From Patescibacteria group bacterium (GTDB lineage: Bacteria > Patescibacteriota > Minisyncoccia > Phycocordibacterales > Phycocordibacteraceae), in NCBI GenBank assembly GCA_004296925.1, contig SCVI01000050.1:1-42966 (forward strand): a stretch of DNA of 42,966 nt, given 5' to 3'. The stretch's first letter is position 1. Every line of letters begins with the position of its first letter. Below, piece by piece: positions 1-42,966 of this stretch. The notes beneath the pieces are model-generated. The model was given only the letters and a program-made list of their open reading frames with translations, searched no databases and was not told where the DNA came from. The translations under genes and the position numbers were made by a program.

Positions 1-235
1 CGTAAGGGCTCATAGTAGAAATTGCATTGGCTCCATTGCTACCAATATTTGTTTGTCGTATATCTGTAGTAATGAGTTGCGCCGCACGCCTTCCTTGCGA
101 AATTTGATTCATTGAACCAACCCCAAGAGTGTTTGCGCGATACAAAGAAATAGCAGAATCAGAGACAGCTACCATAACAAGCGTAATCATTCCTATTGCT
201 ACCACTACTTCAATGAGGGTCATTCCGCGTTTCAT
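1..235 (-). CDS. Type IV prepilin-like protein, partial (runs off left edge)
   Basis: Reverse-strand translation from the CAT at 233-235 gives MKRGMTLIEVVVAIGMITLVMVAVSDSAISLYRANTLG..., a prepilin N-methylation motif (G^MTLIEV) plus hydrophobic helix; open to window edge. Confidence 0.85.
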   Translation of the reverse strand, partial: MKRGMTLIEVVVAIGMITLVMVAVSDSAISLYRANTLGVGSMNQISQGRRAAQLITTDIRQTNIGSNGANAISTMSPY

Positions 236-237
236 AT

Positions 238-672
238 TCATGGAGCGATGTAAGTAATTTCTGACACTGACTGAGCTATCTCTCTAAACGCCCAGGTAAC
301 TTTTACTCGAACCGACTTGTAATCTACCCCCGCACCGTTCGCCGGTTCATCTATATACACCACGTCGGTTTGAATATTAAAAGGAACATTATTTTTTGTA
401 ACGTCTTCAGACGAAAGTAGCGTGCCGCTCGGATTACCACCAACAATACCAACATCTCCGAACGAAAGTGAGCGAATATATTCAATCCTGTCTGTTGCTA
501 ATGCGGACGCACTTAAACGAGCCTTTGCACTCCACGAAACATCTGCAGAAACTTTATATACACCAAAAAACCCCACAAATACAACGAGCATAATAGAGGT
601 GGCAACCAACACCTCGATAAATGAAAAACCCCGAGAATGAGAGGTGCGAATACTCTGCAAAAATATCTCCAT
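238..672 (-). CDS. Type IV prepilin-like protein
   Basis: MEIFLQSIRTSHSRGFSFIEVLVATSIMLVVFVGFFGVY: prepilin cleavage/methylation motif. Start at 672 preferred over 708, which would overlap pilC further. Confidence 0.85.
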   Translation of the reverse strand: MEIFLQSIRTSHSRGFSFIEVLVATSIMLVVFVGFFGVYKVSADVSWSAKARLSASALATDRIEYIRSLSFGDVGIVGGNPSGTLLSSEDVTKNNVPFNIQTDVVYIDEPANGAGVDYKSVRVKVTWAFREIAQSVSEITYIAP

Positions 673-673
673 T

Positions 674-1888
674 TTATATACTTCCCGATAATGAATAGAT
701 TGGTGCAATCATGGAGAGTGCAAAGAAAGCAACAAACACTCCAATAATAATCATCAAGAACGGCTCAATGATTGTTGAGAGATCTTTAGTTTGTCGCTCA
801 ACGGATTCTTCGTAAAATTCAGCTGTCTCTTTTAAGAGGTCTGAGAGTTTGCCGGTCTCTTCTCCAACGGCAATAATTTCAGTGATGAGCGGTGGGTACA
901 AATTAGGATGCTTGGCGAATGAAGATGAAAGCGTTGCCCCAGAAGTGAGATCAGCCTCTGCTTCTGCAAGTACTTTTTTGTAATGCACATTATTAAGTAC
1001 GTCACGCGTTATTTGAAGTGCCAAGACCATATCAACACCAGCACCAAAAAGTGAGGCGAGAGTTCGCGCAGTTCTTGCTGAATACACTTCCTTTACTAAA
1101 TTTCCGACAACCGGCAATTTAAGAAATAACAAATCAAAAACATCCTTGCCGGTTTGCGTGCGTATGATAAATAATACAGAAAATACGAAAGCAATTACTG
1201 CTCCAATAGAAAGGAGTGGGTGACCAATAAGAAATGCGCTTGTAGCAATCAGAAACAATGTGGTTGGTGGGAGCGATGTGTTTAGTTCACTAAACGTACT
1301 TGAAAGAGTAGGAACAACAAACACGAGCATCAACACCGCGATACCCACCATTGCCATAAGTACTAATGACGGGTAAATAAGAGCGCCTTTAATCTTTTTT
1401 TCTAGATTAGCAGCTCGCTCCATTTGAATAGATGCAACACGGAGTGACTCGGTGAGTGTGCCCGATTCTTCTCCTGCCCTCACCATAGAGACAAGGAGTG
1501 ACGAGAAAACAGAAGGATATGCACCTAGCACTGATGCGAGAGACTCCCCTTTCTTAACTCCATCAATTACTTCAACAAGAACATTCTTAAGGTGATTATT
1601 CTTGGTCTGTCTTTTCATAACCTCAAGCGCGCGCGAAATGGTAAGTCCTGCCTCAAGCATGGTTGCAAGGTTACGCGCAAGCATAGCTTTTTCATCAAGC
1701 GAAATTCCGGTGAACAAATCTGTTACGAACGCGAATGCGCGTGATGATTTCTCAGATTCTTCTACCACTGAAAGTACTCTGTCGCCTCTATCTCGCACTT
1801 CTCTATACACCGCAAAACGATCTGACACATCAAGAATGTCTATGTATGTATCATTATCTTTTGAAATTGCGCGTACTTTAAATTTCAT
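674..1888 (-). CDS. pilC: Type IV pilus assembly / type II secretion inner membrane protein PilC/GspF
   Basis: Two GspF-type repeats (ARNLATMLEAGLTISRALEVM; ARTLASLFGAGVDMVLALQI), three hydrophobic segments, adjacent to pilB. Confidence 0.92.
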   Translation of the reverse strand: MKFKVRAISKDNDTYIDILDVSDRFAVYREVRDRGDRVLSVVEESEKSSRAFAFVTDLFTGISLDEKAMLARNLATMLEAGLTISRALEVMKRQTKNNHLKNVLVEVIDGVKKGESLASVLGAYPSVFSSLLVSMVRAGEESGTLTESLRVASIQMERAANLEKKIKGALIYPSLVLMAMVGIAVLMLVFVVPTLSSTFSELNTSLPPTTLFLIATSAFLIGHPLLSIGAVIAFVFSVLFIIRTQTGKDVFDLLFLKLPVVGNLVKEVYSARTARTLASLFGAGVDMVLALQITRDVLNNVHYKKVLAEAEADLTSGATLSSSFAKHPNLYPPLITEIIAVGEETGKLSDLLKETAEFYEESVERQTKDLSTIIEPFLMIIIGVFVAFFALSMIAPIYSLSGSI

Positions 1889-1890
1889 AT

Positions 1891-3627
1891 TTACTCTGCG
1901 ATTACACGTAGCACTTCTTCAATAGTAGTAACACCGGTTGCAGCTTTGAAGATTCCGTCTTCAATCATAGTAATCATACCTTCACGCTTTGCCTGTTGTT
2001 CTATTTCTTCAGCGGGCGCATTTTTAACAATGAGCTCGCGAATAGCATGCGTAATAGAAAGTACTTCGTTAATGCTAATGCGTCCCGCATATCCATCTGC
2101 GGTTTCGCCGCCTTCTTTGGGTTTGAAGAAAGGAATTTCTTTAAGCGTTGCATCTTTTTGTATTCCCTTCTCTTCACGAAGCACTGCAAGTACTCGCTCT
2201 ATATCAACTACTTTTGTTAATTCCTTAATTTCATCATCGGAAAGAAAATACTGTTCTCTATCGGACGCAAGCTTGCGCACCAATCTTTGACCCACAATGA
2301 CGCGAAGCGTAGAAACCAAAAGAAAACCTTCAGCGTGTAAATCGACGAGTCGAGGAATAGAAGCTGATGCAGAATTCGTGTGAAGAGTAGAAAGCACAAG
2401 GTGTCCTGTCAGCGCCGCGTTTACAGCGAGTGATGCAGTTTCACCATCTCGAATTTCTCCCACCATAATGATGTCAGGGTCTTGACGAACCAAAGAACGT
2501 AATCCGTTCGCAAATGTGAATCCAATATCAGCACGCACCTGTGTTTGGTTCACTCGTGGCATCTGGTACTCAATTGGATCTTCAATTGTAGAAATATTTA
2601 CCGAGGGGGTATTCACTATGTCGAGCACGGTATAAAGAGTTGTTGTTTTACCGCTACCTGTTGGACCAGTAACCAATAACATCCCTGTTGTTTGTTTAAT
2701 TGCTGCATGCACTTTTTCTAAACCGGTGCCGTGAAAACCAAGTCCTTCGAGTGTAAATCCTCCTGCCCCTTCTCGGAGTAATCGCATAACAGTTTTCTCA
2801 CCGAAGTACGTCGGAAGAGTAGAGACGCGGAAACTCACACGTTCAGTATCGGCCTCCATCTTGAAACGTCCATCTTGTGGAAGTCTTTTTTCATCGAGCT
2901 TCAATCCAGCAAGGATTTTAATTCTCGCCGTTACTCCCGGCACTACATTTTTAGGAAGCTCCATCGCATCATGCAAAATGCCATCAATGCGATAACGCAC
3001 CAACAACTTATCTTCCAGTGGCTCAATGTGCACGTCGGAAGCTCCTTGTGTAACTGCGTGACGAAGTAGCGTGTCTACAATCTTTACTACCGGCAAATCA
3101 TCAGCGAGTTTTTTTAATCCTTGTGCATCAAGATCTGGAGTATCGGTAAGATTTGCAGATGCGGTTTTTATAATGCTTCCAAACTCTTCTTTGAGTGACT
3201 TTTGATACTGGAGCAATACATTCTTTAGTGACGCGGTATCGGTGAGACGTGGCAAAATTTTGAGCCCCACTTTTTTCTTAATAAAGTTCAGCGCCTCAAG
3301 GTCGTTGGTGTAAAGCATTGCGACTTCAAGCGAATCAGCCGTTTTTTTATACGCCACTACATTGTGAGCCCTCGCGATTGGTTCTGGAATAAGTGAGAGT
3401 ACGGAAAAATCAATTTTCATCCCCGCGAGCGAAACAAACGGAATACCGAGAATGTGTGCACTCATTCGCCTTAGGTCATCTTCAGCTAACACACCTAGAG
3501 TTACGAGCGAATCGCTAAGCGGTGTTCCCTTTTCTCGTGCAAGTTTTTCTGCAGCCTCTACATCTTTTCGAGAAACCATTCCCGAATCAATAACAAAAGT
3601 CTTCAACTGTTGGTCAGTGACGCGCAT
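1891..3627 (-). CDS. pilB: Type IV pilus assembly ATPase PilB/GspE
   Basis: Walker A GPTGSGKTTTLY, Asp box, DPDIIMVGEIRDGETASLAVNAALTGHLVLSTLHTN. Confidence 0.95.
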   Translation of the reverse strand: MRVTDQQLKTFVIDSGMVSRKDVEAAEKLAREKGTPLSDSLVTLGVLAEDDLRRMSAHILGIPFVSLAGMKIDFSVLSLIPEPIARAHNVVAYKKTADSLEVAMLYTNDLEALNFIKKKVGLKILPRLTDTASLKNVLLQYQKSLKEEFGSIIKTASANLTDTPDLDAQGLKKLADDLPVVKIVDTLLRHAVTQGASDVHIEPLEDKLLVRYRIDGILHDAMELPKNVVPGVTARIKILAGLKLDEKRLPQDGRFKMEADTERVSFRVSTLPTYFGEKTVMRLLREGAGGFTLEGLGFHGTGLEKVHAAIKQTTGMLLVTGPTGSGKTTTLYTVLDIVNTPSVNISTIEDPIEYQMPRVNQTQVRADIGFTFANGLRSLVRQDPDIIMVGEIRDGETASLAVNAALTGHLVLSTLHTNSASASIPRLVDLHAEGFLLVSTLRVIVGQRLVRKLASDREQYFLSDDEIKELTKVVDIERVLAVLREEKGIQKDATLKEIPFFKPKEGGETADGYAGRISINEVLSITHAIRELIVKNAPAEEIEQQAKREGMITMIEDGIFKAATGVTTIEEVLRVIAE

Positions 3628-3767
3628 GCTTCATTAAGAGTAACATCGCTATGAGAACTTTAAATTTTTGTTTCTAAAATTTGTGGGAAGAAAAATTACA
3701 AAAGAAAATTTGCGTCTCGCAGTTTTTCTGTTAAAAACCAGTAAGGAAATGCCTAAAGAAGTGGTGC

Positions 3768-3796
3768 TTGACAGAGACTTTTGAATGTAGTACCAT
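3768..3796 (+). promoter_or_regulatory. Putative sigma-70 promoter for the 3843 ORF
   Basis: TTGACA (3768-3773), 17-nt spacer, TACCAT (3791-3796). Confidence 0.55.
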
Positions 3797-3842
3797 CCAT
3801 AAATTAAACGTTTAGGAAATTATTGAATTAAGTTACATTTTT

Positions 3843-4202
3843 ATGGCATTTGACGGAACAATCGAAGGCGTAACACGACAATTTGAAGGTGGTTCACGTA
3901 CAGCAAACTTGGTTTCTAATCCGAAAACTGAAGCGTTACGGGTTCCTGTCACCTTAAATAACTTAGCTGGTGCAGATACTGCCCCTAAGGTGCAGAATGT
4001 TGCACTTTTACCAACAATCATAGAAGGAGGCGCTGGTTTGCTACAGGCGAATACTGATATGCTTGCTGATACGGCCAACGGAATTGGATATCACGGAAGA
4101 ACCCTAATCGCCGACACAATCGTATTTTTTGGATTAGTTTTTGCAGGTAAAGGGTGGAGAGCTATAAAAAACCTTTTTAGGGGCGATCGAGATCACTACT
4201 AA
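3843..4202 (+). CDS. Hypothetical protein with one C-terminal hydrophobic segment
   Basis: 119-aa ORF with upstream promoter-like sequence; ADTIVFFGLVFAGKGWRAI segment. Confidence 0.6.
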   Translation: MAFDGTIEGVTRQFEGGSRTANLVSNPKTEALRVPVTLNNLAGADTAPKVQNVALLPTIIEGGAGLLQANTDMLADTANGIGYHGRTLIADTIVFFGLVFAGKGWRAIKNLFRGDRDHY

Positions 4203-4237
4203 AACTCTCCGCAGGATTTTGACCACTTTAGCTTCAA

Positions 4238-4266
4238 TTGACAGTTTCCTCTCTCCACGTTATACT
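4238..4266 (+). promoter_or_regulatory. Consensus sigma-70 promoter upstream of nusA
   Basis: TTGACA (4238-4243), exactly 17 nt, TATACT (4261-4266). Confidence 0.75.
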
Positions 4267-4287
4267 TTTTAAGTCAGTTTCCCTTAT

Positions 4288-4314
4288 GGGTCCGCGTAGC
4301 GGGCCTCTTTTTTT
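4288..4314 (+). terminator. Intrinsic terminator in nusA leader (candidate attenuator)
   Basis: GGGTCCGC-GTA-GCGGGCCT (8 bp with two G-U pairs) followed by C and T7. Confidence 0.7.
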
Positions 4315-4368
4315 GGAAAATTGAGCTTAGAATACCTAAAATTCCATACTAAATAACCTAAAAACAAC

Positions 4369-5646
4369 ATGTTTGACCTAAAAACAATAAACCTCGTTAT
4401 AGACCAACTCTCAGAAGAGAGAGGTATTCCTCGCGAGAAAATGATAGAAGCCATTGAAGGCGCTCTTGCGACAGCTTATAAACGTGAGTACGGGAAGCGC
4501 GATCAAATAGTTCGTGCTAATTTCGACATGTCTACAGGTTCAGTCGACTTCTTTCAGGTGAAAGTAGTGGTTGATCCCTCGGAAGTCCGTATGGATGAAC
4601 CGATTGAGGGACAGAAAGTAGATGAGGCAGATGAGCGCCCTCACTACAACGAAGAGCGTTTTCTCTTTGTAGAAGATGCAAAACGTATTAAAAGAGACGT
4701 TGCTGTTGGCGATGAACTTGTTTTTCCACTCGAACAAAAGACTGACTTCGGACGTATTGCCGCTCAAACCGCAAAACAGGTCATTATGCAGAAAATCCGT
4801 GAAGCAGAACGTGCTTCCGTCGTAGACGAGTACGGAGGAAAGGAGGGAGACATCGTGCACGGCATTGTGCAACGCATTGAACGCGGAAACTTATATGTAG
4901 ACCTTGGGCGTGCAACGGGCATTATGCCGTACCACGAACAAATCCCAGGAGAACGCTACCGTGCAGGGGAACGTGTTCGCGCATACCTCTTTTCAGTAGA
5001 AGAAGGAGCGCGAGGAGTATTCTTGCGCCTATCCCGTGCGCATCCAAAGTTTTTGGAAAAACTTTTTGAACTCGAAGTTCCTGAAATCGCAAACGGCACC
5101 GTCATTATTAAAGCGGTTGCTCGTGAAGCTGGTGGACGCTCAAAAATTGCAGTATCTGCAAGTGATGATCGTATTGATCCAGTGGGAGCTCTCGTGGGTC
5201 AGAGAGGTGTTCGTGTTTCTACCGTTATGAGCGAGCTCGGAGGTGAACGCATCGACATTATTGAATGGTCAGAAGAACCGGTGCAATTTATTGAAGACGC
5301 GCTTTCTCCAGCAACGGTCCTTTCGGTTGAACTTAATGAAGAAGAACACCGTGCGTCAGCTGAAGTGTCTGCTGATCAGCAATCGCTCGCCATTGGCCGT
5401 GGGGGTCAAAATGTGCGCCTCGCTGCAAAGCTCACTGGTTGGTCAATCGACATTCGCCCAGTTGGCGGAGTAGCTGAAGAAGTGACAGAAGAAACAGAAG
5501 TTCCTGAAAAAACAACTACTCCTGAAACAATCCCTACGGAGGAATCAGTCAAAACGGAAGAAACAGAAGTCGTTGAAGAAGCGCCCGCAGAGGAAAAAAC
5601 ATCTGATACTGTAGAAACAGTTGAAGAAACTGGAGAAAAGAAATAA
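4369..5646 (+). CDS. nusA: Transcription elongation/termination factor NusA
   Basis: NusA N-terminal domain, S1 (GDIVHGIVQRIERGNLYVDLG), KH domains (VGALVGQRGVRVSTVMSELGGERIDIIEWS; SLAIGRGGQNVRLAAKLTGWSIDI); acidic C-tail. Confidence 0.95.
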   Translation: MFDLKTINLVIDQLSEERGIPREKMIEAIEGALATAYKREYGKRDQIVRANFDMSTGSVDFFQVKVVVDPSEVRMDEPIEGQKVDEADERPHYNEERFLFVEDAKRIKRDVAVGDELVFPLEQKTDFGRIAAQTAKQVIMQKIREAERASVVDEYGGKEGDIVHGIVQRIERGNLYVDLGRATGIMPYHEQIPGERYRAGERVRAYLFSVEEGARGVFLRLSRAHPKFLEKLFELEVPEIANGTVIIKAVAREAGGRSKIAVSASDDRIDPVGALVGQRGVRVSTVMSELGGERIDIIEWSEEPVQFIEDALSPATVLSVELNEEEHRASAEVSADQQSLAIGRGGQNVRLAAKLTGWSIDIRPVGGVAEEVTEETEVPEKTTTPETIPTEESVKTEETEVVEEAPAEEKTSDTVETVEETGEKK

Positions 5647-5671
5647 ATTTTAATTACTAACTATAATATCT

Positions 5672-6202
5672 ATGAACCTTTGGCACGACATAGAACCAGG
5701 CGTCAGAGATGAAATTAACGTTATCATTGAGACGCCTCGTGGTTCACATAATAAATACGAAATCGATAAAGAGACTGGTCTTATCAAGCTCGACCGCGCA
5801 AACTATGGGTCTGCTCCGTATCCTTTTGACTATGGATTCGTACCGAAAACATATTGGGAAGATGGTGATGCGCTAGATGTCATATTGCTCTCAACATTCC
5901 CAGTCCATCCAGGTATTCTTGTGGCAGCTCGACCAATCGCCTTAATGGAAATGACAGATGACGGCGACCCTGATTCTAAAATTATTGCAGTTCCTGCAAA
6001 AGATCGCCGATGGGATGATGTGCAAGATGTCACTGACCTCAGAAAACACAATCTCACTGAGTACAAACATTTCTTTGAGACACTCAAACAACTAAAAGCA
6101 ACTCCTGCAGTAGTGACCGTGCACGGTTTCAAAGGTGCCAACGAGGCTAAAGATGCCTTTGACCACGGCATTGAGCTCTACAAAAAAGAATTCAACAAAT
6201 AA
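5672..6202 (+). CDS. ppa: Inorganic pyrophosphatase
   Basis: PRGSHNKYEIDKETGLIKLDR...YPFDYGFVPKTYWEDGDALDVI: family I PPase signature. Confidence 0.95.
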   Translation: MNLWHDIEPGVRDEINVIIETPRGSHNKYEIDKETGLIKLDRANYGSAPYPFDYGFVPKTYWEDGDALDVILLSTFPVHPGILVAARPIALMEMTDDGDPDSKIIAVPAKDRRWDDVQDVTDLRKHNLTEYKHFFETLKQLKATPAVVTVHGFKGANEAKDAFDHGIELYKKEFNK

Positions 6203-6205
6203 CAC

Positions 6206-6233
6206 TAAAAACCCGCCTGTAGGCGGGTTTTTA
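6206..6233 (+). terminator. Intrinsic terminator after ppa
   Basis: AAAAACCCGCC-TGT-AGGCGGGTTTTT. Confidence 0.85.
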
Positions 6234-6335
6234 GTTACCAACCTCTAAACATATAAAAAGAATTCCATCTTATATACTGTAAGTAAGGCGTACAAAGCGC
6301 GTCTTATCTAAGCTTAGTACTATAATTAATTGAAT

Positions 6336-7109
6336 ATGAAGCATCTATATAAAATAAGTGCTGTTGCTATTGCCTTTGCACTCTTTGCGGGCATTACTTC
6401 AGTAGCACTAGCAGAAGAAACAAACCGAACAGAAACACGTAAGCCAATTATTCCAAGAATATTCCCGGCAACTTCTCCAAAGGAAATGCGCGATGCGAAT
6501 CAGAAAACTGACCCAGCGGCTGGATACACTGATCCTGTACGTCCAGGAAAACCAAATGATGTACGACCCGACATTCAAAATAGACCAGGAGACGGTTCTG
6601 GTGCATTTCAAAATCGTGCTTCAACAACGGTAGGCGCAGGAGTCAGAGAGAAAATGGACAATCGTTTGCAAAACGTAAAAGATCGAATGGGTTCTACCAC
6701 CGGTCAAAACCGAGCAGAGGACCGAGTAAAAATGGCCATGAAACACATGGCGGAGCTTGTACTCGTGCACATCGACAGGATGGAGAAAATGATTGTGCGA
6801 ATAGAATCTCGTGCAACCAAGCTCGATGAATTAGGTGGAAACACCGCGCCAGCAAGAGCAGATTTGGCATCAGCGCGTTCAGAACTTGCGCTCGCACGAG
6901 CTGATTTATCAACCATCCAAGCGGGAGCAGTGAGCATACGAAACGCCCCAAACATGGCAGCGGTGAGTGAAGCTCTTAGCCCTATCAAAGGTGCCATAAA
7001 GAGCGCACGGGAACACCTGAAAAATGCTCGTCAATTTATGGGTGAAGCAATGAAAAAACTTGTAGAAGTTAAAAAGACGGTTCGCGCAGATGATTCTGAA
7101 ACGAACTAG
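6336..7109 (+). CDS. Secreted hypothetical protein, helix-rich
   Basis: Signal peptide MKHLYKISAVAIAFALFAGITSVALAEE; start ATG 6336 (ORF track uses TTG 6330). Confidence 0.75.
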   Translation: MKHLYKISAVAIAFALFAGITSVALAEETNRTETRKPIIPRIFPATSPKEMRDANQKTDPAAGYTDPVRPGKPNDVRPDIQNRPGDGSGAFQNRASTTVGAGVREKMDNRLQNVKDRMGSTTGQNRAEDRVKMAMKHMAELVLVHIDRMEKMIVRIESRATKLDELGGNTAPARADLASARSELALARADLSTIQAGAVSIRNAPNMAAVSEALSPIKGAIKSAREHLKNARQFMGEAMKKLVEVKKTVRADDSETN

Positions 7110-7140
7110 TCTTAAAAATTATTCGAACTAACTAAAAACC

Positions 7141-7482
7141 ATGGACACAAACGAATCAGCGCAAAATCCTACTCCAACAGCGCCAGTAATGCCAATAACC
7201 CCTGAAAAATCTGTTACTAAAACCATTACCCCAATTGCAGTGATTGCAATCATCATTGCAATTCTTGCGGTTGGTGGATGGTACTTCCTAAGTCGTGATC
7301 TTGGGCTCTCAAGCTACACGCCAGCAACATCGGTTGACGAACTCCAGTCATCTGACGATCCTGCAATACAAGCAGCAATGTCGCAAAGCACTGCAGATGA
7401 CCTAGATAGCATCCAAGCAGATCTCGATGCAACTGATTTTTCAGGTATCGATAGCGCTTCAATAGACGCGGGCGCTCAATAA
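7141..7482 (+). CDS. Hypothetical single-pass membrane protein
   Basis: TITPIAVIAIIIAILAVGGWYFL TM segment, acidic Ser/Asp-rich C-terminus. Confidence 0.7.
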   Translation: MDTNESAQNPTPTAPVMPITPEKSVTKTITPIAVIAIIIAILAVGGWYFLSRDLGLSSYTPATSVDELQSSDDPAIQAAMSQSTADDLDSIQADLDATDFSGIDSASIDAGAQ

Positions 7483-7497
7483 AACGCGACTCGCTTT

Positions 7498-7528
7498 AAA
7501 AACCCTGCCCCCGTGGCAGGGTTTTTTG
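7498..7528 (+). terminator. Intrinsic terminator
   Basis: AAAAACCCTGCC-CCCGT-GGCAGGGTTTTTTG. Confidence 0.85.
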
Positions 7529-7561
7529 ATTTAAAGCGCGAATAGTATAGGATAGAACCTT

Positions 7562-8611
7562 ATGGCAACAACAAAAAGTAAACAAAAAAATGCAGAAGTT
7601 TTAATCGCAGGCACACTCCCTAAAGAAAGCGTGTTAGAAATGGTGCAAAAGACACTAGCAAGAATCCATCGAGAAATAGAGCTTCCAGGATTCCGCAAAG
7701 GAAAAGCTTCTATAGAAAAGGTGCGCGAATACGTGGGCGAAAAAGCTCTTTGGAAAGAGGCCTCCGAAGCAGCACTCAAAAACCAAGTCGAAGAAATTCT
7801 CAAAGAACACGAGGTCATGCCTATCATGCCGGTATCAGCATCCCTCAAAGCATCAGATGTCGATACTGACGTCCCTTTTGAAATCATTGCAGTGGTAGCG
7901 CCAACGTGTGTAATAAAGGAGTTTAAAGAAATCGCGAAGAAAGCGGAACACTCACTCCCAAAAATGGATGAGGTGAAAGAACAAGAAGCAGCTCTCCAAG
8001 CACTACGCACACAAGCTCGCTCAATGACACAATCAACCGGCGAACCGGAAGTCCTCCTCACAGACGATGAAGCCAAGAAGCTTGGTTTTGAGAATTCAAT
8101 TGCGGTAGAACATTTTTTGAAAGAAGAGTCAGAACGTGCCGTAAAAGAAAGAGAGCTTCAAAAAAAACGAGCAGCTATAGCAGAAGCGCTTATACAGAAA
8201 GCAGAGTGTGACATCCCACGCATAATGGTTTCTGACGAAGCGAGGGCGCTCGTTGATGCAACGAAACGCGATGTCGCAGCTCAAGGACTTCCCTTCAACG
8301 AATACTTGGCACGCATTGGTAAAACTGAAGAACAAATACAAAAAGAATTGGAAGTTCCCGCTGAAAAGAGAGTCGCTCTCGATTTAATTTTTGGTGAAAT
8401 TGCACGTTCCGAGAAAATCGTTGGAGATGAAAAAGAGGAAGAACGTCTTTCGCATGCACTCGTGGAACAAGGAGTTGACCATGAAAGAGCACACCAGTAT
8501 GTCCGTGCAACGGTAATGCGAGAGAAGGTATGGGAACTCCTCGGCGCTCCGGCAATCTCAAAAATGCCAGTAGAGCCTGATGAACAGATAGTTGAAGAGC
8601 CTACAAAATAA
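7562..8611 (+). CDS. tig: Trigger factor, apparently lacking the PPIase domain
   Basis: GFRKGKAS ribosome-binding signature near N-terminus, C-terminal helical domain; only 349 aa; upstream of clpP as is common for tig. Confidence 0.85.
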   Translation: MATTKSKQKNAEVLIAGTLPKESVLEMVQKTLARIHREIELPGFRKGKASIEKVREYVGEKALWKEASEAALKNQVEEILKEHEVMPIMPVSASLKASDVDTDVPFEIIAVVAPTCVIKEFKEIAKKAEHSLPKMDEVKEQEAALQALRTQARSMTQSTGEPEVLLTDDEAKKLGFENSIAVEHFLKEESERAVKERELQKKRAAIAEALIQKAECDIPRIMVSDEARALVDATKRDVAAQGLPFNEYLARIGKTEEQIQKELEVPAEKRVALDLIFGEIARSEKIVGDEKEEERLSHALVEQGVDHERAHQYVRATVMREKVWELLGAPAISKMPVEPDEQIVEEPTK

Positions 8612-8662
8612 TAAACCTCCACCTTGGCATGTAAACAGAGAGTGGAGTATAGTAATAACACT

Positions 8663-9265
8663 ATGGCAAAAAACATTTCAAACAATATCGTCCCGATGGT
8701 TATTGAAAAGACTAACCTTGGTGAGCGCGCCTACGACATATACTCACGTCTCTTGAAAGAACGTATTGTTTTTTTGAGTGGACCAATTGACGACCACACC
8801 GCAAACCTCGTTATTGCTCAGCTCCTCTTTCTTGAAGCAGAAGACCCTAAGAAAGACGTATACCTATATATAAACTCTCCGGGAGGCTCGGTATCCGCTG
8901 GTTTGGCAATTCTAGACACTATGAACTATGTGAAACCTGACATCGCAACTGTTTGTGTGGGTATTGCAGCATCAGCTGCTGCTGTTATTCTTTCGGCAGG
9001 TAAAAAAGGTAAACGATTTACGCTTCCAAACTCAGAAGTGATGATCCATCAAGTGATGGGAGGAGTAGAAGGCCAAGCAACCGACATTGCCATTGCCGCA
9101 AAGCATATACTTCGTACAAAAGAGAATTTGAACAAGATTCTTGCAAAAAACACTGGGAAAACGTTCGCGGAAGTAGAGTCTGATGCCGAGCGAGACTACT
9201 GGATGACTGCTGACGAGGCAAAGAAGTACGGTATTATTGACCAAATCTACAAAGGAAGAGGCTAG
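8663..9265 (+). CDS. clpP: ATP-dependent Clp protease proteolytic subunit
   Basis: [62 protein letters not shown]; start ATG 8663. Confidence 0.95.
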
Positions 9266-9282
9266 TAAGTGATTTTTCTTAG

Positions 9283-9317
9283 AATCAAAACGCCCCTAGA
9301 AAAGGGGCGTTTTGATT
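9283..9317 (+). terminator. Intrinsic (probably bidirectional) terminator after clpP
   Basis: 15-bp perfect arms AATCAAAACGCCCCT / AGGGGCGTTTTGATT. Confidence 0.8.
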
Positions 9318-9532
9318 GCATAGTTACGCATACGCCTGCTACAATGAATTTGTTAGCTTTTATGTTCAAAAAAATCAATTGCGCAACGTCAACCGGCAGT
9401 GCACGAAATTAGAAATTCCATGATGCGAAGTGTCATTTTAGGCCATATTCAGCCCTTCTCCGTCACACGGGCGCTTTGTATAGTTTAAGGAAATCTGTTC
9501 GTACACACTGGCTTGCCTCGCGTTAAGCAGGT

Positions 9533-11062
9533 ATGTCTACAACACTCATATTAATAGTCCTTGCCTTCACCGGCATTATTGGCATTGCTGCCGGCTACAC
9601 CTTACGTTGGCTCGTAGCACTCGGTCAAAAAGGCTCAGCAGAAATTAAGATTAAGCAACAACTCCTCGAAGCAAGAGAGGAGGCGAAACGTATTGTATCC
9701 GAAGGAGAAAAAGAAGCTGCCAGGCTTGGTGGCGAATTAAAAGAAGAGTTACGTGCGAAAGAAGAGTCGTTTACTGCAAAAGAAAGACGTATAGGCGAAA
9801 AGGAATCGTTCCTCGATCAGCGCCAACTCGATATCGATCGTGAAGCTGACCGTATAAAGGCACAAATCGAGGAGGTGAAGCGCATTAAAGAACGCGCCGA
9901 CGGTCTTGTGCTCGAGAGAGAAAAAGCTCTTCAGACAGTTGCAAAACTTACCGAAGAAGAAGCACAAAACGAACTTTTCAAAACAATCGAAAACAATCAT
10001 CAGGAAGACATGATGGTTCGTCTTCAAAAATTGGAGATAGATGGGAAGGAGCGTCTAGAAACAAAAGCGAGAGAAATCCTTACTACCGCAATCCACCGAA
10101 TGGGTAACTCAGTACATGCCGATGTACTTACCTCCTCGATTCCCATTCCATCTGACGATATTAAAGGAAAGATTATTGGTCGTGAAGGAAGAAATATTCG
10201 CGCATTTGAACGTGCTACTGGCGTTGATCTCATTATTGATGACACACCAGGAATGATTACTCTTTCCTGCTTTGACCCAGTACGTCGCGCTATTGCACGT
10301 ATTGCACTTGAAAACCTCATCATCGATGCGCGTATCCAACCAGCACGCATTGAAGATGCGGTTGAGAAAGCGAAGGACGAGATAGGAAAAGTAATGAAAG
10401 AAAAAGCAGAACAAGCAGCGTACGAGTGCGGTATCCACGGCATCGACCCTCGTCTGATGGCCATTCTTGGTCGTCTTTACTTCCGTACTTCGTACGGCCA
10501 AAACGTACTTCAACATTCAATTGAAATGTCTCACGTAGCTGGAATGCTCGCGACAGAGCTTGGTCTTGATCCTAAAGTTGCTAAGGCAGGTGCCCTTTTC
10601 CATGACATAGGTAAAGCGGTTGACCACGCAGTGCAAGGTACCCACGTTGAAATTGGTCGTCGTATTCTTGAAAAGTTTGGTGTTGATAAAAGAGTCATTC
10701 AAGCAATGCAGGCGCACCATGAAGAGTATCCATATGAAACGCTTGAATCTCTTATTGTGCAGGTTGCGGATGCAATTTCAGGCGGTCGCCCAGGTGCTAG
10801 ACGCGACTCTGTTGAGAGCTATCTTAAACGTTTGCAAGAACTAGAAGGTATCGCCACTTCATTTGCTGGAGTTGAAAAGGCGTTTGCCATTCAAGCGGGT
10901 CGCGAAGTTCGTATATTTGTGAAACCTGAAGAGATTTCAGATCTTCAAGCGCACACACTTGCACGCGATATCGCAATGCGCGTTGAAAATGAACTAAAAT
11001 ATCCAGGAGAAATAAAAATTAACGTCATTCGAGAATCTCGTACCATCGAATTTGCGCGCTAG
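9533..11062 (+). CDS. rny: Ribonuclease Y
   Basis: N-terminal TM, coiled coil, KH (IKGKIIGREGRNIRAFERATGVDLIIDDTP), HD domain (GALFHDIGKAVDH). Confidence 0.95.
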   Translation: MSTTLILIVLAFTGIIGIAAGYTLRWLVALGQKGSAEIKIKQQLLEAREEAKRIVSEGEKEAARLGGELKEELRAKEESFTAKERRIGEKESFLDQRQLDIDREADRIKAQIEEVKRIKERADGLVLEREKALQTVAKLTEEEAQNELFKTIENNHQEDMMVRLQKLEIDGKERLETKAREILTTAIHRMGNSVHADVLTSSIPIPSDDIKGKIIGREGRNIRAFERATGVDLIIDDTPGMITLSCFDPVRRAIARIALENLIIDARIQPARIEDAVEKAKDEIGKVMKEKAEQAAYECGIHGIDPRLMAILGRLYFRTSYGQNVLQHSIEMSHVAGMLATELGLDPKVAKAGALFHDIGKAVDHAVQGTHVEIGRRILEKFGVDKRVIQAMQAHHEEYPYETLESLIVQVADAISGGRPGARRDSVESYLKRLQELEGIATSFAGVEKAFAIQAGREVRIFVKPEEISDLQAHTLARDIAMRVENELKYPGEIKINVIRESRTIEFAR

Positions 11063-11077
11063 AACAAAGCATATTTT

Positions 11078-11105
11078 AAAAAACCTCCCAATCGGGAGGT
11101 TTTTT
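11078..11105 (+). terminator. Intrinsic terminator after rny
   Basis: AAAAAACCTCCC-AATC-GGGAGGTTTTTT. Confidence 0.85.
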
Positions 11106-11108
11106 ATT

Positions 11109-11312
11109 TTACATGCTGTGCTTTCTCTTAAAATCTGCGACACATTTATCATACTTTTCCTCTACGTCTGAGCCTTGGAGTAGTTCAAGACAAGCATCAT
11201 GTGCCTCCTCGTTCAAATTTCGTATCTCACTTTGACTTAATTCTTCGTTTGGATTGCTCATATATGGTTCACTATTTGTAACAGGAAGTATATTTTTAAA
11301 CATATTTGTCAC
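11109..11312 (-). CDS. Small hypothetical protein (67 aa)
   Basis: MTNMFKNILPVTNSEPYMSNPNEELSQSEIRNLNEEAHDACLELLQGSDVEEKYDKCVADFKRKHSM; faces a terminator; internal start at MSNPNEE also possible. Confidence 0.5.
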   Translation of the reverse strand: MTNMFKNILPVTNSEPYMSNPNEELSQSEIRNLNEEAHDACLELLQGSDVEEKYDKCVADFKRKHSM

Positions 11313-11410
11313 TTTGTCAATCTATCATCCAGCTATTGCATGAAAAAAGCCTTTGTATATACTGTTTTAAGACCATTTAATAGGATTCATTAGTCATTAG
11401 CTATACACAC

Positions 11411-11683
11411 ATGAATAAAGCAGATCTCGCAGGAAAAGTTCACGACTTACTAGGTGGCACAAAGACACAGGCCGAAGGAGTTGTTGAGACATTGATTGAA
11501 ACAATCATTGGCGCTTTGAAGAAAGGCGATGAAGTATCAATCGCAGGACTAGGTATCTTTTCAACAAAGATGCGTCCAGCTCGAACTGGCCGTAATCCTA
11601 GAACTGGTGAAACTATTAAAGTTCCATCAATGCGCGTTCCAAAGTTCCGTGCAGCAAAAGGATTGAAGGACGCGGTTAAATAA
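11411..11683 (+). CDS. HU family DNA-binding protein
   Basis: MNKADLAGKVHDLLGG...GDEVSIAGLGIFSTKMRPARTGRNPRTGETIKVPSMRVPKFRAAKGLKDAVK. Confidence 0.95.
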   Translation: MNKADLAGKVHDLLGGTKTQAEGVVETLIETIIGALKKGDEVSIAGLGIFSTKMRPARTGRNPRTGETIKVPSMRVPKFRAAKGLKDAVK

Positions 11684-11694
11684 ATCGCCTCTAC

Positions 11695-11723
11695 AAAAAA
11701 CCGCCTCAGTGAGGCGGTTTTTT
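11695..11723 (+). terminator. Intrinsic terminator after the HU gene
   Basis: AAAAAACCGCCTC-AGT-GAGGCGGTTTTTT. Confidence 0.85.
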
Positions 11724-11892
11724 AATGTGTCATTGGTTTCGCAAACGTCCATGAGGGCTGTCTTTTCTTCCATTTTTTGCCTGCCTTACATGAGCATGCT
11801 TGTTCTATACCTGGTTCAGGAAATCTGACCCCAGTATCACGACAAGCTTTGCACCTATAGTTTTCCTGCATTTCTACTCTTGATAGTTCCAT
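11722..11892 (-). CDS. Small cysteine-rich (zinc-ribbon-like) protein, 56 aa
   Basis: Manual translation: MELSRVEMQENYRCKACRDTGVRFPEPGIEQACSCKAGKKWKKRQPSWTFAKPMTH; CxxC...CxC arrangement. Not in supplied ORF list (short). Confidence 0.5.
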   Translation of the reverse strand: MELSRVEMQENYRCKACRDTGVRFPEPGIEQACSCKAGKKWKKRQPSWTFAKPMTH

Positions 11893-12013
11893 ATTTTGGA
11901 TAATACGCCGATATTACTTTTTGTCAACTTGAGTATAGACCAGGAGTTTGCCCTCCTTATCTAGATACAAAATATAATCGCCAGACACTTTCGTGTTGGG
12001 TTGGTTATTTTTG

Positions 12014-12187
12014 TGCGGGATAAAGCGTCGGTCAAGCGCTCGATCGTCGCCGTCGTTCCTTCCTCCGCCTGACCACGTTCGCACCGTCCGCCGTGCTCGG
12101 CGGAAACTGCGGTGCTCGCCTTCGATTCCCTTATCCCGATACAAAATATAATCGCCAGACACTTCCGTGTCTGGCTCATTATTTTTG
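12014..12187 (-). repeat. tRNA-Gly(TCC)-associated element: hairpin + inverted tail + structured GC-rich core + direct tail copy
   Basis: Near-perfect inverted repeat 12121-12162 / 12167-12207 with TTCC loop, its outer arm being the tRNA 3' tail; direct copy of TTATCCCGCACAAAAATAA offset 174 bp from the tRNA end. Confidence 0.8.
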
Positions 12188-12258
12188 TGCGGGATAAGGG
12201 AATCGAACCCTTGCTATCAGTTTGGAAAACTGATGTTCTACCATTAAACTAATCCCGC
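12188..12258 (-). tRNA. tRNA-Gly(TCC)
   Basis: GCGGGATTAGTTTAATGGTAGAACATCAGTTTTCCAAACTGATAGCAAGGGTTCGAATCCCTTATCCCGCA: complete cloverleaf, anticodon TCC, no encoded CCA. Confidence 0.93.
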
Positions 12259-12389
12259 CTTCGCCTCGCCAAAGCTCGGCTACGGCGGGCATTGCCCGCG
12301 CCGAGCAACGGCGGGTATGGCGAACTCTACCAAAAAAACAGTCACTTTGGAAGCTTAGAGAATTTCTGAGGGAGGGTATACTTCAACGT

Positions 12390-13517
12390 ATGTCTGTTTT
12401 CATTCGAACACTACTTCTATCTTTCGCGGGGTTACTTGTTGCAATCATTCTAGGGTTCACCGCTTCTCCTCAGCAAGTATCAATCACCCAAGAACCTCCT
12501 GCGCTACAAGAAATCATAGAAGAACTTCCTGTACCGACAGTTGCAAGTACTACAGTTGTTGCAACACCTGAAGTAACAAAAAAACCAATTCCAGCCACAC
12601 CACCAAAACCTTCGACTGCTACAAATACAGTTGTTGCTCCAGAAGTTGCTCCAGCCCAACCCTCGCTTTCTTCTTCGAACCTTAACACCCTTGCTCGTGC
12701 TTCAATTGTGAACGTTCTCTGTGTAACAAAGACGGGAGGACCTCTTAACTCTATTTCAGCAAGCGGTGTCATCATAGACCCTCGTGGCACTATCGTAACC
12801 AACGCACATGTTGGCCAATATTTTTTGCTGCGCAATTATCCGTCCGAAAATTTTGTGGAGTGCACCATTCGCACAGGAAGCCCTGCTGCCCCTATGTACA
12901 CAGCAGAACTTCTGTTTATCTCGCCATCATGGATTCGTGACAATGCAAATAAAATAAACCAAGACCGTCCTACCGGCAACGGTGAGCACGACTACGCCTT
13001 TTTACGCATCACGGGCACTGTACATAAAAATATTTTACTCCCCTCCTCATTCCCATACTTGCCGTTATCAGTGAACCCTCCAACAGAAGGTGAGCAAGTA
13101 TTAGTCGCAGGGTATCCTGCAGGATTTCTCGGTGGAATAACGGTACAAAAAAACCTGTATGCATCATCTGCAAATACAGTAGTGGGTGAACTTTTTACTT
13201 TCATATCTGATACCGTAGATCTCTTTTCTCTTGGTGGCACCGTAGTGTCTCAACAGGGGTCTTCAGGCGGAGCTGCGGTAAATGGAAGCGGATCACTAAT
13301 CGGCGTCATAGCCACTTCAAGCGATGCTCCTGACACGGGCTCCAGAGACCTTCGTGCAATTACCACATCCTACATAATTGCCGACTTTCAAAAAGAAACA
13401 GGTGTGAGGCTAGGGACATATTTAATTGGAAATACAGAAGTCACTGCGCGCGTTTTTGCACAAACTACCGCACCAACACTCACACAAATACTCATTGATG
13501 CAATCAAAAACAATTAA
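12390..13517 (+). CDS. Trypsin-like (S1/S1C-type) serine protease, membrane anchored
   Basis: N-terminal TM; catalytic motifs TNAHVG (His), DYAFLRI (Asp), QQGSSGGAAV (Ser). Confidence 0.85.
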   Translation: MSVFIRTLLLSFAGLLVAIILGFTASPQQVSITQEPPALQEIIEELPVPTVASTTVVATPEVTKKPIPATPPKPSTATNTVVAPEVAPAQPSLSSSNLNTLARASIVNVLCVTKTGGPLNSISASGVIIDPRGTIVTNAHVGQYFLLRNYPSENFVECTIRTGSPAAPMYTAELLFISPSWIRDNANKINQDRPTGNGEHDYAFLRITGTVHKNILLPSSFPYLPLSVNPPTEGEQVLVAGYPAGFLGGITVQKNLYASSANTVVGELFTFISDTVDLFSLGGTVVSQQGSSGGAAVNGSGSLIGVIATSSDAPDTGSRDLRAITTSYIIADFQKETGVRLGTYLIGNTEVTARVFAQTTAPTLTQILIDAIKNN

Positions 13518-13584
13518 AATCGGCCATACGATTAAAACGAAGTATCACAGGTATTCTTGACAACCCAAAACCTATTTGTTACTC

Positions 13585-13616
13585 TATGTATCACTGTAGT
13601 ACTACAGTGATACATA
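13585..13616. promoter_or_regulatory. 32-bp perfect palindrome, candidate operator upstream of yerC-like gene
   Basis: TATGTATCACTGTAGT|ACTACAGTGATACATA. Confidence 0.7.
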
Positions 13617-13618
13617 TC

Positions 13619-13933
13619 ATGAATAACGTCACCAAAATTACTCGAGCCCCCAGAAATCCCAAACAAGATATGGTGGCCCTTTATGACGCGTTCTTGTCAC
13701 TCAAAACACGTGAGGAGTGCGCCGCCTTTTTGCGCGATCTCTGCACGCAGTCAGAACTAGAAGCATTTACAGAGCGTTTCGCGATAGCTCGCCTTCTCGC
13801 AAAAGACGTGTCGTATCGAGATACCGCTGATGAAACAGGGGCTTCTACTACAACAGTAACTCGTGTATCCCATTGGCTCCATCACGGACAGGGCGGTTAC
13901 CGTAGTGTCATAACTCGATTGAATAAAAAATAA
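13619..13933 (+). CDS. YerC/YecD (TrpR-like) family HTH protein
   Basis: MNNVTKITRAPRNPKQDMVALYDAFLSLKTREECAAFLRDLCTQSELEAFTERFAIARLLAKDVSYRDTADETGASTTTVTRVSHWLHHGQGGY; start ATG 13619 falls just after the palindrome. Confidence 0.85.
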   Translation: MNNVTKITRAPRNPKQDMVALYDAFLSLKTREECAAFLRDLCTQSELEAFTERFAIARLLAKDVSYRDTADETGASTTTVTRVSHWLHHGQGGYRSVITRLNKK

Positions 13934-13964
13934 TCATTCAACAGTCGGGAATGTCTCACGCTCT

Positions 13965-13989
13965 AACCGTCCATAAAGACGGTTTTTTA
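13965..13989 (+). terminator. Intrinsic terminator after yerC-like gene
   Basis: ACCGTC-CATAAA-GACGGTTTTTTAG. Confidence 0.75.
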
Positions 13990-14012
13990 GTATATAAAAA
14001 AATAAAAACATC

Positions 14013-14231
14013 ATGAAAAACAAAGAAACGAAGCTCACGGACAAAAGTTTGGACGTCGACCCTATCGGTATATTGATGCAATCGACACTTATGAGATGTT
14101 TATTCAATATAAGTATGAGTAGGGCCAGCCAAGGACGAAGTGATGAAACGTTTTCGGAAGATGAAATTGTAAGACTGAAGAATGTCCCTGGTGTAATAAC
14201 TACTTCTGACAAAAAAGATAACGGTGAGTAA
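14013..14231 (+). CDS. Small hypothetical protein (72 aa)
   Basis: ORF MKNKETKLTDKSLDVDPIGILMQ...; lies between two palindrome-like sites. Confidence 0.5.
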   Translation: MKNKETKLTDKSLDVDPIGILMQSTLMRCLFNISMSRASQGRSDETFSEDEIVRLKNVPGVITTSDKKDNGE

Positions 14232-14307
14232 TTCATTCAACTACGTACTGTCGTAGTTCTGTGGCGATACATAGAAAAGGAAATTAATTAAAAAAATAAA
14301 AAACACT

Positions 14308-14472
14308 ATGGAAAAAGAAGCACGTAGAGTACAAAAAGTCACACGACTCAAAGATGAAAACTATTTACTCAAACGCAAAATACCTGGAGCGCTCGCTAAG
14401 GAAAACGCGGAGATACGCGAGATGTTAGAGAACGACAAGGCGGACATTTGGGATCTTTTGCGCGAAGAGTAA
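14308..14472 (+). CDS. Small charged helical protein (54 aa)
   Basis: Manual translation MEKEARRVQKVTRLKDENYLLKRKIPGALAKENAEIREMLENDKADIWDLLREE; preceded by a site related to the yerC palindrome. Confidence 0.5.
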   Translation: MEKEARRVQKVTRLKDENYLLKRKIPGALAKENAEIREMLENDKADIWDLLREE

Positions 14473-14529
14473 TAGGCGCACCATCGTAGAGCTACGGTGA
14501 TTGGTGATAGAAAAAATTAATTAAACGTT

Positions 14530-14685
14530 ATGGAAAAATGTATACAAGAACAACGTGAAAGATGGAAGATAAGAAATGCTGATCTTGTGAAGCGCATGTA
14601 TGACCTCGCAGGCAAACGTATGGTTGGCGAAGGAGTAGGTGCTCCAGAGGCACAAGTGAATCCCCCAAAGGATACTAACAAATAA
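14530..14685 (+). CDS. Small hypothetical protein (51 aa)
   Basis: Manual translation MEKCIQEQRERWKIRNADLVKRMYDLAGKRMVGEGVGAPEAQVNPPKDTNK; 5' flank ATTAATTAAA similar to that of the preceding small ORF. Confidence 0.5.
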   Translation: MEKCIQEQRERWKIRNADLVKRMYDLAGKRMVGEGVGAPEAQVNPPKDTNK

Positions 14686-14703
14686 TAAATAGAGAGGTGG
14701 AGT

Positions 14704-16233
14704 CTACTCGTATTCAATTGTCGCAGGAGGTTTTTGTGTAATGTCGTAAAGCACTCGATTTACTCCACGAACTTTCCCGACAATTGCGCTCGATATTTTC
14801 TCCAATAATTCGTGAGGAATTTTGTGCCAGTCTGCACTCATGCCATCAACTGAGTCAACTGCGCGGAGCGCAATCATATATTCGTATGTCCTCGCATCTC
14901 CCATCACACCAACTACTTTCAGTGGTAAAAGCGCTGCAAATGACTGCCATATTTTTGTGTACTCGCCCGATGCTTTCAACTCTTCTGTAAAAATAGCGTC
15001 TGCTTCGCGTAAAATCGAGAGACGGTCTTTTGTTATTTCTCCAACAATACGGACCGCAAGCCCAGGGCCGGGGAATGGATGTCGCCACACCATTTCTTTA
15101 GGAAGTCCCAACTCCTCACCGACCCTGCGGACCTCATCCTTGTATAAGTCCTTCACCGGCTCAATAATTTTTAGCTTCATCCTTTCTGGAAGCGTGAGGT
15201 TATGATGACTCTTTATTTTTGAAGCATGTTTTGAAGTCGACGCCGATTCAATACGGTCGGGATAAATAGTGCCTTGTGCAAGATACGAAATCTTGTATTT
15301 TTTTAACTCTTTTTCAAGCGATCCTTCAAATACTTCCACAAACGCATGCCCAATAATCTTTCTTTTCTGCTCTGGGTCGCTGATACCCGTAAGTTTTTTC
15401 AAGAAAAGTTCGCCCGCATCAATCACGTGCAGATTTTTAAAGCCAAGAGCTCGAAGCGACTTAGATACACTCTCTACTTCCCCTTTTCTCAAGAGCCCTG
15501 TATCAACAAACACCGCGTGAAGTCGATTTCCAATTGCTTTATATAAAAGGGTTGCTGCAACGAGTGAATCAACACCACCTGAAATACCAACTACAACATG
15601 CTCATTACCAATCTCCGTTTTCAAATCATCAATGATTTGAGTTGCGACCTTCTTCATACTCCAATTTTTCTTCGCTTTACAGATATCAAAAAGGAAATTC
15701 GAGAGCACTTTATTTCCCTGCACCGTGTGAGTTACTTCAGGATGAAACTGAATGCCATAAAACCGACGTTTTACATCTGCGTACCCAGCGTTTGGGCAAG
15801 ACGAAGTTCCTGCAATAACTGAGAATCCTTTTGGTATTTTTGTTGCTTGGTCGCCGTGCGAAAACCACACAACCTCTTTTGATTTCAAACCTTTGAAAAT
15901 ACCTGTCTTTGATTTAATAGAAAGCACTTCTTTGCCAAACTCTTTTTCTTCTTTGTTTTGTACTCGCCCACCAAGCATGTGAGCCATCAATTGATGCCCA
16001 TAACAAATACCTAGCACAGGAACACCGAGCATAAACACACCCTTGTCTGGAAGCGGGCCTTTTTCTAATACAGAATGAGGGCTTCCAGAAAGGATAATTC
16101 CGACAGGGTTAAGTGCTTTAATTTCAGCAAGCGTTGCATCGCATTGCAAAATCTCGGCTTTCACACCGAGGTCACGAACCCTTCTTGCAATGAGGTGAGC
16201 AAACTGTCCTCCGAAATTGAGAACAACAATCAT
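14704..16233 (-). CDS. guaA: GMP synthase (glutamine-hydrolysing)
   Basis: Class I amidotransferase (LGICYGHQLMAHMLGG), PP-loop VVGISGGVDSLVAATLL, C-terminal dimerisation domain ending RVLYDITQKPPATIEYE. Confidence 0.97.
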   Translation of the reverse strand: MIVVLNFGGQFAHLIARRVRDLGVKAEILQCDATLAEIKALNPVGIILSGSPHSVLEKGPLPDKGVFMLGVPVLGICYGHQLMAHMLGGRVQNKEEKEFGKEVLSIKSKTGIFKGLKSKEVVWFSHGDQATKIPKGFSVIAGTSSCPNAGYADVKRRFYGIQFHPEVTHTVQGNKVLSNFLFDICKAKKNWSMKKVATQIIDDLKTEIGNEHVVVGISGGVDSLVAATLLYKAIGNRLHAVFVDTGLLRKGEVESVSKSLRALGFKNLHVIDAGELFLKKLTGISDPEQKRKIIGHAFVEVFEGSLEKELKKYKISYLAQGTIYPDRIESASTSKHASKIKSHHNLTLPERMKLKIIEPVKDLYKDEVRRVGEELGLPKEMVWRHPFPGPGLAVRIVGEITKDRLSILREADAIFTEELKASGEYTKIWQSFAALLPLKVVGVMGDARTYEYMIALRAVDSVDGMSADWHKIPHELLEKISSAIVGKVRGVNRVLYDITQKPPATIEYE

Positions 16234-16318
16234 ACCCGAGGATAACACGAGTCAGTCTTTCTACACAAATTTACAGAGATAATTTCTTTTTCCAGCTCTA
16301 AACATTTTTTTTCACAAA

Positions 16319-16348
16319 CAAAAAACAACCCGTTGGGGTTGTTTTTTG
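16319..16348. terminator. Intrinsic terminator between guaA and the DUF5667-like gene
   Basis: AAAAAACAACCC-GTTG-GGGTTGTTTTTTG, symmetrical. Confidence 0.75.
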
Positions 16349-16366
16349 AGGGAAGATCGCATTCGG

Positions 16367-17638
16367 CTAGATTCCTACTTTAATGCTACCGCTTCCACTA
16401 CCTCCGACATCTATTTTAATATCTTCCACTTTCGTTTCTGTTTTAATATCAGTTTTCACTTCAGCCTTACCGTCTATATTGAGGTCAAACGGAAAGATTT
16501 GCATTGATCTTGGAGATTCATCTCTGTCTTCCAACTCTTTGGAATCTGAATCCTGAGTTCTTTCGTTACTTTTTAATTCAGTAGATTTTCTATCATCAAA
16601 CAGGATTTTAATGTCTATGCTTTTTGGTGCCTTAAGATACACAGTTAATCGATTGGTTGTTACGAGAGCCCATTGGTAGGAATGGAATGCGTCTGAAAAG
16701 TTTTTTGCTTCAAGGAATGCATCACCTTTTGCTGAAAGAGCGACTGCAGAATCTATTTGTGCCGTAACCTTTGCTGAAGTGGCACTCTCTAGCTTACTTC
16801 CAACTTGAGTAAAGAGACTCTGAGCTTCTCTGATAGAAGCTTTCGCTTTTAGACCCATAAGAACTGCGGTTTCTTCCTTGAGGTGGGCATTTATGTTGTT
16901 GTCCCCTTTGTTTTCTTTAAGATTATCTTTTGACTCTGCGCTCACGTTTGCGTTTCCTTCAGCATTCATGCGTAACTTCGAAACGAGAAGTGCTTTTTGA
17001 CGAATGAGCACACGTAAATCGTTTGTGTCTCCGTCAGTATCAATTTGAGCAAGTACGGACTCATGAGCGTCGAGATTACTTTCAAAGTTTGATGCAAGCC
17101 CAATAGCGGCAGATGCGTTTTTCTTTTCTAACTCTTTTGTGTGCGCTAAAGCTAAGTCAGCTCGCCCCGCGAAGTTTTTTGAAAGTTTTGCGTTCACATC
17201 TCCCGTGAGTTTATGATCCGATGCGAGTTTTGCAGCTTCAGCAAGTCGTCGTTCAGCAATTTTAGCTTCAAATGCAGCTTTCGATTCAAGCGAGAAGGCC
17301 AAAGCACTTCCCACATTTTCATTAACGCTTACTTTCATTGGATAGAATAAATCTCCTGGCACTGAACCCTCAGCTGCGTATGAAGCGCTTCCTGAGAGAA
17401 TGAGTGCAATTATTATTGCAATAGGCATATATTTTTTGTTTACGTGTAGTAAAGATAAAGGTGAGAAAAAATTTCCTCTCACACTAGTAAGACGTGCTCT
17501 GTCTACTTCACTTACACCACGCAGTGGTTTCATCGCCATATACTCCGTCACCACACGATCCAATTTCTCCTGTTCTACAGTAGAAAGCGTGGTGGATTCA
17601 GCTGCTTTTTTTATGTATTCAATGAGATTAATTTTCAT
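16367..17638 (-). CDS. DUF5667-like membrane protein; possible anti-sigma partner
   Basis: TM segment MPIAIIIALILSGSASYAAEGSVPGDLFYPMKVSVNENV typical of DUF5667; overlaps sigma gene stop by 11 nt. Confidence 0.7.
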   Translation of the reverse strand: MKINLIEYIKKAAESTTLSTVEQEKLDRVVTEYMAMKPLRGVSEVDRARLTSVRGNFFSPLSLLHVNKKYMPIAIIIALILSGSASYAAEGSVPGDLFYPMKVSVNENVGSALAFSLESKAAFEAKIAERRLAEAAKLASDHKLTGDVNAKLSKNFAGRADLALAHTKELEKKNASAAIGLASNFESNLDAHESVLAQIDTDGDTNDLRVLIRQKALLVSKLRMNAEGNANVSAESKDNLKENKGDNNINAHLKEETAVLMGLKAKASIREAQSLFTQVGSKLESATSAKVTAQIDSAVALSAKGDAFLEAKNFSDAFHSYQWALVTTNRLTVYLKAPKSIDIKILFDDRKSTELKSNERTQDSDSKELEDRDESPRSMQIFPFDLNIDGKAEVKTDIKTETKVEDIKIDVGGSGSGSIKVGI

Positions 17639-18161
17639 AGGAAAGCATAGTGCGAAGTTTAGTAATAGCACGATGAAGCCGAACAGAGATAACGTTTTCA
17701 GTATCTCCCGTTATATCTGCTATCTCTTTCGGCGAGAAGCCATCAATAAAACGCATCGTTATTACAGCGCAGTATTGCGGAGGAAGTTTGGGAAGCTGTT
17801 CCTGCACTTTGAGTATGAGGTCTTGCTCATCAATGTGTGTTTCTGTTTCCCATACACTCCCCTCTGCAAGTTCAGCATCAACAAACGATCGCTTCTCTTC
17901 GCTCATATCGTCTAACGATTGCGTCTTTTTTCGACGATACTCATCAATAATGAGGTTACGCATAATTTTGTATAGAAATGCTTTAAACTGTTTTATTTCA
18001 CCGCCTCCGCGGACGTAATCCCATGCTTTGATGAACGTATCTTGGGTAAGGTCGAGAGCTCGTTCACGAGAGCCTGTCCGAAAAAATGCATGACGAAACA
18101 AACTATCGTGATGTTCACGAAACACTAAAAGAAAAGCCCCTTCGGTATCTTTTTCTTTCAT
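17628..18161 (-). CDS. RNA polymerase sigma-70 family (ECF-like) factor
   Basis: Region 2 (HHDSLFRHAFFRTGSRERALDLTQDTFIKAWDYV) and region 4 (LPPQYCAVITMRFIDGFSPKEIADITGDTENVISVRLHRAITKLR). Confidence 0.9.
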   Translation of the reverse strand: MKEKDTEGAFLLVFREHHDSLFRHAFFRTGSRERALDLTQDTFIKAWDYVRGGGEIKQFKAFLYKIMRNLIIDEYRRKKTQSLDDMSEEKRSFVDAELAEGSVWETETHIDEQDLILKVQEQLPKLPPQYCAVITMRFIDGFSPKEIADITGDTENVISVRLHRAITKLRTMLSYEN

Positions 18162-18207
18162 GCCTCTATTGTCGGGACGTACATAGCGTAATTCCCTTAC
18201 GGTAACA

Positions 18208-19602
18208 TTAGAGTGACAAACGTTTCGTCCAGTTCTCGGCAACTTTTTTGGCTTTTTTGGCTGAAATACCAGTATAGGCTGAAGGATTTTTTAGAATATC
18301 TTTTTGCGCATCAGTCATTTTTGCAAGGTACGGAATCATGTCAGCATCCGAGAGCGCTACTTCTTCAAGCCCTTTCCTTTCGCTTTGTGCGGTAAGTGTA
18401 AGATTTCGAACCTTCTCATGCGCATCGGGATGCCCCAAAGATGCAAGTAAAATATAAAGTGGTTCGGCAGCGACTGAGCCTCTCCCGAGCGCAAGATTCT
18501 TTTCAAGATTTACTTTATCGACACTCAATTTTTCAAACGTTTTTTGCAAGCGTTTCGTTGCCGAAAGTGTGTATGCAATTGATTCACCATACGTTCTTGA
18601 AGAAGCAGAGTTGGTGAGGTCGCGCTGGTGCTCGCTTATTTGGTCTAAAAATACCGTGACCGTGCGAGGCATTACTATTTTCCAAAGACTTTTTACATTT
18701 TCAAAATTAATAGGATTTCTTTTTTGAGGCATGGTAGAAGAACCAACTTGATCTTTCCCAAACTCCTCACCTATCTCCCCTATTTCAGAGCGCTGGAGTG
18801 CACGCATATCGTCAGAAAGATTGGCGAGAACGCCGAGCGTTATAGAAACCTCTGCCATCAAACGTGTCATGGGTTCTGGTTGTGTCACCTGTGTCGATTG
18901 TTCAGATGCTTCAAGACCAAGCTCAGAAAGCACATCTTTCTCAAACGATTCTGGGTCATCAAAGAAAAGTGAAGATGCGTTGTATGCTCCCACTGCTCCT
19001 GAGAACTTTCCTTTAAGTTCTTTGGCAAGCGCTTCAAGTGCTTCAATACATACTCCGAGTCTGCTCACGTATCCTGAAAGAGCAAAACCAAAGGTTATTG
19101 GGACTGCATGTTGGCCGTGCGTACGCCCTACTTGCACGGTTTCAGCTTCCCGCAATGTGAGCATTATCAACGTCTTCTCTAAGTCTTTCAGTGCTGGTAC
19201 TAACACAACTTGTACAGCATCTCTAAAACGAGCCGCGTTTGCAGTATCAATAATGTCGTATGACGTTGCAGTCATGTGGACATACGGCTTTGCACTATCC
19301 GACACTTTTGAACGTATAACATTAACGAGTGCGCGGATGTCATGACGAATCTTTTCTTCTTCTTCATACACTTCTTCGGAGGTCACCGAAGCGCAGGCCT
19401 TTTCGACTTCTTCAACAACAGCCGATGGGCAAATATTTCGCTTTTCGAGCGCTTTCAAAAGACCAATTTCCGCGCGAATTTTATATGAAAGAAATCCCCT
19501 GTCCGAAAAATATGGGGCAAGTGATTCATCAAAGTAACGATAATCAATAGGAGAGATTGAATCAAAGGAGGTTTTTGGTCGCATCAGGCTAGTGTATCGC
19601 AC
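18208..19602 (-). CDS. purB: Adenylosuccinate lyase
   Basis: GSSTMPQKRNPINFENVKSL signature; MTATSYDIIDTANAARFRD. Confidence 0.95.
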   Translation of the reverse strand: MRYTSLMRPKTSFDSISPIDYRYFDESLAPYFSDRGFLSYKIRAEIGLLKALEKRNICPSAVVEEVEKACASVTSEEVYEEEEKIRHDIRALVNVIRSKVSDSAKPYVHMTATSYDIIDTANAARFRDAVQVVLVPALKDLEKTLIMLTLREAETVQVGRTHGQHAVPITFGFALSGYVSRLGVCIEALEALAKELKGKFSGAVGAYNASSLFFDDPESFEKDVLSELGLEASEQSTQVTQPEPMTRLMAEVSITLGVLANLSDDMRALQRSEIGEIGEEFGKDQVGSSTMPQKRNPINFENVKSLWKIVMPRTVTVFLDQISEHQRDLTNSASSRTYGESIAYTLSATKRLQKTFEKLSVDKVNLEKNLALGRGSVAAEPLYILLASLGHPDAHEKVRNLTLTAQSERKGLEEVALSDADMIPYLAKMTDAQKDILKNPSAYTGISAKKAKKVAENWTKRLSL

Positions 19603-19775
19603 TCGTACACAATTTCATAAATAAACACTGCTCATATGAGCAAAAATTCCGAAAAGGTGGTATTGTCTCATTTGAAACTAGCTAGGAAGAAGTTCCGATC
19701 CTGAGGGCGTAAACAAAGTTTTCGCCCCTTCACTTCGGAAAAAATGAATGTTTTCATTCATTTTCTTCCAAAGCT

Positions 19776-19846
19776 CGGGGCGTAGTATACCGGTAGTACG
19801 TCTGCTTTGGGAGCAGATAGACCGAGTTCGATTCTCGGCGCCCCGA
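19776..19846 (+). tRNA. tRNA-Pro(TGG)
   Basis: CGGGGCGTAGTATACCGGTAGTACGTCTGCTTTGGGAGCAGATAGACCGAGTTCGATTCTCGGCGCCCCGA; C1-G72, anticodon TGG, no encoded CCA. Confidence 0.93.
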
Positions 19847-20040
19847 CAAAATAAGGAGACACGTGCGGAGCATTGGGCGACTATATTTTGTCCCTAAGCG
19901 CCGAAAATCGAAGAAAGCCACGCGCGAAGCTTTTCCCGAGCTCGAGGGAAAGTGCGTGGCGCCGTGGTCAGGGGTACTTAGTATTTTGCGAGAGCACGAA
20001 GCAAAATACTAAGTACCGGTGACCGATTCTCGGCGCCCCA
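19847..20040 (+). repeat. tRNA-Pro-associated element: inverted tail, two strong hairpins, direct tail copy
   Basis: Inverted tail 19884-19912 pairs with 19827-19853; 16-bp perfect hairpin 19974-19989/20001-20016; direct copy CGATTCTCGGCGCCCC at 20024-20039, offset 195 bp. Confidence 0.8.
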
Positions 20041-20045
20041 AACAC

Positions 20046-20438
20046 TTAGGATCCTAAGATAATGTCCCTTAGGTGCCTAACCTTGGCGGTTCTCTTTTCT
20101 GTATCCAAATGCACTGCTAGTACATCAAACTGCCATTCACCGTCTATTTCATGTGAAACAAGATATTCTTCTATCACTCTGAGGAGGCGTTTAACTTTTT
20201 GTGGGTGCACATTCTCCTCAGGTCTATATGTTTCATATGGAACACCTCGCTCCCCCATTTCATGTGAAACAGACTTAACCTCAATAAAGCACCAGACTCT
20301 TTTGCTATCGAGTGCGACTATATCAATTTCGCCGTATTTCCTTCTATAATTCTTGTCCTTTATAAAATAGCCTTTACTTTCAAGAAACTCCCGCGCTATT
20401 CCTTCCCCGATGGTTCCTATTTCATTATGCTTAGCCAT
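20046..20438 (-). CDS. yraN: YraN family (UPF0102) endonuclease-like protein
   Basis: GEGIAREFLESKGYFIKDKNYRRKYGEIDIVALDSKRVWCFIEVKS. Confidence 0.93.
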   Translation of the reverse strand: MAKHNEIGTIGEGIAREFLESKGYFIKDKNYRRKYGEIDIVALDSKRVWCFIEVKSVSHEMGERGVPYETYRPEENVHPQKVKRLLRVIEEYLVSHEIDGEWQFDVLAVHLDTEKRTAKVRHLRDIILGS

Positions 20439-20456
20439 GAAGTTTCATAGGGAACG

Positions 20457-20472
20457 CGTTTCACGTGAAACA
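20457..20472. promoter_or_regulatory. parS-like site (ParB centromere-type)
   Basis: CGTTTCACGTGAAACA contains the perfect 14-bp palindrome GTTTCACGTGAAAC (20458-20471); degenerate matches nearby. Confidence 0.65.
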
Positions 20473-20634
20473 TATTGGACATGTCTTTTATCAGAATATC
20501 CTTATTTATCAACATATTATCTCATTTTCCTTGAAAATCAATGAAGTTTCAATGATGTCCTTTATGCACATAAAACACAGTTTTATCCACAAAAATCAAG
20601 TATGCCACGTGAAACGCGTTTCCTGTGAAATGCA

Positions 20635-20892
20635 CTACACGGCAGCAGTTATCTTTAAAATCTGCTCTATTGGCACGGGTATTTCGGTTGAAACGCCTTC
20701 AAGTGTAAATATCAATACCGTCTTGTTGTTCTGAGATTCGATGCCTTTTAGGTAGTATCTTGTTTTGTTTACACTCGTTATGAGTCTGGTGCCACTCAAA
20801 TCGAGATGCACATTCATACCAACAAGCCCTCTTGCTTGTCTTAAGATTTTTGAGTCACGGACATTGCCGAATTGTATGACCTCTGATCCCAT
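20635..20892 (-). CDS. Small hypothetical protein (85 aa)
   Basis: MGSEVIQFGNVRDSKILRQARGLVGMNVHLDLSGTRLITSVNKTRYYLKGIESQNNKTVLIFTLEGVSTEIPVPIEQILKITAAV; plausible composition. Confidence 0.6.
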   Translation of the reverse strand: MGSEVIQFGNVRDSKILRQARGLVGMNVHLDLSGTRLITSVNKTRYYLKGIESQNNKTVLIFTLEGVSTEIPVPIEQILKITAAV

Positions 20893-20901
20893 TTAAATTT
20901 G

Positions 20902-21065
20902 TGCGGGTATCGGGAATCGGTTACAACTCTCGACTCACCCATGTTCGTCTCGGTCGCAACCCCCGCTCACGGTTTTCCGAAATGGAAAACATCGCTCCGC
21001 GCTTCGATCCCCTTATCCAAGCTGAAAACTCAGCTTGAACCCCTCTATAGTTTAATACAGAAATG
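20902..21065 (-). repeat. tRNA-Gly(GCC)-associated element: hairpin, inverted tail, direct tail copy
   Basis: Direct copy CGATTCCCGATACCCGCACA (minus strand) offset 164 bp from tRNA end; inverted-tail-like TTCGATCCCCTTATCC at plus 21003-21018; hairpin CAAGCTGA-GTTT-TCAGCTTG. Confidence 0.75.
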
Positions 21066-21136
21066 TGCGGGTATCGGGAATCGAACCCGAGTCTCGTCCT
21101 TGGCAAGGACGCATTCTACCACTAAACCATACCCGC
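21066..21136 (-). tRNA. tRNA-Gly(GCC)
   Basis: GCGGGTATGGTTTAGTGGTAGAATGCGTCCTTGCCAAGGACGAGACTCGGGTTCGATTCCCGATACCCGCA; anticodon GCC, no encoded CCA. Confidence 0.93.
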
Positions 21137-21258
21137 AATGTGCTTATTTATAACATACATAAGCACTAAGGAGCTAGGTAGCGTAGAGCGTAATTTTAAT
21201 GACGTAATCAATCTAAGGATTTGTTGGAATTGAGAGGGTAGCGTAGGATAGAGCAGTT

Positions 21259-21330
21259 GCTCCTGTGGTGAAATGGATATCATAACTGCCTTCGAAGCAG
21301 TCGTTGGGGGTTCGAATCCCTCCGGGAGCA
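21259..21330 (+). tRNA. tRNA-Arg(TCG)
   Basis: GCTCCTGTGGTGAAATGGATATCATAACTGCCTTCGAAGCAGTCGTTGGGGGTTCGAATCCCTCCGGGAGCA; anticodon TCG, no encoded CCA. Confidence 0.93.
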
Positions 21331-21424
21331 CTCGTATTTGAAAAACCGGCGATATACCGGATTTTTCATGTACGCTCCCGTAGGGATTTGAAAAGTAAAA
21401 AGGAGATTGAATCCCTCACGAAGC
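21331..21424 (+). repeat. tRNA-Arg-associated inverted-tail element in the tRNA-cca spacer
   Basis: CGCTCCCGTAGGGATTTGAA (21373-21392) is the reverse complement of the tRNA tail at 17/20 positions; hairpin TGAAAAACCGG-CGATATA-CCGGATTTTTCA between; degenerate direct copy at 21404-21423. Confidence 0.7.
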
Positions 21425-21447
21425 CCAATTGGAATTCGTATCGTACA

Positions 21448-22923
21448 ATGATTGAAATGAGTAAGTTTATTATTCCAGAAGACGTATTGAAGGTATCTGA
21501 AGGCTTGGAAAGCGCTGGCTTTGAAGCATACCTCGTGGGTGGATGCGTACGTGACCTCATCATCGGAAGAACGCCAAAAGACTGGGACATTACCACAAAC
21601 GCAACACCAGAAAAGATACAAGAAATTTTCCCCGAAACCTTCTATGAAAACATATACGGAACCGTTGGCGTGGTGGGGGAGTCAGAAGACCCAACTCTCA
21701 AAATTATTGAAGTTACGCCGTACAGAAAGGAGGGAACGTATTCAGATGCCAGACGCCCAGACACTGTTGAGTTTGGCGTATCGCTCGAGGAAGATTTGAA
21801 ACGCCGTGACTTTACCGTAAATGCAATGGCGTATAGACCAAAAACAGGGGAGCTGGTAGACCAGCACGGAGGACACGAGGATGCTAAAAAACGACTCATT
21901 AGAGCGGTAGGGGAGCCAAAAGTGCGATTCGAAGAGGATGCGCTTCGCATGATGCGGGGAGTCAGACTATCAGCCGAACTTGGTTTCGCGATAGAACAAA
22001 AAACAGCTGAAGCAATTCACGAAACCTCTGAACAGTTGAGCAAAATTTCAAAAGAAAGAATACGAGACGAACTCATCAGAATTATAGAAACAAAGGAGCC
22101 GATGCAAGCTCTGTTTGTGTCGCAAAAATTAGGACTTTTGAAACACATTTCGCCGAGCCTAGAACACGGTATTGGGATTGATCAAAACCAAGCACATTCC
22201 TTTGATGTGTTTGAACACTTACTCCGCGCACTCCAACATTCAGCAGACAAGGAGTGGCCTTTTATAATCCGACTTTCTGCTCTGTTTCATGACGTAGGAA
22301 AGCCTGCAACGAGAAGATGGTCTGAGGAAAAGAAGGACTGGACGTTCCATGGACATGAAGTGGTAGGGGCAAGAATGACCAGAAAAGCCCTCACTGAGCT
22401 TCGTTTTCCGAGCGAAACAATAGAGAAAGCCACCAACTTGGTTCGCTGGCACATGTTCTTTTCAGACCCAGACAAAATAACTCTTTCAGCAGTGCGTCGT
22501 ATGATTGCGAATGTAGGACAAGAAAACATTTGGGATCTATTAAACTTACGCATATGCGATCGCATTGGAACTGGACGCCCTAAGGAGCAGCCGTTTCGTT
22601 TTAGAAAATATAAATCAATGGTTGAAGAGGCACTTCGCGACCCTGTTTCAGTTGCCATGCTCGCAATTAATGGCGCCGACATCATGAGCCACTTGGATGA
22701 AAAACCCGGACCTCGTATTGGTTGGATGCTTCACGCGCTTCTTGAGGAAGTACTTGAGGATCCAGAAAAAAATACCAAAGAATACCTACTAGAAAAAACA
22801 CGAGTCCTTACTAATCTTGAAGACAAAGTACTTCGTGCCATGGGCGAAGAGGGGAAAGAAGCGAAGGCAGAGGCGGAGGGTGAGGAACTCGCCACCATAC
22901 GCGCCAAGTACCACGTCGACTAA
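21448..22923 (+). CDS. cca: CCA tRNA nucleotidyltransferase / poly(A) polymerase family with HD domain
   Basis: AYLVGGCVRDLIIGRTPKDWDITTNATPEKI, RRDFTVNAMAY, FHDVGKPATR. ORF-track start 21304 lies inside tRNA-Arg and is rejected. Confidence 0.95.
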   Translation: MIEMSKFIIPEDVLKVSEGLESAGFEAYLVGGCVRDLIIGRTPKDWDITTNATPEKIQEIFPETFYENIYGTVGVVGESEDPTLKIIEVTPYRKEGTYSDARRPDTVEFGVSLEEDLKRRDFTVNAMAYRPKTGELVDQHGGHEDAKKRLIRAVGEPKVRFEEDALRMMRGVRLSAELGFAIEQKTAEAIHETSEQLSKISKERIRDELIRIIETKEPMQALFVSQKLGLLKHISPSLEHGIGIDQNQAHSFDVFEHLLRALQHSADKEWPFIIRLSALFHDVGKPATRRWSEEKKDWTFHGHEVVGARMTRKALTELRFPSETIEKATNLVRWHMFFSDPDKITLSAVRRMIANVGQENIWDLLNLRICDRIGTGRPKEQPFRFRKYKSMVEEALRDPVSVAMLAINGADIMSHLDEKPGPRIGWMLHALLEEVLEDPEKNTKEYLLEKTRVLTNLEDKVLRAMGEEGKEAKAEAEGEELATIRAKYHVD

Positions 22924-23199
22924 GTATTTAAAGTAGGAACCCTCACTACTCCCTATAACCTAAGAATTGTTCTTGTCCTATAGAAAAAGCCCGCTGTACG
23001 GAAACCCCGTATAGCGAGCCTTTAAAGGACAGAATATTTTATAGCGCCTCTTTATCTATATGTTAGCGTAAGCGCGTATAATCAAGTGCTTATTCTGTCT
23101 TCGAAAGAACTGTCCTATATAAGTATTACCTGTCCTTTAAAAATTTGAAAGCATCCACCTGTGCATATTGTTCACCTGAAACCTGAAATCAATATAAAA

Positions 23200-23236
23200 G
23201 ACCCCATGTTGGACCTCGTAGGTCCAACATGGGGTC
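23200..23236 (-). terminator. Strong terminator hairpin after exoIII gene
   Basis: Perfect 17-bp arms GACCCCATGTTGGACCT/AGGTCCAACATGGGGTC with 3-nt loop, followed on the minus strand by TTTTATATT. Confidence 0.8.
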
Positions 23237-23241
23237 GATGG

Positions 23242-24039
23242 TCAGTTGGTAGTGATTTCAAGAACGATTGGGCAGTGGTCGGACCCTAGTTGATTGGGGA
23301 GAATTGTCGCTTCTTTCACTTTTTCTTTTAGCACATTAGACACAAAAAAATAGTCGATGCGCCAACCAACATTCCGCTCTCTAGACTTTGCAAAGTTACT
23401 CCACCACGAGTAGTGCCCGTTTCCCTTTGTGAACATGCGGAACGTATCAACAAATCCTGCTCCAACAATTTTATCAACTCCTTCACGCTCTTCCTTTGTA
23501 AAGCCATGTTCTCCTTCATTTGCTTTCGGATTAGCTAGGTCATCTTCCGTGTGAGCCACATTCAAATCTCCGCAGAAAATAACGGGTTTCTTTCTCTCTA
23601 ATTGCTGTAGGTATTCAAGAAACGCCTTGTCCCACGCAGTATGTCGCAACGATAAACGCCCTAGATCGCCCTTAGAATTAGGGGTATAAACGGTGACAAC
23701 AATAAAAGTATCAAATTCGAGCGCTAGAACCCTGCCTTCCGCATTTGTGTCGCCATAAGAATCCTTGAGAGTATACTTTGAAGCAATACTCTCCGGAATA
23801 TCAAGCGTGATACTGATTGGTTTAATTTTAGTGAAAACTGCCGTTCCTGCGTATCCTTTTTTTGCAGCAGAGTTCCAATATTCTTCATACTCCGGCAAAT
23901 CTACTTCCGACTGATGTTGTTCAGCTTTTGTTTCCTGCATGCAAAAAATGTCGGGCTTTTGCTCCTCTAGGAAGGGGACGAGGAGTCCTTTGCGGTGCAC
24001 TGCCCGAATACCATTAACGTTCCACGATATAAGTTTCAT
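23242..24039 (-). CDS. xth: Exodeoxyribonuclease III family AP endonuclease
   Basis: MKLISWNVNGIRAVHRKG...CMQETKAEQ...CGDLNVAHTEDDL...WRIDYFFVS...GSDHCPIVLEI. Confidence 0.95.
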   Translation of the reverse strand: MKLISWNVNGIRAVHRKGLLVPFLEEQKPDIFCMQETKAEQHQSEVDLPEYEEYWNSAAKKGYAGTAVFTKIKPISITLDIPESIASKYTLKDSYGDTNAEGRVLALEFDTFIVVTVYTPNSKGDLGRLSLRHTAWDKAFLEYLQQLERKKPVIFCGDLNVAHTEDDLANPKANEGEHGFTKEEREGVDKIVGAGFVDTFRMFTKGNGHYSWWSNFAKSRERNVGWRIDYFFVSNVLKEKVKEATILPNQLGSDHCPIVLEITTN

Positions 24040-24072
24040 AGTGACTATTTCTAGTATTCTATCGCGATATAC

Positions 24073-24969
24073 CTACTTCGCTCTTCGCTTCCCATGAAAC
24101 GCGCGGTGTATGTCTAACAAATGCTTATCCGTTACGTGCGTATAAATTTGTGTAGTGGCAATATTTGCGTGCCCTAAAAGCGCTTGCACAGAGCGGAGAT
24201 CGGCGCCGTTTTCCAAAAGATCGGTTGCAAATGAATGTCGTATAACGTGTGGCGTTACTTTTTTTGTTATTCCTGCCTCAATCGCACGTTTTTTTATCAT
24301 TCGTTGAATATCGCGAGGGGTGATGCGATGTAATTTTTTAGGTCTTCCTTCTATAAATAGGGCTTCTTCTAAGTCTTTTCTGGCTTTTAAATATGCAGAG
24401 ACAGCAATTTTTGCGGTGGGAGAAAGAAACACCACACGAACCTTGTCGCCTTTTCCTCGCACCGAAAGCTCATCACGAGAAAGGTCAATATCGGAATCAA
24501 GTGCGCAGAGTTCTGAGACGCGAAGTCCCGTAGAAAACAAAAGTTCGAGTATTGCTTTATCTCTGAGGTCTTTCGAATCCGTCCCTTTTGGAGCTTTCAT
24601 TAAACGATCAAGCTCAGCCGAAGTAATGAGGTCGAGAGATCGCTCTGGAACTTTAGCAAGCTCGATCCGCTCTGGAGGAAGTGATAGCGTGCCACGTCGA
24701 GTGAGATATTTCAAAAAAGCACGGAGTGCAATTAAATAGTAATTTTGCGTCTTTCGTTTCATCGTTCCTAGGTTGGTACCAGGTTGACGATTAAGCCAAA
24801 GACGAAATTCGCGTATTTTTTCTTCTGTGATGTCTTTTTCTGACTCAGCTTTTGCAAACTCAATAAATCGAGTGAGGTAGTGATCGTAGTTTTCTACCGT
24901 TTTCACACTTCTACCTTTCGTAATCTCAATATATTCAAGAAATTCTTGCTTTAGGGCACGGAGGTTCAT
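24073..24969 (-). CDS. Tyrosine recombinase, XerC/XerD type
   Basis: SAM-like N-domain; LLFSTGLRVSELCALD, TPHVIRHSFATDLLENGADLRSVQALLGHANIATTQIYTHV. Confidence 0.9.
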   Translation of the reverse strand: MNLRALKQEFLEYIEITKGRSVKTVENYDHYLTRFIEFAKAESEKDITEEKIREFRLWLNRQPGTNLGTMKRKTQNYYLIALRAFLKYLTRRGTLSLPPERIELAKVPERSLDLITSAELDRLMKAPKGTDSKDLRDKAILELLFSTGLRVSELCALDSDIDLSRDELSVRGKGDKVRVVFLSPTAKIAVSAYLKARKDLEEALFIEGRPKKLHRITPRDIQRMIKKRAIEAGITKKVTPHVIRHSFATDLLENGADLRSVQALLGHANIATTQIYTHVTDKHLLDIHRAFHGKRRAK

Positions 24970-25040
24970 GATTTTTAGTATAGCGTAAAGTGCGCACAAT
25001 ATCGTTGCGAAAATGACTATAGTGTGGTATGGTGGCTCAC

Positions 25041-25307
25041 ATGCTCACTAAAACTCAGAAAACTCGAACGATGAAGGCGGTACAGAAGCACCAGACTGAT
25101 ACTGGGTCTGCAGCGGTACAAGTAGCACTCCTCACTAAACAAATCACCGAGCTTACGGTACATCTTAAAAAACACGCTAAAGATAAGCACTCACGCCGAG
25201 GCCTCCTTCAAATGGTCGCCGATCGCAGAAGCCATCTTAAGTACCTCGAAAAAACTGACAAGAAAGAGTACGGTAAAGTCATCAAAAGTTTGGGCTTGAA
25301 GAAATAA
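25041..25307 (+). CDS. rpsO: 30S ribosomal protein S15
   Basis: [69 protein letters not shown]. Confidence 0.97.
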
Positions 25308-25399
25308 GCAAACACCCTTTTTGGTGTGATCTTTTGAAAATTAATAATAGTAGTGTTTTCCACTAACTGTTTTCGGTGCTTTGCGCCTATACTAAAGTT

Positions 25400-25531
25400 A
25401 TGGAAACACAACCAAGATTTCGATCTGTAAGAGAGGAGTTAAAGTCTGATGCGCTCGATGCACTTATGCGTCTGATCGTAAATAGAGACCCTAATTCTCG
25501 AGACGGCAAGCGTCGAAAACGAAGCCAATAA
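25400..25531 (+). CDS. Very small basic protein (43 aa)
   Basis: Manual translation METQPRFRSVREELKSDALDALMRLIVNRDPNSRDGKRRKRSQ. Confidence 0.4.
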   Translation: METQPRFRSVREELKSDALDALMRLIVNRDPNSRDGKRRKRSQ

Positions 25532-25651
25532 GTATCCTCGCTTTTTTCTAGAAATTTTTATTCTTTTTGCTTGTATAAGGGGAAAACAACGTTAAGCTGT
25601 ACTTACGTTCTTTTTTTGAAAAGTTCTTTATTATTTTTATAACAATATTTT

Positions 25652-26281
25652 ATGGCAGCAATTAAACACAAAGCCCAGCGCGTCGCGCTTTTCATAGACA
25701 CACAAAATTTATATCATAGTGCAAAAAACCTTTATCATGCGCGCGTTAACTTCGCGAACGTTCTCAAAGATGCCGTTGCAGGACGTATTCTTATCCGCGC
25801 AGTCGCATATGTCGTAACCACAGAATCAGGCGAGGAGAAAGCGTTTTTTGACGCGCTCACAAAAATAGGAATCGAAACAAAAACGAAAGAGCTCCAAATC
25901 TTTTACGGTGGTGCTAAAAAGGCTGATTGGGATGTGGGTATGGCTGTAGACGCAGTCAAAATGGCACCAAAATTAGATGCGGTAATACTCGCAACAGGGG
26001 ATGGAGACTTTGTACCGTTAGTTGAGTATCTCAAAAACAGTCATGGTACTCAAGTTGAGGTTATGGCATTTGGTAAATCTTCGTCCTCACGACTCCGTGA
26101 AGCGGCCGATGATTTCATAGACATGTCTCTCGAACCAAAAAAATTCCTTATGACGGGTGCGAAATACAATCTTCTCGATATAGCAGCTGGGGCTATTGGT
26201 GCGGGCTCACATGCAGACAAAGATTTCCCTGATGATGAATCAGAGCCGCAAGTAGTGGGCTCAGATACTGACGAGAGATAA
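25652..26281 (+). CDS. NYN domain (LabA/DUF88, PIN-like) protein
   Basis: RVALFIDTQNLYHSAKNLY...KKADWDVGMAVDAVKMAPKLDAVILATGDGDFVPLVEYLKNSHGTQVEVMAFG. Confidence 0.9.
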   Translation: MAAIKHKAQRVALFIDTQNLYHSAKNLYHARVNFANVLKDAVAGRILIRAVAYVVTTESGEEKAFFDALTKIGIETKTKELQIFYGGAKKADWDVGMAVDAVKMAPKLDAVILATGDGDFVPLVEYLKNSHGTQVEVMAFGKSSSSRLREAADDFIDMSLEPKKFLMTGAKYNLLDIAAGAIGAGSHADKDFPDDESEPQVVGSDTDER

Positions 26282-26350
26282 TTAACGTGCTCTCGTAGAC
26301 TGTGACGAGTGAGGGTGATTTTGTTATAGTTCAGGTATTACTTTAACTTA

Positions 26351-26426
26351 GCGAAACGCTTAGATAGGTAGGCTTCAAGAAATACTTGAGACCTAAAATC
26401 TAAGCGGTTCGCATACTAGTGTATGC
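26351..26426 (+). promoter_or_regulatory. Structured pnp 5' leader: long stem plus start-codon hairpin
   Basis: GCGAAACGCTTAGAT (26351-26365) pairs with ATCTAAGCGGTTCGC (26398-26412), 14/15; GCATAC-TAGT-GTATGC (26411-26426) includes ATG 26423. Confidence 0.7.
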
Positions 26427-28633
26427 AAAAAAAAGAATTCTCGACCGAGATTGGTGGTAAAACTCTCACCGCGACATTCACCGACCTTGCGGAACAAGCG
26501 CACGGGAGTGTACTTGTTCGTTACGGCAACACCATTGTTATGGCGACTGCTGTTATGGGGAAAAAGGAACGAACCGATATCGATTATTTTCCACTGACCG
26601 TAGAGTACGAGGAAAAATTTTATGCGTCAGGCCAAATCCTCGGCTCTCGTTTTATGCGAAGAGAAGGACGACCTTCAGAAGAAGCGGTGCTTTCAGGACG
26701 CGTCATCGATAGGACTATCCGACCACTATTTGATCATAATCTCCGACAAGATGTACAAGTTGTCACATCGGTACTTTCGATAGACGAAGACGATCCAGAT
26801 GTAGTGGCTGTAAACGCAGCATCTATTGCGACAGCGGTATCTTCTATTCCCTGGGGAGGCCCAGTATCTGCAGTACGAATCGGAATGAAAAGAGGTTCGG
26901 ACGAACTTGAAGTCAATCCTACGTACGCTTCAAGAGACAGCGAAAACACAATTCTTGATGTGTTGGTGTGCGGTAAAGACGGAGTTATCACCATGATTGA
27001 GGTCGGCGCTAAGGAGGTTTCTGAAGATGTATTAATTCAGGCGTTCGAAAAAGGTGTTGCTGAAATTGAAAAAATACAAGAGTTTCAGAAAAAAATAATT
27101 GCTGAAATTGGCAAAATAAAAAAAGAGGTTCCTGAGCGAGTCACTAACCCAGAAATTGTGAAGCTCTTTGATGAACTTGGTAATGCGTTCTCAGAAGGAG
27201 TATTTAGTAACACCCCAGGAAAAGAAGAGATGGGAAGAGTGAAAGATGCATTTATTAAGCGCGTAGCAGAACTGTTTCCAACAGAAACAAAAGCCGCTGA
27301 CGTGTACTTTGATGCGCAAGTAGAAAAACTAATGCGTGAAAGGGCTATTGAAAAAGGGGAGCGAGTGGACGGTAGAAAAATGGATGAACTTCGACCGCTC
27401 TATGCAGAAGCGGGTGGTTTTTCTCCAATACTTCATGGTTCTGGAGTGTTCTATCGCGGAGGAACTCATGTATTTTCTGCTCTCACACTTGGCGGACCAG
27501 ATGACTCTCTCATTGTTGATTCTATAGAGGGCCGAGAGCAGAAAAAAAGATTTATGCACCACTACAACTTCCCACCATTTTCAGTCGGTGAAACAGGACG
27601 CTTTGGTGGCATGAATAGACGCATGATTGGCCACGGAGCATTGGCAGAAAAAGCTCTCTCAGCTGTCATCCCACCAAAAGAAACATTCCCTTACACTATT
27701 CGTCTTGTATCTGAAGCCTTTTCATCAAATGGTTCGACATCAATGGGATCGGTCTGTGCGTCTGTTCTCGCACTGATGGATGGGGGAGTTCCCATAAAAG
27801 CTCCTGTTGCAGGAATTGCGATGGGAATCTTTTACGATAGTCCATCGCGTTACGCTGTGATGACTGATATACAAGGACCAGAAGATCATCACGGAGACAT
27901 GGACTTTAAAGTTGCCGGTACCGCAGAAGGTGTAACCGCAATTCAGCTCGACGTGAAAGTTGAAGGTGTTCCTGTAGCAGTGCTCACCGAAGGATTAGCA
28001 TCTGCAAAACGTGCACGTCTTCAAATTCTCGCCCGAATGAACGAGGCAATTTCTGCGCCACGACCAGATATTTCGCCGCGTGCTCCGAAAATAGTTTCAC
28101 TCACTGTCCCAGTAGATATGATTGGTATGGTAATAGGCCCTCAAGGAAAAAACATTAGAAAGATTGAAGAGGAAACGGGAGTTACCTCCGTGACCATCGA
28201 AGATGACGGGACTGTCTTTGTCACCGGCAAAGGGGACGCCCCAGAAAAAGCCGCGAACATAATTAAAGACATGACGAGAGTATTTCATTCGGGCGACGTA
28301 ATAGAAGGTGAGGTAACGCGACTAATGAACTTTGGTGCATTTGTGCGCATCGGAGGGAAGGCAGAAGGATTGGTGCATATTTCCGAAATTGCACCATTTA
28401 AAATTGCGACGGTAGAAGAGGCCCTTGCAGTTGGTGAAAAAGTAAAAGTTGTAGTGAAAGAAATTGATGACCAAGGACGAGTAAATCTCTCTATTAAAAT
28501 GATTGATCCTGAGTTCGCGGTACGCAAAAATTTAAAACCTGCGGAAAATGATTCTTCGGGAGGAGAGAGAAGGGGTTACAATGATAGACAGAATGGCGGA
28601 GGAAACAGAAATGGAGGAGGGCATCGTTGGTGA
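26423..28633 (+). CDS. pnp: Polynucleotide phosphorylase
   Basis: Two RNase PH domains, KH (VDMIGMVIGPQGKNIRKIEEETG), S1 (GDVIEGEVTRLMNFGAFVRIGGKAEGLVHISEI). Confidence 0.97.
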   Translation: MQKKEFSTEIGGKTLTATFTDLAEQAHGSVLVRYGNTIVMATAVMGKKERTDIDYFPLTVEYEEKFYASGQILGSRFMRREGRPSEEAVLSGRVIDRTIRPLFDHNLRQDVQVVTSVLSIDEDDPDVVAVNAASIATAVSSIPWGGPVSAVRIGMKRGSDELEVNPTYASRDSENTILDVLVCGKDGVITMIEVGAKEVSEDVLIQAFEKGVAEIEKIQEFQKKIIAEIGKIKKEVPERVTNPEIVKLFDELGNAFSEGVFSNTPGKEEMGRVKDAFIKRVAELFPTETKAADVYFDAQVEKLMRERAIEKGERVDGRKMDELRPLYAEAGGFSPILHGSGVFYRGGTHVFSALTLGGPDDSLIVDSIEGREQKKRFMHHYNFPPFSVGETGRFGGMNRRMIGHGALAEKALSAVIPPKETFPYTIRLVSEAFSSNGSTSMGSVCASVLALMDGGVPIKAPVAGIAMGIFYDSPSRYAVMTDIQGPEDHHGDMDFKVAGTAEGVTAIQLDVKVEGVPVAVLTEGLASAKRARLQILARMNEAISAPRPDISPRAPKIVSLTVPVDMIGMVIGPQGKNIRKIEEETGVTSVTIEDDGTVFVTGKGDAPEKAANIIKDMTRVFHSGDVIEGEVTRLMNFGAFVRIGGKAEGLVHISEIAPFKIATVEEALAVGEKVKVVVKEIDDQGRVNLSIKMIDPEFAVRKNLKPAENDSSGGERRGYNDRQNGGGNRNGGGHRW

Positions 28634-29837
28634 TAGCTTGCTTCAAAAAGAGATCGATGGAATAACGACTCCTTCGAAGGGCGCGACTGTTTCTATATCT
28701 GATGAACTACTAGCCGCAGCATCAAAGGAGATACCTGAGAAACCGGTTACTGTCAAAAAGGATTCTGTTATTAAACAGCCGGTATCTTTTGAAACGCTTG
28801 TTAAAACGCTCGAACATTCTAACGCACCAACACCAACACCAACACCAACACCAACACCAACACCAACACCAACACCAACACCAACACCAACACCAACACC
28901 AACACCAACACCAACACCAACACCAACACCAAAGAGTGTACTGCCGACACCATCGAATCACCCAGCGTCACTACAAGACGCTATTACTCCAAAACAAAAT
29001 GAGGTGAAGGAAACCGTCACACCAGAAGGGTTACCTCGAATTCGAACCTACGCTACTGACATGAGTGAGGAAATTAGAAAACGAGGAAGCACTATAAGTT
29101 CAATTGTTGGAGCTGAACAAAAACGCGCTCAAGAATCGGGAGTTTATGATGACCCTCGTCCAAAACGAAACCGTATCATGATGTTTCTATTAGGAACAGC
29201 ATTCCTTTTCTTACTTGGCGCAGGAGCGCTTGGTCTAGCGCTACTTAAAGGACCTGAAAAAGAAGTAGTACCTCAACGCGTAGCGCTTATTCCAACAAAT
29301 AAATTTGAATTAATTCCTCTCGATACAAGCGCCTCGTTAGCCCAGATACTTGGTTCTGTGCGGAACACAGCAACGCTTAGTTTAGGGGAGGTTGAAGAGA
29401 TCGGTGTAACGCAAAACGGGATTTCCCTTTCTCCAGAAGAAATTCTTACAGCTCTTGGAGCGCCAAATGAACTCGTTCGAAACATTACTCACGTGATGCT
29501 TGGTGTACACGCATTCGACCGAAACCAACCATTTATATTAATTACCGTTATTGCATACGATCGTGCGTTTCAGTCAATGTTGCAATGGGAGCCACGCATG
29601 AATGAAGGTTTAGGAGATTTCTTTAAACCCTCAGGATTGGTGCAAGGTAGTGTAGCGGAGGTTCCGCCAGCGCTCACCTTCACTGACCGAGTACTCCAAA
29701 ACATAGATGTTCGAGAGAGCCAACTTGAATGGCGTATTATGTATACTTTTTTGCGACGCGATTTAATATTGATCACCACAAATGACAGTACGCTTCGAGA
29801 AATTGTCACTAGATTGGGACTTCAAAAAACCCGTTAG
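28611..29837 (+). CDS. Membrane protein with (Pro-Thr)17 linker, unknown function
   Basis: GGAGG then ATG at 28611, overlapping pnp by 23 nt; PT tract; TM FLLGTAFLFLLGAGALGLALL; conserved-looking C-terminal domain. Confidence 0.75.
   Translation: MEEGIVGDSLLQKEIDGITTPSKGATVSISDELLAAASKEIPEKPVTVKKDSVIKQPVSFETLVKTLEHSNAPTPTPTPTPTPTPTPTPTPTPTPTPTPTPTPTPTPKSVLPTPSNHPASLQDAITPKQNEVKETVTPEGLPRIRTYATDMSEEIRKRGSTISSIVGAEQKRAQESGVYDDPRPKRNRIMMFLLGTAFLFLLGAGALGLALLKGPEKEVVPQRVALIPTNKFELIPLDTSASLAQILGSVRNTATLSLGEVEEIGVTQNGISLSPEEILTALGAPNELVRNITHVMLGVHAFDRNQPFILITVIAYDRAFQSMLQWEPRMNEGLGDFFKPSGLVQGSVAEVPPALTFTDRVLQNIDVRESQLEWRIMYTFLRRDLILITTNDSTLREIVTRLGLQKTR
28827..28932 (+). repeat. Hexanucleotide tandem repeat (CCAACA)17 plus CCAA
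   Basis: 17 uninterrupted CCAACA units (28827-28928), encoding (PT)17 in frame. Confidence 0.95.
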
Positions 29838-29890
29838 ATACATATTTCTTCGTAAGTGCGCACACTAATAGTTCATGTTAGGATACTCGC

Positions 29891-30256
29891 ATGCTTACTC
29901 ATACTCAGATAGATTCGTTCAAAAAAATCCTCGAGGAGGAAAAAAAATTACTCGAAACTGAACTGTCAGAACTCGGCAGTCAAAACCCTTCGAACATGTC
30001 GGATTGGGTTCCATCAAAACCTTCTGGAGAAGAGTTTGGTGCTGATATGAATCAGAATGCAGACATTATTGAAGACATGCAAGACAATAGCGGCGCTCTC
30101 AACGAACTTGAAGAAAGACTTCGCAACGTAGTACAGGCGCTCGAAAGAATTCAGGAGGGAACCTACGGAGTATGCGAAGTATCAGACGAACCAATTGAAA
30201 TGGACAGACTCAATGCAAACCCCGCAGCATCTACGTGCACGAAGCACATGCAATAA
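29891..30256 (+). CDS. DksA/TraR-family zinc-finger-like protein with degenerate cysteines
   Basis: LEERLRNVVQALERIQEGTYGVCEVSDEPIEMDRLNANPAASTCTKHMQ: DksA/TraR C-terminal pattern retaining only two Cys. Confidence 0.8.
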   Translation: MLTHTQIDSFKKILEEEKKLLETELSELGSQNPSNMSDWVPSKPSGEEFGADMNQNADIIEDMQDNSGALNELEERLRNVVQALERIQEGTYGVCEVSDEPIEMDRLNANPAASTCTKHMQ

Positions 30257-30370
30257 ATCTGTTCGCGAAATAATTCACACATACAAAACTCCACATACTA
30301 CGATTAACCGTAGTATGTTTGTACACTTCGATGTCTCTCTAGAAAGGAAATTTTAAAGTAGGATACGTAT

Positions 30371-31867
30371 ATGTTTGCTCGAGTGTGCAGCATTCAACCA
30401 GGGTTCCCCACGTCGAGCCAAATAAATGTTGAGGCAGATGTTTCACGCGGACTCTATTCATTTGCAGTAGTAGGACTTGCAAGCAAGGCGGTTGAAGAAG
30501 CGCGTGACAGAATCTCATCGGCCATAAAACATAGCGGGTTTACCTCACCGAAAAGCCACAACCACAAAGTAGTTATTTCACTTGCTCCTGCTGATGTAAG
30601 GAAGGAACGTGCGGTATTTGACTTACCAATGGCGCTTGCATATCTTCTATCGGCTGAGGAAATATCTTTCGATCCGACACAGACTATTTTTTTAGGTGAA
30701 CTTGGTCTTGATGGAACACTACGACCGCTTCGCGGAGTACTCTCTGCAGCAATTGCAGCCAAAAATCTTGGTTTCAATGAAATCATTGTGCCGAAAGAAA
30801 ATGCAGAAGAAGCATCTCTCATTGAAGGCATATATGTTGTGGGTATTGAAACACTTTCTCAAACTATCGAGCACATTACTAAAAAGAAAATTGTCCCTCA
30901 CACGCCACATACTAATCACATACAAGCGCCTACATCTCCACACGTGGACATGTCTGATATCCGTGGACAAGAAACGGCAAAACGAGGCCTCGAGATTGCG
31001 GCTTCCGGTAGACACAACATTGCTTTCATTGGTCCACCAGGTACGGGGAAAACAATGCTCGCGACAGCACTCGCAGGAATTCTTCCTACATTGTCATTTG
31101 AAGAAGCGGTTGAGGTTACCTCAATACATTCAATTGCAGGAACATTAGCGGATACACTCATCTCTTTACCTCCGCTTCGTACACCTCACCACACTTCATC
31201 GTACGTAGCACTCGTTGGTGGAGGTGCATTATTAAAACCTGGCGAAATCACTCTCGCCCACCGAGGAGTTTTATTTTTAGATGAGTTTCCTGAATTTGAG
31301 AGACGAGCACTTGAAGCGCTTCGCGAACCTTTAGAAAATCGATCGATTACTATTGCGCGCGCAGTAGGTTCTGCGATATTTCCTGCAAACATAATGTTGG
31401 TCGCAGCAATGAATCCGCCGAAGCCAAATGCAGACCCGCGAGAAGTAGCGCGTTTTTCAAAAAAACTTTCGGGAGCTATTATCGATCGTATCGATCTCTG
31501 GGTAGACGTGCCTCACGTATCTCACGAAAAATTAAGTGGCGGCGCTTTGGGAGACTCATCCTCAAATATTCGCCAGCGAGTTGAACAAGCGAGGTTTAGA
31601 CAACGCGAGCGAAATTTATCACATACACAATCAGCAATAACAAATAGCGAACTTCCTGGAAAAGTGTTGGGGGTAGGGCTCGGAATAGGAGACGAAGCAA
31701 CAAAAACATTAGCGGATGCAACGAAAACATTTAAATTATCACCTCGTTCATACCATCGAATACTACGACTTGCGCGCACCATCGCTGACTTAGATGAGAG
31801 CGAGAAAGTCACAAAACATCATGTACTCGAAGCACTACAATATCGCCCACGATTTCTACAACATTAA
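30371..31867 (+). CDS. comM: ComM/YifB family Mg-chelatase-like AAA+ ATPase
   Basis: VGLASKAVEEARDRI, DIRGQETAKRGLEIAASGRHNIAFIGPPGTGKTMLATALAGILP, HRGVLFLDEFPEF. Confidence 0.95.
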   Translation: MFARVCSIQPGFPTSSQINVEADVSRGLYSFAVVGLASKAVEEARDRISSAIKHSGFTSPKSHNHKVVISLAPADVRKERAVFDLPMALAYLLSAEEISFDPTQTIFLGELGLDGTLRPLRGVLSAAIAAKNLGFNEIIVPKENAEEASLIEGIYVVGIETLSQTIEHITKKKIVPHTPHTNHIQAPTSPHVDMSDIRGQETAKRGLEIAASGRHNIAFIGPPGTGKTMLATALAGILPTLSFEEAVEVTSIHSIAGTLADTLISLPPLRTPHHTSSYVALVGGGALLKPGEITLAHRGVLFLDEFPEFERRALEALREPLENRSITIARAVGSAIFPANIMLVAAMNPPKPNADPREVARFSKKLSGAIIDRIDLWVDVPHVSHEKLSGGALGDSSSNIRQRVEQARFRQRERNLSHTQSAITNSELPGKVLGVGLGIGDEATKTLADATKTFKLSPRSYHRILRLARTIADLDESEKVTKHHVLEALQYRPRFLQH

Positions 31868-31902
31868 TTTTTCCGAAAGATCCTCATGTTATAAAGACGG
31901 TA

Positions 31903-32625
31903 ATGGCTGACGTACCTACTGCACCAAGCGCATCCCCTAAAAGCAAAGCTGCTTCTTTTTTCAAAGGAAAAAAAAGAATTCCCGAAGATTCTTATAAAGC
32001 ATGGCTAACGTGGGCAATCATAGTAGATTTGCTTTTGTGTTGGTTGCCGGGAGCCGGTAGCGTATACATCAGTTTTTGTTATGGAATATGGTGGCTTAAT
32101 GGATATTATCTCGATAAAGCCACTTCAAAAGCAGTGACTGGTGCCATTGCTGAAATTGTCCCTTTCGTTCCAGCAGCATCTTGGTTTGTTTGGTCTTCAT
32201 ACAAAATTAACAAACTAAATACACAAGCACCGGAAGAGGAGGCGGAACAAGAAGCTGAGGAAAATAAAGCTGTAAAAAATCAAGCAGGGATGTTTGCGTT
32301 TCAGTATGTCGGCGGGAAAAGTGATACTGAAACTAGCGCAGCAAATGACAACCAGCCACGCGCTGAAACAATTGCAAAAACACAAAATCCTCCCCTCCAA
32401 CAAACAGCAAGTACACTTGAAAACAAAAATCCAGAGACGTCTCAAGCAAGCACGTTGGGGCTTTCAGAAAGCGGTGGTTATCAACCACGACAACCTGCGT
32501 TTAGACAAAACGCATCACAAAACAATAATGACCCTGAGTCTCAAACTGACCTATTGAGTGAGCCGCCATTAAACGACGCTGAGTCAGATGATGGGGATTA
32601 TTTTGATAACGCGCGCGCAGCGTAG
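31903..32625 (+). CDS. Hypothetical membrane protein with disordered Gln/Asn-rich C-terminus
   Basis: Hydrophobic segments LTWAIIVDLLLCWLPGAGSVYISFCYGIWW and AIAEIVPFVPAASWFVWSSY; low-complexity tail. Confidence 0.7.
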   Translation: MADVPTAPSASPKSKAASFFKGKKRIPEDSYKAWLTWAIIVDLLLCWLPGAGSVYISFCYGIWWLNGYYLDKATSKAVTGAIAEIVPFVPAASWFVWSSYKINKLNTQAPEEEAEQEAEENKAVKNQAGMFAFQYVGGKSDTETSAANDNQPRAETIAKTQNPPLQQTASTLENKNPETSQASTLGLSESGGYQPRQPAFRQNASQNNNDPESQTDLLSEPPLNDAESDDGDYFDNARAA

Positions 32626-32634
32626 TCTCTCTCC

Positions 32635-33717
32635 TTAGAACGGGTTCGCAGCACCTCGAATCTCGAAGTGAAGGTGCGCTCCAGTCGAACGACCAGTGTT
32701 TCCTGACAATCCAATAACCTGTCCTCGAACGACACTTGAACCAGCACTTACGTTGGTCGCCGACAAATGACCATATACGGTCTGAGTTCCGTTAGAACAT
32801 TGAATGACAATATAATCTCCATATCCGCCGTTCCATCCAGAATCTCGACTCACCATAACCGTACCAGGACATGACGCGAGAATTGATGAACCAATCGGCG
32901 TACTAATATCAACTCCGTTATACCCGTGAATGCCTTGCGATTTTCTACCTCCAATAAGGGGACGCAGATAGTATCCTTCAATTACCGGTCCACCGCTTCC
33001 AAGAATTGGTGCCTTGGTCTTCGCTGATGAAGATACGGCAACGGTGCTATCAACTCCATCAGGAATAACAATTGTATCGCCAACTACGAGCGCTGATTGA
33101 GTAGAAAGATTGTTGAAATCTACTACTTCCTGCATATCTGCTTTATATTTCTTTACAATCGAAGCGAGAGTATCTCCTTTCTTCACGGTATGTTCAATGC
33201 CTGTAATTGGCAAAATAACGAGGGTATCTCCTGGATGCACCGAACGTGCGCTCGTTAAATTGTTTGCCCAAAGAATGGTATTCACAGACACTCCAAACAT
33301 TGAAGCGATTGCAGAGAGCGAATCGCCATCACGCACTACGTAAATAGAAATTTGGGTCGATTTCGGTTTTTCAATTTGAATATCTGCGAGAGTTCCTTCG
33401 GGGCCAGACTCTGGAAGAAGCGCTACACCACCAACAATAGTAATATCTCCACCGCCTTTTGCAGGATTTGGATCAACATTTACTGCAGCTTTCAGGGCCG
33501 GAGTTTTATTGCCGGTTAAAGCTGCTGAATATGTACGTGAATCTGTAAGTGTTGATATGGGGTTAAGAATTGGTGCAAAAAAATCAGAGAGCGAGAACGC
33601 ATGCGCTATGGTACTAATACCAAATAATGGTCCAAGAATAAAAAGGACCAGTGCGAGTACTATGAGTTTCTTATGTAGTGCCTGGCGAAAAGCAGAAAGA
33701 GCACCAGGAACGTTCAA
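32635..33717 (-). CDS. M23 family peptidase with LysM repeats
   Basis: Two LysM motifs (YVVRDGDSLSAIASMFGVSVNTILWANNL; HTVKKGDTLASIVKKYKADMQEVVDFNNL); M23 HGYNGVDIS...YGHLSA...GAHLHFEIR. Confidence 0.93.
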   Translation of the reverse strand: MNVPGALSAFRQALHKKLIVLALVLFILGPLFGISTIAHAFSLSDFFAPILNPISTLTDSRTYSAALTGNKTPALKAAVNVDPNPAKGGGDITIVGGVALLPESGPEGTLADIQIEKPKSTQISIYVVRDGDSLSAIASMFGVSVNTILWANNLTSARSVHPGDTLVILPITGIEHTVKKGDTLASIVKKYKADMQEVVDFNNLSTQSALVVGDTIVIPDGVDSTVAVSSSAKTKAPILGSGGPVIEGYYLRPLIGGRKSQGIHGYNGVDISTPIGSSILASCPGTVMVSRDSGWNGGYGDYIVIQCSNGTQTVYGHLSATNVSAGSSVVRGQVIGLSGNTGRSTGAHLHFEIRGAANPF

Positions 33718-33918
33718 TTGTTTCTTTTCAATACGCGATCCTCGTCTCTGAGGTTGCCAATTAGCTTAGACGGAAATGTGGCTCAATAAAGCCACAAAAG
33801 AATTCCAGATGGACAGGAATATAGTAACTATACGTGTGAGAGATTCCAAGTCAACCGTTAAATTAAGATGGGGTGGATAAGGAAAAAACAAATCATTAAT
33901 GGTGAGTGATAAACTATT

Positions 33919-33947
33919 TAAAATGGCTTGATTGAGCCATTTTTTGT
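33919..33947 (+). terminator. Intrinsic terminator-like hairpin upstream of uvrD/pcrA-like gene
   Basis: AAAATGGCT-TGATTG-AGCCATTTTTTG. Confidence 0.65.
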
Positions 33948-33991
33948 TATTTTACCCTATTTTACAATTATTTACTGTTATAGTTTTCATA

Positions 33992-35923
33992 ATGAACACA
34001 GGTACTAATCTCAACCCAGCACAACATGAGGCTGTTTCTCACTCTGAAGGACCACTTCTTATACTTGCGGGAGCGGGAGCGGGAAAAACACGTGTAATTG
34101 TGGAAAGAATTGCTCAACTTATTAAAAAAGGCACTGCGCCAGAGAGAATATTGGCAGTGACATTCACCAATAAAGCAGCGAACGAGATGAAGAATCGCGT
34201 CCGAACGCGCATTGATAACGATTTGACGCTCTCTCCACTAGAACGACCTCGCACAGATCCTTTTATTGGGACGTTTCATAGACTTTCTCTCGAAATTATT
34301 AAAGCGTTCCACCAGAAAGTGGGTCTTCCTCAACGATTCACGATTTATGACAGGAGCGATTCAACGAGGGCACTCAAAGAAGCCATCCGCGCATCTGGTT
34401 TTGACCCAAAACAACTAGAGCCACGCAAAGTACTTTCTGTGATGAGTCGGAAAAAAGGAGACGGAATTACTCAGGACGAATTTATTTCCTCACACGCTTC
34501 GTCATATATAGACGAAGCGATAGGAGAAGTGTGGGAACGTTATGAAAATATTTTAAAAAAAGAAAAAGCGTTGGATTTTGACGACATACTCCTTACTGCA
34601 CGTAATCTTTTAAAAGATGAAGCGGATGTGCGTGATTACTATCAAAAAGCGTGGGACTTTGTGCATGTCGATGAATACCAAGACACGAACCGCGTGCAAT
34701 ACGAAATCGTAAAACTCATTACCGAGATTCACAATAACCTTGCTGCGGTGGGTGATGTTGATCAAAATATTTACAGTTGGCGTGGCGCTTCGATTGAACA
34801 CATTATGAATTTTGAAAACGACTACCCGAACGCCCAAATAATGCTATTGGTTGAGAATTACCGTTCCACAAAAAATATAATTGCCGCTGCAAATGATGCA
34901 ATATCAAAAAACGTACATCGACGAGAAAAAGAACTTTACACAAAAAATGAAGACGGCGAAAAAATTGCACTCGCAGGATTTGCTGATGAGAACGATGAAG
35001 CTCTTTTTATTGCTAACACCGCAAAAAATATAATTGCAGACGGACATTCGCCAGATAACATCGCAGTCTTATATCGAGCAAACTTTCAATCAAGAGTTCT
35101 CGAAGAAGCTTTTCTAAAACGAAACGTACCGTATCAAGTATTAGGAACAAGATTTTTTGAGCGAAAAGAAATTAAGGATGCGCTGTCATATATTCGTACA
35201 GCACTTAATCCAAATTCAACAGCAGACTTTACGCGAGCTATAGCAACACCCTCGAGAGGTATTGGGAAAGTTACATTAGCAAAAGTGGTTAATAATCAGG
35301 AAGAAAGTTTGCCACCAAACGCTCGTGAAAAAATTTATTTTTTCAGAAATTCTCTCCAAAGAATTTTGCAAGCAATAAACGAAAAGAAGGCGTCGGAAGC
35401 ACTCCGTTTTGCATTAACTGAAAGTGGTTTATGGAGACTTTATGAGCACGGAGATACTGAAGATCTCGAGCGATTAGAAAACTTGAAAGAATTAGTAACT
35501 GTTGCAACAAAGTACGACACATATCCTCCGGGCGAGGGGATAGAGAAACTTATTGAGGAGGCGGTGCTCCAATCTGATCAAGACGAGTTAGAAGAAAAAA
35601 AGGAAGGAGTGAAATTAATGACCGTGCACGCTGCAAAAGGTTTAGAGTTCCATACCGTCTTTATTGCAGGACTCGAAGATGGTCTATTTCCTCATGAGCG
35701 CGACGACGCAGATTCTGCTGACAAAGAAGAGGAGCGACGCTTGTTTTACGTTGCATTAACGCGCGCACAACAAAAAGTGTACGCCACATATGCACTCACC
35801 CGAAGAATTTTTGGAACACGTTCTGAAAATACTCCCTCTGTTTTTATTACTGAACTCGATAGCGATGTGTCTGAATCAGTGACATACCCTCTCTACGAAC
35901 ACGACATTGATACTATTTTATAA
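33992..35923 (+). CDS. UvrD/PcrA-type SF1 DNA helicase
   Basis: LNPAQHEAVSHSEGPLLILAGAGAGKTRVIVERIAQLI, VHVDEYQDTNRVQYEIV, LMTVHAAKGLEFHTVFIAGLEDGLFPHER, LFYVALTRAQQKVY. Confidence 0.95.
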   Translation: MNTGTNLNPAQHEAVSHSEGPLLILAGAGAGKTRVIVERIAQLIKKGTAPERILAVTFTNKAANEMKNRVRTRIDNDLTLSPLERPRTDPFIGTFHRLSLEIIKAFHQKVGLPQRFTIYDRSDSTRALKEAIRASGFDPKQLEPRKVLSVMSRKKGDGITQDEFISSHASSYIDEAIGEVWERYENILKKEKALDFDDILLTARNLLKDEADVRDYYQKAWDFVHVDEYQDTNRVQYEIVKLITEIHNNLAAVGDVDQNIYSWRGASIEHIMNFENDYPNAQIMLLVENYRSTKNIIAAANDAISKNVHRREKELYTKNEDGEKIALAGFADENDEALFIANTAKNIIADGHSPDNIAVLYRANFQSRVLEEAFLKRNVPYQVLGTRFFERKEIKDALSYIRTALNPNSTADFTRAIATPSRGIGKVTLAKVVNNQEESLPPNAREKIYFFRNSLQRILQAINEKKASEALRFALTESGLWRLYEHGDTEDLERLENLKELVTVATKYDTYPPGEGIEKLIEEAVLQSDQDELEEKKEGVKLMTVHAAKGLEFHTVFIAGLEDGLFPHERDDADSADKEEERRLFYVALTRAQQKVYATYALTRRIFGTRSENTPSVFITELDSDVSESVTYPLYEHDIDTIL

Positions 35924-35928
35924 CAAAT

Positions 35929-36738
35929 ATGAAACAGAGAAAAAATAAACACTCTCCAAAGACTCGGGGTGCAAAACTTGGTCAACATTTACTAACGTCT
36001 ACCGCTATTGCACACAGTATGGTCGAAGCGGGTGAGGTGATGAAAGGAGATCGTGTGCTTGAAATTGGCCCTGGAAAAGGAATGCTCACTGAAGCACTTC
36101 TTGCTTCCGGAGCGCGCGTGTTTGCTGTAGAAAAGGACTCTTCAATGGTAGAGGTACTCAAAAATCGCTTTGCGACGGAGATAAAAAAGAAGCAACTTGT
36201 TCTCATTGAAGGTGATGCGCGTGAATATACGCCAGACAAAATATTTCCTCAGGGCGCGTATAAAATAATTGCAAACATTCCATACTACATAACAGGAGAA
36301 CTTATTCGAAGTGGCCTTACAGCAAAAAATAAACCGGTAAGCATTGCACTCCTTGTACAAAAAGAAGTAGCGGAAAGAATTGCAAGAAGTAAAAAGGAAA
36401 GTATTTTATCTCTCTCTGTAAAAGTATTCGGCACCCCCCACTACGTTAAGACGGTGAAACGAGGAAGTTTTAATCCGCCGCCTTCTGTAGACTCTGCAAT
36501 TCTTGCAATAAGAGAAATTTCGTCGAGCAATATAAAAAAGATTCCTGAAGAACTATTTTTTCAAGTTATAAAATGTGCCTTTGCACAAAAAAGAAAAACT
36601 ATCTTGAGTAATCTGAAACGAGTATTCGGAGAACATGCATTCCCTGCACTCGACAAGGCGGGAATTGATGCGAAAACGCGCGCAGAAGATATTGAGCTCT
36701 CCAAATGGCTTGAGCTCGCGCACTACTTAAAGTCGTAA
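35929..36738 (+). CDS. rsmA: 16S rRNA (adenine1518/1519-N6)-dimethyltransferase
   Basis: KLGQHLLTSTAIAHSMVEAGEVMKGDRVLEIGPGKGMLTEALL, IANIPYYITGELIR. Confidence 0.95.
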   Translation: MKQRKNKHSPKTRGAKLGQHLLTSTAIAHSMVEAGEVMKGDRVLEIGPGKGMLTEALLASGARVFAVEKDSSMVEVLKNRFATEIKKKQLVLIEGDAREYTPDKIFPQGAYKIIANIPYYITGELIRSGLTAKNKPVSIALLVQKEVAERIARSKKESILSLSVKVFGTPHYVKTVKRGSFNPPPSVDSAILAIREISSSNIKKIPEELFFQVIKCAFAQKRKTILSNLKRVFGEHAFPALDKAGIDAKTRAEDIELSKWLELAHYLKS

Positions 36739-36742
36739 AAAA

Positions 36743-37324
36743 CTACTTTCCAGGCAGTGATGTGGCGACTGAGGTTATAACACCTCGTGTTACAGGAATG
36801 ACGGTGCATGGTGTTGCTATCATTTTGCATAATCCAAAAGGTCTATAAAAACCTAAATGATTCACTCCTGGAACAATCACTAATCCGTATTTATAAATTG
36901 TTGGAACACTGGTAGGACTAAAAAGATATGTACCTGCTGACGGCGGCCCGAGCGTTATTAAAAAATCTCCTGGGGAGCAAGTGCAGGGTATTGCTGCCAA
37001 TACCTTACCTCCATATGGTTGATTTAAACTAAAGCCCGTGCCCGAAGATGCGGCGCCGGTATCGCCAGTATTAACAGAAGAAGGCGAGCTCCCACCGAAC
37101 GAACCACTGCTTCCGGTGCCTGTGTTTGTATTCGAATTATTTATATTAAAAGAGCTTTGTAAGAAAAGATCCAACAACTGTTGCATAAACTGCGTATTCC
37201 TAAATTCTTTTACTATTATGTTTTCCGCAAACACCGTGTGCGGAAAAGAAAAATTTACAATTACGGCAGAGAGTACTAAAAGAAATGCCATTAAAGGTTT
37301 CATCTTGTAATTACTATACATCAT
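36743..37324 (-). CDS. Secreted hypothetical protein
   Basis: Signal peptide MKPLMAFLLVLSAVIVNFSFPHTVFAEN; Ser/Gly/Asn-rich linker. Confidence 0.7.
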   Translation of the reverse strand: MMYSNYKMKPLMAFLLVLSAVIVNFSFPHTVFAENIIVKEFRNTQFMQQLLDLFLQSSFNINNSNTNTGTGSSGSFGGSSPSSVNTGDTGAASSGTGFSLNQPYGGKVLAAIPCTCSPGDFLITLGPPSAGTYLFSPTSVPTIYKYGLVIVPGVNHLGFYRPFGLCKMIATPCTVIPVTRGVITSVATSLPGK

Positions 37325-37370
37325 AAAGGTTTCTCTTATTTAATTTCACTTGTGGTATATTCATACACTT

Positions 37371-37547
37371 ATGACATCTAAAGAAGCGACTTACGCGGTT
37401 GGAAAAATAAAGGCAAAAGAGTTAGGTGGTTTGGTTTTAGCAATCTTACTAAGTGGACTTGCTCTTTCTAATGACACAAAAAGAGAAGAGGTAAAGCATA
37501 CGGAAGACACATCAGCAGTAAGACTCTCTTGGAGAGGGCAAAAATAA
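37371..37547 (+). CDS. Small hypothetical protein
   Basis: MTSKEATYAVGKIKAKELGGLVLAILLSGLALSNDTKREEVKHTEDTSAVRLSWRGQK. Confidence 0.45.
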   Translation: MTSKEATYAVGKIKAKELGGLVLAILLSGLALSNDTKREEVKHTEDTSAVRLSWRGQK

Positions 37548-37607
37548 CACAAAAAACTTTTCTTTTTAAAAATTTAAAGTGCCAGGATCGCTAATCCCCA
37601 TCGTGTT

Positions 37608-37633
37608 TTATAAAGGACGCGTGTCCTTTATAA
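37608..37633. promoter_or_regulatory. 26-bp palindromic site upstream of secreted/VirB6-like locus
   Basis: TTATAAAGGAC-GCGT-GTCCTTTATAA, perfect 11-bp arms, just upstream of TATACT (-10-like). Confidence 0.6.
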
Positions 37634-37655
37634 CGGGCGGTATACTAAAGGAATA

Positions 37656-38414
37656 ATGGAATCCCGAAAACAGTGGGGGATGGTTTTTTGGGCAGGGCTT
37701 TTTGCATTGATTGCAATAGGAACAGCTCTTACCACAAGCTACTTCGAAAACACGGTAAAAAACGATCCTGTCGTACGCGCAAGTTCTGATTCAGATGCGT
37801 GGAAGGCAGTATCTGACTACGTCGCTTCACAAGAGGGTTTTGTCGCTCCAAATACAGACTCTATATCAAAAGACCTATATTCAAACTACCTTGCACTCGC
37901 GAGCCGTGGAAGTTTTAGTTCAGCAGAACTCGACGGCATGGTTGCTGCAATAGTGGAAAAAAATACTACGGCTCCTGCTGTAGTGCCGGTAATTACAATT
38001 CAAAACCTCAATCTTCAACAGAACACCTCTCTTGATACGTACGGGAAGCTTTTTTCGGTTATTTTAAGCAAATCATCGGAAGCACAGAAGTACGAACTCG
38101 AGGTTTTCACTCGAACCGTTGGCCAAAACAATGCAAACGGTACGCCTGTGCTCACACAAAACTCTGAACTATACGCGCGCATCGCAGCAGCTCTTCTTGT
38201 GATGGAGACCCCTCCTTCAATTGCATCGGAACATTTAGAGGTGGTCAAAAGTATAGGCGCGCTTGCCCGCGTTGTTGATCAAATGGGGCGCTGGAAGGGA
38301 GACCCGATACAAGCACTCCAAATTGTTGATACATTTAATAAGACTGAGCGATATGTTGAGGCAAGCATTGACGCATGGATCACCAAAATAACAGCATTAG
38401 AGAAAAAATCATGA
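37656..38414 (+). CDS. Membrane-anchored hypothetical protein
   Basis: N-terminal TM WGMVFWAGLFALIAIGTALTTSYF; co-oriented with the downstream secreted/VirB6-like genes. Confidence 0.75.
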   Translation: MESRKQWGMVFWAGLFALIAIGTALTTSYFENTVKNDPVVRASSDSDAWKAVSDYVASQEGFVAPNTDSISKDLYSNYLALASRGSFSSAELDGMVAAIVEKNTTAPAVVPVITIQNLNLQQNTSLDTYGKLFSVILSKSSEAQKYELEVFTRTVGQNNANGTPVLTQNSELYARIAAALLVMETPPSIASEHLEVVKSIGALARVVDQMGRWKGDPIQALQIVDTFNKTERYVEASIDAWITKITALEKKS

Positions 38415-40399
38415 AACACTTACTCATACTCATACTCATTGTAAGTTTGGTCTCTGCACCAATAACGGTATTTGCTGCTGGACCAGCACCATTAGATGTG
38501 GTCAGTTCTGATAATTCAGTTGGAAACATTACTCTTCCGACAGACGTGCCGAGTGGTAGTGGTGATGATGTTGATGCTTCGCTAAAAAATTGTCAGAGTT
38601 CGGGAATCGGAGGTTCGCTTAGTTCGCTTCTTAGCCGTGGCTTATCAGCTTTAGGGGGGCCTTCTGGTTTAGCTTCTTTGCTCGGCAGTTCAGGTCTTAG
38701 TTCAGGAAATATTTCAAGCATTATTGGTTCTTTAACAGGGAACAGCAGTACCGGGAGTATCATTTCAGGACTGCTTCAAGGAGGGTCAGGAGGGAGTAGT
38801 GTAACAGGAATTCTTAGTAGTTTGTTTGGGGGAAGTTCTGGTTCATCAGGACTTGGTGCACTTGGAAATATTTTTGGTGGGAGTAGCGGTTTAGGTTCTA
38901 TTGGAAATATTTTTGGCGGCAATATAGGATCTTCAGGACTTGGTTCATTAGGAAATGTACTTGGAGGTAATGGCGGTTTAGGTAGTATTGCGGGCGGCGC
39001 TCTTGGTGCTGTAGGTGGGGTATTTGGTGGTAGTGAAGTTCCTGTAAACGACGCTACAGTAAGAACCTATTCGCAAAAAATACAAGGGAACACGCAACAA
39101 ATTCAAGTGGACCAGGATATCTATATAAAGAAGGTATGCGTGCAAGATGTTTTGGTTCGCGAATCAAGTCATAACTTTGCAAGTAACTTCACCAAAACCG
39201 TAGTAGATAGTGCTAATACGGCGAATGGTGGACTCCCTATATACTCAGAAAATATTGCGAAGGACAACGCTACACTCAGTGATGCTGTGCATACAGATTT
39301 TATTAAAAATGTTTTGCCAAACTCTGGGATAGATCAAAAAATGCTCCAGACAGTACAGAATCGACTTGACCAAAAATATCAGAATGACACACAATTTTCA
39401 CTTCGCTGTCCGGTAGAAAACGCGCAAGCGTTCTTAGCAGACTACTCTCAAGGAGGTTTAAGTGCGTTCAAAGCGGTAATGGTTGACCATCCTGAGTGCA
39501 CAGAAATAGGCGCAATCGTTGCAGCTAACCAAGAAGAGTCGTTGCGAATTAATTCGAGACTTGCAGAACAGGAGACTATAACGCAACAAGCAGAAGGAAT
39601 TTTACCTCAATTTGAATGTGAGGACCCAGGCGGGGCAGGCAAACCACTACAACAATGTGTACGGTATCGTATTGTTGGACCCGCGTCGGTTGCAAAAGAC
39701 ACACTGAACAGAGGAGTGGCCGTGGGTGCAGAGCAGCAAGCAAGAGCTAGTCAGATAGGAGATCTTGTAAACTCTTTATTTGCGTCTCTTGCGCAAAAGG
39801 CATTTACAAGTCTTGGTGGACTAATGGGCCTTTCTAAAAAAAGCTCTACTGGCTCTGGTTCATATCTTGATCAGGTTACGAGCGCCACTAATAGTAGTGC
39901 GGTTGCTCAAACACGAGCAAGTCTTGTAAGTGGAATTGAATCTGCACTTGTTCTTGAATATGACTATCAGGACCTAACTATCAGCATGCTAAAAAGTCTG
40001 GATTTTACAAAAAATGAAATTGAGAAAGTGAAGGCATGTTACCAAAATAAAATTACTACGGCAGGAGGTAGTGCGGACATTTCATTAAAATTTAATACTG
40101 CTTCGAGCACTATTAAAACCGTACTCGATCCGCAAATTACGATCTACCAAAAAAAGTATCAAGATGCCGATACTGCCATGACCGCGCTTAGCACGCTACG
40201 TGTTAGGGCAGGGAGCGCTTCAACAGTCGATGGTATCAATTCAGTGGTAACTTCATACTCTTTGCTCGCACAAGGAGGTAACCTTCATTCAAATACCGAC
40301 ATTGCCCTACTTCAAAGTGACCACGACTCTTCTAAAATACTCTTGGATGGGATGGTTGCAGATGCGCAAGAAGAAGTAATTTTGTGTAAAGCTCTGTAA
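38411..40399 (+). CDS. Secreted protein with Gly/Ser/Leu-rich imperfect repeats
   Basis: Signal peptide MKHLLILILIVSLVSAPITVFAAG; repeats SGLGALGNIFGG / SGLGSIGNIFGG / SGLGSLGNVLGG. Start ATG 38411 overlaps upstream stop. Confidence 0.8.
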   Translation: MKHLLILILIVSLVSAPITVFAAGPAPLDVVSSDNSVGNITLPTDVPSGSGDDVDASLKNCQSSGIGGSLSSLLSRGLSALGGPSGLASLLGSSGLSSGNISSIIGSLTGNSSTGSIISGLLQGGSGGSSVTGILSSLFGGSSGSSGLGALGNIFGGSSGLGSIGNIFGGNIGSSGLGSLGNVLGGNGGLGSIAGGALGAVGGVFGGSEVPVNDATVRTYSQKIQGNTQQIQVDQDIYIKKVCVQDVLVRESSHNFASNFTKTVVDSANTANGGLPIYSENIAKDNATLSDAVHTDFIKNVLPNSGIDQKMLQTVQNRLDQKYQNDTQFSLRCPVENAQAFLADYSQGGLSAFKAVMVDHPECTEIGAIVAANQEESLRINSRLAEQETITQQAEGILPQFECEDPGGAGKPLQQCVRYRIVGPASVAKDTLNRGVAVGAEQQARASQIGDLVNSLFASLAQKAFTSLGGLMGLSKKSSTGSGSYLDQVTSATNSSAVAQTRASLVSGIESALVLEYDYQDLTISMLKSLDFTKNEIEKVKACYQNKITTAGGSADISLKFNTASSTIKTVLDPQITIYQKKYQDADTAMTALSTLRVRAGSASTVDGINSVVTSYSLLAQGGNLHSNTDIALLQSDHDSSKILLDGMVADAQEEVILCKAL

Positions 40400-40402
40400 G
40401 GC

Positions 40403-42966
40403 ATGAAAAAACTCCTCGCCATTTTTTCAATCACTCTTATCCTCGGTGGATTTGGGTTGCCTGGTAGTGTTTATGCAGGCGAAGCGGGGGAGTCAGGAGC
40501 AGCGGGGGGAACAGCAACAGCCGGACAACAAGGTGCCGACCCTAGAGACCCGGGATCAAGCGCAAGAGCGGAAGAGACGGTTCGAAACGCTGAAGCACTT
40601 GCGGCACAGGGAGAGGCGGATACACACGCAGCTGGTGCAGCTGCGTTTGGAAACGCTCTTGGATGGGTAGGCGGAAAAATGCTACAGACCGTCCTAGAAA
40701 TTGGGATAGTCATCCTCGAAATACTTCTCCGAATTGCAAGTTGGGTTTTGTGGCTTACCGGAATTTTGTTTAATGTAGTTGTGCGTGAAATGGTCGTTGA
40801 AATGGGTAAATACGTAACCTCGGAATCTGCTGAAGGTATTCGTGCTGCGTGGAAAATCATGCGCGACCTCGCAAACATTGGAATTATCGGAGGATTAATT
40901 ACTGTCGCCGTTGGCACTATACTCCATCTTCAAAACATAAACGCAAAAACATATCTAGTGCGTCTTATTATCGCAGCGCTTCTTGTAAACTTCAGTTACT
41001 TTTTTGCAGGAGCGGTTATTGATTCTTCAAACTTCCTTGCAACAGCAATATATAAAAGCGTTATTACCACCGAAGCCTGCGCCAATGGCTCTGTGGGAGG
41101 TAGCATCAAAAGTGTTGTTACTAGTCTCGGCTATGCTCCGCAAGGAAACCAAGACCACTGCACTATTGCAGATCGTTTCTTAGGGGTAACCAACCTGCAA
41201 GGATTGCGCAAAGCACCAACAGCTCTCGAATCTTTCACGAATCATCTCCCTTTTGGTCAAGTAATAAATTTTGCACTATCCGACCCTCAGGACACTATTG
41301 ATTTATTCTTCTACGATCTCCTCCTTTTAATATTTGAATTAGTAACAATTTTCGTGTTTTTCTCTGCAATAGCGCTTCTCATTGGTCGCTTCGTTGCACT
41401 CATACTCATACTCATATCATCACCTCTTGGAGTTGCAGGCATTGCGATACCTAAAGTAAATGGCTATGCAAAAAAGTGGTGGGAAGCTCTTTTTAGTCAA
41501 GCACTTTTTGCTCCAATATATTTCCTACTCGTAGGTTTTTCACTCGCAATAATTCAAAATTCAAAAAATGCAATCTTAGGGGCAACAAACGCAGACAGGG
41601 GTTTCGAAGCTGTTATAGGCATAACACTTACATTTCTTGTAGCGACAGTGTTTATGTTGCAGTCCCTTAAAATTGCAAAACAATTGAGTGAACACACAAA
41701 AGAACTAGCGACTGTATATAAAGGCGCAAGTCTCGCAACAAAATATGGTCTCAATTACCCGTTATCAGTGGGGGCGCGAAATACTGTAGGCCGTGGCGCC
41801 GAATGGCTTGGAAACCGCTACCGAGAATTTGCTGGACGAAACGAAGCAATAATGACCTTACCTTTCATCAATGGTATCGATAGGGCGATAAAAGGTGGGT
41901 TGGAAAAAACCAAAGACGCAAAGTTTGGAGGGTTTGATTCGTTTGACAAAATAAAGAAAGAAAAATTAGCGCGTGAAGTTGAACTTGGTGAAGTAAAACG
42001 AGAAGAAGAAATACTCGGAAAACTACGTGGAAATCTCAACGGAAAGGAGAGGAAGGACCTGAATAAACTTCTAGCAAAAAATAGAAATAGAGGATCGAAT
42101 TCGTTAGACAAAAAAGATCAGGATGAACTCGAGCGACTTGCTAAAAAAGGAGGTGCTTCAGGCGAAACACTTCTTGCTAGTTCAGACTTTTGGAGAGAAT
42201 TTTCTCTTGGAAAAAAACAATTCCTTAAAAACAAAAATCGATACGAAACAGATAAAGAGTTTGAAGCTCGGCAGGAGGCTCGCGGTGATCTAGGGCTCAA
42301 GAAGGATGAAGACCTTACTCAATATTATGATCGTCTTGATAAACAGAGTAAGGACGGCAAAGATAGTTATCGTGACGCCAGAGGTAAGGCTGAGGCGCTC
42401 GTTGCAAGCTTACCTCATGGAACAATAGACAGAAAAATTGCAGAGAATCCTAGCAGACTACTTGATTTCATCCCTGTTCTTTCTTCAGAGGACTTCATGG
42501 AACAAATGAAGAACCCTGGTATCAAACGAAAAATTAAGAGCCAGGCTACTGTTATGAAAAACGGTGAGTGGGCAAAGATGATATCAGATATTAATCGACG
42601 TGTTGAAAATGGCCAAATCATAGAGGGCGGTGACGAATACTATGCGATGGCTTCTGTACCATTTCGTCATGCTCAGAAAGTTATAAAAAGTAAAGACCTC
42701 TTCTTGCACACAATTAAATCAGGGGCGGTATTTGATGAAGAAACTGGCGAGAAGTTTGAAAATTTGAGAACCATGCGATCTTTGTTCGATGGAAGCACAA
42801 CGGGTATGTACCTGCACGCGAAAGACCACTTTGGTACCACAGAATCTCGTGCCATGGGAAGTCTCAAGCGTACGTATATGCATGACCAAAGAAAAAAGGA
42901 TGGAGCATCCTTAATACTCGGAAGAAAAGCTGGTGAAGATTCTTATTACTTACCTCACGTCGGTGG
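40403..42966 (+). CDS. VirB6/TrbL-like polytopic membrane protein with long charged C-terminal region, partial
   Basis: Manual translation MKKLLAIFSITLILGGFGLPGSVYAGEAGESGAAGG...; multiple hydrophobic segments (IGIIGGLITVAVGTILHL, LLLLIFELVTIFVFFSAIALLIGRFVALILILISSPLGVAGIA); open at right edge, hence missing from ORF track. Confidence 0.75.
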   Translation, partial: MKKLLAIFSITLILGGFGLPGSVYAGEAGESGAAGGTATAGQQGADPRDPGSSARAEETVRNAEALAAQGEADTHAAGAAAFGNALGWVGGKMLQTVLEIGIVILEILLRIASWVLWLTGILFNVVVREMVVEMGKYVTSESAEGIRAAWKIMRDLANIGIIGGLITVAVGTILHLQNINAKTYLVRLIIAALLVNFSYFFAGAVIDSSNFLATAIYKSVITTEACANGSVGGSIKSVVTSLGYAPQGNQDHCTIADRFLGVTNLQGLRKAPTALESFTNHLPFGQVINFALSDPQDTIDLFFYDLLLLIFELVTIFVFFSAIALLIGRFVALILILISSPLGVAGIAIPKVNGYAKKWWEALFSQALFAPIYFLLVGFSLAIIQNSKNAILGATNADRGFEAVIGITLTFLVATVFMLQSLKIAKQLSEHTKELATVYKGASLATKYGLNYPLSVGARNTVGRGAEWLGNRYREFAGRNEAIMTLPFINGIDRAIKGGLEKTKDAKFGGFDSFDKIKKEKLAREVELGEVKREEEILGKLRGNLNGKERKDLNKLLAKNRNRGSNSLDKKDQDELERLAKKGGASGETLLASSDFWREFSLGKKQFLKNKNRYETDKEFEARQEARGDLGLKKDEDLTQYYDRLDKQSKDGKDSYRDARGKAEALVASLPHGTIDRKIAENPSRLLDFIPVLSSEDFMEQMKNPGIKRKIKSQATVMKNGEWAKMISDINRRVENGQIIEGGDEYYAMASVPFRHAQKVIKSKDLFLHTIKSGAVFDEETGEKFENLRTMRSLFDGSTTGMYLHAKDHFGTTESRAMGSLKRTYMHDQRKKDGASLILGRKAGEDSYYLPHVG

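Follow-up and report, generated by a model that had tools for sequence, protein, structure and literature searches.

Small non-coding elements, probably mobile, that occupy tRNA genes of Patescibacteria with duplication of the tRNA tail

Behind many tRNA genes of the patescibacterial genome analysed here lie small gene-free units which, with a probability that we put at about 0.7, belong to a family of non-coding mobile elements specialised on tRNA genes and accompanied by duplication of the target tail. The units are inserted into tRNA genes, the tRNA tail is duplicated on insertion, related units have moved between tRNA genes and a common fold is conserved among them. A fixed ncRNA or an elaborate terminator is thus probably the wrong description of these elements, which fit mobile cassettes with target-tail duplication.

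Anatomy of the elements in the window and its genome

The window, meaning the whole stretch of DNA analysed (42,966 nucleotides), contains the copies and remnant listed below; type A is the commonest core and R1 its covariance model.

19776..19847, + strand: target gene tRNA-Pro(TGG) (ARAGORN; Rfam RF00005 at 61 bits)
19829..19844, + strand: tail 1, the 3' part of tRNA-Pro from C56 and first copy of the duplicated target, 16/16 identical to 20024-20039
19845..19897, + strand: spacer with complementary arms GACAAAATA / TATTTTGTC (sequence; terminator scans)
19898..19912, + strand: inverted tail GCGCCGAAAATCGAA, the mirror of T-arm plus acceptor, ending in GAA, the complement of T54-C56 (sequence)
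19917..19960, + strand: hairpin P2, a variant sequence in which the internal loop GGA/GA, present in the common type A, is missing (sequence)
19966..20024, + strand: hairpin P3, with a GGTCA..TGACC base and a 16-bp perfect apical stem; a type-A P3, common to many other tRNA loci
20024..20039, + strand: tail 2, the native tRNA-Pro tail pushed downstream by the insertion, an exact copy of tail 1 with a post-tail flank homologous to those of the related genomes G005 and G009
20901..21064, - strand: second element, behind tRNA-Gly(gcc) 21065-21136, a regular type A of 38 bits (R1 match at 20907-21014; tail copy at +145, with 14 nt exact)
12013..12186, - strand: third element, behind tRNA-Gly(tcc) 12187-12258, with the recurring anatomy; the same spacer and inverted tail are found again behind tRNA-Gly(ccc)
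21381..21392, + strand: remnant inverted tail of a decayed element behind tRNA-Arg(tcg) 21259-21331 (2 mismatches in 12)

Direct reading of the tRNA-Pro copy confirmed the parts that the sequence-only reading had described, namely the inverted tail TATTTTGTC..GCGCCGAAAATCGAA (19884-19912), GCCACGC (19917-19923) opposite GCGTGGC (19954-19960) with TTTCCC/GGGAAA inside, the 16-bp stem GTACTTAGTATTTTGC (19974-19989) / GCAAAATACTAAGTAC (20001-20016), the enclosing GGTCA (19966-19970) / TGACC (20020-20024) and a distal tail copy, which is exact (20024-20039 = 19829-19844). The inverted tail GCGCCGAAAATCGAA matches its own tRNA-Pro with 1 mismatch in 12. When folded as RNA, positions 19776-20045 reached -124.6 kcal/mol compared to -85.2 +/- 5.1 for shuffled sequences (z -7.7) and positions 19848-20045 gave a z of -7.0; single-stranded DNA folding of the copy gave z values of -7.3 for the top strand and -6.8 for the bottom strand. 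With R1 this copy scored only about 4 bits and was not recognised, its P2 being divergent. The only matches of the window to the 4227 covariance models of Rfam were tRNAs, and nothing credible appeared on the cores at a relaxed E value.

The earlier suggestion of a structured element, with more structure than a terminator needs, was well founded, as P1, P2 and P3 form a three-way junction with strong compensatory change in homologues (see below). Its further reading as a stable ncRNA found no support: a promoter scan revealed no promoter-like site at the window tRNA-Pro copy, and the hairpin between tRNA and core was terminator-like in 32 of 62 copies from three species. In the window copy itself, terminator scans called no intrinsic terminator in the spacer (19845..19897).

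The pattern is not peculiar to tRNA-Pro but is met again at many other tRNA genes. When the genome from which the window comes (787 kb in 129 contigs) was searched, similar stretches appeared also behind tRNA-Ser and tRNA-Met; with automatic thresholds, an inverted tail was detected in 25 of the 45 tRNA genes and, together with a direct copy of the tail, in 20 of the 45, and about 30 of the 45 were judged by eye to carry an element or a remnant. The order of parts is constant, with tRNA tail 1, spacer hairpin, inverted acceptor plus T-arm ending in GAA, P2, P3 and tail 2, in units of about 100-250 bp without genes inside.

The inverted part is a copy of the T-arm and in many cases of the acceptor as well. 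This one architecture is common to cores of several kinds without relation to each other, among them types A, B and C. Type A reads GAA-n-RNC-GGA-hairpin-GA-GNY-GG-GGTC-GA-hairpin-GT-GACC|GAATCC, type B GAACCGCGGGCCGCAG-hairpin-CGTAGGTTTCGAG-hairpin-CGAGAGGC|GAATCC and type C GAARRYC..hairpin..GTGTACAG-stem-TGTAA-stem|GAATCC.

Some features of the surroundings may be recorded here. A gene assigned by sequence motifs to the CCA-adding tRNA nucleotidyltransferase lies near the element (window 21304-22923), and an encoded CCA is absent from many tRNAs here. Adjoining the tRNA-Pro element, four sequences that closely match parS, the site of ParB (TGTTTCACGTGAAACA), with 1 to 3 mismatches, are clustered within 330 bp (window 20145-20472), and five were found in the whole window compared to 0.36 expected; the cluster suggests an origin-proximal chromosome-partition region.

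Insertion, tail duplication and movement between tRNA genes

In 38 of 40 cases from three species of one genus, the duplicated tail begins at C56/G57 of the tRNA. The duplicated stretch, made of the final 18-19 bases of the gene, has a median of 19 nt and usually ends at C74, and C56 is often identical with the last base of the core; a minority of elements are located at the acceptor end (72|73) instead. An empty site was found in G009, where tRNA-Gln(ttg) continues straight into AGTGCACACGAAT.., the sequence that follows tail 2 in G005, with both flanks 97.7% identical over 174 nt at offset 0. Further empty sites were detected in close species at Pro(cgg), Gly(gcc), Val(cac) and Thr(ggt). A test for RNase P/Z cleavage had been suggested for the distal tail copy of the tRNA-Pro element; because sister species have the empty site, this copy is best read as a target-site duplication produced by insertion, and not as a place of such processing. 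As in tRNA-targeted integrative elements, the tRNA gene is restored and a displaced tail fragment is left behind.

At Pro(cgg) of G005 the encoded CCA is in the displaced tail 2 and absent from tail 1, and therefore tail 1 ends at C74. A general loss of the encoded CCA on insertion was also considered, and discarded: single cases were suggestive (Pro(cgg) and locus L254), but the overall effect was not significant (p 0.25).

Orthologous tRNAs of three congeneric species carry unlike cores. At tRNA-Trp these are B, C and, behind a GIY-YIG gene, a remnant of B; at tRNA-Tyr, C or B; at tRNA-Arg(gcg), an unclassified core, C or B; and at tRNA-Pro(tgg) the core is different in each of the three, with the site empty in G006. 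Conversely, related cores are present on different tRNAs (53 pairs), such as Arg(gcg) of G005 and Glu(ctc) of G009, 95.6% identical over 68 nt with mirrors that differ at 3 of 12 positions, or Glu(ttc) and Gly(gcc) of G005 (93.3%). At tRNA-Lys an older unit is common to G005 and G009, and each has a separate newer unit between the old one and the tRNA, in such a way that newer units adjoin the tRNA ahead of older ones; at tRNA-Gln, a 41-nt stretch of P3 in the proximal element of G005 is the same as that of an older distal remnant in G009; and tandem units were found at L249. Empty sites, unlike cores at one tRNA and like cores behind different tRNAs therefore identify these units as mobile non-coding cassettes.

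The mirror, that is, the inverted tail, usually agrees in sequence with the tRNA that it accompanies, with 1.8 mismatches of 13 to its own tRNA compared to 4.3 after shuffling (lowest of 1000 shuffles, 3.7). There are exceptions: the Gly(ccc) element has its spacer and mirror in common with the Gly(tcc) element, and at tRNA-His of G005 the mirror and tail 2 match another tRNA-His gene, the tRNA in front having been exchanged. The latter mismatch speaks against a function of the element in maturation of the neighbouring tRNA, and from both exceptions the mirror is seemingly dispensable for tRNA function. We propose that it serves movement, as a folded recombination arm or as a guide.

In two congeneric species (L239 and L229), clearly unlike tRNA-His(gtg) genes occupy one position with an almost identical flank, pointing to replacement of the tRNA gene in situ. 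Behind a tRNA-Pro of G004 (L083), mini-units are arranged in tandem, each made up of an acceptor tail, an intrinsic terminator and an inverted acceptor, with different terminator hairpins between the same ends, and fragments of tRNA-Gln (GACAGTAGGACAGAGGCCTTTGAAGCCTT) are repeated downstream of tRNA-Gln(ttg) in two species (L178 and L228).

Conserved fold and distribution

The two core hairpins, together with the stem formed by inverted tail and tail (P1), make up a three-way junction. The covariance analysis of homologues that had been suggested for the tRNA-Pro element revealed compensatory changes. Type A was aligned from seventeen cores of ten genomes with the hairpin tips trimmed, an internal duplication in one of the seventeen rows (Gln of G000) having been omitted by hand; 93.9% of the cells were paired, two-sided change was present in 14 of 22 pairs, and covariation was 0.545 compared to 0.187 in shuffled and at most 0.116 in slid alignments. 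As both strands of P1 derive from tRNA tails, its covariation is partly trivial, an excuse that does not hold for P2 and P3. Among the pairs of P2 and P3 in 61 distinct copies, 742 were Watson-Crick, 23 G-T and 2 A-C. Given so few wobbles, the tRNA-sense strand is the folding strand, and their rarity leans towards DNA over RNA as the folded form, without amounting to proof.

Matches to R1 were detected in 42 of 61 relatives (22 of 27 genera) and, among 287 genomes sampled from the whole phylum, in 33, of which 22 lie outside the class, with at most 15 copies in each. The inspected loci were located within 300 bp behind a tRNA gene of the same strand in 33 of 40 cases, and some copies had no detected tRNA nearby. 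The complete anatomy was found also at loci outside the class, none of which had been used for the model.

Viruses were examined as carriers and discarded: the 22 matches of viral contigs to the type A pattern were all due to chance, none of them with a hairpin or behind a tRNA, and the type B pattern gave 0 matches in viral contigs. No phage or plasmid match to the elements was found.

Another small repeat family near tRNAs consists of a 40-bp perfect palindrome, GGTCTAGTATAATTATGCTATAGCATAATTATACTAGACC, and slight variants with compensating changes, which were seen about +230 behind tRNA-Lys, tRNA-Ile and tRNA-Val (L014, L019 and L024) and near 1863-1900 of L004.

Proposed movement, competing explanations and known systems

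Recombinase, Y1/RAYT and GIY-YIG genes were compared with the elements in 61 genomes, and none was identified as the mobilising enzyme. Tyrosine recombinases were mostly present as one Xer-like gene per genome, and their number was uncorrelated with copy number; no integron integrase of the IntI type was found associated with the array, and the units, being gene-free, encode no integrase of their own. No larger gene-carrying or autonomous version came to light at the loci examined, of which 1.5 kb was inspected. Counts of genes and elements were correlated with rho 0.42 for Y1/RAYT and 0.49 for GIY-YIG, both values being uncorrected for phylogeny.

RAYT/Y1 transposases were rejected as movers, since they have their own, different terminal palindromes and genomes with as many as 17 copies lack them; in 7 of the genomes with elements there is no Y1 gene, and the flanks of 16 RAYT loci contained no element and mostly unrelated palindromes. 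Most of the RAYT-like genes inspected (L148-L163) have their own short perfect palindromes at both ends (e.g. TGGGTTTACGAAACCCA), of several kinds per genome. Homing by GIY-YIG endonucleases as the general mover was attractive in G000, where 3 of 3 small GIY-YIG genes lie beside tRNAs, but elsewhere these genes were, by eye, mostly not near elements. In two species (L102 and L066) a small GIY-YIG endonuclease gene adjoins tRNA-Trp, on opposite sides of the tail copy.

As to the mode of movement, insertion takes place between T-loop positions 56 and 57 (TTC|GAA) with duplication of the stretch to about C74, so that the tRNA keeps an intact 3' end as tail 1 and the native tail 2 is moved downstream. 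The element probably moves as a folded single strand, most likely of DNA with tRNA-sense polarity, single-stranded DNA being favoured over RNA for the folded intermediate, and the handling enzyme would be supplied in trans. The inverted tail may help to choose or to join the matching tRNA gene, like the R arms of attC or the end guide of IS200/IS605.

An RNA-borne element could give a similar outcome. A sense RNA made of inverted tail, P2 and P3 would pair through the inverted tail with the coding strand of the tRNA gene and a reverse transcriptase would copy it in where the two strands are cut at staggered positions (56/57 and 74/75), leaving an 18-bp duplication as a SINE or a guide-bearing group II intron might. 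Target duplication and the fixed 3' end suit target-primed copying, the fold contains tandem G.A motifs, it is the tRNA-sense strand that folds and cores turn up behind new tRNAs. However, about half of the copies have the terminator-like hairpin between tRNA and core, the window copy has no promoter that was found, and G-U pairs are rare for an RNA, and we consider this route unlikely.

More improbable still is a cis-acting RNA that controls or protects tRNA maturation, in which the inverted tail would block the tRNA when it engages tail 1 and free it on switching to tail 2. The usual match of mirror and tails to the adjacent tRNA and the conserved structure would agree with it, but the presence and type of element vary among close species at one tRNA, empty sites exist, tRNA-His of G005 is followed by the mirror and tail 2 of another tRNA-His gene, and there are the copies without a detected tRNA nearby. 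We give marginally less credit yet to scars that the host would have made without a mobile element, by slippage during replication and by quasipalindrome template switching at the hairpins of tRNAs. Local sequence is indeed copied in the tails, the mirrors and, in some cases, the terminators (L255; Asp; Gly(tcc)), and tandem units exist; the cores, in contrast, are not local sequence, and one conserved fold is present across the phylum and behind different tRNAs.

If mobile cassettes are the right reading, insertions have, repeatedly and recently, rebuilt the 3' end of roughly every second tRNA gene in some of these small genomes, and the elements offer a defined, testable recombination site at T-loop 56/57, a new family of folded substrates with covarying structure and an enzyme to be sought. 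Annotation is affected too, as a tail copy or hairpin that follows a tRNA in this phylum should not be called a terminator, a tRNA fragment or an ncRNA gene. Only tentatively, and with odds somewhat against it, would we speak of a new class of mobile DNA, made of enzyme-free non-coding single-strand cassettes whose target is chosen by mirror pairing with the T-arm, which insert at TTC|GAA, rebuild the tRNA by tail copying and have in this way colonised numerous tRNA genes in many bacteria within a single phylum.

A family with this combination of features is apparently undescribed, no published description of such elements having been found in the open-licence literature, and in its working parts it is similar to attC sites, tRNA islands and hairpin repeats. 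Like REP/BIME repeats with their RAYT, and like the mitochondrial double-hairpin elements of Allomyces, the elements are small, non-coding and made of hairpins, and they spread within a genome. They differ from REP/BIME in being site-specific in tRNA genes with tail duplication, the RAYT genes here carrying other palindromes; the same site-specific insertion and tail duplication would set them apart from the Allomyces elements. With integron cassettes, whose attC sites are used by IntI as folded single-stranded hairpins, the likeness, which is not membership, lies in end-to-end units at a fixed primary site with the newest adjoining it, and in mutually complementary recombination arms around variable hairpins. 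In contrast to integrons, no integrase or cargo gene was found with the elements, many tRNA genes take the place of one attI, and the arms are tRNA T-arm sequence instead of RYYYAAC/GTTRRRY. Genomic islands and prophages targeted to tRNA genes use tyrosine integrases (Islander class; PMC4383910). The elements share with them a target in the 3' part of the tRNA, a restored gene and a displaced tail fragment, but are gene-free units of 100-250 bp, present by the dozens per genome in different tRNAs and with an inverted tail inside.
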